From Anaerolineae bacterium (GTDB lineage: Bacteria; Chloroflexota; Anaerolineae; Anaerolineales; Villigracilaceae), in assembly GCA_003130845.1 (NCBI GenBank), contig QEXW01000080.1:62001-126000 (forward strand): a DNA stretch of 64,000 nucleotides, written 5' to 3'. Positions within the stretch are counted from its first letter, which is position 1, and every line of letters begins with the position of its first letter. The translations under genes were made by a program, and so were the position numbers. Of the stretch, positions 1 to 64,000 are shown piece after piece. The notes beneath the pieces are model-generated. The model was not told the DNA's origin, made no database searches, and saw only the letters and a program-made list of their open reading frames with translations.

Positions 1-1618
1 TGTAAAGATACTGTCCGCGTTCGACATCTGTCTGGATGAAACGCTTCACTTTTTCGACCGTGATGTAGGCATTGCCCCACTTTTCCACCGCCATATAAGC
101 ACGCGCTAACCCTTCGGCATTGCGGAACGATTCGGCGTTGTATTGCACGGACTTCTCAAAATTTTCCACAGCCAGGTTGCGGTATTCTTGCTGGCGCGCT
201 TCGGCCAAGACTTCTTCGGCGCTCTTCTTCAGGTACAACTCACCTAACCAGTAGTAGGCTTCTGAGCTAGTACGGTCCAGTCGAATGGCCTGTTGCAAGC
301 TTTTGAGCGCTTTGTCTTCCTCGCCATTTATGAAATAGGCCGCGCCCAATACCATGAAGGCTTCTGCGCTGTCAGGTTGGTAGTTGGCGTAAATTTCTAG
401 CGTTTCGACCGATTTTTGCATCTCACCGTTGGCACGATAGGCCAAACCTAAGACCAAGTAGCCTTCCAGCATGGTCACATCGAGCCGGTTGGCTTCTTGC
501 GCGGCTTCGAGTGCAGCTTCATTCTCACCCATAGCCAACAAGACACGCGCCAAGGTGACCTTAATGAGTGGTGACTGTGGATTAACGGCATCTGCTTCTT
601 CCACATCGTTCATGGCGGCGGCATAGTTACCGCGGCGCAAATGATAGAGCGCGCGCTCTAGGTAAGCTTCGGCATAATAGGGGTCAGTCGAAATTGCTTT
701 ATCCAAGTCAGCCAACACGTCTTTGCGGGGGGTTTTTGCTAATGTGGCACGTGCGCGGCCAAGATAACTGGGGGCATAATTTGGATTGACACGGATGGCC
801 TGGTTGTAAAACTCAATCGCCTCATCATATTGTTTTGCAAGGCGACGCGCCTCACCGGCAAAATACAAAGCATCGGCCGAGCCCGGCTCAACCGTTGCCA
901 GTTGTAACCACATGATGACTGAATTATCCCATTGCTGGTTGAGCAAAGAGCGTTGGGCCGAACGATATATATCTTGCGCCGCGCCAACATGTGGGGTAGC
1001 GCCATAAATGGGCGTAGGCGTGTAGGTTGCTTCGAGTTGTGCTGCTAGGGGTGGCAGGGTGGGTTTAATCTCAGGTGCTTCGGTGCGGTATGGCGTTACC
1101 GTCGGACGGGGCGTCCCGACCGCCACTGCCGTTGCCACCGGGCGGTTGGCAATCAGCATCCCTAGGCCAATCACTGCGCCAATCACAACTACACCCGCAA
1201 TGCCAAAGATAGCCGCCAAGCGAAACACCGGATTGCTCGTTACGCGTTTTAGGCCTTTTGGCTTGGGTTTTTCATCGGCGAGTTTGAGTTTATTTTCCCA
1301 GGGACGCGGGTGATTCATTGGAAAGGGCTGAATCGAGTCGTCTGGCGGCAAGGCGCCCATCAAAATCAAACCGCGCCGCGCGGCAGGGTCGGTCGGGTCA
1401 ATTTTATAGGCTGCTTGCAGACAATACAACCGCTCTTTTTGGGTTTCCATGGCCGCGCTCATCCAAACCCAGTAGGCCGGGTTGTTCTGGTCGGCCTTCA
1501 GCAGTTTGGTCAGAATATCACGCGCCTGGGCAAAGTTTTCCTGGCGAATGGCTTCGATGGCCGTTTGGAGCATTCGCTCTTGGGGAGAAGGTTCGGACGG
1601 CAGGAGTTCAGGGTTCAT
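1..1618 (-). CDS. membrane-anchored TPR protein, C-terminus cut by window edge
   Basis: I translated this minus-strand frame by eye from an ATG at 1618 to base 1; it stays open for 539 codons and continues beyond the window. Residues 1 to about 95 are helical and rich in Ala, Leu and Gln with a TPR-like look. One membrane helix lies near 132-157, then a Pro/Thr-rich linker, then tandem TPR units (repeated A-x2-Y and N-P-x-Y patterns) from about residue 200 to the edge. The layout suggests a scaffold with TPRs on one side of the membrane, probably outside, and a cytoplasmic N-terminal part. No enzymatic motif is visible. The partner is unknown. It is divergent from the aldo/keto reductase gene across a 122-base gap. 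Confidence 0.8.
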   Translation of the reverse strand, partial: MNPELLPSEPSPQERMLQTAIEAIRQENFAQARDILTKLLKADQNNPAYWVWMSAAMETQKERLYCLQAAYKIDPTDPAARRGLILMGALPPDDSIQPFPMNHPRPWENKLKLADEKPKPKGLKRVTSNPVFRLAAIFGIAGVVVIGAVIGLGMLIANRPVATAVAVGTPRPTVTPYRTEAPEIKPTLPPLAAQLEATYTPTPIYGATPHVGAAQDIYRSAQRSLLNQQWDNSVIMWLQLATVEPGSADALYFAGEARRLAKQYDEAIEFYNQAIRVNPNYAPSYLGRARATLAKTPRKDVLADLDKAISTDPYYAEAYLERALYHLRRGNYAAAMNDVEEADAVNPQSPLIKVTLARVLLAMGENEAALEAAQEANRLDVTMLEGYLVLGLAYRANGEMQKSVETLEIYANYQPDSAEAFMVLGAAYFINGEEDKALKSLQQAIRLDRTSSEAYYWLGELYLKKSAEEVLAEARQQEYRNLAVENFEKSVQYNAESFRNAEGLARAYMAVEKWGNAYITVEKVKRFIQTDVERGQYLY

Positions 1619-1703
1619 GCTATGAGTTTAGCACAGCCCGCTAAGGCGGGCAAGTTCTCTATCAAAAAAATTAAAACGCTTATTCCCCAAACTCCCTACG
1701 GAA

Positions 1704-1733
1704 TGATACAATTTGGCGCAATCGTTCAAGGAG
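1704..1733 (+). promoter_or_regulatory. extended -10 promoter and SD for the aldo/keto reductase
   Basis: TGATACAAT at 1704-1712 is an extended -10 box. It is followed about 15 bases later by the Shine-Dalgarno AAGGAG at 1728-1733, seven bases before the ATG at 1741. The predicted leader is about 20 bases. Seen directly; activity is inferred. Confidence 0.55.
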
Positions 1734-1740
1734 CATATTC

Positions 1741-2673
1741 ATGACAAACATCCCCGAATCGGTTGCGTTTTTGCATCAAACGGAAATTGGCCTGGGTGCC
1801 TGGGCTTGGGGCGATAAATTGGTGTGGGGATATGGCAAAAACTATTCGGATGCTGAAGTGGAAGAAGCCTTCCGGGTTTCTCTTGAGCATGGCGTAACGT
1901 TTGTAGATACCGCTGAAGTGTATGGAAATGGCCGTTCAGAGCGATTACTCGGCCAATTTGTCAAAAAATGCAATCAACCGGTGATTGTCGCCACCAAGTT
2001 CTTTCCGATGCCTTGGCGTATTCGGCGGGCTTCGGTAACGCGCGCTCTGCGACATAGCCTAGAACGACTGCAAATGGAACGGGTGGACTTATACCAGATT
2101 CATTGGCCTAGCCCGATTGTCCCAATCGAACAATATGTGGAAGGCATGGTCTCGGCACACCGACTTGGCCTGACCCGCGCCATTGGCGTTTCTAATTACG
2201 ACAAAAACCAAATGCAACGCGCCATCACAACCTTGGCGCGTTACGATATTCCATTGGCATCGAACCAGGTTGAATACCACCTGCTCAATCGCCGCGTGGA
2301 AAAAAACGGTTTGCTGGCCCGCTGCCAGGAATTGGGCGTGCGCTTGATTGCGTATTCCCCGCTCGCCATGGGGCTACTGACCGGCAAATACACGCCCCAA
2401 AACCCGCCGCCCGGTATGCGCAGTGGACGATACGCGGGGATACTTAAGGAAATTCAACCACTCATTCGCCTGATGACCGAAATTGGGCAAGATTGGGGCG
2501 GGAAATCCCCGGCACAAATTGCGCTCAACTGGCTCATCTGTAAAGGCGCTCTCCCCATCCCCGGCGCCAAAAACGCGCGCCAAGCCGAAACAAACGCCGG
2601 CGCTGCCGGCTGGCGCCTAACGCCCGAACAAATTAAGGCCTTGGATGAAGCCAGCGACCCCTTTACAAAATAA
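1741..2673 (+). CDS. aldo/keto reductase
   Basis: This 310-residue protein has the usual length of the aldo/keto reductase (AKR) superfamily, which reduces aldehydes and ketones with NADPH in the cytoplasm. The catalytic tetrad is visible: Asp in FVDTAE and Tyr in EVYGNG, Lys in VATKFF, and His in YQIHWP. The C-terminal cofactor segment with a PIPGAKN motif is also present, which binds the NADP phosphate in this family. The start is chosen because AAGGAG lies seven bases upstream. The natural substrate cannot be read from the sequence. It is followed 15 bases later by the cyclophilin gene on the same strand. Confidence 0.92.
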   Translation: MTNIPESVAFLHQTEIGLGAWAWGDKLVWGYGKNYSDAEVEEAFRVSLEHGVTFVDTAEVYGNGRSERLLGQFVKKCNQPVIVATKFFPMPWRIRRASVTRALRHSLERLQMERVDLYQIHWPSPIVPIEQYVEGMVSAHRLGLTRAIGVSNYDKNQMQRAITTLARYDIPLASNQVEYHLLNRRVEKNGLLARCQELGVRLIAYSPLAMGLLTGKYTPQNPPPGMRSGRYAGILKEIQPLIRLMTEIGQDWGGKSPAQIALNWLICKGALPIPGAKNARQAETNAGAAGWRLTPEQIKALDEASDPFTK

Positions 2674-2688
2674 AACCGAGAGGTGACC

Positions 2689-3375
2689 ATGTCCAAACGC
2701 AAGGCAGAACTGCGCCGTCAGCGCGAACAACGCGCCAAAACCATTCAATGGGCTGGAATAGGTGTTGCGGTTTTCGTGATTGCTGTGCTTGGCTGGGTGC
2801 TTTGGCCAAAACCGGTGACCACCTCGTTCGACTGTCAAATCGTCAACAATGGAGTCTTCGATGACGCCAAACGTTACACAGAATGCCCTCCCCAAGTGAT
2901 TGAAACCGACAAACAATATTTCGCTACTGTGCGCATGGCCAAAGGCGGTGAGTTCGTCATCCAACTCTATCCCGACAAAGCCCCGATTACCGTCAACAGT
3001 TTTGTCTTTTTGGCGCGCGAAGGATATTTTAACGGCGTCACCTTTCACCGTGTGCTAGAAGGATTCATGGCACAAGGCGGCGACCCCACCGGTACGGGCA
3101 TGGGTGGGCCTGGGTATCAATTCCAAAACGAAGACAGCGATCTGACGTTTGACAAAGCCGGCGTGGTAGCCATGGCCAACGCTGGACGCGATACCAACGG
3201 CAGCCAGTTCTTTATCACCTTTGCTCCTGCGCCGCACCTAAACGGCGGCTACACGATTTTTGGACAAGTCATTCAAGGGATGGAGGTAGTCAACGGACTA
3301 ACGCGCCGTGACCCCAGCCAAAACCCCAATTTCACAGGAGATGTTATCGAGAGCATCACCATTTCAGAAAAATAA
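2689..3375 (+). CDS. membrane-anchored peptidyl-prolyl isomerase (cyclophilin type)
   Basis: This 228-residue protein starts with a basic stretch (SKRKAELRRQREQRAK), has one membrane helix near residues 24-41, and carries a cyclophilin domain from about residue 85 to the end. The domain has the family hallmarks FHRV, FMAQGGDPTGTG and GSQFFIT. Cyclophilins catalyse cis-trans isomerisation of Xaa-Pro bonds and help proteins fold; the N-terminal anchor places this one on the outer face of the membrane. A GTG six bases upstream is in frame, but GAGAGGTGA sits at the right distance for the ATG at 2689, so that start is preferred. Confidence 0.9.
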   Translation: MSKRKAELRRQREQRAKTIQWAGIGVAVFVIAVLGWVLWPKPVTTSFDCQIVNNGVFDDAKRYTECPPQVIETDKQYFATVRMAKGGEFVIQLYPDKAPITVNSFVFLAREGYFNGVTFHRVLEGFMAQGGDPTGTGMGGPGYQFQNEDSDLTFDKAGVVAMANAGRDTNGSQFFITFAPAPHLNGGYTIFGQVIQGMEVVNGLTRRDPSQNPNFTGDVIESITISEK

Positions 3376-3393
3376 AGACCCAAAGGGGACAGA

Positions 3394-4137
3394 ATGGACT
3401 TGGCTTCGATATTTGACAAAAATTGGAACGGCCCGGCCTTCGTCATGTTCGACCTAGCGCACCTGGTGGCGCTGTTCCTGGTTGTTTTGCTGAATGTCAA
3501 ACTGTTGTCCTTACGTTCAGCGGATGAGACAGCGCGCCACCGCGCACGCTGGGCTATGGCGCTTACACTATGGGCTAACGAAATCGGCTGGCATCTATGG
3601 CATGCTCTCACCGGGCAATGGACCATTCAGACCATGCTGCCTTTACACCTGTGTTCCGTGCTGGTCTGGGGTGGAGCGCTGGGGTTAGTAACACGTAATT
3701 ACCACATCTATGAGTTTATGTACTTCTTGGGCATTGGCGGGGCCTTACAAGCCCTCCTGACGCCTGATTTAGGAATATATGGCTTTCCACACTACCGTTT
3801 CTGGCAAACGTTTATTTCGCACGGGCTGATTCTGACCTCCGCCATATACATGACCGCTGTTGAGGGGTTTCGCCCAACGTGGAAATCTCTGGGGCGTGTT
3901 TTGGTGTTGGCAAACCTGTATATGCTTGTCGTCTTTTTTATCAACCAAGCCATTGGCTCAAACTATCTCTTCATTGCCCACAAACCAGAAACTGCCAGCA
4001 TACTCGACCTGTTGCCTCCCTGGCCCTATTACATTGCATACATTGAGTTGATTGGCTTGGTAACTTGCCTCATTTTGTACCTACCGTTTGCCCTCAAAGA
4101 TTGGCGCACCAAGAGCATTCACCCTTCGAATGCCTAA
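3394..4137 (+). CDS. YwaF/TIGR02206-type integral membrane protein
   Basis: This 247-residue protein has about six or seven hydrophobic helices and matches my memory of the YwaF family (TIGR02206). Characteristic stretches are LPLHLCSV in the second or third helix, GIGGALQALLTPD, and FPHYRFWQTFISHG. The function of the family is not established. It sits in the cytoplasmic membrane. AAAGGGGA precedes the ATG. The next gene, a 7TM sensor, begins 12 bases later, so the two may be cotranscribed with the upstream cyclophilin gene. Confidence 0.8.
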   Translation: MDLASIFDKNWNGPAFVMFDLAHLVALFLVVLLNVKLLSLRSADETARHRARWAMALTLWANEIGWHLWHALTGQWTIQTMLPLHLCSVLVWGGALGLVTRNYHIYEFMYFLGIGGALQALLTPDLGIYGFPHYRFWQTFISHGLILTSAIYMTAVEGFRPTWKSLGRVLVLANLYMLVVFFINQAIGSNYLFIAHKPETASILDLLPPWPYYIAYIELIGLVTCLILYLPFALKDWRTKSIHPSNA

Positions 4138-4149
4138 CTACTCTCTGCA

Positions 4150-4866
4150 ATGAGTTATACGCCACTCATCTGGCCTCTCATTACCTCGGCTGCGATTTTA
4201 TTTGGCATCGCCATTTCTATGCGCCGTTACCGTAGACTGCCGGCGGCGTATGCTTTTCGTCTCTTCTGCCTGCTAGGGGGATTGTGGAGTGTTACCTACA
4301 CGTTCAATCTCGTGACGGTGGAACTGCACCCCAAACTCATCATCAGCCAAATCCAATCCGCAGTGTCCAGCTTTTTAGCCCCGGCCGTGTTTGTTTTTAT
4401 TATCGAATATACCGGGCATAGTAACTGGCTCAACCGCAGCCATTTAACCTGGTTACTGCTTATTCCAAGCATCACAGCCCTGGCGGCTCTTACGAGCACT
4501 CACCACTCTTTGTTTCGGTATAACTTCACCGTAGAAATTGCGAACGGCTTGCCTATTTTAGAAAGTGACCGAGGCCCATTTTATTGGCTGCAACAGAGTT
4601 ACTCGATTGCCGTTGTAGTCGCGGCGAGTCTCATCGTCATCCTGGCCTTTCATAAACGCCCGCAGTACTTCCGCAACATGCTCATCTTCTTAGCCGGCCT
4701 AATCATTCCGGCGCTTGTTCATCTGTTATACCTGGGGAAAATTTTGCCTTTACGCGGCCTGCAACTGACTCCATTTACAATGGTGTTCACCAGCCTCATT
4801 TACCTGTATGCCTTGCGCGGCACACTCTTATTTGAAGTCGCCCCATTGCACGCCAAACTGTGCTAG
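4150..4866 (+). CDS. 7TM sensor module, N-terminal half of a split histidine kinase
   Basis: This 238-residue, almost wholly hydrophobic protein resembles the seven-helix N-terminal sensor region of 7TM histidine kinases (HisKA_7TM type). In that family the last helix runs straight into a PAS domain. Here the frame ends at TAG (4864-4866) just after FEVAPLHAKLC, and the next frame begins at GTG 4860 with LDNIADLVIVLD, exactly where the PAS domain should follow. One missing base near 4857-4861 would explain the split. It may be a real two-gene arrangement with a 7-base overlap, or a sequencing or assembly error. Confidence 0.7.
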   Translation: MSYTPLIWPLITSAAILFGIAISMRRYRRLPAAYAFRLFCLLGGLWSVTYTFNLVTVELHPKLIISQIQSAVSSFLAPAVFVFIIEYTGHSNWLNRSHLTWLLLIPSITALAALTSTHHSLFRYNFTVEIANGLPILESDRGPFYWLQQSYSIAVVVAASLIVILAFHKRPQYFRNMLIFLAGLIIPALVHLLYLGKILPLRGLQLTPFTMVFTSLIYLYALRGTLLFEVAPLHAKLC

Positions 4867-6185
4867 ACAACATAGCAGACTTGGTGATTGTGCTCGACCC
4901 TAACGGACACTTGGCCGATTTCAACCAGGCCGCCGGGCAAACCTGTGGACTCACCCCATCGCATCTGGGATTACCGGCGGTTCAACTGGCTGAACCCTGG
5001 GCAAGCTTGTTTCGAGAACATATTGCAACGACCTACCAGGAAGGCGAGCTTGAGTTAGACATCCAGAACGTGCGGCACATTTTCAACCTGAAAATTTCCA
5101 CGCTTATGGACAATCGCAAACGAGCGGTTGGAAAACTTTTTCTATTGCTAGATATTACAGAACAAAAACATATCCAAGCACAGATACAGAAATTATCCGT
5201 GGCAGTAGAACAAAGCCCGGCATCCATTATCATCACCGATACAGACGGGCGCATCGAGTATGTCAATCCGCGTTTTTGTCAAATCACCGGTTACTCGATG
5301 CAAGAAATCATCGGCAAAAATCCGCGCCTTCTAAAAAGCGGTCAAACGCCCCTTAAAACCTATCAAGAACTATGGGCAACCATTCGCAGCGGCAAAGAAT
5401 GGCGTGGCGAGTTTATCAACCGCCGCAAAGACGGGACCTTCTATACTGAATCGGCAGTTATTGCACCAATTATAGACGCGCAACGGAATATCACCCATTA
5501 TCTGGCAATCAAAGAAGATATTTCTGAACTTAAAGAATTGCAACGGCGCGATGTAGAACGCGCAGCGCTCGAAGAACGCCAACGCCTGGCACGAGACCTA
5601 CACGATGCCGTCAGCCAGACGCTCTTCTCCGCGCGCCTAACCACAGAAATGCTCATACGGCAGAAAGCCATCTTGCCGCAAGAAACCATCTGGTCACACT
5701 TGGCACATCTTCACCGGCTGTTGGTCAGCGCGATGGGTGAAATGCGCATTCTTTTGCTCGAACTCCGCCCAGACGGGCTGGTTAACACCGACCTGCCCAC
5801 CCTGCTGATACACTTGACTGACGCCCTCGGCACACGAACCGAAGCCATCCTGAACCGTACCCTGGAGGGAGAACAAAAATCACTCCCTGACAACGTTAAA
5901 ATTGCGCTCTATCGTATTGCCCAAGAGGCTCTCAATAATGTCATCAAACACGCGCGAGCCACACAAATCAACCTTGCGCTACAGATGGACGAAGATGGTA
6001 CTAAACTGGAAATTAGGGACAACGGCTGCGGATTTAACCCACAGATGACAGTGGGTGACCATTTAGGCTTAAGCATCATGCGCGAACGCGCCGAAGAAAT
6101 TGGGGCAACACTGAACATCCACAGCACGCCCGGCCGAGGTACCTGTATCACCTGTGTGTGGAAGGAGAGAAATCAAAATGAATGA
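4860..6185 (+). CDS. PAS-PAS-HisKA_3 sensor histidine kinase (C-terminal half)
   Basis: This 441-residue protein has two PAS domains (about 1-100 and 110-230), a NarL/LuxR-partner type dimerisation domain with the phosphorylated His at residue 248 in LARDLHDAVSQ, and an ATPase domain with the N box in EALNNVIKHA and a G box in DNGCGF. It would autophosphorylate and pass phosphate to the response regulator that overlaps its end by 8 bases. As annotated it starts with GTG and has no membrane segment. The membrane sensor is the preceding reading frame, so the two together equal one ordinary 7TM kinase. Confidence 0.88.
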   Translation: MLDNIADLVIVLDPNGHLADFNQAAGQTCGLTPSHLGLPAVQLAEPWASLFREHIATTYQEGELELDIQNVRHIFNLKISTLMDNRKRAVGKLFLLLDITEQKHIQAQIQKLSVAVEQSPASIIITDTDGRIEYVNPRFCQITGYSMQEIIGKNPRLLKSGQTPLKTYQELWATIRSGKEWRGEFINRRKDGTFYTESAVIAPIIDAQRNITHYLAIKEDISELKELQRRDVERAALEERQRLARDLHDAVSQTLFSARLTTEMLIRQKAILPQETIWSHLAHLHRLLVSAMGEMRILLLELRPDGLVNTDLPTLLIHLTDALGTRTEAILNRTLEGEQKSLPDNVKIALYRIAQEALNNVIKHARATQINLALQMDEDGTKLEIRDNGCGFNPQMTVGDHLGLSIMRERAEEIGATLNIHSTPGRGTCITCVWKERNQNE

Positions 6186-6831
6186 ACCAGCCATAAAAAT
6201 TATGGTGGTTGATGACCACCCGATGGTACGGAAGGGGTTAAGCATGTTCATCTCCGGCTTTTCTGACTTGCAATTGGTCGGAGAGGCAGCAAATGCCGCC
6301 GCGGCGTTAGAACTCTACCGCCGTGAACGACCGGATGTCGTACTGATGGACTTGGTCATGCCTGAGGAAGATGGTGCCAGCATCATCCATCGTATTCGAC
6401 AAGAATTTCCACAAGCAGCGATGATTGCGCTCACTTCCTTTGGGGAAGAACACCTAATCCAAGCCGCTCTACGCGCGGGCGCACGCGGGTTTCTTTACAA
6501 GACAGTGAGCGTAGATGAACTCGCCCAGACCATCCGTCAGGTTCATCAAGGACGCGCTATCCTAGACCCCAAAGCATCGGATGTGATGTTGCGCATGATA
6601 AGCAGTTCCACCTGGCACCAAGCGCCTGAGTTAGACGAATTAAGCGAGCGAGAAAACCAGGTTCTACAGTTACTCGTGGAAGGCCTGACCAATAAACAAA
6701 TTGCGGCACAACTTCAACTACGTCCCTCAACGGTCAAGCAATATATCAGCAACATTCTCGCCAAGCTACACGCCCAAAGCCGCACCGAAGCGGTTGCAGC
6801 TGCATTGAAAATGGGCTTGATAACAAAATAA
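6178..6831 (+). CDS. NarL/LuxR-family response regulator
   Basis: This 217-residue protein has a receiver domain (about 5-122, phospho-acceptor Asp58 in VLMDLVMP, Lys in FLYKTV) and a LuxR-type helix-turn-helix near residues 150-215 (LSERENQVLQLLVEG, NKQIAAQL). It should be the DNA-binding partner of the overlapping kinase. The ATG at 6178 is chosen because GAAGGAGAG lies upstream and because an earlier in-frame ATG would extend 24 bases into the kinase. Its targets are unknown. After the stop there is a run of hairpins (see 6832-6938). Confidence 0.92.
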   Translation: MNEPAIKIMVVDDHPMVRKGLSMFISGFSDLQLVGEAANAAAALELYRRERPDVVLMDLVMPEEDGASIIHRIRQEFPQAAMIALTSFGEEHLIQAALRAGARGFLYKTVSVDELAQTIRQVHQGRAILDPKASDVMLRMISSSTWHQAPELDELSERENQVLQLLVEGLTNKQIAAQLQLRPSTVKQYISNILAKLHAQSRTEAVAAALKMGLITK

Positions 6832-6938
6832 CCCCAGGTGTGGTTATAGCCATTTAGCGGTAAAACCTCGGCTATTTGATGGTATTTTGCAACAAACATT
6901 CAATATACAATATTGCAAAATGCCTTGTATGAGAAAAA
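6832..6938 (+). promoter_or_regulatory. intergenic hairpins before the lone receiver gene
   Basis: The 107-base gap contains three inverted repeats. ATAGCC/GGCTAT (6846-6875) is followed by TTTGAT and may be a weak terminator. ATTTTGCAA pairs with TTGCAAAAT across about 24 bases, and within that lies CAATAT-ACA-ATATTG. The latter dyads could be an operator for the next gene. Sequence seen directly; roles inferred. Confidence 0.4.
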
Positions 6939-7301
6939 ATGCGCGTTTTAATCGTAGATGACCATCTGGCTTGGCGCAAAACGCTCAGCCTTCTATTGGC
7001 AAACATGCCGCAGTTCGAAATGGTTGGAGAAGCCCCCGATGGACACACGGCGCTCCAGGCTTGCCAAACTTCTCAGCCAGACCTGGTTGTGCTTGACATT
7101 AACCTACCTGACATGGATGGCTTTGAAACGGCAAAAAACTTGTTGTCCTGCCAACCCGGTTTATGGATTGTAGGTGTTTCGCTGGATGTGCGCCCGGATT
7201 TTATTCAACGCGCACAGCGCGCCGGATTCAAAACCATCCTGCCCAAAGACCGTGTTCTAGACTATCTTTCCCAGATTCCCAATGCAACAAATTGGCTGTA
7301 G
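6939..7301 (+). CDS. stand-alone receiver-domain protein
   Basis: This 120-residue protein is a receiver domain only, with the acidic pair DDH near residues 6-8, phospho-acceptor Asp53 in VVLDINLPDMDG, and Lys in ILPKD. It has no output domain. Single-domain receivers usually act as phosphate shuttles or by protein-protein contact. Its position just after the kinase and regulator suggests it works in the same signalling branch. No clear Shine-Dalgarno precedes the ATG (only GAGAAAAA), so initiation may be weak or leaderless. Confidence 0.85.
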   Translation: MRVLIVDDHLAWRKTLSLLLANMPQFEMVGEAPDGHTALQACQTSQPDLVVLDINLPDMDGFETAKNLLSCQPGLWIVGVSLDVRPDFIQRAQRAGFKTILPKDRVLDYLSQIPNATNWL

Positions 7302-7347
7302 CAGCCACGCACCTGCTACCCCGGGGTGGAAAAGCAACGCGACAAGT

Positions 7348-8448
7348 TTATTCTATCGTTCCTTCTTGCACAAAGCGCGTCAGTTCGCTCACGCTCCATT
7401 GTTCTAAGCCCAGTTTTTCCACCGTTCGCCCGCGCCGCCAGTAATCCGTCTTGTGCATAATACTCGCCAGGCGAATGATGCTGTCCATCCCGCGCACACT
7501 CACGCCATAGCGCATTCCCAGAGAAGCAATCGGCACCAGGCTCATTGGCACATCCTCGAAGAGATAGCGGTGATTGAGCGTCGGTGGGGCTTTAATGCCA
7601 TAATAGCCCGGCTGATTGTGAATGGCCTCGTACAAATCGGCGCCGGTCGTATCGTAAGCCAGTTTCAACCATTCCAACGCTGTGCGGGCCCGGATGCCGA
7701 CCGCCGAGGCCACCGTCACCCGTTCGCGGTCTAACACTTCTAGCACGCGCGCCACCGAAGGGGTTACACCATCAATGTAGAATTGATAATCGCCATGGGT
7801 ATGCTCAATCCAACCCGAGTTCAGCAAGGTGAGCGCTGGATGAAAAATCGCGCCCATGTTGTTTAAGCCCGTGTGTAAGACATCTACGCCATCAATGTAT
7901 TGTGGATAGGCGGGATGGATGGCTTCTAACACCATTTGATTATGCGTAGAAGGCAGAGCAGCCAAAGGCACGGCTTCTTTAATGCGGAAAATGCGTGCTT
8001 GGGCTGGGCCATCGCCACGGCTGGCATAGATGAACGTCTCGGCTTCGGCCACAGTTACCTGGGCCATGCAACCATTCGCGCGCATCACACGCACAAATTC
8101 CACTGCGCCCAGCGTGCGGCCAGGATGAAGAATCACTATCTGACCATCACGCAAATGCGGCGCTGCCAGTTTGGCCACATCGGCATGTGCCGAAGAGGGC
8201 AAAACGACCATTATCACCTGCGCAAAAGCGATGGCTTCGGCAATATCCGAAGTGACCACCGGAATTTTGCCGAACGCGTGCAAATTGATGTCAGAAATTT
8301 CTAGGTCAATGCCGCCTCGTTTTTTTATCACTTCGATATGTTCAAATGAACGGTTCCACAAAGCAACTTCTGCGCCCATCACAGCCAGGTGCGCAGCCAT
8401 AGCCTTGCCACCATGCCCTGCGCCAATTACAGTGTAACGTTCTGCCAT
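7348..8448 (-). CDS. NAD/NADP octopine/nopaline dehydrogenase family protein
   Basis: This 366-residue protein has an N-terminal Rossmann fold with GAGHGG at residues 8-13 and a C-terminal opine dehydrogenase domain (NNMGAIFHPALTLLNSG, residues about 200-220). Family members reductively join an amino acid to a 2-oxo acid, or oxidise such opines, using NAD(P)H. It begins 9 bases after the stop of the cobalamin-binding protein gene on the same strand, so the two form an operon. The substrate is not known. The pairing suggests it acts on an amino acid made or used by the B12 protein. Confidence 0.85.
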   Translation of the reverse strand: MAERYTVIGAGHGGKAMAAHLAVMGAEVALWNRSFEHIEVIKKRGGIDLEISDINLHAFGKIPVVTSDIAEAIAFAQVIMVVLPSSAHADVAKLAAPHLRDGQIVILHPGRTLGAVEFVRVMRANGCMAQVTVAEAETFIYASRGDGPAQARIFRIKEAVPLAALPSTHNQMVLEAIHPAYPQYIDGVDVLHTGLNNMGAIFHPALTLLNSGWIEHTHGDYQFYIDGVTPSVARVLEVLDRERVTVASAVGIRARTALEWLKLAYDTTGADLYEAIHNQPGYYGIKAPPTLNHRYLFEDVPMSLVPIASLGMRYGVSVRGMDSIIRLASIMHKTDYWRRGRTVEKLGLEQWSVSELTRFVQEGTIE

Positions 8449-8457
8449 AGTATTCTC

Positions 8458-10101
8458 CTAAAAATCGAATTTTTTCTTGATTTGCTCAATGCGGCTTTTC
8501 TCAGGAAGGAGACGGCCTTCATTATCTACCGCTTGACAGGTTCCATTGATGATGCGCGTCCGAATCTGCCCACGTCCATATTTGTTGTTTTGCAACTGCG
8601 GCGCATCCATCAGACCTATCGTCACCGACTTCGCAAGGGTGCGGGCATCGGCCCAAGGGTCATCTACCCCAGGCGCGGCCAGGTCGCGAATGGCTTCCAG
8701 CAGCAGGCGCGTTTCGGCCATCAAATGCTCCTTGCGCTGCTGCACTTCTGGCGCTTTGGTCATATCGGGTGCGCCAAGTGCGTTATTGATGGCGCGCCGC
8801 ACAATTTTGACCGCCTCGATGATGTCATCGGCTGTAGCGGCGTGATGCGCTTCGGTATGCCCAACGATGTGATAAATGTGTGGACGCAAGGACATTTGCA
8901 GGTAGGTGCTGGCAGCCAGATGTCCACGCGCCGCATCGGGGTCAAGCGGGTGCGAAAGTAAGCCAATACGCGTTTGTTTCCAAATGCGAAACTCCCCTTC
9001 CGCCGCCAGAGGAGCAATCATCTCTAACACCGCCAACATCTTGGCCAAGTCCATCGCATCACTTGTACCGGGGGGACTATTGAACATCATCTGCGCAATA
9101 TAATCACGCACGCCATATTTTTTGGCGTTATAGGCCGAAAGAAAGGCCGCGGCCACATACACTACATCGGGGGCATCGCGCATCCCCCAGTGATGGGGTT
9201 CATTCAGCTCCACGGGAATATCGCGTTCTCCATACCAGGCCATCACTTGCTGGTGTTCACGAATAGAGCCTTCCAAATCCCAGGGACCGCGCCCATCCAT
9301 CTGATTAAACCAAAAGAGCGGAATGGCCGCCCAGGCGTTGTGAATCGTCTCAACGAGCATCTCCGCATAGCGAATGAAATCATCGGTGCCAGAGTAAGCC
9401 CGCAGTAATGGATAATTACCCCGTCGGCTGGCTTGGTACAAAGCACGAAAATCATCCGGTGTGCGCACCGGCACACCGCCAGCACCGGTACGGCGGGGGT
9501 CCTGGCGTTCTGGATGAAAGAAATTTTCCTGCGCATCTTGGTCCGTGCCGAGCGAAATTAAGTCAAGAACGCCTGCATCCGCAATTTTTTCTATGCCGGC
9601 AATGGTCGCTTCCATGGTAGGCAGCCCAAAGTGATGCCGCAAGATGGGATAAGGCGATTTCCATAGAATGCGCGCCACCGTCGTCTGTGGATAATCGGCC
9701 TCGGTAGCGGCCTGCGCCGGCAAGCCCTTAAGATAGGCCAGCACTTGTTCTGATTCTTCGCTGCCATCAAAAATTTTCTCAAAGAACCCCAGCCGCGCAG
9801 CACGTTCGGCCACCGGCGGCGTACCGGCAAAAGCAAAGCGCACGCCGGCTTCATGCAAGTCACTGGCCAATTCAGCAAATTGCCCAAGCAAGCGCTCGCC
9901 GGTTTCCGGTGTTAGACGATACGAAACACCCACCAAATCGGCCTTTGCTTTTCGGGCGATTTCAATCAAAACTTCTGGTGAAACGGCAGGCCCCAAAAAG
10001 ACGGTTTTCCAACCCGCTTGTTCGGCCAAACGCAGGAAATTTGAAACACCCGCCACATGGACACACTCGCCCAAAGCGGCAGCCACAACCGTTTTTTCCA
10101 T
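8458..10101 (-). CDS. cobalamin-binding TIM-barrel protein, mutase-like
   Basis: This 547-residue protein has an N-terminal B12-binding-like Rossmann domain (about 1-115) with CVHVAG at residues 13-18. This resembles the DxHxxG motif of base-off/His-on cobalamin enzymes, with Cys in place of Asp. A long alpha/beta part follows (about 150-480) that resembles the barrel of B12-dependent mutases such as glutamate mutase, although I cannot name the family. GGAAAGGAG lies upstream of the ATG at 10101; the frame is open for 87 more codons upstream but without a ribosome site. It forms an operon with the opine dehydrogenase homologue. It could instead be a corrinoid methyl-transfer protein. Confidence 0.6.
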   Translation of the reverse strand: MEKTVVAAALGECVHVAGVSNFLRLAEQAGWKTVFLGPAVSPEVLIEIARKAKADLVGVSYRLTPETGERLLGQFAELASDLHEAGVRFAFAGTPPVAERAARLGFFEKIFDGSEESEQVLAYLKGLPAQAATEADYPQTTVARILWKSPYPILRHHFGLPTMEATIAGIEKIADAGVLDLISLGTDQDAQENFFHPERQDPRRTGAGGVPVRTPDDFRALYQASRRGNYPLLRAYSGTDDFIRYAEMLVETIHNAWAAIPLFWFNQMDGRGPWDLEGSIREHQQVMAWYGERDIPVELNEPHHWGMRDAPDVVYVAAAFLSAYNAKKYGVRDYIAQMMFNSPPGTSDAMDLAKMLAVLEMIAPLAAEGEFRIWKQTRIGLLSHPLDPDAARGHLAASTYLQMSLRPHIYHIVGHTEAHHAATADDIIEAVKIVRRAINNALGAPDMTKAPEVQQRKEHLMAETRLLLEAIRDLAAPGVDDPWADARTLAKSVTIGLMDAPQLQNNKYGRGQIRTRIINGTCQAVDNEGRLLPEKSRIEQIKKKFDF

Positions 10102-10345
10102 AGTTTGCTCCTTTCCCAACAATGCGTGCTGAAGGATTATCCGCAGGAAAGAATGAAGGCCCGCAATACATCTCATTGGGCTTTTCATAGATAAAGCCAG
10201 AAAAGAAGCGCGGATACTTAATCCAAGATTCCTTACGTCACCACCAATAAAACGCAAGGAACGCGAGCAGCACACTCTCGCTAAACTTCTTAAGACATTA
10301 TACCAATCAGCGCCAAGCGTAAAGTTAAGGGAGATTAAAAACCCA
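10102..10345. other. intergenic region between divergent units
   Basis: About 244 bases separate the cobalamin protein start from the riboswitch promoter. I see the SD of the minus-strand gene at its left end and nothing else I can support. I looked for a cobalamin riboswitch and found no B12 box. Confidence 0.5.
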
Positions 10346-10374
10346 TTGACGAACGCACTCAAACGCCTTAAACT
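10346..10374 (+). promoter_or_regulatory. sigma-70 type promoter of the Mn riboswitch transcript
   Basis: TTGACG at 10346-10351 and TAAACT at 10369-10374 are separated by exactly 17 bases. Transcription would start near 10381, the first base of the riboswitch aptamer. Confidence 0.65.
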
Positions 10375-10380
10375 TTAATT

Positions 10381-10460
10381 GCTCCGATGGGGAGTAGCCG
10401 CCCGCAAGCCGGGAGAGATAGCCGTCAAGCCGGAAAGAGATTTCCCGGTTATCTCAACAA
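10381..10460 (+). ncRNA. yybP-ykoY (Mn2+) riboswitch aptamer
   Basis: The hallmark GGGGAGTAGCC at 10389-10399 is followed by a GC-rich stem-loop (CCCGCAAGCCGGG) and then by GCCGTCAAGC at about 10421-10430. This matches the conserved loops of the yybP-ykoY family, which binds Mn2+ and often precedes cation P-type ATPases or MntP. Right after it lies an intrinsic terminator and then a small membrane protein and a P2-type ATPase. The logic is likely Mn2+ present, anti-terminated, exporter on. Identification is by motif recognition; I could not run a covariance model. Confidence 0.85.
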
Positions 10461-10465
10461 AACGC

Positions 10466-10499
10466 AAGACCATCGCGTCTATTCGCGTTGGTCTTTTTT
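10466..10499 (+). terminator. intrinsic terminator of the riboswitch
   Basis: A 12-base stem (10466-10477 with 10484-10495, one T-T mismatch, loop of 6) is followed by TTTTTT at 10494-10499. It lies between the aptamer and the SD of the first gene, so it is the expression platform. Confidence 0.85.
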
Positions 10500-10523
10500 G
10501 TTACCAAAAGAAAGGAGATTGAC

Positions 10524-10751
10524 ATGTCCACATCCCCTCCACTGCCCAAGCGTGCCTCCCTTTTCCGCCGTTGGTGGAAGCCGGCCGCAGCAACCGGCGC
10601 CGGTGGCGGCGCCGTTAGTTTGTGGTACGAGGAAATCATTTTGTTCGCCGAAGAAATCATCACCTTAGTTTCCATCGTTCTACTGGCCGGCGTGATCTAC
10701 CTGCTCAACTTTATCATATTCAAAACCCAAATGCCCCACAAAGAGGAATAA
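10524..10751 (+). CDS. 75-residue single-helix membrane protein of the Mn/cation unit
   Basis: This 75-residue protein has a basic, Pro-rich N-terminus (LPKRASLFRRWWKP), a Gly-rich stretch, and one membrane helix near residues 45-65. It has no family I recognise. AAAGGAGA lies 8 bases upstream of the ATG. It is the first gene after the Mn riboswitch terminator and ends 3 bases before the ATPase, so it is under the same control. It may be a small regulatory or stabilising subunit of the pump; this is inference from position only. Confidence 0.75.
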   Translation: MSTSPPLPKRASLFRRWWKPAAATGAGGGAVSLWYEEIILFAEEIITLVSIVLLAGVIYLLNFIIFKTQMPHKEE

Positions 10752-10754
10752 CTC

Positions 10755-13436
10755 ATGCCACCCACTCAGCCTTGGCACACCCTCTCCATTCAAGAAACAT
10801 TCTCGCAACTCGAAAGTGGACCGAACGGGCTGACACATGCCGAAGCCCAAAAACGTCTCTCTCAATACGGCCTGAACGAATTACAGGCTAGCCACCGTAC
10901 CTCTGCCTGGGAAATTCTGCTCGAACAGTTCAAAAACATCCTGATTCTCATCCTACTGGGTGCAACCGCCATTTCACTCTTCCTTGGACATGGGGTGGAA
11001 TCAATCGTGATTGCCATTATTGTCTTGTTCGCCGTGGGGCTGGGATTTATCCAAGAATATCGAGCCGAACGAGCGATTGAGGCGCTGAAGCAAATGGCTG
11101 CTCCCACCGCCAGTGTGATACGTGATGGGCACGAGAACAAACTGCCAGCGCGCGAGGTGGTGCCAGGGGACATCGTGATTCTACACACCGGTGACCGTGT
11201 CCCGGCCGATGGACGCGTCATCGAAGCAATCAATCTGCAAGTGGAAGAGGCCGCACTCACCGGAGAATCGGTACCGGTTGAAAAACATACCCAGCTCATC
11301 GAGCAAGAAGAACTGCCACTCGGCGACCGGCGCAACATGGTCTATGCCAGCACGGTGGTCACCTATGGGCGCGGACAGATGGTGGTCACTGCCACCGGAA
11401 TGCAAACCGAGTTCGGCAAAATCGCGCAAATGCTACAAGAAGTAGAAAGCACACGCACACCACTCCAACAAAATCTAGATAAGGTGGGGACGGCCTTGGC
11501 ACGAGCAGCATTTGTAGTGGTCGGCCTAATCGTAGCGCTCGGTCTGCTGCGGGGACAACCCTTCATCGAAATGCTCCTCTTCGGCATTGCTCTGGCAGTA
11601 GCCGTCGTGCCAGAAGCCCTACCGGCAGTCGTCACCATCTCACTCGCCATTGGTGTGCAAAAAATGGTGAAACGCCATGCGCTCATTCGCCGCCTACCGG
11701 CCGTAGAAACGCTTGGCAGCACTTCGGTCATCTGTTCCGATAAAACCGGCACACTCACCAAAGATGAAATGACTGTGCGGCAATTGTATTGTGCGGGTCA
11801 GGTAATTCATATCACAGGTGCAGGCTATACGCCCGTCGGAGAATTCTCGCACAACGGCAGTGTACTCACAACACCTGATGAAGCCACACGTCAGTTGCTG
11901 CAGGCTGCTGTACTCTGTGCTGATACCCGTTTGGTGCAACAACCGGATGGCAGTTGGGACATCAAAGGCGACCCGACCGAAGGCGCATTGATTGTAGCAG
12001 CCGCCAAAGCGGGGCTTTGGAAAGATGCGCTTGAGAGAGAACAGCCCCGCGTGGATGAAATCCCTTTTTCCTCCGAAACCAAGCGCATGACCACCATTCA
12101 TCGCAGTGCATCGGAATATATCGCTTACGCCAAAGGTGCACCAGAAGTCATTTTGCAAAGTTGTGATTTCGTGCTGACAGAGCAAGGAATCCGCGCACTC
12201 GATACCGCTACACGCCAAACTATCCTGAACCAAGCCCAGGACATGGCACAGCAGGCTCTGCGTGTGTTAGGAATTGCCTTCAAGCCAAACGTAACGCGCG
12301 ACACCGCCGAACAGGGCATGACATTTCTTGGCCTGGTAGGCATGATTGACCCACCACGGCCTGAAGCACGACAAGCAATTGCTGTGTGTACTCAAGCCGG
12401 CATCCGTCCTGTGATGATTACAGGCGACCATCCCACAACGGCAAGCGCCGTGGCACGCGAATTAGGGCTGCTCAGCAACGGCGGACGAGTCGTGACCGGT
12501 GCAGAGTTGGAGGAAATGAGCGAAGACGATTTAAAACGGCAAGTGGACACCATCAGCGTCTATGCTCGGGTTTCGCCCGCTCACAAACTGCGCGTGGTCA
12601 CCGCCTGGCAGGCACATGGACATATCGTCGCCATGACCGGAGATGGTGTGAACGATGCCCCAGCCTTGAAGAAGGCCGATATTGGGGTAGCCATGGGCAT
12701 CACCGGCACCGACGTTACCAAAGAAGCTGCCGCTATGACCTTAACCGATGACAACTTCGCCTCCATCGTGGCCGCTGTAGAAGAAGGGCGAGGCGTATTT
12801 GGAAACATCAAGAAATATCTGATGTACCTGCTCTCTTCCAATATCGGCGAAATCGGATTGATGGCTGGTTCGACCTTACTCGGATTGCCATTGCCCCTAA
12901 CGGCAGTGCAAATCTTATACGTCAACTTGGCAACCGACGGCTTGCCGGCCCTGGCGCTATCGGTGGACCCACCCGAAAAAGACTTAATGAAACGTAAACC
13001 GCGCGACCCCAAGACAGGTATCTTTACCCGGCCTGTCGTAACGCTGATGGTGCTAGGAGGAGCCTGGTCAACGGCGGTCAACCTAGGACTGTTCACCTGG
13101 GCACTCAACGCAGGGCGCGGGTTAGAACACGCCATGACCATGACGTTTGTCTCGCTGGTGTTGATTCAATTCTTCAAAGCCTACAACTTTCGCTCTGACC
13201 GGCACTCCATTTTCAACCGACCCTTTGAGAACCGATGGCTGAATCTGGCCATCGTATGGGAACTCCTTCTGCTCATGCTCATCGTGTACCTACCCATCTT
13301 ACATGAACCATTCAGCACCTACGCTTTGTCACCCGAGGATTGGTTGATTGTGGGTAGTTTGGCCATCACTATCGTTCCCGTGCTGGAATTTGCCAAGTGG
13401 ATGGTGCGCCAAGGTTGGTTAGGAAAAACAGATTAA
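10755..13436 (+). CDS. P2-type cation-transporting ATPase (Ca2+/Mn2+ exporter class)
   Basis: This 893-residue pump has an N-terminal cation ATPase domain, an actuator domain with LTGES (168-172), the phosphorylated Asp329 in CSDKTGTLT, a nucleotide domain with KGAPE, the hinge TGDGVNDAP and about 10 membrane helices. PEALP in helix 4 and TDGLPALAL in helix 6 are ion-binding segments typical of the SERCA/PMR1 group. It would expel Ca2+ or Mn2+ from the cytoplasm at the cost of ATP. The upstream yybP-ykoY riboswitch points to Mn2+ as a physiological signal and probable substrate. A terminator follows at 13445. Confidence 0.92.
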   Translation: MPPTQPWHTLSIQETFSQLESGPNGLTHAEAQKRLSQYGLNELQASHRTSAWEILLEQFKNILILILLGATAISLFLGHGVESIVIAIIVLFAVGLGFIQEYRAERAIEALKQMAAPTASVIRDGHENKLPAREVVPGDIVILHTGDRVPADGRVIEAINLQVEEAALTGESVPVEKHTQLIEQEELPLGDRRNMVYASTVVTYGRGQMVVTATGMQTEFGKIAQMLQEVESTRTPLQQNLDKVGTALARAAFVVVGLIVALGLLRGQPFIEMLLFGIALAVAVVPEALPAVVTISLAIGVQKMVKRHALIRRLPAVETLGSTSVICSDKTGTLTKDEMTVRQLYCAGQVIHITGAGYTPVGEFSHNGSVLTTPDEATRQLLQAAVLCADTRLVQQPDGSWDIKGDPTEGALIVAAAKAGLWKDALEREQPRVDEIPFSSETKRMTTIHRSASEYIAYAKGAPEVILQSCDFVLTEQGIRALDTATRQTILNQAQDMAQQALRVLGIAFKPNVTRDTAEQGMTFLGLVGMIDPPRPEARQAIAVCTQAGIRPVMITGDHPTTASAVARELGLLSNGGRVVTGAELEEMSEDDLKRQVDTISVYARVSPAHKLRVVTAWQAHGHIVAMTGDGVNDAPALKKADIGVAMGITGTDVTKEAAAMTLTDDNFASIVAAVEEGRGVFGNIKKYLMYLLSSNIGEIGLMAGSTLLGLPLPLTAVQILYVNLATDGLPALALSVDPPEKDLMKRKPRDPKTGIFTRPVVTLMVLGGAWSTAVNLGLFTWALNAGRGLEHAMTMTFVSLVLIQFFKAYNFRSDRHSIFNRPFENRWLNLAIVWELLLLMLIVYLPILHEPFSTYALSPEDWLIVGSLAITIVPVLEFAKWMVRQGWLGKTD

Positions 13437-13444
13437 GCAAACGT

Positions 13445-13478
13445 ATGGCGCAGATTGGTGAGTCTGCGCCATCTCTTT
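13445..13478 (+). terminator. terminator after the cation ATPase
   Basis: ATGGCGCAGA (13445-13454) pairs perfectly with TCTGCGCCAT (13463-13472) across an 8-base loop and is followed by CTCTTT. The T-run is weak. Confidence 0.65.
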
Positions 13479-13490
13479 CCAAGATAACCA

Positions 13491-13509
13491 TGATAGAATC
13501 CTGTCCATG
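13491..13509 (+). promoter_or_regulatory. extended -10 with adjacent ATG
   Basis: TGATAGAAT at 13491-13499 is an extended -10. An ATG lies at 13507, where transcription should begin. That ATG opens a 15-codon frame ending at TGA 13552-13554 and overlapping the start of the next gene, which has its own SD (CGAGGTG). Confidence 0.4.
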
Positions 13510-13534
13510 AACTCATCCGCTGGCCGAGGTGAAC

Positions 13535-14110
13535 ATGGGCGAGGAAACGCTTGACCGCCGGGAGTTTCTCTCGCGCATTGGCGCATTTTTCTTTATTATC
13601 GGGCTATTCGCTCTGGTCATTTTTATTTCAACCGATATTTCCCGCACCAATCAAAATCAATCTATCCCCCTGACGAATACGGCGTATGCTGCGCAGGCCA
13701 TTCAGACACAACAGGCCGGCGCACAAACCGCCTTGGCGCAAAATCTGCCTACTCCCACCCGCATACGAGTCAAAGACCTGCGCGCCACACAAGAATTCAT
13801 CATGTATGGCGTCCAAGTTTTGCAAACGCGCGAAGCCGCCCAAAAAACGGCGGTGGCTTTGGGCATTCCCCCCACTCCCATCCATCTCAAGCGCGAGGAT
13901 ATTGAAAACTATATAGCCAGCCAAACAGGCTTTAGTTACCTGGCCTTTTTGTGTATCGGTGCACTTGGTGTAGGAGCCGGATTGGTCATCCTACGTATGA
14001 CCGCCCCCCCGCCCAAGCCCGCCGGACGCTTTGCACGGATTCGCGCCTGGCTACAAAAAATGCGCGAAGACCGCAAAAAACGCGAAGAGGCCAAGAAAAA
14101 GAAAAAATAA
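13535..14110 (+). CDS. two-helix membrane protein of unknown function
   Basis: This 191-residue protein has two hydrophobic helices (about 18-38 and 130-155) that flank an extracytoplasmic loop rich in Gln, Thr and Ala with two similar stretches (TAYAAQAIQTQQAGAQTA and VQVLQTREAAQKTA). The C-terminus is a highly basic tail ending in a Lys run. I do not recognise a family. GAGGTG precedes the ATG at 13535; an in-frame GTG at 13529 overlaps that SD and is less likely. The gene lies between the cation pump and a CoA-transferase gene with no clear functional link. Confidence 0.65.
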   Translation: MGEETLDRREFLSRIGAFFFIIGLFALVIFISTDISRTNQNQSIPLTNTAYAAQAIQTQQAGAQTALAQNLPTPTRIRVKDLRATQEFIMYGVQVLQTREAAQKTAVALGIPPTPIHLKREDIENYIASQTGFSYLAFLCIGALGVGAGLVILRMTAPPPKPAGRFARIRAWLQKMREDRKKREEAKKKKK

Positions 14111-14173
14111 TCTGCAAGACCCGCTCTTTCTACATCATCCTCTTTCATTCGGCATGTTGCGAAAGGATTCCCC

Positions 14174-15076
14174 ATGTCTAAACTCATTTCACTGCAAGAG
14201 GCAATTGCAACGTTTGTCCATGATGGTGACTTGGTGTATGCGGCTGGGTTCACACATCTTATCCCGTTTGCCGCCGGGCATGAAATTATCCGCCAGGGCA
14301 AGAGAGACCTCACCCTGGCGCGCGCCACACCCGACCTAATCTATGATCAAATGGTCGCGGCTGGTTGTGCGCGCAAAGTAATCTTCTCGTACATGGGCAA
14401 CCCTGGCGTAGGCAGCCTGCGGATTGTGCGCGCCGCCATCGAGCGCGGCGAACTGGAGTGGGAAGAATACTCCCACTTCGGCATGATTACTCGTTTACAA
14501 GCCGGCGCCAGCGGTCTGCCCTTCTTACCGATGAATCAAACCGCTGCAACCGATTTAGAAAAAGCCAACCCACAAATCAAACGGGTGATTGACCCATATA
14601 GCGGACGCGAAGTAATCACCGTTCCGGCGCTACAACCAGATGTCGCTATCGTCCACGTCCAACGCGCTGATGAAAACGGCAACGCGCATTTATGGGGCAT
14701 TGTGGGAGAACAAAAAGAAGTCGCTTTTGCCTCCAAACGGGTGATTCTCACCGCCGAGGAAATCGTCCCGGAGAGCGTGATTCGCTCAGACCCCAATCGC
14801 ACCGTCATTCCGGGATTCATCGTCAGCGCGGTTTGTCATGTCCCTTACGCCGCGCATCCTTCTTACGCCCAAGGATATTACGACCGCGATAACGAGTTTT
14901 ACCTGGCCTGGGACAAAATCTCTGCCGACCCTGAAGCCATCCGTCAATATCTCGATGAATGGGTTTATGGTGTGAGAGACCGCGCCGAGTATTGGGCCAA
15001 TCTCGGCGCAGAAAAACAGGCACAATTGCGCGTTCCATCTCGGATGAGCGAACCGGTCAACTACGGACAATACTGA
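14174..15076 (+). CDS. CoA-transferase subunit A family protein
   Basis: This 300-residue protein belongs to the class I CoA-transferase subunit A family (GctA/IpdA-like). The pattern is visible in VHDGDLVYAAGF near the start, the glycine-rich turn YMGNPGVGS, and the C-terminal VPYAAHPS. Class I enzymes are A plus B heteromers, and the catalytic Glu lies on the B chain. No B subunit gene is next to it; the following genes encode a zinc-ribbon protein and a nitrilase. It may pair with a distant subunit. The acyl substrate is unknown. AAAGGA precedes the ATG. Confidence 0.8.
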   Translation: MSKLISLQEAIATFVHDGDLVYAAGFTHLIPFAAGHEIIRQGKRDLTLARATPDLIYDQMVAAGCARKVIFSYMGNPGVGSLRIVRAAIERGELEWEEYSHFGMITRLQAGASGLPFLPMNQTAATDLEKANPQIKRVIDPYSGREVITVPALQPDVAIVHVQRADENGNAHLWGIVGEQKEVAFASKRVILTAEEIVPESVIRSDPNRTVIPGFIVSAVCHVPYAAHPSYAQGYYDRDNEFYLAWDKISADPEAIRQYLDEWVYGVRDRAEYWANLGAEKQAQLRVPSRMSEPVNYGQY

Positions 15077-15087
15077 CACTGCCGGCC

Positions 15088-15516
15088 ATGTCTACGTCTA
15101 CTTTCCCCTGCTCGGCCTGCGGGGCGCCGGTGGAACCTGCACCCAACAAGGCCGTTATGCCCTGCCCGTTTTGCGGCACATCGCTCACCATCCCACCCGC
15201 GTTACGCTGGCAGCAAACCGCCGCGCCCGAACCCCCTACACCCGAAACGCCGCCCAAGCGCTTCGACCCGTTCCAAGCCGCCGAAAAGGCCCGTTTCACC
15301 GCAGAACAAGCCGAAAAAGCCCAGGCTGAAACCGAATTCGTCACCAACGCCCTGCGCCAAGTTCAGCCAATTGCCGCCGGAGCGGTCAGCGCCTACGGCT
15401 TGTGGCTCGGGCTAAAGCGCTTTTTGCCCGCCTGCCTAACGCTGCTGGCCATCTCCTGCCTCTTGGCTTGCGGCGTGAGCATTTTCTTGGCCTTCTTCCT
15501 CGGTCGGGGAAATTGA
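15088..15516 (+). CDS. zinc-ribbon membrane protein
   Basis: This 142-residue protein begins with a zinc ribbon (CSAC near residue 7 and CPFC near residue 26), continues with a Pro/Ala/Glu-rich cytoplasmic segment and a Gln-rich helix, and ends with one or two hydrophobic helices (about 105-138). Such proteins are common and functionally undefined. It starts 11 bases after the CoA-transferase stop, and the nitrilase-like gene begins 1 base after its end, so the three genes are probably one operon. Confidence 0.7.
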   Translation: MSTSTFPCSACGAPVEPAPNKAVMPCPFCGTSLTIPPALRWQQTAAPEPPTPETPPKRFDPFQAAEKARFTAEQAEKAQAETEFVTNALRQVQPIAAGAVSAYGLWLGLKRFLPACLTLLAISCLLACGVSIFLAFFLGRGN

Positions 15517-15517
15517 A

Positions 15518-16540
15518 ATGCCGCGCCGCGTTTCTCTCGCCGCCATCCGCATGGACGCCGCGCCCGCGCCCACCGAATCCCGCCTGGAACGGGCCGAAAA
15601 ACGCGTCGCGCAGGCCGCCGCCCAGGGGGCGCAAATCGCCGTCCTGCCGGAAGTCTTCAACACCGGCTACGAATATCACGACCGGAATTACTCGCTGGCC
15701 GAACCGATGGACGGGCCGACCGTCTCATGGCTAAAATCCGCCGCGCGAAAATACAACCTGTACCTGGCGGGCAGTCTGTTGTTGCGCGAACCAGCCGCAA
15801 TCTACAACGCCATGCTGTTAGTCGCCCCCGATGGAAAAACCTGGCGCTACGACAAAACCTACCCCTGGTGCTGGGAACGCGCCTACTTCCGCCCGCGCAA
15901 ACATCCGATTGCCCCCGCCGAAACGGAACTCGGCAAAATCGGGATGCTGGTCTGCTGGGACGCCGCCCACCCCAGCCTGTGGGCAGCCTATGCCGGAAAG
16001 GTGGATTTGATGCTGGTCAGCAGCTGCCCCCCGCTCGCCCACCAGATGACCTTTCGCTTTCCTGATGGGAATTCGGTTCAACCAGCGGACCTGGGGCCGG
16101 TGATACACGCCATCTACCGAAACGGCGGCAAAGTATTCAATGGGTTTTTCCTGGAACAAAGCGCCTGGCTGGGCGTTCCGGCAGTCAACACCACCGGCGC
16201 GGGGCAGTTCCGCTCCCTGTGGCCGCGTCCGCGCCTGACGTTTTCGGTCTTGCTGGCGGCGCGTCCTGATTTGTGGAAGTACATCCCCCAGGCCGAGCAA
16301 ATTACCGGCGAAGCAGGATATTTCGACGAGACCTTCATCGCCGGTGCGGATGGACAGGTGCTTGCCCGCACCACCAGCGACGGCGATGACCTGGCTGTAG
16401 CAGAAACAGAACTGGCCGAGCACACGCCCATTCCACGCAGTACGCAGCCCAGGCCCGGCCTTTCACCGCTCGCCTATTGGGCAGACTGGTTCACGAATGC
16501 CGCGCTGGTCAGTGAATACCGCAAGTGGCAAAATCAATAG
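15518..16540 (+). CDS. nitrilase-superfamily carbon-nitrogen hydrolase
   Basis: This 340-residue protein carries the Glu-Lys-Cys triad of the superfamily: Glu in VLPEVF, Lys in RYDKTYPW, and Cys in LVCWDAAHP. These enzymes split C-N bonds of amides or nitriles in the cytoplasm through a Cys thioester. A C-terminal extension of some 60 residues beyond the common core is present, as in several carbamoyl or amidase branches. The substrate is unknown. The start overlaps the end of the zinc-ribbon gene almost directly (one base between). Confidence 0.88.
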   Translation: MPRRVSLAAIRMDAAPAPTESRLERAEKRVAQAAAQGAQIAVLPEVFNTGYEYHDRNYSLAEPMDGPTVSWLKSAARKYNLYLAGSLLLREPAAIYNAMLLVAPDGKTWRYDKTYPWCWERAYFRPRKHPIAPAETELGKIGMLVCWDAAHPSLWAAYAGKVDLMLVSSCPPLAHQMTFRFPDGNSVQPADLGPVIHAIYRNGGKVFNGFFLEQSAWLGVPAVNTTGAGQFRSLWPRPRLTFSVLLAARPDLWKYIPQAEQITGEAGYFDETFIAGADGQVLARTTSDGDDLAVAETELAEHTPIPRSTQPRPGLSPLAYWADWFTNAALVSEYRKWQNQ

Positions 16541-16565
16541 CACAACAGTGTCATAAGGAAGAGAC

Positions 16566-19097
16566 ATGCGAAAAATTACCCTCGCCCTATTGTTCTTTGC
16601 CTTGTTCTTCGGCTTCATTTCCCCGGCGCAGGCGAGGGACCCAATTCGGGTGTACTACGCCGGTGAGCGCGATGCGGTCTATACCGCGCTGACTATCGCC
16701 CCCGCAGGCACATTCACGTTCGTGGAAGACCCGCTCCAGGCGGATGTGTACGTCCTGAACGGGGTGATTCCCTCTGATGAGCGCATCCCCCGCCGCATTC
16801 AAGCCGGCGCGGGCGCGGTGATTCTCTTCGGCCCAGAGATTGGCGCAGCACAAGTGCAAAACGTGGTGGGCATTCCGCTTAGCCTGAAAACAGCCGACAG
16901 CCCCATCAGCGTGACCCAAGCGAAGGGGAGTTCCGACCCGCTCGTCACCGGTATCGTATGGAATAGCGCGCCCCAACTGCGCGAGCGGCATCAGGTCGAA
17001 TCGCCGGTTTCGTCTCTTGTTCCGCTGGTAACGGGGTACGAAACCGGCGATTGGATTCTGTTCTCCCACCATGAGCGGGTCTTCATTTGGACGGCCTGGC
17101 TGGGGGAAAGTAACCCGCAAATCCAGGAGTGGGCTTATTTCAACTACCTGGTCTATCACCTGGCAACGCGCGCCGCCGGGCAGACACCGCTCTCTTTCGC
17201 TGATTACCCCGCTTCGCCCGTGCCGCACGCGACCGAGCGCAACCTGATTGTGGGCGCAGTGCTGACCCTAGTGGCGCTGACCCTGGTGGTCTTTTTCTTT
17301 GTGCGCCGTTACAGCCTGGCGCACCCTGAAGTGCTGGAGCGCATCGTCTCCGCCCGCGCCGATTTTGAAACGCGCCAAGAACAGACTGCCTGGGAGGAAG
17401 TCGGTTTCCATCGTCCGCTTTCAGGCTTCCTGCTGGCGCTGGCCATGGGCATCGTCCTGTTCATTCCACTCATCATCTACCAAAACCTGGTTCTGCCGAA
17501 TTACATTCTGCCTTCGGCGCAGGCGCTCGGCACCTGGGGCCGGGTGACGCAGTTCTTCAACCTGATGTGGACATTCTTCGACATGGGAACTTCGCTGGCC
17601 TTCATCAAATATCTCAGCGAATACCGCGTCCACGACCCGAGTCGCGGCATTAAATTTGGGCAGTTGTTCGTGTGGTGGCAGGCCATTTCGGGCGCCATTC
17701 AGGTAGCGTTGGTGATTGCGCTGACGGCCACCTACGCACCGTCTTCGGCTTTTGCGCTTTACACCTGGAGCGTGATTGTCCATGCGCTGATTCAGGTGCC
17801 AGGCTTCTACCAAATCTTCCGCCATGCGCTGACGGGTTTCCAGCGGCAAGATTATTCGCGCGCTCTTGACCTAGCGGTGACGATGTTCCCGCTGGTTGTC
17901 CAGCCGATTGTCGTGACTCTCATGTATCGCTGGGGAACCGCCCACCCGATTTACGGCGGTGTCAACGGCGGTGTGATTGGCATGGGAATTGCCGCCTACC
18001 TGGTGGAGTTCCTGACCTTTTTGCTCGGCTGGTGGCTCTACCGCCACATCGGCTATAATGCCGGGATTTTGTTCCTGGCGCATTTCGATTGGGATACAGT
18101 GCGGACGAGCATCCGCTTTGGGGTATTTGCGATGGTCGGTTCGATGGCCTGGGCAGCGGGACAGGCGGCGGAGATTGCCATCACGCAGGCGCGGCTGGTA
18201 AACTATGCCGAAATTTGGGGCAACTGGGGCATGGCGCAAAATTTCATCTTCGCGTTCAACATCGTGGCAATCTTGTTCGATGGCACGATGGCGGCGGTCT
18301 CCGAGGCGGTTTCCAGCGGCAAACGTCTGCTGGCACAGTATTACAGCGCGATGATGTACAAATGGGGCGGGTTGATGAGCGCCTTTCTGGGAGCGGTCTT
18401 GCTGGCGGTTGGCCCAAAGTTCATCCTGGGCGCAACCGGCATCGAATTCGAGCGCGCCGCGGTGTATATCCTGCCGCTGGCGGTGTGGGGCGCGCTTCAG
18501 TACCCCTCGTGGGTCTCCGACCAAGTGGCGCTGGGGGCCGATAAGCCTTGGCTCAAGGCGCTGATGGTCTTTGGCGAGCAGGTATTGCGCGTGGTGTTGG
18601 TTTTCTTGCTGTTGGAGCGGTTCCAAGTAACGGGGCTAATCATCGCTTATCTGATTGCGCTCAACAGCAAAAACATTGTGGCGTATTTTATCAACCACCG
18701 GCTGTGCTACCCGCAGAAGTTCTATGCCTGGCAATCGCTGTTCGCGCCCTTGCTGGCGGCAACGGCGCACTATCTGGTATTAAACTTCATCAACACGTTC
18801 ATCTGGCGTGACGACCAGGTGACCAGCATTCTGATTTTCTTTATCGGCATCCTACCCTCCTTCCCGGTCTATCTGTTCTTCTACGGGCTGGCGGGTGGAT
18901 GGGATGACGGCACACTGGCCGAGTTCAGGCAGGCAGTGGAATTGAGCGGTTTCACCCGTCCCTTGGCGTGGGTAATGTGGAAAGCATCCGAACTTGGCGC
19001 GCGGCTCAGCCCGCTGAATGGGCGCTTCCCGATTGCCATCCGCCCGGCGGCGATGGAAGAAGCTCGCGCGTTGACGGAGGAGCGGGTGAGATTGTAG
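16566..19097 (+). CDS. flippase-like polytopic membrane protein with N-terminal extracytoplasmic domain
   Basis: This 843-residue protein has a signal peptide (residues 1-23, ending PAQA), an extracytoplasmic alpha/beta domain of about 200 residues with a Rossmann-like pattern (VLNGVIP, GAGAVILFGPEIG), a membrane helix near 222-244, and then about 12 further helices. These resemble the MOP flippase fold of polysaccharide exporters (GTSLAFIKYLSEYR). It probably moves a lipid-linked glycan or related amphipathic molecule. The fused N-terminal domain is unusual for the family. GGAAGAG precedes the ATG. It ends next to a short GGATTGNAG-type repeat and the convergent GH31 gene. Confidence 0.65.
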   Translation: MRKITLALLFFALFFGFISPAQARDPIRVYYAGERDAVYTALTIAPAGTFTFVEDPLQADVYVLNGVIPSDERIPRRIQAGAGAVILFGPEIGAAQVQNVVGIPLSLKTADSPISVTQAKGSSDPLVTGIVWNSAPQLRERHQVESPVSSLVPLVTGYETGDWILFSHHERVFIWTAWLGESNPQIQEWAYFNYLVYHLATRAAGQTPLSFADYPASPVPHATERNLIVGAVLTLVALTLVVFFFVRRYSLAHPEVLERIVSARADFETRQEQTAWEEVGFHRPLSGFLLALAMGIVLFIPLIIYQNLVLPNYILPSAQALGTWGRVTQFFNLMWTFFDMGTSLAFIKYLSEYRVHDPSRGIKFGQLFVWWQAISGAIQVALVIALTATYAPSSAFALYTWSVIVHALIQVPGFYQIFRHALTGFQRQDYSRALDLAVTMFPLVVQPIVVTLMYRWGTAHPIYGGVNGGVIGMGIAAYLVEFLTFLLGWWLYRHIGYNAGILFLAHFDWDTVRTSIRFGVFAMVGSMAWAAGQAAEIAITQARLVNYAEIWGNWGMAQNFIFAFNIVAILFDGTMAAVSEAVSSGKRLLAQYYSAMMYKWGGLMSAFLGAVLLAVGPKFILGATGIEFERAAVYILPLAVWGALQYPSWVSDQVALGADKPWLKALMVFGEQVLRVVLVFLLLERFQVTGLIIAYLIALNSKNIVAYFINHRLCYPQKFYAWQSLFAPLLAATAHYLVLNFINTFIWRDDQVTSILIFFIGILPSFPVYLFFYGLAGGWDDGTLAEFRQAVELSGFTRPLAWVMWKASELGARLSPLNGRFPIAIRPAAMEEARALTEERVRL

Positions 19098-19140
19098 GAT
19101 TGGAGGATTGGAGGATTGCAGGATTGCAGATTGTAGAGGA
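19091..19140. repeat. short degenerate GGATTG(G/C)A tandem repeat
   Basis: Between the convergent flippase and GH31 genes lies a run of about five 8-9 base units of the form ATTGGAGG or ATTGCAGG. It starts inside the stop codon region of the flippase gene. No hairpin or T-run is evident. Confidence 0.6.
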
Positions 19141-21555
19141 TTACTCCTGCAAGGCATGTTCGAGCGCGGCGCGTTGGGCGGGGGTGAGGTGAACGGCAAA
19201 CGCGCCCAGCGCATTCGGGTTGGCGAGCAATTCGGGCAGGCGGGCGTCTATCTCTTTTTTGACCCAACTCGACAGGCGGAAAAGGCGCAGGTAACGGCGT
19301 ACCCTTTCCGGGCGGCGGTCACGCCCCTCGCGCAGAGTCCCCGCTGTCACGGAGAGTTCCACTTCGAGCAAGTCGGAAGGTGCGAGGGTGATTCCACACA
19401 CCGAGAAAACCGAAGCCGGCTCGTTCCAGGTGGTTTCTGCCGAGAGCGCGCTGCCGTTGATGGCTACGCGAATTTTTTCGGGTTGGCGAATGCCTCGAAA
19501 GCGCAGTTCCACCGACCGTGCGGCGGGCAGATGACGGGTTTGGCCTTCGGCAGGTTCGATGCGGACGACCTGGCGGGTTTCTTCCCAGGTTTGGGTAATA
19601 CGAATGCGACTAGACGCTCCCTGCTCATACGCACGGCTCACGCCGTCATCTTCGTAGAGCGTAAAGGCGCCCTGCCCACCGGGGAAAAGTTCCAGGACAA
19701 GCTGGCGAGGCGGGTCGGTTTGGGCGAGCGATTCTTCGCCCGCCAGCGGCACAATGCCCCCGGCGCGGGCAAAGACCGGGATGTCTTCCAGCGCGCCGTA
19801 AACTGTGACCCAGCGCCCACCCGCGAAGCGTTCCCCGCTGAAGAAGTGATACCACTCGCCAGCAGGCAGCCAGACGGCGGCCTGGCTCAGGCCGGTTTCT
19901 TCACTGCGCGGGCTGACGAAGGGCGCGGCGAGCAATTGGTCGCCGAACAAGTACTGGTTGGGACAGAGGTAGGCGTTTTCGTCTTCGGGATGTTCATAAT
20001 ACATCGGCGCGCAGAGCGGAATGGCGGTCTGGCTGAAACGCCAGGCCATGCTGTAAAGATACGGAATGAGGGCGTGCCGCAAGCGCAGGGCAGCGCGCGC
20101 CAGTTGGAAGGTCTCTTCGCCAAAGGCCCAGGGCGCGCGGTCTTGGTAGGGGTTTTTGGTGCAGTGTAGGCGCAAAATGGGGCTGAAGACGCCGTATTGC
20201 ACCCAGCGCAGGTAGAGTTCCGGGTCTTCGATGCCGTCCATGTGGCCGCCGATGTCGTGACTCCACCAACCGAAGCCCACGTTGGCGGCGGTGGCGGTGA
20301 AATAGGGCTGGAAGGCCAGCGATTTCCACGAGACCACGCTATCGCCAGAGAAGCCGATGGGGTAACGGTGATTGCCCAACCCGCCCCAGCGGGAGAAGAC
20401 GAAGGGGCGCCGGCTGCCATCGCGGCCCAAATCGTAAAAGTGCAGGTGATTGAGCCACCAGAGTGGGTCGAGTGTTTCGGCCACGGCGCGACGCGATTCG
20501 GAGAGCCGCGCGCCCTGCTGCCAGTCCATCCACCAGAAATCCACGCCCTGTGCCTCGTAGGGATGGTGCAGCACCTCGAAGTAGTGGCGGGTGAACTCCG
20601 GGTCGGCGATGTCGAAGCGGACGGGGTGGCCGCTGGCCGGGTCGAGGCCCATCCGTTTTGCCATTTCGGGGTACATCGCCTCGTGCGGCCAAATGCCATC
20701 CGCCGGGTGCAGGTTCAGAGCGGTTCGTAAGCCCATCTCATGCAGCCAGCGCAGCAGGCCAGGCGGGTCGGGGAAGAGTTGGCGGTTCCAGGTGTAACCG
20801 GTCCAGCCGCTGCTCTCGTTGCCGGTTTGGGTGATGTGCCAGTCCATATCAATGATGCAAACCGAGAGCGGCGTCTCGCGGCGGCGAAATTCCAACATCA
20901 GGGCTTGCAATTCGTCCTGCGAATACTCCCAGTAGCGGCTCCACCAGTTGCCCAAAATCCAGCGCGGGATGAGCGGCACGCCCCCGGCCACCTTGAAGTA
21001 ATCCTGCAGACAGGCCAGGTAATCATGGCCATAGCCGAAGAAGTACAGGTCACGCGCTTTGCCGGCCGGACGCAGGGTGAGCCAGCCGGTTTCATCGAAA
21101 ACCAGGCTGTCGGAATCATCCACCACCGCCCAGCCAGAGCGCGAGAGCAGGCCGTGTTCGAGCGGAATTGCGCCATCGGCGCCATCCAGGGTGCGCCCGG
21201 TGCCGCGCAGGTTGTGGTGGTCCCAATCGCCATAGCGCCAGGTGACGCCCGTCGCGCGGACGGTAATGGAAAGCGTCTCGCGCCGAAAGCCGCGCGGGCT
21301 GACGCGGTACGAGAGCAGGAGCGCGCCGGTGTCAATTTCGACCAGCGAATCGCTCTGTTTGACATGAAAAGGTGGCACGGGCTGACGGCGAAACCAAAAC
21401 GCTTGACTAGGACGCTCCTCGAAGCGTTCTTCGGGGTGGTATTCCAGCCGAAGCAGACGGTCGGTCAGGACGGTGAAGCGCACCCCCGGCGCGCGGACGA
21501 CGGCAGCGGGGTCGGCCAGGGGCTGAAAAGGGATGGAGGGGAGTTGGTAGGTCAT
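19141..21555 (-). CDS. glycoside hydrolase family 31 alpha-glucosidase-like
   Basis: This 804-residue protein has the GH31 layout: N-terminal beta domain to about 190, a TIM barrel to about 570, and C-terminal beta domains. The nucleophile is Asp344 in DFWWMDW and the acid/base is Asp405 in GFSGDS; the family motif SHDIGGH follows. GH31 enzymes remove alpha-linked glucose or xylose from oligosaccharides. There is no signal peptide, so it is likely cytoplasmic. A seven-codon upstream extension is in frame, but GGAG precedes the ATG at 21555. It lies 22 bases after the rlmI stop, so the two are probably cotranscribed. Confidence 0.92.
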   Translation of the reverse strand: MTYQLPSIPFQPLADPAAVVRAPGVRFTVLTDRLLRLEYHPEERFEERPSQAFWFRRQPVPPFHVKQSDSLVEIDTGALLLSYRVSPRGFRRETLSITVRATGVTWRYGDWDHHNLRGTGRTLDGADGAIPLEHGLLSRSGWAVVDDSDSLVFDETGWLTLRPAGKARDLYFFGYGHDYLACLQDYFKVAGGVPLIPRWILGNWWSRYWEYSQDELQALMLEFRRRETPLSVCIIDMDWHITQTGNESSGWTGYTWNRQLFPDPPGLLRWLHEMGLRTALNLHPADGIWPHEAMYPEMAKRMGLDPASGHPVRFDIADPEFTRHYFEVLHHPYEAQGVDFWWMDWQQGARLSESRRAVAETLDPLWWLNHLHFYDLGRDGSRRPFVFSRWGGLGNHRYPIGFSGDSVVSWKSLAFQPYFTATAANVGFGWWSHDIGGHMDGIEDPELYLRWVQYGVFSPILRLHCTKNPYQDRAPWAFGEETFQLARAALRLRHALIPYLYSMAWRFSQTAIPLCAPMYYEHPEDENAYLCPNQYLFGDQLLAAPFVSPRSEETGLSQAAVWLPAGEWYHFFSGERFAGGRWVTVYGALEDIPVFARAGGIVPLAGEESLAQTDPPRQLVLELFPGGQGAFTLYEDDGVSRAYEQGASSRIRITQTWEETRQVVRIEPAEGQTRHLPAARSVELRFRGIRQPEKIRVAINGSALSAETTWNEPASVFSVCGITLAPSDLLEVELSVTAGTLREGRDRRPERVRRYLRLFRLSSWVKKEIDARLPELLANPNALGAFAVHLTPAQRAALEHALQE

Positions 21556-21577
21556 GGATGGAATTCTCCGACACAAT

Positions 21578-22798
21578 TTAGCTCTTCACACAAACCAAGC
21601 CTTTCAGGTAAGCGCCTTCAGGAAAGTGTAGGGCAACCGGGTGGTCAGGGCCTTGGGAAAGATGCTCGACAATTTGTGCATCTACACCAGCATCTAAGGC
21701 GGCCGAAGCCACGATTTTCTGGAACAAAGCGGCATCTATGCCACCAGAACAGGAAAAAGTGACCAGAATACCGCCCGGCCGCAAGAGTTTGAAAGCCAAG
21801 CGGTTGATGTCTTTGTAACCACGTGCGGCCTTTTCGGCTTGGGAAGCGGTTGGGGCAAATTTGGGTGGGTCGAGGATGATTAAGTCCCAAGCGCGATTCT
21901 GGTCACGAAATTTTCGCAAGGCGGTAAAAACATCCGCCTCGAGCCAGTGCGCCTGCTCAGATGAAAGGCCATTGAGACGCGCATTCTCTTGGCCCAAAGC
22001 GAGCGCCTCGCTGCTTGTATCTACTGAAAGGAGGGACTTGGCTCCACCCGCCGCGGCATAGATGCTAAAGCCCCCGGTATAGCAAAAACAATTCAACACC
22101 TCGCGTCCCCGCGCCAATTCGGCCACCCGTTTGCGGTTCGCACGTTGGTCAAGATAGAACCCGGTCTTATGACCGACTTCTACGTTAACGAGGAATTTCA
22201 GACCATGCTCATGAATGGGTATCAGTGGAGAATCGAGCGTGCCTCGCAACAGACCGCTGCGGGGCGGCAGGCCTTCCAATTCGCGCACATCCGCATCCGA
22301 GCGCTCATAAATCGTCGTTGCGCCGGTAAGTTCAAGCAGCAAATCGGCCAAGGTCTCGCGCCAAAATTCACTTCCGGCGGTGAGAGCTTGCAAGACCAGC
22401 ACGCTCCCATAGCAATCTACCACAAGCCCAGGCAAGGCGTCCGATTCAGCATGAATCAGGCGAAAGGCGTTGGTCTCTGCCTTATCTGTAACCCCGCTTT
22501 CGGCGCAAGAGGGAGCAAAACCGAACAAGGTCCGACGGTGCAGAGCAGCCCGGATACGACGGCGAAAAAAATCAACATCTACCGCTTCGTCCGGGTCAAA
22601 GGTCCAAACGCGGGCTCGAATTTGGGAGTGGGGTGACCAGGCAGCACGCGCTAGAAATTGGCCTTGCGCATCACGCACTTCAACCGTTTCCCCTGGACGA
22701 GGGTCACCGACGACACGTTGCACCGCACCGGAAAAAATCCACGGATGACGGCGTAGGAGTGATTTTTCACGTTCGGGTTTGAGAAAGAGAACAGCCAT
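21578..22798 (-). CDS. rlmI: 23S rRNA cytosine-C5 methyltransferase, RlmI-like
   Basis: This 406-residue protein has an N-terminal PUA-like domain (RHPWIFSGAV near residue 15), a middle domain, and a C-terminal SAM-dependent Rossmann methyltransferase (VLNCFCYTGGFS and IILDPPKFA), as in RlmI and close relatives that methylate a cytosine of 23S rRNA. The catalytic Cys is expected in VTFSCSGG. The start is the ATG at 22798; TATACT ends only 6 bases upstream, so the mRNA is probably leaderless. It is divergent from pabBC across only 34 bases. Confidence 0.88.
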   Translation of the reverse strand: MAVLFLKPEREKSLLRRHPWIFSGAVQRVVGDPRPGETVEVRDAQGQFLARAAWSPHSQIRARVWTFDPDEAVDVDFFRRRIRAALHRRTLFGFAPSCAESGVTDKAETNAFRLIHAESDALPGLVVDCYGSVLVLQALTAGSEFWRETLADLLLELTGATTIYERSDADVRELEGLPPRSGLLRGTLDSPLIPIHEHGLKFLVNVEVGHKTGFYLDQRANRKRVAELARGREVLNCFCYTGGFSIYAAAGGAKSLLSVDTSSEALALGQENARLNGLSSEQAHWLEADVFTALRKFRDQNRAWDLIILDPPKFAPTASQAEKAARGYKDINRLAFKLLRPGGILVTFSCSGGIDAALFQKIVASAALDAGVDAQIVEHLSQGPDHPVALHFPEGAYLKGLVCVKS

Positions 22799-22832
22799 GA
22801 GGTGAGTATAACGCACATGCTATAATTTTTGC
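22799..22832. promoter_or_regulatory. divergent leaderless promoter pair
   Basis: On the plus strand TGCTATAAT (22818-22826) ends 6 bases before the GTG at 22833. On the minus strand TATACT (22810-22805) ends 6 bases before the ATG at 22798. Both transcripts would begin at or within a base or two of the start codon. Neither gene has a Shine-Dalgarno. Confidence 0.65.
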
Positions 22833-24554
22833 GTGACTAACAAGGTACTGCTCTTCGACCATTTTTCACAAGGCTGGCTGGAGTTCATCAACCCGGTCAG
22901 CGTTCTCTCTGCACAACAAACAACGGATGTGCTGTCGGTGCTACAGGAAGCACAAAAAATGACGGAACGCGGTTTGTGGGTGGCCGGGTTCGTCACATAC
23001 GAGGCAGCCCCGGCCTTCGACCCGGCTTTGCTGACCCATGAGGATACCAGTGGGTTGCCGTTGATATGGTTTGGGGTGTACGAAGCGCCTCGCCCAGCCG
23101 CTGCGCCAGCACCTATCGCGGAGACCGTTCCTTTCTCCTGGCAGGCTTCGCTCAACGCAACAGCATATCAAGCGGGATTCGAGTACATCAAGCAGCAAAT
23201 TGCCGCCGGTCACACCTACCAGGTGAATTACACCTTCCGCTTGCGTGCGCCAATGGCCGACACCCCCCAGGCCTTGTTTGCGCGCGCTGTCCATGCTCAG
23301 GGCGGTGGTTATCCAGTTTTTGTCGAGACGGATGAATGGGTGATTGGCTCTGCTTCGCCTGAGTTATTCTTCTCGCTCGATGGCGGACATCTGGTTTCCA
23401 AGCCGATGAAAGGCACCGCGCCACGCGGGTTGCGCTTAGAAGATGATGTGGCACAAGCCAATTGGCTGAAACAATCCGAAAAAAATCGCGCCGAAAACGT
23501 AATGATTGTGGACATGGTCCGCAACGATATGGGACGCATCGCCCGCATCGGCAGCGTGCATGTGCCAAAGTTATTCGAGGTGGAAAAATACCGCACTGTT
23601 TGGCAAATGACCAGCACAGTGGAATGCCAAACGGATGCATCCCTGAGCGAAATCTTTGTAGCGCTCTTTCCAGCGGCATCCATTACAGGAGCACCCAAAG
23701 CACGTACGATGCAAATCATTCGTAACGTAGAAAATTCGCCGCGTCGCATCTACACCGGTGCGCTTGGCTATGCTGCCCCCAACAGACGTGCGCAATTCAA
23801 TGTGGCTATCCGCACTTTTTTCTTTGAAAAGCACACCGGGCAGGTGGAATACGGCCTGGGTGGCGGAATTGTTTGGGACTCGGAGCCACGCGATGAACTG
23901 CGCGAAGCCTACAACAAAGCCAAAATCCTGACCGCTCCGCCGCCACGCTTTGAACTGCTCGAAACCTTGCTTTGGACACCGCAAAGCGGTTTTACCTTGC
24001 TAGAGCGGCACCTGGCGCGCATGAGAGATTCGGCTCTCTATTTTGGTTTCCCTTTTGATGAGCATCTCATCCGACGCCGCTTACAGGCGCTGGCTATTGA
24101 CCAAGCGAACGAAGCGCAGCGGGTACGGGTGTTACTCAATGCGCAAGGTGAAATTCGCTTGGAACACACACCACTCACCCCGCTACCATCCCCCTACCGG
24201 GTGCGGCTGGCCAAACAGCCTATCTCACCGAACGAGCCGCTTCTGTACCACAAAACCACGCATCGCGCCATCTACCAATCGGCTCGGCAGGATGATTGTG
24301 ATGACACGTTGCTATGGAATGAGCGCGGCGAACTGACCGAAAGCGCCATTGCCAACGTGGTGGTGCAAAAACATGACCAACTTCTCACTCCCCCGGTAGA
24401 ATGCGGATTACTCCCCGGCACAGCACGCGCTGAATGGCTATCGCAAGGCAAGTTACGCGAGGCTGTCATCCGCGTAGAAGAATTGTCCGGCTGTGATAAG
24501 ATATTTCTGTTAAATTCTGTGCGCGGTTTGTGGGAGATTTTGCTGATAAAGTAA
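22833..24554 (+). CDS. pabBC: PabB-PabC fusion: aminodeoxychorismate synthase I / lyase
   Basis: This 573-residue protein joins a chorismate-binding domain (about 1-365; motifs KPMKGTAPRG, NVMIVDMVRND and GAPKARTMQIIR) to a class IV PLP-dependent aminodeoxychorismate lyase (about 370-573; PLP-lysine in LYHKTTHR, NERGELTES). It would make 4-amino-4-deoxychorismate from chorismate and split it to p-aminobenzoate and pyruvate, for folate. The glutamine amidotransferase PabA is not in the window. The start is GTG at 22833, without SD, directly behind an extended -10. The subtilase gene follows after 9 bases. Confidence 0.92.
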   Translation: MTNKVLLFDHFSQGWLEFINPVSVLSAQQTTDVLSVLQEAQKMTERGLWVAGFVTYEAAPAFDPALLTHEDTSGLPLIWFGVYEAPRPAAAPAPIAETVPFSWQASLNATAYQAGFEYIKQQIAAGHTYQVNYTFRLRAPMADTPQALFARAVHAQGGGYPVFVETDEWVIGSASPELFFSLDGGHLVSKPMKGTAPRGLRLEDDVAQANWLKQSEKNRAENVMIVDMVRNDMGRIARIGSVHVPKLFEVEKYRTVWQMTSTVECQTDASLSEIFVALFPAASITGAPKARTMQIIRNVENSPRRIYTGALGYAAPNRRAQFNVAIRTFFFEKHTGQVEYGLGGGIVWDSEPRDELREAYNKAKILTAPPPRFELLETLLWTPQSGFTLLERHLARMRDSALYFGFPFDEHLIRRRLQALAIDQANEAQRVRVLLNAQGEIRLEHTPLTPLPSPYRVRLAKQPISPNEPLLYHKTTHRAIYQSARQDDCDDTLLWNERGELTESAIANVVVQKHDQLLTPPVECGLLPGTARAEWLSQGKLREAVIRVEELSGCDKIFLLNSVRGLWEILLIK

Positions 24555-24563
24555 AGAGGAAAC

Positions 24564-26864
24564 ATGAGTGAAAACATACCGTCTTCTCGCTCGAAGTTAG
24601 CAACCATTCTCTTCGTACTTCTAGCACCCACCCTTTTTTGTGGAACGCTAGCGTATCAATTCTTTCTATGGTTTTTGGAGCAAATTGCACTGGCAACGGG
24701 CAGCTTGTCTGTGCTCGCACAGGCCGGTGGGGTCGGAATGGTCATTCAAGCCGTGACGGTTAGCTTTGTAATTGGCTTGCTCTGGTTCTTCACGCATGAC
24801 GAACGCTATCGCCCCATATACGCCGGGTGGTTTGGTGCGGCCTTGCTAGGGTTTCCGGCGCTTGGCTTGCGCTGGCTCGGCCCGAACAATGACCAACTGG
24901 GCGCCTTGGCGCAACTCTTGATTGCGCTTGTGGCAGCTGGAGTTGTGCTGTTTGTGCGGCGCAACCAATGGACCTGGAACCCCGCGGCAATTCCGGCCGG
25001 CTTGCTCGTGGCAGCGGTTGGCAGTATGCCAGTGGTAGTGTATGGCGCACTCGGTGCTCCAGACGAGGCTCTCTTACAGTTGCTGGCCGGGCTAGCCTTT
25101 GGGCTGTTGGCCGCATCCTTAACGTTCGCCACCACCGAAAATGGGTTTCTCGATGGGTTGGGCATCGGCACGTTGTTGGTCTTGCTTGGTTCAGCGCTGG
25201 GATACGACGGAGGCCAGTTGATTCTGCTTGGCGTTTTGCCACCGTTTTCTTTTGCCCTGGCTGCCCTAGCACCTTCGACCGCCGCCCTCAGCGTAACAAC
25301 CGGTCTGCTCGCTGCGGCCGGATTGATGTTTTTCGACCCAACAGAACTGACCATTCTACTCGGCGATTTGAACCTGATTGCGTTGCAAACCGCTGGAATT
25401 GCGATTGGGATTGGTTGGTTAGCAGGTGGATTGGCCTGGAGTGCGCGCAAATGGTTCAGCGGGCGAGCGTGGGCGCGCATAGCAGCAGGCGTCGGTGCTG
25501 GCAGTGCGTGGTTGGTGCTGATTGTGCTGTATTTCAGCATCGGTCATCGTGGCTTTTACGGCGACCGCTTGTTTGTCATTCTAAAAGACCAGGCCGACAT
25601 TTCAGATGTCGCGTCCATCCCTGACCGCAATGAGCGCCTAAAGCAAGCCTACACCCGGTTGACCAAGCACGCCAATACCACCCAAGCCGATTTACGGCAG
25701 ACGCTTGATGCACGCCATGTTGATTACACGCCATATTATTTGGTTAATGCGCTCGAAGTACAGGGCGGCTTGCTGATGCGCCTCTATCTTTCAAACCGCC
25801 CCGAAGTAGATAGAGTCCTGCCCAGTCCACGTTTGCGCCCCGTGCCGCCAGCAGAAACAACCTACGGGGAAGCGACTTCCATCTACGAAAGCCCTGGCTG
25901 GAACATCAGGATGATTGAAGCCGACAAGGTGTGGGACGAATTTGGTGTGCGGGGGGCAGGCATTGTGATTGGGCACTCCGATAGCGGCGTGCAAGGAGAG
26001 CACCCGGCCCTGGCAGCCCAATACCGCGGTGCAACGCAGGGCGATGATTACAACTGGTTTGACCCCTGGGAAGGAACGCGCACGCCCAATGATGAGGGGG
26101 GGCATGGCACGCATACGTTGGGAACTATTCTCGGAGCAGGCGGAATCGGCATTGCCCCAGAAGCCACTTGGTTTGCCTGCGTCAATCTCAATCGAAACTT
26201 GGGCAATCCAGCACTTTATCTGGATTGCATGCAGTTCATGCTGGCGCCCTTCCCACAAGGTGGTGACCCCTTCACAGATGGTGACCCGACGCGTGCTGCC
26301 CACATCTTAAACAACTCGTGGGGATGTCCAGAAATTGAGGGCTGTGACCCCGAATCGCTACGGGTGGCGGCCGAACATCTGCGCGCTGCCGGCATTTTTA
26401 TCGTCGTTTCGGCAGGCAACGATGGCCCAAGCTGTGCAACCATCCGAGCGCCGCTCTCACTGTATGATGCGGTCTTCTCGGTCGGTGCAGTAGACAGCGG
26501 TGGAAATATGGCCCCCTTCAGCAGCCGGGGGCCGGTCATGGTAGATGGTTCTGGGCGGATGAAACCAGATATTGTGGCGCCAGGGGTGGATATTTTCTCC
26601 GCTATGCCAGGAGGAACCTACGGTATTAACAGCGGCACCTCTATGGCCGGTCCGCATGTGGCCGGCGTAGTAGCATTGATGTGGTCAGCCAACCCGGCAT
26701 TGATTGGCGACATCGAGCGAACAGAGCAAATTCTCATCGAAACCATTACCCCCTACACAGGTACCTTTGAAAACGGTTGTTTTGAAGGGAATATCCCCAA
26801 TGCCGCCTATGGCTATGGGATAGTAAATGCGTATAAAGCCGTACAACAAGCTTTAGAAAAATAA
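24564..26864 (+). CDS. membrane-embedded subtilisin-family (S8) serine protease
   Basis: This 766-residue protein starts with roughly nine or ten hydrophobic helices (residues about 12-330), followed by a short linker and a subtilase domain (about 430-766). The triad is complete: Asp473 in GHSDSGV, His514 in GGHGTHTLG, Ser693 in GTSMAGPHVAG. The oxyanion Asn is in NNSWG. Subtilases are normally secreted with a signal peptide and propeptide; a polytopic N-terminal half is uncommon. The protease should face outside. GAGGAAAC precedes the ATG. Confidence 0.88.
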   Translation: MSENIPSSRSKLATILFVLLAPTLFCGTLAYQFFLWFLEQIALATGSLSVLAQAGGVGMVIQAVTVSFVIGLLWFFTHDERYRPIYAGWFGAALLGFPALGLRWLGPNNDQLGALAQLLIALVAAGVVLFVRRNQWTWNPAAIPAGLLVAAVGSMPVVVYGALGAPDEALLQLLAGLAFGLLAASLTFATTENGFLDGLGIGTLLVLLGSALGYDGGQLILLGVLPPFSFALAALAPSTAALSVTTGLLAAAGLMFFDPTELTILLGDLNLIALQTAGIAIGIGWLAGGLAWSARKWFSGRAWARIAAGVGAGSAWLVLIVLYFSIGHRGFYGDRLFVILKDQADISDVASIPDRNERLKQAYTRLTKHANTTQADLRQTLDARHVDYTPYYLVNALEVQGGLLMRLYLSNRPEVDRVLPSPRLRPVPPAETTYGEATSIYESPGWNIRMIEADKVWDEFGVRGAGIVIGHSDSGVQGEHPALAAQYRGATQGDDYNWFDPWEGTRTPNDEGGHGTHTLGTILGAGGIGIAPEATWFACVNLNRNLGNPALYLDCMQFMLAPFPQGGDPFTDGDPTRAAHILNNSWGCPEIEGCDPESLRVAAEHLRAAGIFIVVSAGNDGPSCATIRAPLSLYDAVFSVGAVDSGGNMAPFSSRGPVMVDGSGRMKPDIVAPGVDIFSAMPGGTYGINSGTSMAGPHVAGVVALMWSANPALIGDIERTEQILIETITPYTGTFENGCFEGNIPNAAYGYGIVNAYKAVQQALEK

Positions 26865-26988
26865 TCAGAGAAAATCATCGAAGAATTTGGCACGAATAAC
26901 ACAAACAGAACGTTGGGGTGAATATGATTTGTGCTATTCGTGCCATTCATTTCACCGGCGGCAGGGTAGCAAACAAGCACGTAGACTG

Positions 26989-27996
26989 TCAAGCGGTAGG
27001 TGGAGTGAAAAAGCCTGCGCCAAAATAGGTTGACCACAATACAGCAAGCGCAATGAAGAACAAAACAGGCAAAACAACCAATGCCAAATTGTTCCAAAAG
27101 CGGGCTGTCGCAGGGCGCGTTTTGTTCACCCCATGCGTCAGAACGGCTACCAGCGCAGCCAGGGTAATAAATACATACGCCACAACATGCAGGTTATCTA
27201 CCAATGTTGGCACAGAGCTCTCTGGCAAAATGCCGCTGACCACAAATTGGCTACCAACGGCAGCAAATAAAGAGCCTATTGACAGGCTAGCACGCACTTC
27301 TAACTCTTCGGGGCTGACCAGGAGTGAAAAGAACGAAATGGCCACCGAAACCAACACCGCTGAGAAAATTTTGAAGAATAAGTCACGTCCACCATTCGGG
27401 CGCTCAACCATAAACGAGACCAAAATGCGTGGGATGGTTGCTCCACGCTGACCTTGCAACGCCGGGTCACCGAGCGTGCTTTCCCAAGTCTTACTTGTCG
27501 CTTCAATTTTTAGCGGCTGGGGATTCCAACCTGGAATGCGCAGACCTGATTCGATGTGGCTATTGGCAACGTCAGGCACGTACACCACGTTTCCGAGCGA
27601 GGCATCATCTTCCAAAAAGATACGGATGGTGTGTTCATCGAAAGGAAAATCTATCACCGTCCAGTTTTTCTTGATAACCGCTTTGACAAAGGCACGCTGA
27701 TAAACCAAATCTGCTTCCACGCGCGTATACTCACGCGTAACTTCGACTTCTTTGGCATTCACAATCTCGAACGTTTCTAAAGGATTAATCGTCCCAGCAA
27801 CCTGTGCAGGATATATGAACCACAAAAAGAAATCTACCGTGACTTGATTGTTAGGAAAATCAATTTCGTACACATCTACGACATGTACCCCGACATTGAC
27901 GGTGACCGGTGCGAGCGATTGCGCCGAAACCGACGCAGGAAAGAGGAACAACGTACATAGCACGGCAACCAGTAGAATTTTTTGAAACGCTCCCAT
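26989..27996 (-). CDS. pentameric ligand-gated ion channel (Cys-loop receptor homologue)
   Basis: This 335-residue protein has a signal peptide (1-26), a beta-rich extracellular domain of about 180 residues (DFFLWFIYPAQ, IDFPFDEHTIRI, PGWNPQPLKI) and four helices at the C-terminus. The layout and length match prokaryotic relatives of nicotinic receptors such as GLIC and ELIC. The motif W-x-x-x-D-F-P-F-D-E-H is the region of the eukaryotic Cys loop; no Cys is present there, as in other bacterial members. M2 would be RASLSIGSLFAAVGSQFV. Ligand and ion selectivity cannot be told. TGGAGGT precedes the ATG. Confidence 0.75.
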   Translation of the reverse strand: MGAFQKILLVAVLCTLFLFPASVSAQSLAPVTVNVGVHVVDVYEIDFPNNQVTVDFFLWFIYPAQVAGTINPLETFEIVNAKEVEVTREYTRVEADLVYQRAFVKAVIKKNWTVIDFPFDEHTIRIFLEDDASLGNVVYVPDVANSHIESGLRIPGWNPQPLKIEATSKTWESTLGDPALQGQRGATIPRILVSFMVERPNGGRDLFFKIFSAVLVSVAISFFSLLVSPEELEVRASLSIGSLFAAVGSQFVVSGILPESSVPTLVDNLHVVAYVFITLAALVAVLTHGVNKTRPATARFWNNLALVVLPVLFFIALAVLWSTYFGAGFFTPPTA

Positions 27997-28080
27997 AGGT
28001 GACCTCCACTTTCAATTCTACTGATTATGCAATTTTTCTCGTTTGACAAAACGTTAATGAATTGTAAAAGTTCCATAAAG

Positions 28081-28116
28081 AAACACCCCAAAGGGGGGTA
28101 TCCTTCGGGGTGTTCT
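28081..28116 (-). terminator. terminator after the LysM gene
   Basis: AACACCCC (28082-28089) pairs with GGGGTGTT (28107-28114), and on the minus strand the stem is followed by TCTTTAT. It lies directly after the LysM protein stop. Confidence 0.6.
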
Positions 28117-28118
28117 TC

Positions 28119-28862
28119 TCACCACAATCGCAAAACTTGACCGGTGTAGATTTTATCGGGGTCAGAGAGATTGTTGAGCGATTTTAGGCTCTCGACCGTT
28201 GTGCTGAATTTGGCGGCAATCTTCTTGAGTGTATCACCTTTCTGCACAGTGTAGCGGTCTACACCCACAGGGAGATTGATAATCTGTCCTACGTAGATTT
28301 TATCAGGATTGCTAATCTGCGGATTGACCTTGAGGATGTCGTCCACCGTGGTAAAGGTCCAAGAAGCAATTTTACGCAGAGTATCCCCTTTTTGAACGGT
28401 GTAGGTATGCCCGCTGGGCGAGGGAGGTGGGGTAGGCGTTGCCCCACTGGCTGGGACAATCAGGCGCTGACCTTCGTAGATGACATTGGGGTCTTTGATA
28501 TCTTTGTTGAGCGAGAGCAAGTACTCCACCGTCGTACCGAAGCGCTTTGCCAATGCTTTCAGAGTATCACCGCGTGCGATGATGTAAGTGTCGAATCCGT
28601 TGCCGCCTTTGATGAGCGCACCCGGTAAAAGTAATACCTGCCCCGGATAAATCGTATCGCCCGAACCAATTTCTGGATTGGCACGCCGCAACGCAGAAAC
28701 CGTTGTGCCACATTTGGCGGCGATTTTGGTTAGTGTATCCCCTTTGATGACGGTGTAACTGGTGCCACAAGCCGAAGCGGCCTGGGCAGGCGTGACTGCC
28801 ATCAAGGCAGAAAAAATCAGCCCAAGCAAAAGGGAGATGTGAAACCATTTTTTGAGAGACAT
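28119..28862 (-). CDS. secreted protein with four LysM repeats
   Basis: This 247-residue protein has a signal peptide (about 1-29, ending AQAA) and four LysM units of about 45 residues (starting near 33, 85, 146 and 203), each with the pattern Y-x-V-x-x-G-D-T-L and I-Y-x-G-Q. A Pro-rich linker separates units two and three. LysM binds N-acetylglucosamine polymers such as peptidoglycan. No catalytic domain is present, so it may be an anchor or spore-free cell-wall adaptor. The ATG at 28862 follows a GGAGGT sequence. Confidence 0.88.
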   Translation of the reverse strand: MSLKKWFHISLLLGLIFSALMAVTPAQAASACGTSYTVIKGDTLTKIAAKCGTTVSALRRANPEIGSGDTIYPGQVLLLPGALIKGGNGFDTYIIARGDTLKALAKRFGTTVEYLLSLNKDIKDPNVIYEGQRLIVPASGATPTPPPSPSGHTYTVQKGDTLRKIASWTFTTVDDILKVNPQISNPDKIYVGQIINLPVGVDRYTVQKGDTLKKIAAKFSTTVESLKSLNNLSDPDKIYTGQVLRLW

Positions 28863-28982
28863 TGCGACCTCCAAGTAAAGAACAAAAGGGAAGGATTGTC
28901 TTGCGTGGCATAGATGACGTTTCTTCTCTAAATGTTCCAAAACCTGGAGGTAAATCCATTACAGAAGCATTACAACATGATT

Positions 28983-29792
28983 TTATGGTGGTGGCCAGGG
29001 AATGGTTTTAGGCTGGCTATAGCCATGCTTTTCTACTGTGTAAATTACCCCACGCGAAGGGGAAGGACAGCCTGGTTCGTCTTGCACGGTATAACTGGTG
29101 GTGTATTGATCCGGAAAAGAGACTGGCCACCACAAATAAGCGCCATTCTGGCAAACAAACAGTTCCAGGTAGTAGCCCCGGTCTTTGTCCTTGGTCATCA
29201 CCACCTGACTCCAGGTAATGGTCACCTTATTACCATCCCGTGTGGCATAGACTTCATCGGGTGGGCCATATAAGTAGACGCCCGGCACAGGGAGTTTGAC
29301 TTCGGCATATTTGAGCAGAGAAATATCACCGACAACATCGACTACACTCGGCGCAACCCAACAGAAGTAGTTCAACTTATCGAACTTGACGTACAACCAT
29401 TTGCTGTATTGAAACCGACCACGCACGGTGCCGGTATCGCCAGGATACAGGTCGGCGGCGTGTAAGTGGGCTTTGGAGGGCCCATAGCGGCAATGCGCCT
29501 GCATTTTGACCGTTACCTGCGGGAAGGCGTAGGTGGGGGTGGCGGTCAGCGTGGGAGTTTCAGTAATAGTTGGGGAGGGCGGGATAGGCGTTTCGGTGGC
29601 GGTCGGCGAAGGGGTAAGCGTCGTAGTGGGGAGAGGCGTGTCTGCATGAGTAGGAAGAGGGGTAGATGAAGGCGGCAAAGTGAGAGAGGTTGTAGGCGGT
29701 AGTGAAGGTGATGGCTGCGGCGCTACAGGCAAATTGCAGCCGGTGAGCAACAAACTTAAAAGCAAGAGGAAAGACAATAGACGCATCATCAT
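28983..29792 (-). CDS. Thr/Pro-rich lipoprotein with SH3-like domain
   Basis: This 269-residue lipoprotein has a lipobox LLTGC (Cys near residue 19), a Thr/Pro/Ser linker to about residue 90, an SH3-like segment of about 60 residues (CRYGPSKAHLHAADLYPGD) and a C-terminal fibronectin-like part. SH3-like domains after a lipidated linker are common in envelope proteins of this phylum and may bind cell-wall material. No enzyme motif is seen. The N-terminus has three possible Met codons in a row. Confidence 0.75.
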   Translation of the reverse strand: MMMRLLSFLLLLSLLLTGCNLPVAPQPSPSLPPTTSLTLPPSSTPLPTHADTPLPTTTLTPSPTATETPIPPSPTITETPTLTATPTYAFPQVTVKMQAHCRYGPSKAHLHAADLYPGDTGTVRGRFQYSKWLYVKFDKLNYFCWVAPSVVDVVGDISLLKYAEVKLPVPGVYLYGPPDEVYATRDGNKVTITWSQVVMTKDKDRGYYLELFVCQNGAYLWWPVSFPDQYTTSYTVQDEPGCPSPSRGVIYTVEKHGYSQPKTIPWPPP

Positions 29793-29851
29793 AGGGTAAT
29801 TTTATCGCGTTCTTGTTGAGCAATTGCATCCCCCGTTTGTCTTGAGAAAAG

Positions 29852-29880
29852 GTTGACGGGAACGCTGCTTTCTCGTATGC
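29852..29880 (+). promoter_or_regulatory. candidate promoter for the nitroreductase gene
   Basis: TTGACG and TATGCT are separated by 17 bases about 30 bases before the ATG at 29909, which has its own SD (AGGAGG). Confidence 0.45.
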
Positions 29881-29908
29881 TTAGGAAAATTCTCACCAGG
29901 AGGCAGCG

Positions 29909-30481
29909 ATGGAACTCTATGAAGCCATTTTTTCCCGCCAATCCATTGGCAAAGTGCGCCCCGACCCGCTCCCACGCTCGCTGATAGAAAAACTGCTGGC
30001 CGCCGGAGCACAAGCGCCCAACCATTACAAGGTGCGCCCCTGGCGGTTTGTGGTGCTGACCGGAACCGCGCGCGAACGGCTAGGCCAGGTTATGGCGGAA
30101 TCGTTCCAGGCCCGCTTTCCGCAAGTGGGTGACGAAGCGCTGGAAAAAGAACGCGCCAAACCCTTGCGCGCGCCGGTCATCATTGCGGTTGGGGTAGAGA
30201 AACCCGGTGAGCCAAAGGTGGACGAAGTGGAAAACATTTGTGCCGCGGCGGCGGCCTGTCAGAACATTCTGCTTGCAGCCCAGGCGGAAGGGTTGGGCGC
30301 AATCTGGCGCACCGGCGATACCGCGCGCGACCCGAAGATTAAGCAATTTTTGGGCTTCGCGCCTGACCAGCACCTGATTGGTTTTATCTACATTGGCTAT
30401 CCGGAAAACCCGCCAGTTAAACCGGAGCGGCCCTCTTTCGAGGACCGCACCGTATGGCTCGAAAACCAGCCGAATTTCTAA
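29909..30481 (+). CDS. nitroreductase-family flavoprotein
   Basis: This 190-residue protein has the nitroreductase fold pattern: SRQSIGKVRPDPLP at the N-terminus for FMN phosphate, AQAPNHYKVRPWRFVV, and the glycine-rich EGLGAIWRTGD. Members reduce nitro compounds, quinones or enones with NAD(P)H as dimers. The length is usual for the family. AGGAGG lies 8 bases upstream of the ATG. It has no functional link to the flanking lipoproteins, which lie on the other strand. Confidence 0.9.
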   Translation: MELYEAIFSRQSIGKVRPDPLPRSLIEKLLAAGAQAPNHYKVRPWRFVVLTGTARERLGQVMAESFQARFPQVGDEALEKERAKPLRAPVIIAVGVEKPGEPKVDEVENICAAAAACQNILLAAQAEGLGAIWRTGDTARDPKIKQFLGFAPDQHLIGFIYIGYPENPPVKPERPSFEDRTVWLENQPNF

Positions 30482-30530
30482 CTTTTCCATGAGGCAGGGT
30501 CAAAAGGCTACTGGCAACCAATTCCAGCGC

Positions 30531-31106
30531 CTATGGCCCTGCAATCACAATCTTATCATCGCGGATAAAGAACGTAGTTTTATCGTAGTTATAAATGCGA
30601 AACGAGCCGGAAAACATCTTTTTCTCCCCCAAAAAAATAACGTATTGATACGTCCCGAACGGCAGGTTATGCCGGTGCTGGCGCTCCTCAAACGTCCATT
30701 TGTAGTAATATGGCCTCTCACCTTGTGCCGTCGTTCCCTGGATGTTGAGATGCACTGTCTTGATGCTGGAATCGTTTTGGAACAAGACGTAGCCCCGGTC
30801 TACACCTGCTGGTAGCCCAGCCGGGGTAAACTCACCGTAAAATGGAATGAAGGTAGCCGTTGGTTCGGGAGTGAAGGTGGCGGTTGGTTCTGGGGTCAGG
30901 GTAAAGGTGGCCGTTGGCTCTGGGGTAAAGGTGGTGGTAGCGGTTGGCGTTTGGGTCGGCTGAGCAGTGAGTGTACCGGCCATCATGGTGCCAGAAAGCG
31001 CTGCAATAGTAGCATTCACATCCACGGTAGGCACGGGTGTTTGGGCCGGCCCACTGCATGCAGCAAGCAGAGCGAGCAAAATAAACAAGAAAGCAAAACG
31101 TTTCAT
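30531..31106 (-). CDS. lipoprotein with Thr/Pro repeat linker
   Basis: This 191-residue lipoprotein has a lipobox LLAAC (Cys near residue 17), a linker with imperfect repeats of the unit EPTATFT (residues about 55-90) and a C-terminal domain of about 95 residues ending in IVIAGP. The domain contains a PYYYKWTFEERQHRHNLPFG stretch that could form a beta sandwich. I know no function. The linker repeats make the DNA at 30845-30950 internally repetitive. The trxA terminator lies just upstream. Confidence 0.75.
   Translation of the reverse strand: MKRFAFLFILLALLAACSGPAQTPVPTVDVNATIAALSGTMMAGTLTAQPTQTPTATTTFTPEPTATFTLTPEPTATFTPEPTATFIPFYGEFTPAGLPAGVDRGYVLFQNDSSIKTVHLNIQGTTAQGERPYYYKWTFEERQHRHNLPFGTYQYVIFLGEKKMFSGSFRIYNYDKTTFFIRDDKIVIAGP
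30845..30955. repeat. tandem repeat coding the lipoprotein linker
   Basis: Units of about 30 bases with the core GGTTCTGGGGTNAAGGTGGCC repeat three to four times with substitutions. Seen directly on the plus strand; it encodes the Thr/Pro linker on the minus strand. Confidence 0.7.
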
Positions 31107-31127
31107 GCGAAAGTTCCTCTTTCGGGC

Positions 31128-31175
31128 AAAAAAAATCTTTCCTCGCGTCCCGATTTTGACCAGACGCGAGGAAAG
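31128..31175 (-). terminator. intrinsic terminator of trxA
   Basis: A perfect 13-base stem (31137-31149 with 31163-31175) is followed on the minus strand by eight Ts (31135-31128). It lies 24 bases beyond the thioredoxin stop. Confidence 0.9.
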
Positions 31176-31198
31176 AAAGTATACCCTAAAATTGGCGG

Positions 31199-31543
31199 TT
31201 AGGTATTTGCGGTGACTTCTAAGAATTGGTCGAGTGTTTGCCGCAGCATCCGTTCAGGCAATGCCCCTACCTGCCGGTGAACAACTTTGCCGTTGGCAAT
31301 AAACAGCATGGTCGGAATGCCTTGCACGCCGTATTTCATGGCCCATTCCGGGTTATCATCTGTGTTCACTTTCGCCACAATCACTTTGCCTGCATATTCC
31401 TTGGCAAGTTTATCTAGAATAGGGGCAATCATTTTGCAAGGCCCACACCAGGGCGCCCAAAAATCTACAATAACCGGCGTGGAAGATTGCAGCACGGTCT
31501 TTTCAAACGCTGCATCGGTAACATGAATTGGAGTGTCTATCAT
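31199..31543 (-). CDS. trxA: thioredoxin
   Basis: This 114-residue protein is a typical thioredoxin with the redox motif WCGPC (about residues 32-36) and the cis-Pro in GIPTML. It reduces disulfides of cytoplasmic proteins with electrons from thioredoxin reductase, which is not in the window. It is a little longer than the usual 105-110 residues because of an N-terminal extension. A strong terminator follows it. The OsmC gene lies 65 bases upstream on the same strand. Confidence 0.95.
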   Translation of the reverse strand: MIDTPIHVTDAAFEKTVLQSSTPVIVDFWAPWCGPCKMIAPILDKLAKEYAGKVIVAKVNTDDNPEWAMKYGVQGIPTMLFIANGKVVHRQVGALPERMLRQTLDQFLEVTANT

Positions 31544-31608
31544 CGCGCAGTCCTTTCTAAAATCAGCATAGCATAATTTAGATGAAAATCAAGCGCAAAA
31601 GTTGCATT

Positions 31609-32061
31609 TCAGGCACTTTCACCAGGCTTGAGAATGCGAAAGGTAGAGCGGATAGGACCGGCTTTCGCAAGGGTGCCACCGACCGAGCAATACTTCTCCT
31701 CGGAGAGCTGCACTGCCTGAGCAACGTCTTTTTCTTGTAAGTTTTCTCCCCATAACAGGTATTCAACTTCAAACTCGGTGTAGTGATATGGGTACTCCGT
31801 GAGCCGCTGATTGCCGCGCACAATGACTTTGAAATCCACCGGCAACTGCCGTTTCTTGCGCATAATTTCTACGATGTCCATCATCGTGCAGCCTGCCAAA
31901 CCAGCCAAGAGCATTTCCATTGGGCCGATGCCAGGATTACCCTGCCGGTCTTTGCCCATCAAGACGGTTGCGCCCGCTTTGTTACGAGCAACGTAACCAG
32001 CCTCGCCATCCCAGGTTGCCTCGATTTCTTTCCACTGATTTTTGGGTTTTTCTTCGCTCAT
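31609..32061 (-). CDS. OsmC/Ohr-family peroxidase-like protein
   Basis: This 150-residue protein has the OsmC fold with two conserved Cys: one in LAGLAGCTMMD and one in EKYCSVGGTL. OsmC and Ohr proteins reduce organic hydroperoxides by these Cys. GAAGGAGAG precedes the ATG at 32061, and TGTTATACT on the minus strand at 32093-32085 is an extended -10. The gene is divergent from ftsY across 56 bases, and is followed by thioredoxin, which fits a redox role. Confidence 0.88.
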   Translation of the reverse strand: MSEEKPKNQWKEIEATWDGEAGYVARNKAGATVLMGKDRQGNPGIGPMEMLLAGLAGCTMMDIVEIMRKKRQLPVDFKVIVRGNQRLTEYPYHYTEFEVEYLLWGENLQEKDVAQAVQLSEEKYCSVGGTLAKAGPIRSTFRILKPGESA

Positions 32062-32099
32062 TTGACTCTCCTTCGCGGCGGCGAGTATAACATGATTTC

Positions 32100-32117
32100 T
32101 GATATAATCGCCGCGCT
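32100..32117 (+). promoter_or_regulatory. extended -10 of ftsY, near-leaderless
   Basis: TGATATAAT (32100-32108) lies 9 bases before the ATG at 32118. No SD is present, so the transcript should begin within a few bases of the start codon. Confidence 0.6.
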
Positions 32118-33023
32118 ATGGCAGATTTTTTGAACAAATGGCGCGAAGGTCTCGCGCGTACAAGCAAAGCCGCGTTTGGGCGGCTGGCCAACATGCTCGG
32201 CGCAACCGAAATTACCGCCGAAACCTGGGATGACCTGGAAGCGTTGTTGATTCAGGCCGATGTGGGGTTAGAGACCACGCAAGCGGTGCTGAAATCACTG
32301 AAAGAGACTGTCAAACGTGAGGGGCTGACGCGGGCTTCCGATTTACGCGCCGTCCTCAAGACGGAATTGCGCTCCCGCTTGACCACTCCACCGCCGATGG
32401 CGTTCTCTACCAAGCCAGCAGTGATTCTACTGGTAGGGGTCAACGGTTCGGGTAAGACCACGACAGCGGCCAAGTTAGGGCAGCGTTTTCTGCAAGAGGG
32501 GAAGACGGTGCTATTCGGCGCAGCAGATACCTTCCGCGCAGCAGCCGTAGACCAGTTGCAAGTGTGGGGTGAACGGCTCAACGTGGAAGTTGTGGCGGGA
32601 GCACCCGAATCGGACCCTGGCGCAGTGGCTTATAACGCGGTTCAGGCAGGCATAGCGCGTGGGGTAGATTGTATCCTGATAGACACCGCCGGGCGCCTGC
32701 ATACGCGCTTCAACTTGATGGAAGAGTTGAAAAAAGTGTATCGCGTGGTTGGCAAAGCCTTGCCGACCGCGCCTCATGCGGTTTGGCTGGTGCTGGATGC
32801 AACAACCGGTCAAAATGCTCTGCAACAAGCACGAGCGTTTAAGGAAGCCGTGAAGGTCAGCGGCGTGATTCTGACCAAACTCGATTCTTCTGCACGCGGC
32901 GGGATGGCCTTTGCTATTCAGCGTGAACTCGGTCTGCCGATTTTGTTTGCCGGCCTAGGAGAAAAACCAGAAGATTTAACGCCCTTTGACCCGGATGCGT
33001 TTGTCAACGGAATCTTGGAGTAG
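32118..33023 (+). CDS. ftsY: signal recognition particle receptor FtsY
   Basis: This 301-residue GTPase is made of the NG domains only; the acidic A domain of some FtsY proteins is missing, as in many non-enteric species. The P-loop is GVNGSGKTTTAAKLG, G3 is DTAGRLHTR, and G4 is TKLDSSARGG. FtsY docks ribosomes carrying SRP at the membrane for cotranslational insertion. The promoter is an extended -10 close to the ATG. A 498-base non-coding stretch with a terminator follows. Confidence 0.95.
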   Translation: MADFLNKWREGLARTSKAAFGRLANMLGATEITAETWDDLEALLIQADVGLETTQAVLKSLKETVKREGLTRASDLRAVLKTELRSRLTTPPPMAFSTKPAVILLVGVNGSGKTTTAAKLGQRFLQEGKTVLFGAADTFRAAAVDQLQVWGERLNVEVVAGAPESDPGAVAYNAVQAGIARGVDCILIDTAGRLHTRFNLMEELKKVYRVVGKALPTAPHAVWLVLDATTGQNALQQARAFKEAVKVSGVILTKLDSSARGGMAFAIQRELGLPILFAGLGEKPEDLTPFDPDAFVNGILE

Positions 33024-33521
33024 CACAGCCCCTTTCTGCGAAAACGCTGTATTGTTTTTTGGGACACGGATTACGGCAGAAAACGCGGAAATTTGCTGAG
33101 ATTTCTTTGCAAAACACGCTTTTGTCCGCGTTTTCGCGCGTTTGTCTGCATTTAATTTTAAATCTGTGCGGTGGCTAGAAACTTATTCTGCGCACTCCAA
33201 ACGCCTAGTGGTGCCTAGACTAGGCGTTTTTGGCTTGATACGTTACCCCAGGTTGCAACCTTGCAAATTTGCACAGACTTTAACGCAAAGTCGCAGAGAC
33301 GCAAAGAAAAGGCGGAAGAATCTTGGCGTCTTATCGCCGTTAGATTAATAAAACCCACCCAAAAGCGATTTGAAAACCAAAGGTAGCAACTTGGTTAAGA
33401 GTACATACATCCTAGTGCGGCGCTAACCTACGAAAAGTGCGTAACCAAACCTATCAACGGGGTTAAATCAGCCAGACTCATTCAAATCAAGCAAACACTG
33501 TTCGAATGGAGGTTGTTCATC
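33024..33521. other. intergenic region between ftsY and the SbtA-like gene
   Basis: About 500 bases without a credible gene. A strong terminator lies at 33199-33231. A tract rich in GCGTTTTCGCGCG-like words (33040-33140) and a GCAAAGTCGCAGAGACGCAAAG stretch (33280-33310) look like worn repeats. The SD GGAGG of the next gene is at the right end. Confidence 0.5.
33199..33231 (+). terminator. intrinsic terminator downstream of ftsY
   Basis: AAACGCCTAGT (33199-33209) pairs perfectly with ACTAGGCGTTT (33219-33229) and is followed by five Ts (33227-33231). The A-rich left arm makes it partly bidirectional. Confidence 0.8.
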
Positions 33522-34505
33522 ATGGACTTGTTGCTTTCAAACCTGCTAACCCCCATGGTATTGAGTTATCTACTTGGTCTGACGGCAGGCGCACTTGGTT
33601 CAGACCTGCGTGTACCAAAGCAGTTTTACGAATCGCTCACCATTTACTTGTTGTTTGCCATCGGGTTTAAGGGTGGCGGCGAAATCGCGCACACTGGGTT
33701 GGGTGCCATTGTCTTGCCTGGGTTAGCCAGTGTTGCTTTAGGCTTGTTCATTACAATGTACGCCTATGGCATTTTGCGAAAACTGGGGAAGTTCAATCGG
33801 GAGGATGCCTCCTCCATTGCCGCACATTATGGCTCGGTCAGTGCCGTGACGTTTGCCGCCGGCATCGCCATGCTTGATACGCTTCAAATTCCGTATAACG
33901 GTTTTATGAATGCCCTGTTGGCACTGATGGAATCACCCGCCATCATTTTGGGAGTAGTGCTAGCCGGTCGGGCGCGGCACCTGGCATCCACCAACGCCGA
34001 AAAACCCACCATAGACTGGGGGTTTTTCTTGCGCGAAGCCTTTATCAGTAAAAGTGTTGTGCTGCTCATCGGCGGCATGCTGATTGGTTTGCTTTCCGGC
34101 GAAAGCGGCTATCAGACCATGGAACCCTTGCTCATCACGCCGTTCAAAGCAGCGCTCAGCTTCTTTCTGCTGGAATTAGGCGTAGTGACTTCAGAACGAT
34201 TGGGAGATTTGCGCAAAGTAGGGCCGTTTTTGCTCGGCTTTGGCATTCTCCTACCCATTACGAACGGTATACTGGGCATTCTCACCGGCTGGCTGGTGGG
34301 GTTAAACATGGGTGGGGCGACTTTATTGGGCGCGCTGGCAGCCAGCGGCTCCTACATTGCCGCGCCCGCCGCCATGCGCGTGGCCGTGCCACAAGCCAAT
34401 CCAGCGCTTTCACTCACAGCAGTCTTGGCCATCACCTTTCCTTTCAACATCGCAGTTGGGTTGCCGCTCTACCTGAATATCGCCCGTTGGCTCTTCGGCG
34501 GGTGA
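33522..34505 (+). CDS. SbtA-type sodium-dependent bicarbonate transporter family protein
   Basis: This 327-residue protein has about ten hydrophobic helices in two inverted halves and resembles SbtA (DUF897). Visible family segments are LRVPKQFYESLTIYLLFAIGFKGG, cut here at 20: the LLFAIGFKGG core, AAHYGSVSAVTFAAG and GGATLLGALAASGSYIAAPAA. In cyanobacteria SbtA imports bicarbonate with Na+; in heterotrophs the substrate is less certain. The ATG at 33522 is preferred over a TTG three codons upstream because GGAGG lies at 33508-33512. No SbtB-like regulator is adjacent. Confidence 0.85.
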   Translation: MDLLLSNLLTPMVLSYLLGLTAGALGSDLRVPKQFYESLTIYLLFAIGFKGGGEIAHTGLGAIVLPGLASVALGLFITMYAYGILRKLGKFNREDASSIAAHYGSVSAVTFAAGIAMLDTLQIPYNGFMNALLALMESPAIILGVVLAGRARHLASTNAEKPTIDWGFFLREAFISKSVVLLIGGMLIGLLSGESGYQTMEPLLITPFKAALSFFLLELGVVTSERLGDLRKVGPFLLGFGILLPITNGILGILTGWLVGLNMGGATLLGALAASGSYIAAPAAMRVAVPQANPALSLTAVLAITFPFNIAVGLPLYLNIARWLFGG

Positions 34506-34515
34506 AAGCGCCAGG

Positions 34516-35958
34516 CTATTCCCCTTGGCCAAGCGAGTAGCCAGGCTGCCCATCGTACGTGTAAAGGTTCTCTGTTTTGATGACATCTAAGCCGGCAGCG
34601 GTCAGGCGTTGCAGCAAGGTTAATACGTCCGCGTATTGAATCTGGCTCGCCGCTGTGCGAAAGCGACAACGCCAATGGTCGGTGCAGAACGTTTCTGGCA
34701 ACCCCTCAGGATACACTTTAACCCCTCGATTGGTGACCAACGTCAAGGGCAACAAGTCTGTGGCCGCCAGTTCCAACCGCTTGCCTAGCAGATTGGGGTC
34801 CCGGCCGGCTTCGTCCCAATAGATAAAGACATCTACGCCCACCAGTTGCCGTTCGGCGGTTTTTTGGGGCTGGCGTCTAATTTGAATGGGGCGGTTTTGA
34901 TAGCGGACCGGCTTAAGCGTACGTGGTTGTTGACCCAAGCGCTCAATGACGGCCTGGGCAAACTCTTGGGTGCCAACTTCTCTGGTGCTTAGTTGTTCGC
35001 GGTAAACATCCGGCGTGTGAATGCCATCTTCCAACGTGCAAAGCCAGGCGTTTTTGATGCGTTCGCCCACTTCGCCATGCCCCAAATGCACCAGCATTTG
35101 CGTGGCTGCCACCAATAGACCCGAAGGATTGGCAACGCCTTTGCCGGCAATATCCGGCGCCGAACCATGCACGGCTTCAAACATGGCAAACTCCTGCCCG
35201 ATGTTGGAGGAAGCAGCAAATCCAATCGAGCCGGCCAACTGAGCCGCAATATCAGAAAGAATATCCCCGTATAAGTTCAAGGTGACAATCACATCAAACA
35301 ATTCTGGGCTAGAGGCCAAGCGCGCTGCGCCAATATCAATAATCTGGTGTTCGGCGCGAATATCAGGGTATTCCGCAGCGATTTCATCAAAGACCTGATG
35401 GAACAAGCCATCCGTCAATTTCATGATGTTGTCTTTGGTCATGCAGGTGACCTTGCGCCGGTCATAAGCACGGGCGTATTCAAAAGCATATCGAATGATG
35501 TTTTCGCTGCCAGGGCGCGTAATCAGTTTAAGCACTTGGGTCACTTCGGGCGTCTGACGGTGTTCAATGCCCGCATACAGGTCTTCTTCATTTTCACGAA
35601 TGATTACTAAATTCATGCCCGGATGCGCCGAAGCCACACAAGGACTGTATGATTTGCAGGGGCGGATGTTGGCAAACAGATTGAGCGTTTTGCGCAGCGT
35701 AACATTAACGCTCTTCATCCCCTTGCCTTGCGGCGTGGTGATGGGGCCTTTCAACATGCACCGACTACGGCGAATGGCTTGCCAGGCATCGGTTGGAATC
35801 CCAGAGGTATGGCCACGCTCATACGCCGCAAGCCCCACTTCGATAAATTCATATTCCAATGGCGCTTCTGCCGCCTGCAAAATGCGAATAACCGCCTCGG
35901 TAATTTCCGGGCCAATGCCATCGCCTGGTGCAACAACGACACGCTGCTTATTTTCCAT
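34516..35958 (-). CDS. icd: NADP-dependent isocitrate dehydrogenase, Thermus type
   Basis: This 480-residue protein belongs to the isocitrate/isopropylmalate dehydrogenase family (PGDGIGPEI near residue 12, NLYGDILSDIAAQ, AVHGSAPDIAGK). The first 330 residues are the catalytic domain. The last 130 form an extra domain (DVFIYWDEAGRDPN) that is found in the Thermus type of enzyme. It converts isocitrate to 2-oxoglutarate in the TCA cycle. Cofactor choice cannot be settled without alignment. TATAC-like -10 and an SD AGGAGCA lie upstream of the ATG at 35958. Confidence 0.88.
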   Translation of the reverse strand: MENKQRVVVAPGDGIGPEITEAVIRILQAAEAPLEYEFIEVGLAAYERGHTSGIPTDAWQAIRRSRCMLKGPITTPQGKGMKSVNVTLRKTLNLFANIRPCKSYSPCVASAHPGMNLVIIRENEEDLYAGIEHRQTPEVTQVLKLITRPGSENIIRYAFEYARAYDRRKVTCMTKDNIMKLTDGLFHQVFDEIAAEYPDIRAEHQIIDIGAARLASSPELFDVIVTLNLYGDILSDIAAQLAGSIGFAASSNIGQEFAMFEAVHGSAPDIAGKGVANPSGLLVAATQMLVHLGHGEVGERIKNAWLCTLEDGIHTPDVYREQLSTREVGTQEFAQAVIERLGQQPRTLKPVRYQNRPIQIRRQPQKTAERQLVGVDVFIYWDEAGRDPNLLGKRLELAATDLLPLTLVTNRGVKVYPEGLPETFCTDHWRCRFRTAASQIQYADVLTLLQRLTAAGLDVIKTENLYTYDGQPGYSLGQGE

Positions 35959-36053
35959 AGAATGCTCCTGTTTATGTCTCTCTGGCGAACCAATATCAGG
36001 CGCAAAGTATAACTCAAAATCACTCCTGGCCTGACGTCTCTATAGCGGATTGA

Positions 36054-37331
36054 GTGATACAATCAACCATTGAGAAGCACGCTCGTTTCCATATTCCTTA
36101 TCGCAAAAGGCTTCACAACGCCATGGTATATAACTTTAAACTATTCTGGCGCATGGCAATGCGCTCTTTTTTTGGTGCAAACCAGACTCATGCCCGTCTA
36201 ACTCGTAAACGTGTCATCTTTTTATTGTTGTTTTACTCCGTCTGGCCAGCCTGGACGGTCTTTACCTGGGCTTGTTTGTTGCTTGATGACCTGCTCTTTC
36301 CTGGTTATAAAAAGCAAGTCATTGAAAAACCGCTGTTCATCTTGGGCAATTTTCGCTCTGGTTCAACGTTTTTGCACCGCCTGCTTTCACGCGAGGCAGA
36401 AACCTTCACCAGTTTGCGCACCTGGGATATTTTCATCACCCCTTCGATTACACAGCGCAAAATTTCCGGGTTCTTTGCCGATGTAGACCGACGGCTAGGC
36501 AGTCCACTCAAACGCTTTCTGGTCAACCTAGACCGGCGCTCGCTGGGACAAATTCGCATTCATCGCATCAGTTTATTCGAGCCAGAAGAGGACGAGAACA
36601 TCCTGCTACACGCCTGGAGCACTTTCTTCTCGGTTGTGATGTTTCCCTTCTTCGAGGAAATGCCACCTTACCCATTTTTTGACGATGCCTTGCCTGCCAA
36701 AGAACGTCGGCGCATTATGGGCTTCTACCACTCACTGATTCAGCGCCATATTTATGCCGATGGCGGCAAACGGCACTTTCTCTCTAAGAATCCGGCGTTT
36801 AGTGCCAAAATCAAAACGCTGCTAGAATTCTTCCCTGACGCACGTATTTTATATTTGGTACGCAACCCGCTGGATATGCTGCCTTCCACCATTTCTTGGT
36901 TAAGTTACGCCACCAGTGTTTTTTGCACACCACGCACCAAGTATCTTTTTATCGAAGAAACGCTGGCGTTTACGCAATACTGGTATCGTCACCCACTGTA
37001 TTTCATAGATGCACACCCTTCCCCCAATTTCAAGATTCTTTCGTATGACGACCTGATCGAACGACCGCGCGAAATGATTAGCGAATTTTATCGGCAGTTC
37101 GGCTATCCCGAACATCCCGCGCTGGAGCGCATTGTTTCACAAGCGGTTGCCGAAACCCGCACCTATAAGAGCGACCATGAATACTCCTACGAGGCGATGG
37201 GCTTGACTCGCGCGCAAATTGTCGCTGCTTACCAAGATATTTTTGACCGATTCGGCTTCGATACCGGCGTGCCACTCACCAACTCAGCAGCCATCACGCT
37301 AGAACCACCCATCCCAGTGCCAGGGGATTAG
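36054..37331 (+). CDS. sulfotransferase family protein
   Basis: This protein of up to 425 residues has the PAPS-binding motifs of sulfotransferases: LGNFRSGSTFLHRLLSRE (5'-phosphosulfate loop, about residue 98-115) and LVRNPLDMLPS (3'-phosphate region). It would move sulfate from PAPS to a hydroxyl or amine of an unknown acceptor. One hydrophobic helix near residues 58-78 suggests membrane attachment. The start is uncertain: GTG at 36054 overlaps the probable -10 TGATACAAT (36055-36063), and the next ATG is at 36123. An in-frame ATT at 36069 lies where transcription should begin. A terminator follows. Confidence 0.8.
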   Translation: MIQSTIEKHARFHIPYRKRLHNAMVYNFKLFWRMAMRSFFGANQTHARLTRKRVIFLLLFYSVWPAWTVFTWACLLLDDLLFPGYKKQVIEKPLFILGNFRSGSTFLHRLLSREAETFTSLRTWDIFITPSITQRKISGFFADVDRRLGSPLKRFLVNLDRRSLGQIRIHRISLFEPEEDENILLHAWSTFFSVVMFPFFEEMPPYPFFDDALPAKERRRIMGFYHSLIQRHIYADGGKRHFLSKNPAFSAKIKTLLEFFPDARILYLVRNPLDMLPSTISWLSYATSVFCTPRTKYLFIEETLAFTQYWYRHPLYFIDAHPSPNFKILSYDDLIERPREMISEFYRQFGYPEHPALERIVSQAVAETRTYKSDHEYSYEAMGLTRAQIVAAYQDIFDRFGFDTGVPLTNSAAITLEPPIPVPGD

Positions 37332-37340
37332 GAAATGCTT

Positions 37341-37372
37341 GGGGCGAGAAGACAATCTCGCCCCGTTTATTT
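37341..37372 (+). terminator. terminator after the sulfotransferase gene
   Basis: GGGGCGAGA (37341-37349) pairs perfectly with TCTCGCCCC (37356-37364), followed by GTTTATTTAT. It lies between convergent genes; its right end touches the lgt stop codon. Confidence 0.8.
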
Positions 37373-38249
37373 ATCCAATTTTCTTGCCAGAAACCACATA
37401 GCGGTTAGGGAACTTCGGCCAAGGCAAACTAAGTTTTTCGGTCCGCCCCAATAACAACAAAATGCCAGCCAACGCCATCAGCGCGGAGACGAACATAGAG
37501 GTCGTAACAAACGTCCCAGGGAAGAGAATCGGTTGGTCAGGACGGAAGAATTCAATGAAGACACGCGCGGAACCGGCCAAAACCAGCCACCAGGCAAAAA
37601 CCGCGCCAGGCCGAAAGCGCTCTGGCCAGCGCCGGGCTGCCCACACCAGAGTCCCTGCCAAAAGTAGGTTCAAAATCATCTCGTAAGCAAAGACCGGATG
37701 AAAACGCGTGGTTTCAACCGGATAAACGCTCAAGTCCTGATAGGCGGGAATGCGGTGCGCAGCCTCGATTTTGATGCCCCACGGCAAATCGGTCGGCGGA
37801 CCATAGAGTTCTTGATTGATGAAATTGGCCGGTCGCGCCAGCGCTTGGCCAATCATTGTCATGGGGGCAACCGAATCCAAAAACAGCCACAAATCTAGCT
37901 GATAGTAGCGAGCATAAAAATAGAGCGCAATGGCGCCAAACAACAATCCACCAAAGAAATGCAAGCCACCTTCCCACACCGCTAGAATTTTGGCGGGGTA
38001 ATCCAGGTAATATGGGTTGCCGCCAATGGTGGCATTGACCACATACCATAACCGCCCGCCCAAAATGCCTGCCGGCAGCAAGAAGAGCATGGCATTCCAG
38101 ATGTGTTCGCCATTTTCACCACGCCGCTTCACTTCCTGTTCGGCCAGCCAAGCACCAACAGCCACGCCAAACATTACCAAGACACCATACCAGCGCAGGG
38201 TAAGCGTAAAACTCCCTAACTGAATTGAAAAAATGACCGGGTCCAACAT
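37371..38249 (-). CDS. lgt: prolipoprotein diacylglyceryl transferase
   Basis: This 292-residue protein with about seven membrane helices matches Lgt, which adds diacylglycerol to the lipobox Cys of prolipoproteins. The catalytic region HFFGGLLFG and the Lgt signature around ANFINQELYGPPTDLPWG are visible; the signature Gly-Arg-x-Gly is here Ala-Arg-Pro-Ala. The many lipoproteins in this window would be its substrates. TATAAT and TGGAGGTG precede the ATG at 38249. Confidence 0.92.
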   Translation of the reverse strand: MLDPVIFSIQLGSFTLTLRWYGVLVMFGVAVGAWLAEQEVKRRGENGEHIWNAMLFLLPAGILGGRLWYVVNATIGGNPYYLDYPAKILAVWEGGLHFFGGLLFGAIALYFYARYYQLDLWLFLDSVAPMTMIGQALARPANFINQELYGPPTDLPWGIKIEAAHRIPAYQDLSVYPVETTRFHPVFAYEMILNLLLAGTLVWAARRWPERFRPGAVFAWWLVLAGSARVFIEFFRPDQPILFPGTFVTTSMFVSALMALAGILLLLGRTEKLSLPWPKFPNRYVVSGKKIG

Positions 38250-38336
38250 TACACCTCCAAGCGGAAACTGGGCAAATTATACCCGTCAGGCCCAATTGTG
38301 GCGGGAATCTCTTATTTGCGCGCGAATCCCATTCTC

Positions 38337-38345
38337 TGCTACAAT
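38337..38345 (+). promoter_or_regulatory. extended -10 upstream of the aminopeptidase gene
   Basis: TGCTACAAT, about 70 bases before the ATG at 38419. A GGAAC-type weak SD lies near the start. Confidence 0.45.
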
Positions 38346-38418
38346 CAAAGCACAAGGCCGATAGATTGCCTCCCCCAAAGAAGTATTAGCCCAAAACCCA
38401 AAGGAACTTCATCACCCC

Positions 38419-39837
38419 ATGACTCTTAAACTGACTTTGACCGTATCGCAACAAGCCGAATTTTCTGGCTTGGTCATCACCCCAACACTGGCCCCCGAAA
38501 CCATCTCGCTCGAGACAGCCGGCAAAGAAGCAGGGGAAGTGCGCCTAAACGGAACGCAAGCCTGGCTCTCTTTGGGTCCGCAGAAGAAGCTCTCGTTCGA
38601 GTCCTTGCGCCAGGCCGGCGGGATGCTCGCCAAATGGCTCGCCAAAAACAACGTTCGCGAGGCCGGGCTAGAACTCCAACCCCTCTTTCGGCTCGGATTG
38701 CCGCCCGTTGGAGCAATCTACGCCCTGGCCGAAGGCTTATTCTTGGGTGCGTTTCGATTTTCAGCCTACAAATCGGAGCAAGAACAAAAAGAAGCGGTGT
38801 TGCGCCTACTCAGCGGTGGTCAGACCAGCCCTAGCCTAGAAGATGTAGAGCAAACCATCCGCAAGGCGGAAATCGTGTCCGAGGCGGTCAACCTGGCCCG
38901 TGCCTGGTCACACGAGCCGCCGAACACAATCAACCCGGTCACCCTGGCCGAACGAGTCCAAAACCTAGCGGCGGAAGTTGGCTTAAAATGCACGGTATTA
39001 GACGACCAACAATTGCGCGCATTGGGCGCTGGCGCAATGACAGCCGTTGGAAAAGGCTCAGAAACGCCGGCGCGGCTGATTATCTTAGAGCATGCCGGCG
39101 CAGGCGCAGAAAAACCGATTGCCTTGGTCGGCAAAGCGTTAACGATGGATACCGGTGGTTATTCCATCAAAACGACCGAGGGGATTGTTGGGATGAAGTA
39201 CGACAAATCCGGGGGCATGGCCGTCATTGGAACGATGCTGGCTGTGGCCAAATTGGGGTTAAAAACCCCCGTTGTCGGCGTCATTGCAGCAGCTGAAAAT
39301 ATGATTTCTGCCACGGCCTATCGCCCGGATGACATTTTGAAAGCGCTGAATGGGAAAACCATTGAAATCATCAGCACCGACGCCGAAGGCCGCCTGGTGC
39401 TAGCTGACGCTCTCACCTACACCGAGCGCACGTACCAACCGCGCGCAATCGTTGATATTGCGACTTTAACCGGCGCTGTGCTCATCGCATTAGGGTCGGT
39501 GCGCGCCGGATTAATGAGCAACAATGAAGAACTGGCCGAGGCGCTCTTTCAGGCTGGAGAACGCACGCATGAGCGGTTATGGCGACTGCCTTTAGACGAT
39601 GAATACTTTGAACAAATTAAGGGCGACGATGCAGACATCAAAAACAGTGGCGGACGCAAGGCCGGAACCATCATCGGCGGCATGTTTCTGAAACAATTTG
39701 TCAGCGAACAAACGCCCTGGGCACATATTGATATTGCCGGGGTGATGTGGGCCGAAAAAGACTTACCCTATTGCCCCAAAGGCGGCATGGGGTTTGGTGT
39801 ACGGTTATTTTTAGAATATCTGCAATCGTTAGGATAA
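38419..39837 (+). CDS. pepA: leucyl aminopeptidase (M17)
   Basis: This 472-residue protein has the M17 layout: an N-terminal macro-like domain (1-165) and a C-terminal two-zinc peptidase domain. The motifs are GKALTMDTGGYSIK and STDAEGRLVLADAL (the family signature is usually NTDAEGRL; the first residue here is Ser). It removes N-terminal residues from peptides in the cytoplasm as a hexamer. The length is close to the usual 480-500. The PRPP synthetase gene lies 81 bases downstream. Confidence 0.92.
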   Translation: MTLKLTLTVSQQAEFSGLVITPTLAPETISLETAGKEAGEVRLNGTQAWLSLGPQKKLSFESLRQAGGMLAKWLAKNNVREAGLELQPLFRLGLPPVGAIYALAEGLFLGAFRFSAYKSEQEQKEAVLRLLSGGQTSPSLEDVEQTIRKAEIVSEAVNLARAWSHEPPNTINPVTLAERVQNLAAEVGLKCTVLDDQQLRALGAGAMTAVGKGSETPARLIILEHAGAGAEKPIALVGKALTMDTGGYSIKTTEGIVGMKYDKSGGMAVIGTMLAVAKLGLKTPVVGVIAAAENMISATAYRPDDILKALNGKTIEIISTDAEGRLVLADALTYTERTYQPRAIVDIATLTGAVLIALGSVRAGLMSNNEELAEALFQAGERTHERLWRLPLDDEYFEQIKGDDADIKNSGGRKAGTIIGGMFLKQFVSEQTPWAHIDIAGVMWAEKDLPYCPKGGMGFGVRLFLEYLQSLG

Positions 39838-39918
39838 AAGACCGCTGACGCGCAATCAGAACTTTTTGGCTTCGCAGCCTATCATCCACAACCTTTGGGT
39901 CAAGCAAGGAGGCGGACG

Positions 39919-40905
39919 ATGAGCGAACATCCGATAGATGCGGGCGATGTGCGCTTCTTTTGTGGCCAATCGCATCCGGCTCTGGCGCAAGCCATTGCCA
40001 ACGATTTGGGTGTGCCGTTGGAGAAATCCTATTTCCGGCGTTTTAGCAACGACTGTATGGAAGTGCAATTAGGGGCCAGTGTGCGCTCGCGGAATGTCTA
40101 TATCGTACAATCGCTGGTGCGACCGGTCAGCGACCACCTGGTGGAACTGCTTATCATGCTGGATATTGCGCGCAGCGCCGGAGCAGCCAGCGTTCACGCC
40201 ATCCTGCCCTATTTTTCGTATGCGCGCTCCGATAAAAAAGACGCGCCCCGCATCTCCATCACAGCCCGCCTGGTGGCCGATTTGCTCTCTACCGCAGGTG
40301 CAACGCATGTGATGACCATGACCCTGCACTCACCACAAGTACACGGCTTTTTCAGCGTTCCGACAGATGTCTTGACCGCGCGCACCGAATTCGCTAGTTA
40401 CTTCAGGAATCGCAAATTGGAAAAGACCATTGTCGTTTCCCCCGATGTAGGTCGCGCCAAATCGGCCGTGCGTTTTGCCAATATGCTGGGCTTGCCGGCT
40501 GTCGCCGCCCATAAGGAGCGCATTTCCGATACTGAAGTTAAAATCGGCGGGTTACAAGCACGCTTGTTGCGCAAATACAAACGCGCCCTGGTGTATGATG
40601 ATGAAATTGCCACCGGCGGCTCGGTCTTGGAGGTGTGCAAAGCACTGGCCGAGGGCGGCATACAAGAAATTATCCCCATCTGCACGCACGGTGTCTTCAC
40701 AGCGCGAGCCTTAGAGCAATTGACAAACATGCCACAAATTCGCGAAATCGTCACCACCGATACCGTCCCCCCGCCAAGCGAACGGCCTGCGCATCTTACC
40801 ATCTTGCCGGTGGCCCCCATCTTCGGCGAAGCCATCTGGCGCAACGCCACACGTCAGTCTATCGGTGGCCTGTTCTCCTATTGGCAGGAACCAGAACATC
40901 TCTGA
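39919..40905 (+). CDS. prs: ribose-phosphate pyrophosphokinase
   Basis: This 328-residue protein has the two phosphoribosyltransferase-fold halves of PRPP synthetase. Visible motifs are FSYARSDKKDAPR (ATP loop, with S for the usual Q), MTLHSPQVHGFF, and the PRPP loop VYDDEIATGGS. It makes PRPP from ribose 5-phosphate and ATP for nucleotide and amino acid synthesis. AAGGAGG lies 8 bases before the ATG at 39919; an eight-codon upstream extension is less likely. Confidence 0.93.
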   Translation: MSEHPIDAGDVRFFCGQSHPALAQAIANDLGVPLEKSYFRRFSNDCMEVQLGASVRSRNVYIVQSLVRPVSDHLVELLIMLDIARSAGAASVHAILPYFSYARSDKKDAPRISITARLVADLLSTAGATHVMTMTLHSPQVHGFFSVPTDVLTARTEFASYFRNRKLEKTIVVSPDVGRAKSAVRFANMLGLPAVAAHKERISDTEVKIGGLQARLLRKYKRALVYDDEIATGGSVLEVCKALAEGGIQEIIPICTHGVFTARALEQLTNMPQIREIVTTDTVPPPSERPAHLTILPVAPIFGEAIWRNATRQSIGGLFSYWQEPEHL

Positions 40906-40961
40906 AACGCTTCGGTACATGGCTTCACCGACGACACAAAATTTGAAAAAAGGATGCTCGC

Positions 40962-41249
40962 ATGACTGCTTATGTGATTGTAGATATTACCGTCACCGAC
41001 CCAGAAGGCTATGCCGAATACAAGCAACTTGCCCCGGCCGCAGTGGCGCTGTATGGCGGCAAGTACCTTGCTCGCGGTGGTCAAACCGAAACGCTCGAAG
41101 GCGATTGGCAGCCCCAGCGGCTGGTGATTCTCGAATTTCCATCCATCGAGCAAGCCAAAGCCTGGCTCCATTCGCCGGAATATGCTCCGGCGCGCGCTCT
41201 GCGTCACCGCTACGCCCAATCGAACATGGTGGTGATTGAGGGGGTGTGA
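40962..41249 (+). CDS. DUF1330 family protein
   Basis: This 95-residue protein matches the DUF1330 ferredoxin-like fold (YVIVDITVTDPEGYAEY at the start; WLHSPEYAPARALRHRYA near the end). The family is widespread and has no settled function. The gene stands alone between prs and a convergent transporter gene; only 25 bases separate it from the latter and no terminator is seen there. Confidence 0.85.
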   Translation: MTAYVIVDITVTDPEGYAEYKQLAPAAVALYGGKYLARGGQTETLEGDWQPQRLVILEFPSIEQAKAWLHSPEYAPARALRHRYAQSNMVVIEGV

Positions 41250-41274
41250 GCGAAAAAACGCGTAAATCGCAAGG

Positions 41275-42555
41275 CTAACCCGTCTGCACTTTGCGCAGCA
41301 GCGCCCAAAACAAAAAGGCTGCCGCAAAGCGCCCAATGGATGAAAGAATGAAAATTAACTCATAGCCCCAAGCCGATTCAATCAGTGCGCTGCCCAATGC
41401 CGCACCGAGCGCTAAAGCAATGGTCATCACGACTTGGAAGATGGCCGAGTAACGCGCGCGCCGGTTTTCTGGCATGAAAACCAGAAGGAAATTGAACGAA
41501 GCCAGCTCGAACGCGCCCCAAAACAACCCGGCCAGCGAGTTGATGACCAACACATGCCACAATTGACCGGCAAACAGCCACAAGATGGGCAAAATTGGCA
41601 CAAGGAACATGCTGCCCATCTGCACCCGCGCCGGCCCCAAGCGGTCGGCTAGTTCGCCCATTTTGCGCTGAGTCAGCACGCGGGCCACGCTGGCGGCAAT
41701 GGTGGCTACGCCAATCATGGCTGCGGTGAAGCCCAGCTCCTGGGCCATATACACGTTGAAAAACGGCCCGGCGATATTGAGCGATAAGTTCCAGACCGCC
41801 ATGGTCAGGCAAAACTGAAAAAAGAGCGGCGAGGAGCGAAAATCATGCCAAACTTCGCGCAGAGAGAGTCGCATCTCGCTCTGAACCGGTTGGCTTCCTG
41901 CCGCATCCCGAATGCGCCAAAAGAAATAGGTGGAAATCATCCCCGTCACGAAAGAGAGTACCAGCGCCAGTTGGTAACCTTGAAGCGACCCAACCCGCGT
42001 GATAAATTCGCCCATCAGATAGGTGACGACAATGCTGGCAATGACCATGACGAAGTTACGTGACCCGAAATAACGCCCACGTCCTTCCATTGGCACAATA
42101 TCGCCGGTGATAGACATCCAAGCCGGAAAGGCCAGGTTTCCCGCTGCGCTACGAATCACACCCAGGGTAATGACCAGCCAAATGAGCGGCTGCCCACTGA
42201 GGGGTAGAGGGGCCAGCGCCATGAGTAAGAGCATGATGCGCGCCAACAAGCCGCCGTAAATGACGGTAAATTCTTTCCGGCGGCCATATTTTTCGACAAT
42301 AAAGGCCCCCGGCAACAACGCCAAGGCCGCAGCCAAACTCGAAAGCGAATTAAACCAACCAACTTGTGCCCCACTTGCGCCAATCGCGAGCAGATAGAGC
42401 GTCAGATAATTGATTGGAAACGTGTCACTCGCGGCAGCAAAGAGGCCATCGAACCAGTAACGATACAGATTACGGCGCGATTCCTCGGGCAAGCGGTTGG
42501 CCCAATCACCACCGGTGATGAACAAGCGGGCAGAATGTCGAAGTTTGGCAAGCAT
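41275..42555 (-). CDS. major facilitator superfamily transporter
   Basis: This 426-residue protein has about 12 membrane helices in two halves with a cytoplasmic loop near residue 200, as in MFS carriers (EKYGRRKEFTVIYGG is the A-like loop). The substrate is unknown. Its ATG at 42555 follows the stop of the upstream glycosidase-like gene after one base (TGA-T-ATG), so translation is coupled. A GTG at 42570 in the same frame overlaps that gene by 14 bases and is an alternative. The pairing hints at a carbohydrate-related substrate. Confidence 0.85.
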   Translation of the reverse strand: MLAKLRHSARLFITGGDWANRLPEESRRNLYRYWFDGLFAAASDTFPINYLTLYLLAIGASGAQVGWFNSLSSLAAALALLPGAFIVEKYGRRKEFTVIYGGLLARIMLLLMALAPLPLSGQPLIWLVITLGVIRSAAGNLAFPAWMSITGDIVPMEGRGRYFGSRNFVMVIASIVVTYLMGEFITRVGSLQGYQLALVLSFVTGMISTYFFWRIRDAAGSQPVQSEMRLSLREVWHDFRSSPLFFQFCLTMAVWNLSLNIAGPFFNVYMAQELGFTAAMIGVATIAASVARVLTQRKMGELADRLGPARVQMGSMFLVPILPILWLFAGQLWHVLVINSLAGLFWGAFELASFNFLLVFMPENRRARYSAIFQVVMTIALALGAALGSALIESAWGYELIFILSSIGRFAAAFLFWALLRKVQTG

Positions 42556-42556
42556 A

Positions 42557-45049
42557 TCACCGTACCACACCGGTTAAACGCGGGAACCAGTACCACAGCA
42601 AATCGGCAGCGGGCTTGCCACGCACCGAGGACGATTTATCGCGCAAAGGTACAGGCGGGTAGTACCCCCGGCTAACCAACCCACCAACCCAATCACGCTG
42701 ATTGACCGCCTGCAAAACGGCTTGATACAGGTCGGCCTGTGTTTTCAAGTCGAGCAACGCCGAGGGTGTATCAGGAAACGGGCGTGCGAGCGCCGCCCAA
42801 TCCAAACAACCTGAACCACCCGCCGAAACACAGCCCCAGGCTGCACCCGTTGCCGAAGGATAGTCAATCGCCATCACAACGCCTTTGCCGGCTGCATTTA
42901 GAAAAGGCAAAAGCTCGTTATCCATACGGGCAAGGGCTGCTTCCGTCATAGTATCTACGGTTGCCCCAGCGCTGGCCGTCAGCGGCACAGACCAGAGCAA
43001 ATACACCGCATCCACTTGATTCACAAATGCCGGGGCTGGCAGGAGCACATCCCGATACGGATGCGCCCACAAGACTTGTCCACTAAAGCGCTGACGGACC
43101 TCCGTCAACAAACCGCGCCAGCGTGCTTCGGCATCGGCAGGCGTGCCAGCCGGCGCACCGTTCGGCAACAAGCCGCCCGGCAAGGCCGGCATCACGGCCT
43201 CGCCACCCAAAATCAGCGTCTGCGCTCCGGCTTGCTGGGCCAAATCGGCATGATAGAGCGCAAATGCGCGATAGCGGCTGAACCAGGTTTCCCACCATTC
43301 TGGGGTGCGCGGTGCGCGGAACCAAAAATCGGGCGTTGAAGGGAACAAGCGCGGCACAGCATAGAGTGCCACACTCAAATTTTGCGCTCGGCCATATTGC
43401 ACGGCTTGCACCACATCTCCCCATAACGGGTCTAGGCCGGGCGTCGGCGCAAAGGTGAGCGGATTGAAAGAGGTTGCCGTCCAGGTAGGAGTAAGAACCA
43501 GGGTATTCGCCCCCAAAGATTGCGCCGATTGTATGGCGGAAGGGAAAAGCCCTTGCCAAGAGGGATGATAGTTTGCTGAAAACTCTATGCCAGCCCAAAA
43601 ACCACCCTTACGCGGGTTGATAGGCACGGCGACCAAGGCGCCCGGTTCCGCTTCAGGCCACCAACTCCACGCTTTGACTGTATCTTTAATGTCCTGCCCG
43701 GTGACACTGGTCGTGACCACACGGCTATTGGCCTGTGAGCCTGAAGTCGCCACATCATCTGCCGAGCCGCATTGGTCGTTACGACAATAACGATAGTGAA
43801 ACGAGCCAATCATGTTAAGCGGGCTATACAGTTTATACACCCAACGATTGCCACCCAAGGGCCACATCGGAAAAGGTTCCATCCACCCAAAAGGATTAAA
43901 TTGAATGGAAATATTTTCGCCAGGGGGAGTGTTGGCCGGCACACTGACTTCAAACAAAATAGGAGCAGAATTGCCTGAAGCCCAGGTATAAATGGTGTCA
44001 TTCACCGTCACATCACTCGCTGGAACAATCAACTGCCGTAAGACAAAGCGGCCATCCTGACCATGTTCGGCGTTCCAAAAACCATCACCTAAGGTGTATT
44101 TATAGCGCACATCGGCCCCAACGGGTAAGGTCAGGGTAATGGCCTGGCGTGCATCATCCAGCGGCGAGAGAGTAGGCATGCGCGTTGCCACCGTACTCAC
44201 CCCGGCGTTCAAATCGGCAAAGGTATTGCCCAACTGCAAGAGATTACCCGCCAAGCGCACCGGCGCACCACGCACCGTATCGGCCGGAGTATTCACAATA
44301 AACGTCACCCGCACCGTCGGCAGCGATTGCACCGAAATCGGAGCGTTGGTGGTCAACCCCGCCGCTACTGCTGCCCCCTGCTGAAAGGTGCTGTGCATCC
44401 CATCAGGGGCATACGCCACCAAGTTGTGCGTACCAACCGGTAGGCCATGAATCAGGAACTGACCAAGCGAATCGGTCAAGGTGGAAATACCACCGGCGTT
44501 AACCAGCATGTTGACCACAGGACGACCCGTCCGAGTATCAATCACTGTACCGCTCAGGCTGCCCGTTTGCCCGCCAAAGGGCGTATCGCTCCAGGAGGCC
44601 ACGCGGTCTTCAACACCACCCGGCCCGGTAACGTGATAAAGCCGGTAGCGAACCACATTTCCATTTGCGGTATCTTCCAACGCCGTGAAGCCACCTTGCC
44701 GATAATAGCGGTATTTAATGACTGAATTTAATACCAGCGGCAATTTCAGGGTGTAACGTTGCGCATCCACCGCTGTCATTGGATACAAGGTCGGATTGAG
44801 CCCTAAACCGGTCACTTCATCCAACACACCGAGCACCAGCGTTTCACCAGGCGCCAGCGGTGCTGGCAAGAGCGCAGTAAACGTGATTTCGGCCAATGCC
44901 ACCGGAGTTGGGTTGCCATTCCCCCCTGGCACCGGGCTAGGCCCTGCCGGAAAACCCAAATCTACCAGAGACCAAGTACAAGCAAGGGTGGTCAACCCGA
45001 GGATGAGGAAAACCCACCAGCCAGGCCAAACAAAACGCAGTGATTTCAT
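42557..45049 (-). CDS. lipoprotein with carboxypeptidase-regulatory-like and glycosidase-like domains
   Basis: This 830-residue protein has a lipobox LTTLAC (Cys near residue 24). A first beta domain resembles starch-binding folds. A carboxypeptidase regulatory-like domain (GTVIDTRTGRPVVNMLVNAGG) follows at about 150-235, then two more beta-sandwich domains, and a TIM-barrel region from about residue 530 (SANYHPSWQGLFPSA, LGANTLVLTPTW) like GH13/GH113-type glycosidases. I could not place the catalytic acids. It would work on the outer surface on a polysaccharide. AGGAG precedes the ATG at 45049. It is translationally coupled to the MFS transporter. Confidence 0.7.
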   Translation of the reverse strand: MKSLRFVWPGWWVFLILGLTTLACTWSLVDLGFPAGPSPVPGGNGNPTPVALAEITFTALLPAPLAPGETLVLGVLDEVTGLGLNPTLYPMTAVDAQRYTLKLPLVLNSVIKYRYYRQGGFTALEDTANGNVVRYRLYHVTGPGGVEDRVASWSDTPFGGQTGSLSGTVIDTRTGRPVVNMLVNAGGISTLTDSLGQFLIHGLPVGTHNLVAYAPDGMHSTFQQGAAVAAGLTTNAPISVQSLPTVRVTFIVNTPADTVRGAPVRLAGNLLQLGNTFADLNAGVSTVATRMPTLSPLDDARQAITLTLPVGADVRYKYTLGDGFWNAEHGQDGRFVLRQLIVPASDVTVNDTIYTWASGNSAPILFEVSVPANTPPGENISIQFNPFGWMEPFPMWPLGGNRWVYKLYSPLNMIGSFHYRYCRNDQCGSADDVATSGSQANSRVVTTSVTGQDIKDTVKAWSWWPEAEPGALVAVPINPRKGGFWAGIEFSANYHPSWQGLFPSAIQSAQSLGANTLVLTPTWTATSFNPLTFAPTPGLDPLWGDVVQAVQYGRAQNLSVALYAVPRLFPSTPDFWFRAPRTPEWWETWFSRYRAFALYHADLAQQAGAQTLILGGEAVMPALPGGLLPNGAPAGTPADAEARWRGLLTEVRQRFSGQVLWAHPYRDVLLPAPAFVNQVDAVYLLWSVPLTASAGATVDTMTEAALARMDNELLPFLNAAGKGVVMAIDYPSATGAAWGCVSAGGSGCLDWAALARPFPDTPSALLDLKTQADLYQAVLQAVNQRDWVGGLVSRGYYPPVPLRDKSSSVRGKPAADLLWYWFPRLTGVVR

Positions 45050-45180
45050 GGAATACTCCTCTAGCAGGCCGCGACAGCCTTGCGAAATGTCATAATGCAA
45101 GCCTATCATACTCGCATATCGAACTTCTTGCAAAAACCCTACACAGCACAAATGTTTGATTGGCAACCCAATCCACAAGG

Positions 45181-45195
45181 TATAATCTGAACGAT
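45181..45195 (+). promoter_or_regulatory. -10 near the start of a LysM/M23 lipoprotein gene
   Basis: TATAAT at 45181-45186 is 9 bases before the ATG at 45196, with no SD. The transcript is probably leaderless or nearly so. Confidence 0.55.
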
Positions 45196-46821
45196 ATGGG
45201 TACTTTGCACCGCTTTTTGACTATCATACTCTTGGTAAGCCTACTGACTGCCTGTCGTGGCGACCCTATGCTGTGGGGCGCACCGTTCACTCCAACTCCA
45301 CCCCTGAACGGCCTGGCTCTTCCCCCCACGTACACACCATACCCTAGCCCAACACCTGGCCCCACGCCGCTGGTGGTCTTGCCTTTGCCCGGCAGCCCCA
45401 CCCCAGGCATGCCGCCCACCCGCGCCCTAAGCGGTGGCGGTGGCGAGACAGCCATTATCCCCCAGCAAACACCCACCGCCACTTTGCCGCCGGTCAACAC
45501 CGCCGGGCCAATGGATGTATACCGCAGCCAAGGCGGCGATACGCTCAATATTATCGCCAACCGGTTTGGGTTAGCCGCCAGCCAACTGATTGCCAGTATC
45601 ATCTTACCGCCGGCCGATGTCTTGTTGCCGGTCGGAACGCTGCTGTTGGTTCCCAAGCCCGACCCACAAGAAGTGCGCACGCCTGGCGAACGGCTAATCC
45701 CAGATAGTGAAATTGTGTATGGCCCCTCGACCATTGATTTTGATACCGCCGCCTACATTGCAGCAGAAAATGGATACTTAAGCCAATATAAAGAATACAC
45801 CCTGAGTAGGGGCTGGCTGACCGGCGCTGAAGCGATTGAGCGAATTGCGATTGAAAACTCCCTCAACCCGCGCATTTTGCTGGCCATCATCGAATGGGAG
45901 AGCCACTGGGTGCGTGGAAGCCCTCAACACCTAGCAGCAGAAGATTATCCGCTCGGCTACATTGACTATCACTATCGCGGTTTGTTCCGGCAATTGATGT
46001 GGGCCGCAGGAACCCTTTCAGAGGGTTACTATGGCTGGCGTTCTGGCATGCTCACCACCATCACCTTTAAGGATGGCTCAACCATCCGCCTTAACCCCCA
46101 CCTAAACGCCGGTACTGCGGCTCTGCAATATTACTTTGCACAAACACACAGCCGCGCCGAATGGGAGCAGATTGTCTCCCCAACGGGGTTTGCCATGCTA
46201 TACGCTGAGATGTTTGGCTCTTACCTAGCACGTGCCCAGGCTTTCGAGCCGACCCTGCCAGACGGTCTGCGGCAGCCGGAACTCAGTCTGCCCTTTGAAC
46301 GCGGCAAAATCTGGGCTTTCACCGGGGGGCCGCATTCGGCTTGGGAGCGACGCGGCGCCTTGGCGGCGCTCGACTTTGCCCCCGGTTCCACCGTCGGCGG
46401 TTGCTCCAAATCGGATTTGTGGGTGCTGGCGCCTGCACCAGGCACCGTTGTCCGTGTTGAAGAAGGCGTGGTTGTCCTCGATTTGGATGGTGATGGCGAT
46501 GAACGTACAGGCTGGGCCATCTTGTTCTTGCACATCGCCACGCAAGGCCGTGCCAAACTCGGCGCTATGTTGCAAAGAGATGACAAAATCGGTTATCCCT
46601 CTTGTGAGGGCGGGGTGGCCACCGGCACGCACGTTCACATTGCCCGCAAATACAATGGCGAATGGATTTTAGCCGATGGCCCCATCCCCTTTGACTTGGA
46701 GGGTTGGATTTCGCGCAACGGCGAGGCACCCTATAAAGGCACCCTGACCAAAGGCGATACAGTGATTGAAGCCAGCACCAGCGGCAGTTTTGAGACGCGC
46801 ATCATTCGAGAGAAAAAATAA
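45196..46821 (+). CDS. lipoprotein: LysM, lysozyme-like and M23 peptidase domains
   Basis: This 541-residue lipoprotein has lipobox LLTAC (Cys near residue 18), a Pro/Thr linker, a LysM-like unit near 110-155 (GGDTLNIIANRFG), a middle helical domain (about 180-350) resembling lytic transglycosylases with Glu in IIEWESHW, and a C-terminal M23-type domain with His and Asp in GGPHSAW and ALDFAP, plus THVHIA. It may cleave both glycan and peptide bonds of peptidoglycan. The next gene is a diverged tandem copy, 17 bases downstream. Confidence 0.75.
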   Translation: MGTLHRFLTIILLVSLLTACRGDPMLWGAPFTPTPPLNGLALPPTYTPYPSPTPGPTPLVVLPLPGSPTPGMPPTRALSGGGGETAIIPQQTPTATLPPVNTAGPMDVYRSQGGDTLNIIANRFGLAASQLIASIILPPADVLLPVGTLLLVPKPDPQEVRTPGERLIPDSEIVYGPSTIDFDTAAYIAAENGYLSQYKEYTLSRGWLTGAEAIERIAIENSLNPRILLAIIEWESHWVRGSPQHLAAEDYPLGYIDYHYRGLFRQLMWAAGTLSEGYYGWRSGMLTTITFKDGSTIRLNPHLNAGTAALQYYFAQTHSRAEWEQIVSPTGFAMLYAEMFGSYLARAQAFEPTLPDGLRQPELSLPFERGKIWAFTGGPHSAWERRGALAALDFAPGSTVGGCSKSDLWVLAPAPGTVVRVEEGVVVLDLDGDGDERTGWAILFLHIATQGRAKLGAMLQRDDKIGYPSCEGGVATGTHVHIARKYNGEWILADGPIPFDLEGWISRNGEAPYKGTLTKGDTVIEASTSGSFETRIIREKK

Positions 46822-46838
46822 GTGAGCAGGTATCGTTC

Positions 46839-48311
46839 ATGGCAACTCGGCAAGTTCGGCTCATATACGCTGTACTGCTCCTGATGTTGGGCCTGGCCTC
46901 CTGCACCACTACGCCAGAGCAAGTGTTCTCAACGCCAGAAGTTGCTGGGTACGAGCAATTTCCTACCTCGGCCATCGCCTTTACGCCCTTACCCACCCGT
47001 CCACCCTACGAACCCGGTCAACTGGTAGATTATATTGCCCAAACCGGTGATACGCTGCCCGCCTTAGCAGCGCGTTTCAACACCACCGAAGCCGAAATCC
47101 GCGCCGCCAACCCCATCATCCCGCTCGATGCCAGCACCATGCCACCAGGGTTCCCCATGAAAATCCCTATCTACTATAAAGCCTTGTGGGGAACTCCCTA
47201 TCAAATTTTGCCCGATAGCCTGTTTGTCAATGGCCCGGCACAAATTGGCTTTGATGTGAGCGCCTTTGTCAACGCACAACCAGGCTGGCTAAAAAACTAC
47301 CGCGAGCCAATCGCCGATGGGATACGCTCTGGTGCAGAACTGGTGGAAATCGTCGCCACGAACTTCAGCGTTAGCCCGCGTTTGCTGCTGGCCCTGTTGG
47401 ATTACTACGCCGGCGCGCTGAGCAAGCCAGAAATGCCAGAAGATACCTCGTATGTGTTGAACTACTACAATCCATCTTACCGCGGCGTTTACCTACAATT
47501 GATTCATACAGCCAACACGCTCAACAATGGCTACTATGCTTGGCGGCGCGGCACATTACTGGAGTTTGAAACGCCCGATGGCCGCCTGTATCGCCCGGAC
47601 CCTTGGCAAAATGCGGCTACGGTTGCCATTCAGTATACTTTTTCGCGCCTGCACTCGCCGCCACTCTTTGAACAAATGATTGGCCCTGGCGGGTTGGCGG
47701 AAACGTATGCTCGGTTGTTCGGCGATCCCTGGCAAAACGTTCAGCCGCACATCCCAGGCAGCCTGAAGCAGCCGGCCCTGATATTACCCTTTGAAAGCGG
47801 CAAAGCCTGGAACTACACCGGCGGCCCCCATACCGGCTGGGGCAAAGGCGAACCGTATGCCGCCATTGATTTTGCACCAACCGGCGTTTCAGAGTGCAAC
47901 GCTACCGGGGAATGGGTCACCGCGATGGCGGATGGTGTAGTCGCGCGCTCTCAACATGGTCAGATTTTGCTCGATTTAGACGGAGATGGAGACGAGCGCA
48001 CCGGTTGGGTGATATTCTACCTGCACCTCGCCACCGAAAACCGCCCCTCGGCAGGCACAACCTTTAAGCAGGGTGACCGTTTGGGGCATGCCTCCTGTGA
48101 AGGCGGCGAATCGACCGGCACGCACGTTCACATCGCCCGTAAATACAATGGCGAATGGATTCTGGCCGATAGCCCCATCCCTTTCGAGATGGAAGGCTGG
48201 GTGGTGCACAATGGCACTGTTCCTTACAAAGGCACACTCACCCGCTTTTCTCAAACCGTCACCGCTTCGAGCCAATCAGAAGCCAAAAGTGTTATCAAAC
48301 GGGAGGAATAA
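46839..48311 (+). CDS. lipoprotein: LysM, degenerate lysozyme-like and M23 peptidase domains
   Basis: This 490-residue paralogue of the preceding gene has lipobox GLASC (Cys near 23), a LysM-like unit (QTGDTLPALAARF, about 68-115), a middle helical domain and a C-terminal M23 domain with GGPHTGW, AIDFAP and THVHIA. In the middle domain the EWES of the upstream copy is replaced by DYYAG, so the putative glycan-cleaving Glu is lost. The peptidase residues remain. The pair looks like a duplication with division of labour. Confidence 0.75.
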   Translation: MATRQVRLIYAVLLLMLGLASCTTTPEQVFSTPEVAGYEQFPTSAIAFTPLPTRPPYEPGQLVDYIAQTGDTLPALAARFNTTEAEIRAANPIIPLDASTMPPGFPMKIPIYYKALWGTPYQILPDSLFVNGPAQIGFDVSAFVNAQPGWLKNYREPIADGIRSGAELVEIVATNFSVSPRLLLALLDYYAGALSKPEMPEDTSYVLNYYNPSYRGVYLQLIHTANTLNNGYYAWRRGTLLEFETPDGRLYRPDPWQNAATVAIQYTFSRLHSPPLFEQMIGPGGLAETYARLFGDPWQNVQPHIPGSLKQPALILPFESGKAWNYTGGPHTGWGKGEPYAAIDFAPTGVSECNATGEWVTAMADGVVARSQHGQILLDLDGDGDERTGWVIFYLHLATENRPSAGTTFKQGDRLGHASCEGGESTGTHVHIARKYNGEWILADSPIPFEMEGWVVHNGTVPYKGTLTRFSQTVTASSQSEAKSVIKREE

Positions 48312-48375
48312 CCCCTTTCCTCTACGACAAGATAAAACGTCAAACAAAAGGTTGAGGTACCACAACCGGGTTTCA

Positions 48376-48390
48376 TGCTAAAATAATTGC
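48376..48390 (+). promoter_or_regulatory. extended -10 of a leaderless gene
   Basis: TGCTAAAAT (48376-48384) ends 6 bases before the ATG at 48391; no SD. The same spacing is seen at the rlmI/pabBC promoters. Confidence 0.6.
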
Positions 48391-48852
48391 ATGAACAAAT
48401 CTATGCCGCCGAAAATTAGCCCAAACGCCCCCCTGCCCCGGCCTACCCACCCCTCCTATCGCAAACATCAGCGCGAGTTCACGCGGCAGATTATCCTGCC
48501 CATTCTGCTGGTTACGCTGTTGGGCCTCGGGTTTGCCGGCATAGCCATTTACGGCGCCGTTGTTAACCATGCCGGGGTCAGCCTATGGGCCGATATTGCC
48601 CTGATTTGGCTGATACTTCCTACGATGGTCATTGCGCTGATTATCCTGGTACTGACCATTGGGGTGGTTTACGCGCTCGCAAAATTACTCGGCATTGCAC
48701 CGCGCTACACAGGATTGGTGCAGCTCTATGCGCTGTGGCTGAATGCGGAAATCGTGCGTTGGACAGAAAAAATCGTTCAACCCGTGCTTAACTTCAAGGC
48801 CTGGTTAGGCCTTCTCTCCGATGCCCTAACCGGCACAAAACGCAAGGGATAA
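48391..48852 (+). CDS. small two-helix membrane protein
   Basis: This 153-residue protein has a Pro-rich N-terminus, two hydrophobic helices (about 35-58 and 68-95) and an amphipathic C-terminal part that resembles the membrane-binding stretch of phage-holin-like or YtxH-neighbour proteins. I do not recognise the family. It precedes, by 4 bases, a 75-residue YtxH-like protein, so the two are an operon. Confidence 0.7.
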   Translation: MNKSMPPKISPNAPLPRPTHPSYRKHQREFTRQIILPILLVTLLGLGFAGIAIYGAVVNHAGVSLWADIALIWLILPTMVIALIILVLTIGVVYALAKLLGIAPRYTGLVQLYALWLNAEIVRWTEKIVQPVLNFKAWLGLLSDALTGTKRKG

Positions 48853-48856
48853 TCGT

Positions 48857-49084
48857 ATGAGCCCCAAAGAAGAACTTGCAGTACGCAAAGCAAATTCCAG
48901 TAAAACACTGCTCGCCGGCGCCCTGGTCGGGGCGGGAGCAGGTTTGGTTGCCGCCATCTTGCTGCGCCGCCGCGCCGAACGAAGCGGACGTGAAAGCACG
49001 CTCACCCTCACCGAAGGCATTAAACTCGGCTTGCTTGTTTTTGGCCTGTTCCGTGCCATTTCGGCGCTGGGAGATGACGATTGA
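48857..49084 (+). CDS. small Gly/Ala-rich membrane protein
   Basis: This 75-residue protein has one Gly/Ala-rich helix (LLAGALVGAGAGLVAAILL, near 19-37) and a second hydrophobic stretch (KLGLLVFGLFRAISAL). It resembles YtxH-type or similar small envelope proteins with GxxxG helices. No function can be given. GGGATAATCGTATG at the start lacks a good SD, so it probably depends on translational coupling with the previous gene. A terminator follows. Confidence 0.65.
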   Translation: MSPKEELAVRKANSSKTLLAGALVGAGAGLVAAILLRRRAERSGRESTLTLTEGIKLGLLVFGLFRAISALGDDD

Positions 49085-49151
49085 GACGGGGTTGACCCAC
49101 TCGATGACACCCCGCCGGAAGCAGATGGTTTAATTCGTCCTTCTTTCGGCC

Positions 49152-49186
49152 AAAAAAAGCCCCGGATAGCACGCCGGGGCTTTTTG
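49152..49186 (+). terminator. bidirectional intrinsic terminator
   Basis: GCCCCGG (49159-49165) pairs with CCGGGGC (49174-49180), flanked by A7 upstream and T5 downstream. Confidence 0.88.
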
Positions 49187-49267
49187 AGTATACTTCAATC
49201 CACAGCCCCTCACCCCTTTTGCATTACACTCACGTATAATACAATTGTCTGACAACAGGAGGCCACC

Positions 49268-52551
<3,284 letters not shown>

Positions 52552-52670
52552 CACGCAAAGTCATCAATTTTGAAAGGCACACCGAGAATGTTGCAGAATT
52601 CAACCAATCGGCATGCTATCCTATTACCAAATTTTTAGCAAAATGTGCGAACTTGTTGCAAGGAGTGGCC
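52552..52670 (+). promoter_or_regulatory. control region of the WYL-cas3 operon
   Basis: Contains TGTTGCAGAATTCAAC (52589-52604), a second TGTTGCA (52654-52660) that runs directly into the SD AAGGAG (52660-52665), and a possible extended -10 TGCTATCCT (52614-52622). If that -10 is right, the first site covers the -35 region. Confidence 0.45.
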
Positions 52671-55600
52671 ATGAGCGGCTCAAATAAAGCAGAACGTCTG
52701 ACCGAACTGAAGCGCTTGTATATTCAGCGCGCCTGGAGCGATGCTGAACTGGCGGAGAAACTGGAGACGAGGCGCGAGACCATCTTCCGCGACCGTCGCG
52801 ACTTGGAGGCCGAGGGTTACCCTTTTGTGCAAGTCGAACATGGGCGCTGGAAGATTGACCGAACGCGCCTGATTTCCGAGATCAAAGTGAGCCTGCACGA
52901 GGCGCTGACGCTCTATTTGGCGGCGCGCAAAACCGCGCGGCAGACGCGCTTTCGCCACCCGCACGCAGCCAGCGGCGTGGAGAAACTGGCCGCCGTCCTG
53001 CATCAGCCAATGGCTGAACGCTTGCTCAAAACGGCAGAACGACTCTCCAAGCAAAGCGAAGACCCTCACAAGGTCAAGATTCTGGAGTCCGTCACACAAG
53101 GCTGGGTGGAACAGCGCAAGGTGCGCATCGAGTATCAGCGGCTCGGACAGGAAGGCCTGACCCGCCACACGATTAACCCCTATCTCATCGAACCATCCAT
53201 CTGGAGCGATAGCATCTACGTCATCGCGCAGAGCGATTTTGACGACAACATCTATGCCTTCAAAATCGAGCGCATTCTGCACGCCTTTGTGACGAGCGAA
53301 ACCTTTGAGATTCCCACCGCGTTTGACGATGACCGCCTGCTCAAACATGCCTGGGGCATCTGGTATGCCGCCCGCCCGCCCGTAACGGTGAAACTGCGCT
53401 TCTTCCCGAACCCCGCCGTGATTCAACGCCTGGAGGAAAGCGTTTGGCATCCGCTGGAACGGATTGAGCCAACCGAAGACGGCGGGCGCATTTGGAGCGT
53501 GGACATCGCCGAATGGCGCGAGATGCTGCCCTGGATTCGCGGCTGGGGCGCGGATTGCGAGGTGTTGGCACCGAAAGAACTGCGCGAGGCACTGGAGAAG
53601 GAGGTGAAGAAGATGGCGCGGGTGTATGGGGTGGGAAGTCTCAGCGAGCCAAAGACGCGCTTTTTTGCCCATCGGCGCGATGGGGAAGACCGTGAATATT
53701 GGCAGCCGCTGATTGACCATTTGCGAAAAACCGCTGAAATGGCGCGTGACTTTGGCGCGGACGCCAATGTGGCGGAACTGGCATACATCGCAGGGATGAT
53801 TCACGACTTGGGCAAATACTCCCTTGAGTTTCAAAAGCGGCTGGAAGGCGGTCCGCGCGTGGACCATTCGACGGCTGGAGCGAAGGAACTCAAGAAATTG
53901 CTTGAAGGCACGCCACAGGAAGCCCTTGCTACCCTGCTCGCCTATCCCATCATGGGACATCACGCAGGCTTGCCCGATTATGGAAGCGAAATTGATTTGG
54001 AAGGCAGCACCGTCTGTGGGCGGTTGAAAAATCGCATTCCTGATTACAGTGAATACAAAAGCGAATTAGATTTATCCGCTTTGCCTTTTCCAAAGCATCT
54101 CCCCGTTCGTCCCTTGCGCCTGCCAATCATTCCTGAAAAACCGCCAAAGGATTATTTTGGGTTTTCGCTTTCCTTCCTGACGCGCATGATTTATTCGGCG
54201 TTGGTGGACGCGGACTTTCAGGAAACCGAGACCTACATGAAAGGCGCAAAACCGCGCGGCGGACATGACGACATCCCCACCCTGCGCGAAAAATTGGACG
54301 CGCACCTGAAGCAGTTTGAAAACCCGACCAGCGACATCAACCGCAAGCGCAATGAGATACTTCACGCCTGCATCGAAAAAGGCAAAAGCGAAACCCCTGG
54401 CTTCTTCTCGCTCACCGTCCCCACAGGCGGCGGCAAGACGCTGGCTTCGATGGCGTTCGCGCTCCATCACGCCGCCGCGCATGGGCTGAAGCGCGTCATT
54501 TACGTCATCCCTTTCACCACCATCATCGAACAGAACGCCAAAGTGTTCAAAAACATTTTTGGCGAAGAGCCTGTACTGGAACATCACTCCAACTTCGATT
54601 GGGAAGGCAAAAAGAAGGACAATCCCGACGACCGCACCAACAGCGCGCTTGCCAAACTCAAACTGGCGGCGGAGAACTGGGATATTCCCATCGTGGTCAC
54701 AACCAACGTGCAGTTTTTTGAATCGCTGTTTGCCAATCGGTCATCGCGCTGCCGCAAACTGCACAACATCGCCAAAAGCGTGATTATCTTCGACGAAGCC
54801 CAAATGCTGCCGCGCGAGTACATGCGCCCCGCGATGGCGGCGGTGTGGGAATTGGTGACCAACTACGGGGCGAGCGCGGTATTTTGCACCGCCACCCAGC
54901 CTGGACTGGAACGCTTCCTGCCCCAAGAGACGAAAGTGACAGAACTCGCGCCTAATCCGCAGGAATTGTTCGACTTCTACAAACGCGTAGAAGTGAAGCA
55001 TTTAGGAACGCTGAACGATGAAGACCTGCTTGCCCGCCTGAACGCGCATGAGCAAGCCCTGTGCATCGTCAACACCCGCCGCCACGCCAGCGGACTTTAT
55101 AGCGGCTTGCACGGCGAGGGGAATTACCATCTTTCGACGCTGATGTGTCCCGCGCACCGCCGCGCCAAACTTGAGGAAATCAAGGGACGGTTAGCGGGCG
55201 GGCAGCCCTGCCGTGTGGTCTCGACGACGGTGATGGAAGCGGGCATTGACCTGGATTTTCCCGTCGGCTACCGCGCCCTTTCGGGGTTGGATTCTATCAA
55301 TCAGGCAGCGGGGCGCGTCAACCGTGAGATGAAGCGCGGCGTGAGCGAGATGTTCGTCTTCGAGCCAAAGTCGGAGTTCATCAAGAAAACGCCGTCATTC
55401 CTGAAACAAACGGCGGAAGTTGCGCGCATGGTCTTGCGCGACCACGCCGCAGCGCCGATTTCCATCCCCGCCATTCAGGCGTTCTTCGGGCAGTTGTATA
55501 ACCTGCAAGACCCGCAGGCGTTCGATTTCAAGCGCATCATGGACTGCTTCGACAGCGCCGAAGGCAAATTCAGTTTCGAGAAGGCGGCGCGGGAGTTTCA

Positions 55601-55892
55601 AATCATCGAAGACCCGACTGTGACAGTGATTATCCCTTACAACGAGGAGGCAGAACGGCTCATTGAAGAACTGAAATACACCGATTATCCATTCTCCACC
55701 TTGCGAAAACTTCAGCCCTACACAGTTTCGATTTACGAGGGCGAGTTTGACAAACTCAGTTCCAAAGGAGTGATTTTGACCATCGAAGACATGTATCACG
55801 TTCTCAGTCCTGATTCCATTCAAGAGTACTATGACCCCGCTAGAGGTCTGCTCGTCCCCGAAAGCGGCGGCGGGGAGGGGTTGTTTTTCTAA
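52671..55892 (+). CDS. cas3: WYL-domain regulator fused to type I-C Cas3
   Basis: This 1073-residue protein joins two complete proteins. Residues 1-315 are a WYL-type regulator: a winged helix (AELAEKLETRRETIFRDRRD), a WYL domain (about 140-205, ending IYVIAQSD and AFKIERI) and a WCX tail (VTVKLRFFP to LRGAL-like LREALEKE). Residues 325-1073 are Cas3: HD nuclease (His378-Asp379 in IHDLGK, then DHSTAG and GHHAG), Walker A TGGGKT near 585-590, DEAQ at 708-711, CTATQ, and QAAGRVNR near 878-885. Cas3 unwinds and degrades DNA marked by Cascade. The frame is open throughout. The start is preceded by AAGGAG. An internal start at 53613 could give Cas3 alone. Confidence 0.9.
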   Translation: MSGSNKAERLTELKRLYIQRAWSDAELAEKLETRRETIFRDRRDLEAEGYPFVQVEHGRWKIDRTRLISEIKVSLHEALTLYLAARKTARQTRFRHPHAASGVEKLAAVLHQPMAERLLKTAERLSKQSEDPHKVKILESVTQGWVEQRKVRIEYQRLGQEGLTRHTINPYLIEPSIWSDSIYVIAQSDFDDNIYAFKIERILHAFVTSETFEIPTAFDDDRLLKHAWGIWYAARPPVTVKLRFFPNPAVIQRLEESVWHPLERIEPTEDGGRIWSVDIAEWREMLPWIRGWGADCEVLAPKELREALEKEVKKMARVYGVGSLSEPKTRFFAHRRDGEDREYWQPLIDHLRKTAEMARDFGADANVAELAYIAGMIHDLGKYSLEFQKRLEGGPRVDHSTAGAKELKKLLEGTPQEALATLLAYPIMGHHAGLPDYGSEIDLEGSTVCGRLKNRIPDYSEYKSELDLSALPFPKHLPVRPLRLPIIPEKPPKDYFGFSLSFLTRMIYSALVDADFQETETYMKGAKPRGGHDDIPTLREKLDAHLKQFENPTSDINRKRNEILHACIEKGKSETPGFFSLTVPTGGGKTLASMAFALHHAAAHGLKRVIYVIPFTTIIEQNAKVFKNIFGEEPVLEHHSNFDWEGKKKDNPDDRTNSALAKLKLAAENWDIPIVVTTNVQFFESLFANRSSRCRKLHNIAKSVIIFDEAQMLPREYMRPAMAAVWELVTNYGASAVFCTATQPGLERFLPQETKVTELAPNPQELFDFYKRVEVKHLGTLNDEDLLARLNAHEQALCIVNTRRHASGLYSGLHGEGNYHLSTLMCPAHRRAKLEEIKGRLAGGQPCRVVSTTVMEAGIDLDFPVGYRALSGLDSINQAAGRVNREMKRGVSEMFVFEPKSEFIKKTPSFLKQTAEVARMVLRDHAAAPISIPAIQAFFGQLYNLQDPQAFDFKRIMDCFDSAEGKFSFEKAAREFQIIEDPTVTVIIPYNEEAERLIEELKYTDYPFSTLRKLQPYTVSIYEGEFDKLSSKGVILTIEDMYHVLSPDSIQEYYDPARGLLVPESGGGEGLFF
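53598..53615 (+). promoter_or_regulatory. internal Shine-Dalgarno and ATG at the WYL/Cas3 junction
   Basis: AAGGAGGTG at 53598-53606 is a near-perfect SD, 8 bases from GGAGG to an in-frame ATG at 53613. It sits exactly at the end of the WCX domain. The codons encode Glu-Lys-Glu-Val-Lys-Lys-Met, so chance is possible. Confidence 0.55.
53613..55892 (+). CDS. cas3: possible internally initiated Cas3 (nested product)
   Basis: Translation from the internal ATG at 53613 would give 759 residues with the HD nuclease and helicase intact, close to the usual length of free type I-C Cas3. The fusion from 52671 would give regulator plus Cas3. The two could be made from one mRNA, as is known for Cas8 and Cas11 in type I-C. 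This is a prediction from the SD and domain boundary only. Confidence 0.45.
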   Translation: MARVYGVGSLSEPKTRFFAHRRDGEDREYWQPLIDHLRKTAEMARDFGADANVAELAYIAGMIHDLGKYSLEFQKRLEGGPRVDHSTAGAKELKKLLEGTPQEALATLLAYPIMGHHAGLPDYGSEIDLEGSTVCGRLKNRIPDYSEYKSELDLSALPFPKHLPVRPLRLPIIPEKPPKDYFGFSLSFLTRMIYSALVDADFQETETYMKGAKPRGGHDDIPTLREKLDAHLKQFENPTSDINRKRNEILHACIEKGKSETPGFFSLTVPTGGGKTLASMAFALHHAAAHGLKRVIYVIPFTTIIEQNAKVFKNIFGEEPVLEHHSNFDWEGKKKDNPDDRTNSALAKLKLAAENWDIPIVVTTNVQFFESLFANRSSRCRKLHNIAKSVIIFDEAQMLPREYMRPAMAAVWELVTNYGASAVFCTATQPGLERFLPQETKVTELAPNPQELFDFYKRVEVKHLGTLNDEDLLARLNAHEQALCIVNTRRHASGLYSGLHGEGNYHLSTLMCPAHRRAKLEEIKGRLAGGQPCRVVSTTVMEAGIDLDFPVGYRALSGLDSINQAAGRVNREMKRGVSEMFVFEPKSEFIKKTPSFLKQTAEVARMVLRDHAAAPISIPAIQAFFGQLYNLQDPQAFDFKRIMDCFDSAEGKFSFEKAAREFQIIEDPTVTVIIPYNEEAERLIEELKYTDYPFSTLRKLQPYTVSIYEGEFDKLSSKGVILTIEDMYHVLSPDSIQEYYDPARGLLVPESGGGEGLFF

Positions 55893-55899
55893 AAATAAA

Positions 55900-56018
55900 T
55901 GTCATTGCGAGACCTGCGGAGCAGGTCGAAGCAATCTCTAGTTGAAAGGGGGATTGCTTCGCCGCCTGGTCTCGATATGCGCTTCGCGCTACTCGACCGA
56001 CGGCGGCTCGCAATGACA
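55900..56018. repeat. palindromic repeat, copy 1 (cas3-cas5 gap)
   Basis: TGTCATTGCGAG at the left end and CTCGCAATGACA at the right end are perfect reverse complements. Inside lie CGAAGCAATC and GATTGCTTCG, also inverted, plus a second small palindrome (CTCGATATGCGCTTCGCGCTACTCGA). It occupies almost the whole 151-base gap. Confidence 0.85.
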
Positions 56019-56043
56019 TCAATCAAGAAAGGAGGTTCAACAC

Positions 56044-56712
56044 ATGGGATACGGTATCACCATCCGAGTTGAGGGGCGCTACGCCCTGTTCACCCGTCCC
56101 GAAATGAAAGTGGAGCGCGTCAGTTACGACGTCATCACCCCATCGGCGGCGCGCGGCATTATCGAAGCGGTCTATTGGAAGCCCGCCATCCGCTGGGTGA
56201 TCGATAAAATCCACGTCCTGCGCGAAATCGAGTTCACCAACATCCGCCGCAACGAGGTGAGCGATAAAGCGTCGGTGGATAACGCCCTACAGGTGATGAA
56301 AGGCGCGGAAAAGCCGCTCTACATCGCCGCCACCGAGGTTCGTCAGCAGCGCGCCGCGATGGTCTTGAAAGATGTGGATTACATCATCGAGGCGCACTTT
56401 GAGAAGGTAGAGAAGGAATGGGGCGAGCGCGACACGGAAGAGGGGCATTACAACATCGTCCTGCGCCGCCTGCGCAACGGGCAGCACTTTCACGCTCCCT
56501 GCCTGGGGACGCGCGAGTTCCCCGCCAAAGTGACGCTCATCGAGGACAAAGACGCAATCCCCAAAAGCCCGCTCGTGGGCAAGCGCGACCTGGGCTACAT
56601 GCTCTACGACCTGGATTTCTCCAACCCGCGCGACATTCAGCCGATGTTCTTCCGCGCCATCATGGAAGACGGCGTGATGCTCGTGCCAAAGCCTGAGGAG
56701 GTGCGGCGATGA
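56044..56712 (+). CDS. cas5c: Cas5c (Cas5d), pre-crRNA endoribonuclease
   Basis: This 222-residue protein is a type I-C Cas5: the start YGITIRVEGRYALFTRPEMKVERVSYDVITPSAARG contains the usual RYALFTRPE core and the PSAARG segment. In type I-C, Cas5 replaces Cas6, cuts the repeat RNA and stays on the crRNA 5' handle. Family catalytic residues lie in the Tyr/Lys/His set near the N-terminus; I did not assign them one by one. AAGGAGG precedes the ATG. It overlaps cas8c by 4 bases (ATGA). Confidence 0.93.
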   Translation: MGYGITIRVEGRYALFTRPEMKVERVSYDVITPSAARGIIEAVYWKPAIRWVIDKIHVLREIEFTNIRRNEVSDKASVDNALQVMKGAEKPLYIAATEVRQQRAAMVLKDVDYIIEAHFEKVEKEWGERDTEEGHYNIVLRRLRNGQHFHAPCLGTREFPAKVTLIEDKDAIPKSPLVGKRDLGYMLYDLDFSNPRDIQPMFFRAIMEDGVMLVPKPEEVRR

Positions 56713-58610
56713 TTTTGCAGTCGCTTTATAACTACTATCAAGTTTTGCTGAACGACCCGCCAGAGGGCGTAGAGATTGCCGAACCAGGCTACAGCAATGC
56801 GCCTGTCAGTTACGCGCTCAATCTATCGAACGAGGGCGAGTTGCTGGACATCATCCCGCTATCGATTCCAGTCCAACAGGGCAAGAAGATGGTAGAGCGC
56901 CCCAAACGTATGAATGTTCCTGAACAGGTCAAGCGCAGCGTGAACGTTGCCGCCAATTTTTTGTGTGACAACGCCGCGTATGTGCTTGGGCTGACAGGGA
57001 AAGAAGCCAAAGACCCAGCGTATGCCCAAAAGCGCTTCGAGGCGTTTCGAGAATTGAACGTAGAAATTCTTAAAAAAACCAATTCTTCGTCCGCGCGTGC
57101 GGTCATGGCTTTCTTGCAAAAGCATGACCCGCAAACCGCATCGCAACATCCTGTGGTTGCCCGCCACTTGGAAGGATTGCTGGAGGGTGGCAATCTCATC
57201 TTTCAGGTGCAAGGCAAGAGCGTGCTGGATGACCCTGAAATTCGGCGCGTTTGGGAAGAAATTAGAACAGGGCAACAGGCGAATGAAATGCAGTGCTTGG
57301 TCAGCGGGCAAAAAGAGCCTGTTGCGCGCCTGCACCCTGACATCAAAGGAGTGCCAGGAGCGCAAACAAAGGGCGCATCGCTGGTGAGTTTCAACCTGGA
57401 TGCCTTTACTTCTTACGGCAAGGAACAGGGCACAAATTCGCCCGTCAGCCAGCGCGCCGCATCGGGCTATGGCGTGGCGCTCAATTTCCTGCTCTCAAGA
57501 CAAAATCCCAACCAGCCTATTTTTCTAGGAGATACTGCTGTCGTTTACTGGGCAGACGCCCCTGACAATCGTTATGCCCAAGCGTTCTACTCGTTTCTAA
57601 AGCCAGAGTTCCAGCAAGAGCAGGAAGAAAGCGAAACCGAAGAAGCCAAAGGCAAACGCAAACGCGCCAAAGAAGTAGAAAAGCAAATGGGCGAAGTGGC
57701 TGAATCTGTGCGGCAAGGAAAAGCCATTGACCTGGCAGAATTACGCAAACAGGTCGAGAACGAGTTGGACAAAAGCACACGTTTCTACGTGCTTGGACTG
57801 GCGCCGAACGCATCACGCCTTGCCGTGCGCTTCTTTCTTACCGAGCCGTTTGGCGTCTTTGCCGAGCGCATCATGCAGCATTACGACGACCTGCAAATCG
57901 AGAAGGAATACGCCAACCAACCAACCTACCTTTCGCCCTACCGCATCCTTGCCGAGTGCGTTTCGCCCAAAGTGACTCAGCGCGACGACGAGGTGAAAAA
58001 ATCCTGGTCTCTGCTGGGCGGGGCGTTCATGCGTTCGATTCTCACGGGCGCGCCCTACCCCGAAGGTCTGTATGCCGCCATGCTCAACCGCATCCGCCAT
58101 GACTCGGACGAAACCAACGAGAAGGGCAAAACGCGCAGCGTCAAAATCAACTACATCCGCGCCGCCTACATCAAGGCGCATCTCATCCGCAAGTACCGCC
58201 GTGGAGGCAACAATCCTTATCAGGAGGCTTTGCAAATGTCACTCAATGATTCTTATACCCATCCCGCCTACGTGCTGGGGCGCCTGTTCGCCGTGCTGGA
58301 AAAGGCGCAACGAGAAGCCATCGGGCAGAACATCAACGCCACCATTAAAGACCGCTACTTTACATCCGCTTGCGCTTCGCCCGCCAGCGTCTTCCCGACG
58401 CTGTTACGGCTCGCGCATCACTGGACGACCAAAGCCGAATACGGCGGCGTATCGGACAGGAAAATCCAGGACTTACTGGACATGCTCGAAGCCAAAGCGT
58501 TCCCGCCGCGCCTGTCATTGGATGAGCAAGGCGTATTCGTACTAGGTTACTATCACCAGCGCGCCGCGTTCTATGCCAAGAAAAATAACGGCGAGGAAGC
58601 AACCCAATGA
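56709..58610 (+). CDS. cas8c: Cas8c (Csd1), large subunit of type I-C Cascade
   Basis: This 633-residue protein matches Cas8c/Csd1 in length and pattern (MILQSLYNYYQVL at the start, GYGVALNFLLSR in the middle, ALRLAHH-like LLRLAHHW near the end). It recognises the PAM and holds the non-target strand. A charged, Glu/Lys-rich stretch lies near residues 300-350. The last 124 codons are also read as Cas11c from an internal start. It overlaps cas5c by 4 bases, and its stop touches a palindromic repeat. Confidence 0.93.
   Translation: MILQSLYNYYQVLLNDPPEGVEIAEPGYSNAPVSYALNLSNEGELLDIIPLSIPVQQGKKMVERPKRMNVPEQVKRSVNVAANFLCDNAAYVLGLTGKEAKDPAYAQKRFEAFRELNVEILKKTNSSSARAVMAFLQKHDPQTASQHPVVARHLEGLLEGGNLIFQVQGKSVLDDPEIRRVWEEIRTGQQANEMQCLVSGQKEPVARLHPDIKGVPGAQTKGASLVSFNLDAFTSYGKEQGTNSPVSQRAASGYGVALNFLLSRQNPNQPIFLGDTAVVYWADAPDNRYAQAFYSFLKPEFQQEQEESETEEAKGKRKRAKEVEKQMGEVAESVRQGKAIDLAELRKQVENELDKSTRFYVLGLAPNASRLAVRFFLTEPFGVFAERIMQHYDDLQIEKEYANQPTYLSPYRILAECVSPKVTQRDDEVKKSWSLLGGAFMRSILTGAPYPEGLYAAMLNRIRHDSDETNEKGKTRSVKINYIRAAYIKAHLIRKYRRGGNNPYQEALQMSLNDSYTHPAYVLGRLFAVLEKAQREAIGQNINATIKDRYFTSACASPASVFPTLLRLAHHWTTKAEYGGVSDRKIQDLLDMLEAKAFPPRLSLDEQGVFVLGYYHQRAAFYAKKNNGEEATQ
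58222..58238 (+). promoter_or_regulatory. internal Shine-Dalgarno and ATG for Cas11c
   Basis: AGGAGG at 58222-58227 lies 8 bases before an in-frame ATG at 58236. Type I-C systems are known to translate the small subunit from such a site in cas8c. Confidence 0.8.
58236..58610 (+). CDS. cas11c: Cas11c, small subunit nested in cas8c
   Basis: The internal start gives a 124-residue helical protein beginning MSLNDSYTHPAYVLGRLFAV, which is the size and start pattern of Cas11c found in other type I-C systems. Cas11 forms the belly filament of Cascade and helps hold the target and non-target strands. It is in the same frame as cas8c and shares its stop. The assignment rests on the SD and on established knowledge of the subtype. 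Confidence 0.8.
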   Translation: MSLNDSYTHPAYVLGRLFAVLEKAQREAIGQNINATIKDRYFTSACASPASVFPTLLRLAHHWTTKAEYGGVSDRKIQDLLDMLEAKAFPPRLSLDEQGVFVLGYYHQRAAFYAKKNNGEEATQ

Positions 58611-58694
58611 TGTCATTGCGAGGAGCCGCGTTGCGGCGACGAAGCAATCTCCCTCCAACAGGGGATTGCTTCGGGCTTCGCCCTCGCAATGACA
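58611..58694. repeat. palindromic repeat, copy 2 (cas8c-cas7c gap)
   Basis: TGTCATTGCGAGG at the left and CCTCGCAATGACA-like end at the right (CCCTCGCAATGACA), with CGAAGCAATC and GATTGCTTCG inside. It starts the base after the cas8c stop and is 84 bases long. Confidence 0.88.
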
Positions 58695-58748
58695 CTGGAA
58701 ACAGGAAACATCAATCAATCTACTTTATTCAACAAAGGAGACTAACTC

Positions 58749-59615
58749 ATGACCACCCTTTCCAACCGCTACGAATTCGTTCTGCTCTACGATGTGGAGA
58801 ACGGCAATCCCAACGGCGACCCCGACGCGGGCAACATGCCGCGCATTGACCCCGAAACGGGCTACGGCATCGTCACCGACGTCTCGCTCAAGCGCAAAAT
58901 CCGCAATTATGTGGAGATGGTCAAAGGCGACGCGGCGGGCTATCGCATTTACATCAAAGAAGGCATTCCGCTGAACGCCAATCATAAAGAAGCCTATCTC
59001 GCCGTCGGACTAGAGCCTGGCAAGAAAGCCGATGTTGCTGGCGTGAACAAAGCCCGCGCCTGGATGTGCCAGAACTTTTACGACATTCGCACGTTTGGCG
59101 CCGTCTTGAGCGTGGGCGATAACTGCGGTCAGGTGCGCGGACCCGTGCAATTGAACTTCTCCCGCAGCATTGACCCCATCGTCCAGCAGGAAGTGACCAT
59201 CACCCGCCTGACCGTTACCCGCGAAGAAGAAGCCGACAAAGAGCGCACGATGGGGCGCAAGCACATCGTCCCCTACGGCTTGTACCGCGTGGAAGGTTAC
59301 ATCTCCGCCAAACTCGCCAACGACCCGACCAAAGGCACGGGCTTTTCAGAAGAAGACCTGGAACTGTTCTGGGATGCGCTGATTAATATGTTTGAGCATG
59401 ACCGCTCGGCGGCGCGCGGAAAGATGGCAACCCGCAAACTGTTTGTCTTCAAGCACGAGAGTGACCTGGGTAACGCGCCCGCGCACAAGTTGTTTGAGTT
59501 GGTCAAGGTCGAGCGCAAGCCCGACGCCAATCCCCCGCGCAGTTTTGGAGATTATGTTGTGGCGGTGAATAAGGCTGGCGTACCGCAGGGCGTGGAGTTG
59601 ATCGAAATGTTGTAA
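58749..59615 (+). CDS. cas7c: Cas7c (Csd2), backbone of type I-C Cascade
   Basis: This 288-residue RAMP protein has the Csd2 pattern (YDVENGNPNGDPDAGNMPR at the start, FNDIRTFGAV-like YDIRTFGAVLSVG, and TVTREEEADKERTMGRKH). About seven copies bind along the crRNA spacer. The length is usual. AAAGGAG lies upstream of the ATG. It is followed by a 173-base gap that is built of repeats. Confidence 0.94.
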   Translation: MTTLSNRYEFVLLYDVENGNPNGDPDAGNMPRIDPETGYGIVTDVSLKRKIRNYVEMVKGDAAGYRIYIKEGIPLNANHKEAYLAVGLEPGKKADVAGVNKARAWMCQNFYDIRTFGAVLSVGDNCGQVRGPVQLNFSRSIDPIVQQEVTITRLTVTREEEADKERTMGRKHIVPYGLYRVEGYISAKLANDPTKGTGFSEEDLELFWDALINMFEHDRSAARGKMATRKLFVFKHESDLGNAPAHKLFELVKVERKPDANPPRSFGDYVVAVNKAGVPQGVELIEML

Positions 59616-59735
59616 TTCGGCGGATTGAAATCCTGCCTCAGTGCATGGAAGTCCGCTCAAGCGGACTCGCCAAGCCCGCAGGGCTTTCACGCACTGAGCA
59701 GGGGATTTATCCCCGCGAACCCTGCCCGCAAATTA
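59616..59735. repeat. multi-hairpin repeat element upstream of cas4
   Basis: An outer stem CTCAGTGC (59637-59644) / GCACTGAG (59691-59698) encloses two perfect hairpins: AGTCCGCT/AGCGGACT (59650-59667) and AAGCCC/GGGCTT (59672-59686). GGGGAT/ATCCCC follows at 59701-59714. The whole would fold as a cloverleaf-like structure. It is not a tRNA. Confidence 0.75.
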
Positions 59736-59749
59736 TCCACGCCACAGGA

Positions 59750-59786
59750 GATTGCTTCGACCTGCTTCGCAAGTCTCGCAATGACA
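59750..59786. repeat. palindromic repeat, half copy 3 abutting cas4
   Basis: GATTGCTTCGACC...CTCGCAATGACA matches the right half of the copies at 55900 and 58611. It ends 2 bases before the cas4 ATG at 59789, leaving no Shine-Dalgarno. Confidence 0.75.
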
Positions 59787-59788
59787 GC

Positions 59789-60478
59789 ATGAAATCCGAC
59801 TACACCTCCGACGACCTCCTGCCCCTTTCGGGCATCCAGCACTTCCTGTTTTGCCGCAGGCAGTGGGCGCTGATTCACGTCGAAATGCAGTGGAAGGAAA
59901 ACGCGCTCACTGCCGAGGGGCGCATCCTGCACCAGCGCGTGGATGACCCCTTCTTCACCGAGACGAGGAATGGGGTCATCACGGCGCGTTCGGTGCCTGT
60001 GGCTTCGTACACGCTGGGGCTTTCGGGCGTGTGCGATGTGGTGGAATTCGTTCCATCACCCCCTGCCCCTCTCCCAGCGGGAGAGGGGTGCAGGCTCCCC
60101 AACCGCGAAGGACTCTACCTCCCTGTGCCTGTGGAGTACAAACGCGGCAAGCCCAAACGCGACCCTATGGACGAGGCGCAACTCTGCGCGCAAGCCATGT
60201 GCCTGGAGGAAATGCTCTCAACGAACATCCCGCGCGGTTACTTGTACTACGGTCAAACCCGCCACCGCGAGGAAGTGGAGTTCACGCCCCAATTGCGGAC
60301 GCTGGTGCAGGAGATGTCCGCAGAGATGCACAACTATTTCCGCCGCGGCTACACCCCGCGCGTCAAGACACACAAAGGCTGCCGCTCCTGTTCGCTGGCC
60401 GAAATCTGCCTGCCTGTCTTGCAAGAAAAAGCCATCCCGGCCTCCCAATACATTCAAAAGCAACTCGAAACCACGTAA
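59789..60478 (+). CDS. cas4: Cas4 exonuclease with in-frame palindrome insertion
   Basis: This 229-residue protein is a RecB-type Cas4: Cys in FLFCRRQW, His in GRILHQ, Asp in GVCDVVEF, the EYK motif in PVEYKRGK, and the C-terminal cluster Cys in GCRSCSLAEICLP. It trims prespacers and picks the PAM for Cas1. Between GVCDVVEF and PVEYK lies a stretch PSPPAPLPAGEGC that is encoded by a palindrome and is probably an insertion. The start is the ATG at 59789; the frame is open further upstream, but only through repeats. No SD is present. cas1 follows after 5 bases. Confidence 0.9.
   Translation: MKSDYTSDDLLPLSGIQHFLFCRRQWALIHVEMQWKENALTAEGRILHQRVDDPFFTETRNGVITARSVPVASYTLGLSGVCDVVEFVPSPPAPLPAGEGCRLPNREGLYLPVPVEYKRGKPKRDPMDEAQLCAQAMCLEEMLSTNIPRGYLYYGQTRHREEVEFTPQLRTLVQEMSAEMHNYFRRGYTPRVKTHKGCRSCSLAEICLPVLQEKAIPASQYIQKQLETT
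60060..60094. repeat. palindrome inside cas4
   Basis: CCCCTCTCCC (60066-60075) pairs perfectly with GGGAGAGGGG (60079-60088) over a 3-base loop, extended by CCTG/CAGG. It keeps the cas4 frame open and encodes a Pro/Ala/Gly-rich loop between two nuclease motifs. Confidence 0.8.
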
Positions 60479-60483
60479 ACACC

Positions 60484-61515
60484 ATGAAACCCCTGGCCAA
60501 CGTCTTATACATCACCACACCCGAAGCCTATCTCTCGTTAGATGGCGAAAACGTGGTCATCAAAAAAGATGAACACACCTCCACGCGCCTGCCCTTGCAC
60601 AACATCGAAAACATCGTCTGCTTCAACTGGCAGGGCGCCAGCCCGGCGTTGATGGGCGCCTGCACCGAGCGCGGCATCGGGCTGGCTTTCCTGACACCGG
60701 GAGGATACTTTCAGGGTCGCGTGCATGGTCGGGTGCGCGGTAACGTCCTGCTGCGCAAGAAGCAATACCGCCTCTCGGACGATGAAGCGCAGAGCGTCCC
60801 GATTGCCGCATCCTTTCTCATCGGCAAAATCTACAACAGCCGCAAAGTGATCGAGCGCGCCTTGCGTGACCATGCCCTGCTGGTGGACAAAGACGCCCTG
60901 AGCAAGGCTTCGGCCTTTCTCAAAGAGACGTTAGCGGCGCTGCCGAACTGCAAACGGATTGCGGAACTGATGGCCTTCGAGGGCAGCGCGGCCAAAATCT
61001 ACTTCAGCGTGTTCGACAACCTGATTCTGCATCAGAAGGAAGACTTCCGCTTCGAGGAGCGCAACCGCCGCCCGCCACTGGACAACATGAACAGCCTGCT
61101 CTCGTTCCTCTACACGCTGCTGACCAACGAGGCGGTCTCGGCGCTGGAAGCGGTCGGGCTGGACCCGTATGTGGGCTTCCTGCACGCCGACCGCCCTGGC
61201 CGCCCCTCGCTGGCGCTGGACCTGATGGAGGAACTGCGCCCGGTCTTTGCCGACCGGCTGGCGCTTTCGCTGGTAAACCGCAGGCAGGTGACGGGCAAAG
61301 GGTTCACCAGGAAAGAGAGCGGCGGGATCCTGATGGACGACGAGACGCGCAAAGCCGTCATCACTGCCTGGCAGGAACGCAAGAAAGAGGAGATCGTTCA
61401 CCCCTATCTGCAAGAGCGGATTCCCTTCGGGCTGATTCCGCACGTCCAGGCCCTGCTGCTCGCCCGTCACCTGCGCGGTGACCTGGACGCCTACCCGCCG
61501 TTTTTTTGGACGTAG
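60484..61515 (+). CDS. cas1: Cas1 integrase, type I-C
   Basis: This 343-residue protein is a type I-C Cas1, with the metal-binding Glu in MAFEGSAAKIYF, His in VGFLHADRPGRPSLA, and Glu/Asp in LDLMEELRP. It integrates prespacers with Cas2. The length is usual for Cas1c. The ATG at 60484 is 5 bases after the cas4 stop. No cas2 follows: the next gene, 57 bases on, is cmr1. A hairpin overlaps its stop codon. Confidence 0.94.
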   Translation: MKPLANVLYITTPEAYLSLDGENVVIKKDEHTSTRLPLHNIENIVCFNWQGASPALMGACTERGIGLAFLTPGGYFQGRVHGRVRGNVLLRKKQYRLSDDEAQSVPIAASFLIGKIYNSRKVIERALRDHALLVDKDALSKASAFLKETLAALPNCKRIAELMAFEGSAAKIYFSVFDNLILHQKEDFRFEERNRRPPLDNMNSLLSFLYTLLTNEAVSALEAVGLDPYVGFLHADRPGRPSLALDLMEELRPVFADRLALSLVNRRQVTGKGFTRKESGGILMDDETRKAVITAWQERKKEEIVHPYLQERIPFGLIPHVQALLLARHLRGDLDAYPPFFWT

Positions 61516-61538
61516 GACGACTGCTTGCAGTTGTCCTA
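61513..61538 (+). repeat. hairpin at the cas1 stop codon
   Basis: TAGGACGACTGC (61513-61524) pairs with GCAGTTGTCCTA (61527-61538) with one G-T wobble. It includes the cas1 stop. No T-run follows, so it is more likely a repeat than a terminator. A possible extended -10, TGCGATAAT (61544-61552), lies just after it. Confidence 0.55.
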
Positions 61539-61571
61539 GATATGCGATAATTAAGCCATCAAGGAGGCGAT

Positions 61572-62567
61572 ATGCAAATCACCCTACAAACCCTCACCCC
61601 CCTGTGGACCGGCGGCATAGACCAAACCTGCGACCGCCTGCATGAGACGGGCCTGCTTGGCTCGCTGCGCTGGTGGTACGAAGCCCTGGTGCGCGGCCTG
61701 GGCGGCTACGCCTGCAACCCGACAGAACAATCTTGCATTTACGATCCTGCCAAGCCCAACAATGGATTGTGCCTAGGATGTCAGACATTTGGAGCTACAG
61801 GATGGGCAAGACGTTTTCGTCTTTTTGTTTCAGATAAAACAAGCCCGCAAAGTCCACCTGGAACAGTATCTCCAACTGGAAATCGCTTGAAAAGGAATAA
61901 GCAAGATAGACCATCATGGTATTTTCGCCCAGGACGCGGTGGCGAAACAGTCTTGCACATCTTACCCCTTCACCAAGAGTTTGACCCGATGATTATTGTG
62001 GGCTTGCTCAAACTTATCGAGCGACATGCTGGGCTGGGTGCAAAAACCCAACTGGGTTATGGGCAAATTAAAATTCAGAATGTATCCTTCTCGCCAAATA
62101 GCTTTGTGGAACACATAGCCAATCTTGCACATGCACAGTCAGAGAAAAACAAAGGCCTGCCAAATCTGCAGGAGATGTTCTTTGCCCAAGTGCAAACAAG
62201 CGACCGAGGGATAACAGCCACCTTAAACTTGCGTTATGATGTCCGAGCAAAGTTCCGAACTGCTTTTTCCAACAATCGAGCGTTGCGTCATTGGATATGT
62301 GGGACAGTAAGTGGAGACCGCGAGGCATCAAAAGTCTTTTTCTCTCAGATGGTCGATGGAGTGATGAGGGTGTGGGGATGGATACCCGATGTGCCTTCAG
62401 AAAATTTTCCAGGAATTAGCCGTGATCAAGTACTTGTAAAAATCAAGGAAGCCATAGAAGCATATGGCGAAGTTGTCTCTTGGCGAGAATTTAATTCCGA
62501 ACGAGATACTTTTGGAAAAGAATCGGATGGCAAAGCCTTTTTGTGCAGTTTACTGGAGGATAAATGA
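61572..62567 (+). CDS. cmr1: Cmr1-family RAMP protein of a type III CRISPR system
   Basis: This 331-residue RAMP protein has the Cmr1 pattern: LTPLWTGG at the start, LLGSLRWWYEALVRGLGG, a Cys-rich stretch (about 45-75; C-x-I-Y-D-P, GLCLGCQTFG) and HAGLGAKTQLGYGQ, a glycine-rich loop. Cmr1 caps the crRNA 3' end of type III-B complexes. AAGGAGG precedes the ATG. The first 50 codons are GC-rich like cas1, but from about 61730 on the gene is clearly AT-richer. It overlaps the next gene by 4 bases. Confidence 0.88.
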   Translation: MQITLQTLTPLWTGGIDQTCDRLHETGLLGSLRWWYEALVRGLGGYACNPTEQSCIYDPAKPNNGLCLGCQTFGATGWARRFRLFVSDKTSPQSPPGTVSPTGNRLKRNKQDRPSWYFRPGRGGETVLHILPLHQEFDPMIIVGLLKLIERHAGLGAKTQLGYGQIKIQNVSFSPNSFVEHIANLAHAQSEKNKGLPNLQEMFFAQVQTSDRGITATLNLRYDVRAKFRTAFSNNRALRHWICGTVSGDREASKVFFSQMVDGVMRVWGWIPDVPSENFPGISRDQVLVKIKEAIEAYGEVVSWREFNSERDTFGKESDGKAFLCSLLEDK

Positions 62568-63571
62568 ACACACTTTATGATTTCACGGTCAGATTTATCT
62601 CCGATATCCAACCACAGGTTAAATCTCTGGCAGAACAAGAGCAAAAACTGGAAAATGCAAAAAAGTCACGCGACCAAAATGCTCGTCGAGAAGCCGAGCA
62701 GAAAATAAGAGATGTTCACAAGGAACTCTTGGGGAAATCAAGCAACTCGATTGTGTACCTGTACCTGACGGCTACCCAAGAGGCTGATGGGGACGCCTTT
62801 CGTGCATCTTGGCAACAAGATGTACTGTCTCATAGGGACAGCCCCTTACAGGAATTGAAAGATTGGAAGTTGGAAAATTTCTACAAGAGCATCTGGGAGC
62901 GGCCAAAAATTGACCTTGATGGTCTCCCTGCAGCCTCCTGGTTCCTCCAATTCACCTTCACCCTCGCCAAGCCCTACATCTCGAAAGACGACAACCCTTT
63001 TTACATCATAGATAATCCCATTGTGCGCGATAAAGTCTTCCGATTGCCAATGGTGCGCCCGACGAGTTGGAAAGGCAACCTGTACTCCGCACTATGGCAA
63101 ATGGGGTATGACAAGCAGGGCGAAGCACAATTGCAACGCCTGTTTGGCGACATCCGTGATGAAGAGCAGGGGCGAGCGGGACGGCTGTTTTTCTACCCCA
63201 CCTTTTTCACCGAGACCGGCCTGGAAATCATCAATCCCCATGACCGCAAACGCCGCGTGGGAAAGAACCCGATCCTGTTTGAATGCGTCCCCGCCGGCGC
63301 CAAAGGCACCTTCTCGCTGCTCTACGTCCCCTTCGACTTGATTGGGCAGAACGAGAACGAGATCCGCCGCCAGTCCATAGAAGACTTGCAACTGGTTGCA
63401 GAAGCCATCCGCGCCATGATGCTCACCTACGGCTTCTCGGCCAAACGCACCAGCGGGTATGGGGTGGCGGAAGACGATCTCATTGATGGCAAGGTGCAAA
63501 CGAAGGCGGGTCAAAAGCCGCTCACCCGCCTGACCAACCTGCCGCAGGAGGTGAAAGATGTCGCTTTCTAG
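62564..63571 (+). CDS. RAMP-superfamily protein of the type III module, subtype unassigned
   Basis: This 335-residue protein has an N-terminal helical, charged stretch (about 15-60; EQEQKLENAKKSR, REAEQKIRDVHKEL) likely to be a coiled coil. A RAMP core follows, with RPTSWKGNLYSALWQMG (the glycine-rich loop region) and SGYGVAEDDL near the end. I cannot place it as Cmr4, Cmr6 or Csx10. Its first 120 codons are AT-rich and the rest GC-rich. It overlaps cmr1 by 4 bases and the Cas10 gene by 14. Confidence 0.75.
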   Translation: MNTLYDFTVRFISDIQPQVKSLAEQEQKLENAKKSRDQNARREAEQKIRDVHKELLGKSSNSIVYLYLTATQEADGDAFRASWQQDVLSHRDSPLQELKDWKLENFYKSIWERPKIDLDGLPAASWFLQFTFTLAKPYISKDDNPFYIIDNPIVRDKVFRLPMVRPTSWKGNLYSALWQMGYDKQGEAQLQRLFGDIRDEEQGRAGRLFFYPTFFTETGLEIINPHDRKRRVGKNPILFECVPAGAKGTFSLLYVPFDLIGQNENEIRRQSIEDLQLVAEAIRAMMLTYGFSAKRTSGYGVAEDDLIDGKVQTKAGQKPLTRLTNLPQEVKDVAF

Positions 63572-64000
63572 TTTGCAAGTTTTGGTAGATAACGATAATC
63601 GCAATGCCCTGCTCCTGGCGGAGGTGGCGGCGTGGCTGCATGATATAGGGAAATCTTGCGACTCCCACGTTAAACATGTAAGCGGCCAAAAGACTTGGTC
63701 TAACGATGATGCTTATAAGGTTGTTGTGGATCACCCCAACGCGCTCATCCAGTTGAGCCAGGGCGCAGCCAACATTAAAAAACCGGATGTTCTCAATAAC
63801 GTCTTAAGCGCTCAATCGCCAAAAGCGGCAGATTTTATCCCCAAATCCATCAAAGATTTTCTACAAGACACGCGTGTACATATTCTCGGTCAGAACTACG
63901 CCCTTGCCGAGCTGATCATGCTGGGCATGCCAGGCTTTGCCACACACGCGCAGCGCAATCAGTTATTAGACAGAAAAGACGGCTGGCTGCCCGCTGTGCT
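63558..64000 (+). CDS. Cas10-family protein (Cmr2 or Csx11 type), C-terminus cut by window edge
   Basis: I read this frame from ATG 63558 (SD GGAGGTG) to the window end; 147 codons are visible. Near the N-terminus stands an HD motif, WLHDIGK (His28-Asp29), in the setting ALLLAEVAAWLHDIGKSCDSH, as in Cas10 proteins. The polymerase-like Palm and GGDD motif, which would make cyclic oligoadenylate, lie outside the window if present. The N-terminal pattern recalls the Csx11 branch, but I cannot confirm this. It overlaps the RAMP gene by 14 bases. Confidence 0.75.
   Translation, partial: MSLSSLQVLVDNDNRNALLLAEVAAWLHDIGKSCDSHVKHVSGQKTWSNDDAYKVVVDHPNALIQLSQGAANIKKPDVLNNVLSAQSPKAADFIPKSIKDFLQDTRVHILGQNYALAELIMLGMPGFATHAQRNQLLDRKDGWLPAV

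What the first reader, a model, noticed from the sequence alone, without database searches (positions are those of the whole stretch)
52671..55892. Complete WYL transcription regulator fused to a complete type I-C Cas3
The sequence shows one open frame with a winged helix, WYL and WCX domains (1-315) followed by HD nuclease and DExH helicase with all motifs intact. WYL proteins are well-known companions of CRISPR loci as separate genes, and some WYL domains bind single-stranded DNA or control Cas activity. A covalent link to the DNA-degrading nuclease is, to my knowledge, not a standard architecture. Cas3 makes single-stranded DNA, so a WYL sensor on the same chain could report interference to the operon promoter, or tether Cas3 to DNA. 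That last step is inference.
Basis: partly seen in the sequence, partly recalled or inferred. Interest (0 to 1): 0.88.

Follow-up and report, generated by a model that had tools for sequence, protein, structure and literature searches.

The report
Self-regulating Cas3 with built-in sensor
A bacterial CRISPR enzyme that shreds invader DNA carries a gene-control head on the same protein chain, and conserved control sites in front of its own operon suggest that the cutter also adjusts its own production.

Summary
In detail: 52671-55892 is one uninterrupted frame (1073 aa) with a wHTH-WYL-WCX head (1-322), a short linker and a complete type I-C Cas3. The fusion class is already in print (one sentence, Makarova 2014), so the fusion alone is not new. 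New here: (1) in Chloroflexota the head is fused to three kinds of HD-first Cas3 (I-C, an I-C variant, I-E; 52 of 56 typed loci) but not to helicase-first, I-G-like Cas3 (0 of 16), where the same WYL gene usually abuts cas3. (2) A conserved operator, TGTTGC-N7-GCAACA, lies upstream: 49 of 50 exact copies in 957 kb are within 800 nt before the head gene. The window has it at 52281-52299 and a half-type copy at 52589-52601, each 28 nt before a -10-like box. I-C loci without WYL lack it (0 of 12). (4) Heads and Cas3 modules are exchanged at a joint inside the gene. (5) No other WYL domain was detected in the genome. Best reading: Cas3 doubles as a nucleic-acid-sensing autoregulator, more likely a DriD-like activator than a repressor. 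DNA binding, ligand and sign are inferred.

The parts
52281..52299 (.). Operator P1: perfect 19-bp palindrome TGTTGCAGTACTTGCAACA, in the promoter of the small wHTH gene
52309..52314 (+). -10-like box TATCCT, 28 nt after the start of the P1 site
52345..52551 (+). Small wHTH gene (68 aa), related to the wHTH of the head, without sensor domain
52589..52601 (+). Operator P2: half-type site TGTTGCAGAATTC in front of the fused gene; only exact copy in the genome
52614..52622 (+). Extended -10-like box TGCTATCCT (TATCCT at 52617-52622, 28 nt after the start of the P2 site)
52671..53636 (+). WYL head, residues 1-322: wHTH about 1-66, WYL 137-205, WCX 236-316
53637..53660 (+). Linker, residues 323-330, inside a low-confidence stretch of the model (317-327)
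53661..55892 (+). Cas3 (type I-C): HD nuclease, SF2 helicase, C-terminal part, and stop
56044..56712 (+). cas5c
56709..58610 (+). cas8c (csd1)
58749..59615 (+). cas7c (csd2)
59645..60478 (+). cas4 (real start probably later in this frame: relatives align from about residue 45)
60475..61515 (+). cas1c

Best explanation
The protein is a bifunctional Cas3. Its C-terminal part is the ordinary type I-C nuclease-helicase. Its head is a complete WYL transcription regulator that binds the operators at 52281-52299 and 52589-52601 and so controls the small wHTH gene and the cas operon that begins with itself. Shown: the fusion and its conservation, the operators, their fixed place where a -35 box would be, and the tie between operator and WYL head. 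Inferred: that the head is what binds them; that its WYL pocket binds single-stranded DNA or a similar nucleic acid, which Cas3 itself makes; and that the ligand-bound protein activates the operon (DriD/PafBC-like), so that interference raises its own expression. The small wHTH protein, which has a related DNA-binding domain but no sensor, is inferred to be a partner or competing brake.
For: Operator: 49 of 50 exact palindromes in 956,759 bases lie within 800 nt upstream of the head (0.05 expected from shuffles). With at most 1 mismatch in 10 of 12 measurable I-C loci with a fused head and 0 of 12 without WYL. In loci where no small wHTH was found, several have it directly before the head gene (for example L084, L114, L120, L137, L153). 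Fixed geometry: a TANNNT box at +28 in 55 of 62 palindrome sites and 26 of 27 half-type sites. Loci with another recognition helix (L043, L062, L063, L079) have another shared site and a matching small wHTH. Closest solved head relative is DriD, an ssDNA-activated activator, whose sites overlap poor -35 elements at one distance from the -10 (PMC12340889, passages). PafB R211/R214, needed for ssDNA binding (PMC11804915, passages), correspond to K/R198 (79 of 81 heads) and R201 (81 of 81) (correspondence read). The only WYL domain detected in the genome.
Against: No binding or expression data. The half-type P2 site goes with the small wHTH (at most 1 mismatch in 27 of 52 loci with it, 0 of 29 without), so the small protein may be its reader. 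The residue-base link at head position 40 has only 2-4 independent contrasts. Two of 12 measurable I-C-type loci with a fused head (L062, L063) lack the palindrome, though they share a different site. Seven of 15 measurable I-G-like loci only have it. In the genome itself the palindrome occurs once, but the reversed control pattern twice, so its uniqueness there means little. Y183 of the WYL motif is H in 18 of 81 heads.
Confidence: 0.55

Rival explanations
1. Same autoregulator, opposite sign: the head represses P1 and P2 (like BrxR or Sll7009), and ligand, or engagement of Cas3 at a target, takes it off the operator and derepresses the operon.
For: BrxR binds inverted repeats at two sites, a good and a poor one, and represses its defence operon; Sll7009 represses a type I-D locus (PMC9122601, passages). 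The BrxR site overlaps a promoter at about -51 to -27 (PMC9122589, passages). Two sites of unequal symmetry also here.
Against: No -35-like hexamer at the expected place (by eye) and near-invariant 28-nt spacing to the -10, which suits an activator better; the closest solved relatives, DriD and PafBC, are activators.
Confidence: 0.27
2. The head is mainly an accessory ssDNA-binding or tethering domain for Cas3 processing, and the small wHTH alone runs the promoters.
For: The WYL domain of a Thermotoga PIF1 helicase binds ssDNA and couples ATPase to unwinding (stated in PMC9122601, passage). The head was joined only to HD-first Cas3 among the typed loci (52 of 56 against 0 of 16). The P2 site follows the small wHTH.
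Against: wHTH and recognition helix are kept under purifying selection; R35 is invariant in 81 heads; the palindrome also occurs where no small wHTH was found; near-identical heads serve both fused and separate forms (L143/L145); heads move between unrelated Cas3 kinds, which argues against close fitting to one Cas3.
Confidence: 0.13
3. A chance fusion of two neighbouring genes with no function of its own.
For: WYL genes abut cas3 also where separate (14 of 16 I-G-like loci, and L144, L153, L155, L159).
Against: Fused in 52 of 56 HD-first loci but 0 of 16 I-G-like loci with the same gene order; dN/dS of head segments 0.08-0.18; the fused state persists through many exchanges.
Confidence: 0.05

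Closest known systems
[quoted passage not shown] 2014, PMC4012209; passages seen)
   Same: Same domain class: WYL joined to a Cas3 with HD and SF2 helicase
DriD of Caulobacter (8tp8, 9pfq)
   Same: Closest solved match of the head; wHTH-WYL-WCX; palindromic site over the -35 region at fixed distance from the -10
   Different: Stand-alone protein, DNA damage regulon, not fused to a nuclease
PafBC of mycobacteria (6sj9, 9fnd)
   Same: wHTH-WYL-WCX; arginines that bind ssDNA match K/R198 and R201; acts where the -35 contact would be
   Different: Heterodimer of two full WYL proteins, no enzyme domain
BrxR family
   Same: WYL regulator in front of a defence operon, two inverted-repeat sites
   Different: Separate repressor; other defence system
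Type I-C Cas3 (8g9u, 8zns)
   Same: Whole C-terminal part of the protein
   Different: No N-terminal head
WYL1 of type VI-D (PMC6547453, abstract start in listing)
   Same: WYL protein that modulates a CRISPR effector
   Different: Separate accessory protein of an RNA-targeting system

Membership tests
Type I-C CRISPR-Cas | cas3-cas5c-cas8c-cas7c-cas4-cas1 with I-C signature Cas8c/Csd1 | tested here: met
   cas2 and a CRISPR array follow further on the contig
Cas3 (type I) | HD nuclease and SF2 helicase with motifs kept | tested here: met
Cas3 (type I) | Nuclease and helicase activity, recruitment by Cascade | not testable with these tools
   needs biochemistry
wHTH-WYL-WCX transcription regulators | wHTH, WYL and WCX in this order | tested here: met
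wHTH-WYL-WCX transcription regulators | Binds a defined operator and changes transcription | not testable with these tools
   conserved operator found, binding not tested
DriD/PafBC-like ssDNA-gated activators | Basic pocket residues of the WYL domain | tested here: met
   K/R198 in 79 of 81, R201 in 81 of 81 heads
DriD/PafBC-like ssDNA-gated activators | Site over a poor -35 region at fixed distance from the -10 | tested here: met
   +28 in 55 of 62 and 26 of 27 sites; absence of a -35 box judged by eye
DriD/PafBC-like ssDNA-gated activators | Activation by ssDNA | not testable with these tools
   inference only
BrxR-type repressors | Inverted-repeat operator upstream of a defence operon | tested here: met
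BrxR-type repressors | Repression of the operon | not testable with these tools
   needs reporter assays

The most novel reading that the evidence does not exclude
The WYL head, its small wHTH partner and their operators form a portable control cassette into which whole CRISPR interference modules (I-C, I-C variant, I-E) are plugged and swapped by recombination inside the gene. In the fused form Cas3 is its own ssDNA-gated activator: DNA degradation products switch on production of the degrading machine, a direct positive feedback from interference to expression.
Probability: 0.38. Interest if true: 0.88.

Novelty: new variant of a known kind. Interest (0 to 1): 0.72.

Why it matters
How type I CRISPR operons sense an attack is poorly understood. 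Here sensor, regulator and effector would be one molecule, with defined candidate operators, in a family that includes a cultured host (Bellilinea caldifistulae GOMI-1) and natural controls: fused and separate forms with similar heads, even within one genome bin (L143/L145). That makes the question whether interference feeds back on expression directly testable. The in-gene joint also gives a concrete route by which a locus can change its CRISPR subtype and keep its control.

Tried and rejected
Assembly or frameshift artefact: rejected. Head type simply following Cas3 subtype: rejected as a rule, although the labels are not fully random on the head tree (38 changes for six labels, least possible 5, shuffled mean 45.2, as low in 0 of 200). 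A residue-base link at head position 40: strongest of 322 positions but too few independent contrasts, kept only as a hint. A conserved internal start giving free Cas3: M316 is in the window, but the alignment consensus there is not M (by eye). Phage link: the pattern TGTTGCNNTACYTGCAACA gave 100 stretches in viral contigs; I took this as of the order of chance in so large a collection (own rough estimate, not computed) and did not read them. Plasmids: 71 records with WYL relatives, of which I saw 20, 19 of them Thermus at 28-30% identity; I did not look for fusions there. Distribution outside Chloroflexota is not settled: the scan kept the best 80 of 219 loci. Viral fold library: helicase matches only, uninformative.
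Full report
1. The observation. ORF 52671-55892 is uninterrupted and encodes 1073 residues. Pfam and NCBIfam find WYL, WCX, HD, DEAD and Cas3 C-terminal domains in that order. Downstream are cas5c, cas8c, cas7c, cas4 and cas1c. The Cas3 part aligns to solved type I-C Cas3 (8g9u from its residue 2, 8zns from residue 5). The model (17-sequence alignment, mean pLDDT 74, pTM 0.51) shows a wHTH, a helical stretch, WYL, WCX, a low-confidence linker (317-327) and Cas3. Foldseek lists type I-C Cas3 first, and DriD bound to ssDNA and PafBC as matches of the length of the head.

2. Not an artefact, and not unique. Ten other genomes of 61 have uninterrupted matches over essentially the whole protein (53-89% identity); 36 of 61 have some match. 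A scan of named genomes with a head alignment kept the best 80 of 219 loci. The taxonomy of the tree tool gives Chloroflexota for 77 of these 80; the two Brevefilum and one Promineifilum records came without a phylum. One is a cultured strain, Bellilinea caldifistulae GOMI-1. Makarova et al. [quoted passage not shown] My paper searches (listings of at most 20 papers each) showed no further work on this fusion. The passages I saw of PMC12669027 and PMC10910872 do not mention it.

3. Census. The 80 loci were typed by tblastn with reference Cas3 and effector proteins, and the frame was followed from the head. The references were checked with NCBIfam; the I-G-like Cas3 match the I-G model TIGR02621 best but below its cut-off. 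Fused: I-C 16 of 17, I-C variant 10 of 10, I-E 26 of 29, together 52 of 56. Of the 52, eight run off the contig inside Cas3, and two (L105, L111) have the Cas3 frame broken further on. I-G-like: 0 of 16 fused, 14 of them with the WYL gene next to cas3. One I-B locus is separate; seven loci were not typed. The I-C and I-E Cas3 have HD first, the I-G-like ones have the helicase first, so the head is joined only to an HD end. A second sample, loci found by Cas8c in 33 of 400 Chloroflexota genomes, gave 13 fused heads (window included; L280 with an interrupted head), 11 without WYL, 1 with WYL elsewhere in the locus, and 8 not decidable.

4. The operator. In the 80 loci (956,759 bases) TGTTGC-N7-GCAACA occurs 50 times exactly; 49 are within 800 nt upstream of the head and the last at -855; shuffles give 0.05; all other spacers from 0 to 15 together give 2. 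With at most one mismatch it is upstream in 17 of 18 I-C loci (window included), 8 of 10 I-C variant, 24 of 28 measurable I-E, 7 of 15 measurable I-G-like and 6 of 7 untyped loci, against 4 of 655 control windows. I-C-type loci with a fused head have it in 10 of 12 measurable, those without WYL in 0 of 12 (the 12 include L057, not from the sample). Three I-G-like loci (L104, L113, L125) have both arms changed alike, TGTTTC...GAAACA. In the window the palindrome is at 52281-52299; it is the only exact copy in the genome, but the reversed control pattern has two matches, so this alone says little. The half-type form TGTTGCAGAATTC is at 52589-52601, the only exact copy in 3.77 Mb, control 0. Both window sites begin 28 nt before a -10-like box, as do 55 of 62 palindromic and 26 of 27 half-type sites. 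By eye neither window promoter has a -35 hexamer at the usual place. DriD sites overlap poor -35 elements at one distance from the -10 (PMC12340889, passages); PafBC sits between the promoter and the sigma domain that reads the -35 (PMC11804915, passages).

5. Who reads it. Several lines point to the head; none proves it. Some loci where no small wHTH was found have the palindrome directly before the head gene (for example L084, L114, L120, L137, L153). Four loci of I-C, I-C variant and I-E type with another recognition helix (RRTxNNYLREL) share a different sequence before the head, GTAATTTTCCAACTGG; in three of them a palindrome CTGGAA-N7-TTCCAG lies further up (exact in L043, one mismatch in L062 and L063), and all four have a 66-67 aa small wHTH with nearly the same helix. 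Head residue 40, in the recognition helix, is the best of 322 positions for predicting operator bases 7 and 13 (K40: 11 of 11 C7 and 10 of 11 G13; R40: 5 of 55 and 1 of 55), but only 2-4 independent contrasts exist. In six of the eight K40 loci with a small wHTH that protein has R at the matching place (by eye). Against: the half-type site goes with the small wHTH (27 of 52 loci with it, 0 of 29 without).

6. The small wHTH. 52345-52551 encodes 68 aa. tblastn finds it in 52 of 81 loci with the window, and start-to-stop frames were read in 49 of 80, that of L095 being truncated. It is related to the head's own wHTH (hhalign probability 98.6%). That it competes or pairs with the head is inference.

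7. Module exchange. On a tree of 81 heads the subtype labels need 38 changes. Of head pairs with at least 78% DNA identity but different subtype, all 20 lose similarity 875-1005 nt after the head start (head 966 nt); of seven same-subtype pairs five go on beyond 3 kb. L127 (I-C) and L130 (I-E) share chromosomal neighbours (glycosyltransferase, radical SAM protein, inositol monophosphatase) and the head up to codon 305, then differ; L127 ends inside Cas3, so a chimeric contig is not excluded for that pair. L143 (separate, I-G-like) and L145 (fused, I-C) are from one genome bin, with heads 88% identical in DNA. Within the fused I-C set identities correlate in two blocks, head (0.83-0.86) and Cas3 (0.93), with 0.27-0.54 between them and the end of WCX in between.

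8. Mechanism. No other WYL domain and no other Cas3 above cut-off was found in the genome, so if a WYL protein serves these promoters it is Cas3 itself. Pocket residues matching PafB R211/R214 are K or R at 198 in 79 of 81 heads and R201 in 81 of 81. That Cas3 makes ssDNA is established knowledge. The most likely scheme is an ssDNA-gated autoactivator like DriD; repression is the main rival. Binding, ligand and sign are not shown.

9. Verdict. Real and conserved; the fusion class is known. The operators, the small wHTH partner, the HD-only rule and the in-gene subtype exchange were not described in anything I saw (searches listed in paragraph 2). New variant of a known kind.

Noticed in passing
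window 61572-63571 and L040 565-6814 (contig C55 after the window): A type III-B-like cmr operon sits between cas1 and cas2 of the I-C locus; cas2 and a CRISPR array follow it at the contig end.
   Followed up: partly
L040 1559-4318: The Cas10/Cmr2-like protein of that operon (919 aa) has HDIGK but no GGDD string, and only a weak palm match; it may not make cyclic oligoadenylates.
   Followed up: partly
L104, L113, L125: I-G-like loci in which both arms of the operator changed alike (TGTTTC...GAAACA), as expected if symmetry is selected.
   Followed up: no
L093 and L098 (one Brevefilum bin): One genome bin has an I-C and an I-E locus whose upstream regions and WYL heads are 87% identical in DNA, as if both loci shared one control.
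   Followed up: no
L105 and L111: WYL-Cas3 (I-E) frames broken inside Cas3; L280 has an interrupted head in front of an I-C variant Cas3.
   Followed up: no
window 49268-52267: A 999-aa molybdenum-hydroxylase-like protein (by eye) ends only 13 nt before the P1 palindrome.
   Followed up: no
window 45160-46821 and 46839-48311: Two neighbouring, clearly similar lipoprotein-like proteins with like C-terminal parts (by eye), probably a tandem duplication.
   Followed up: no
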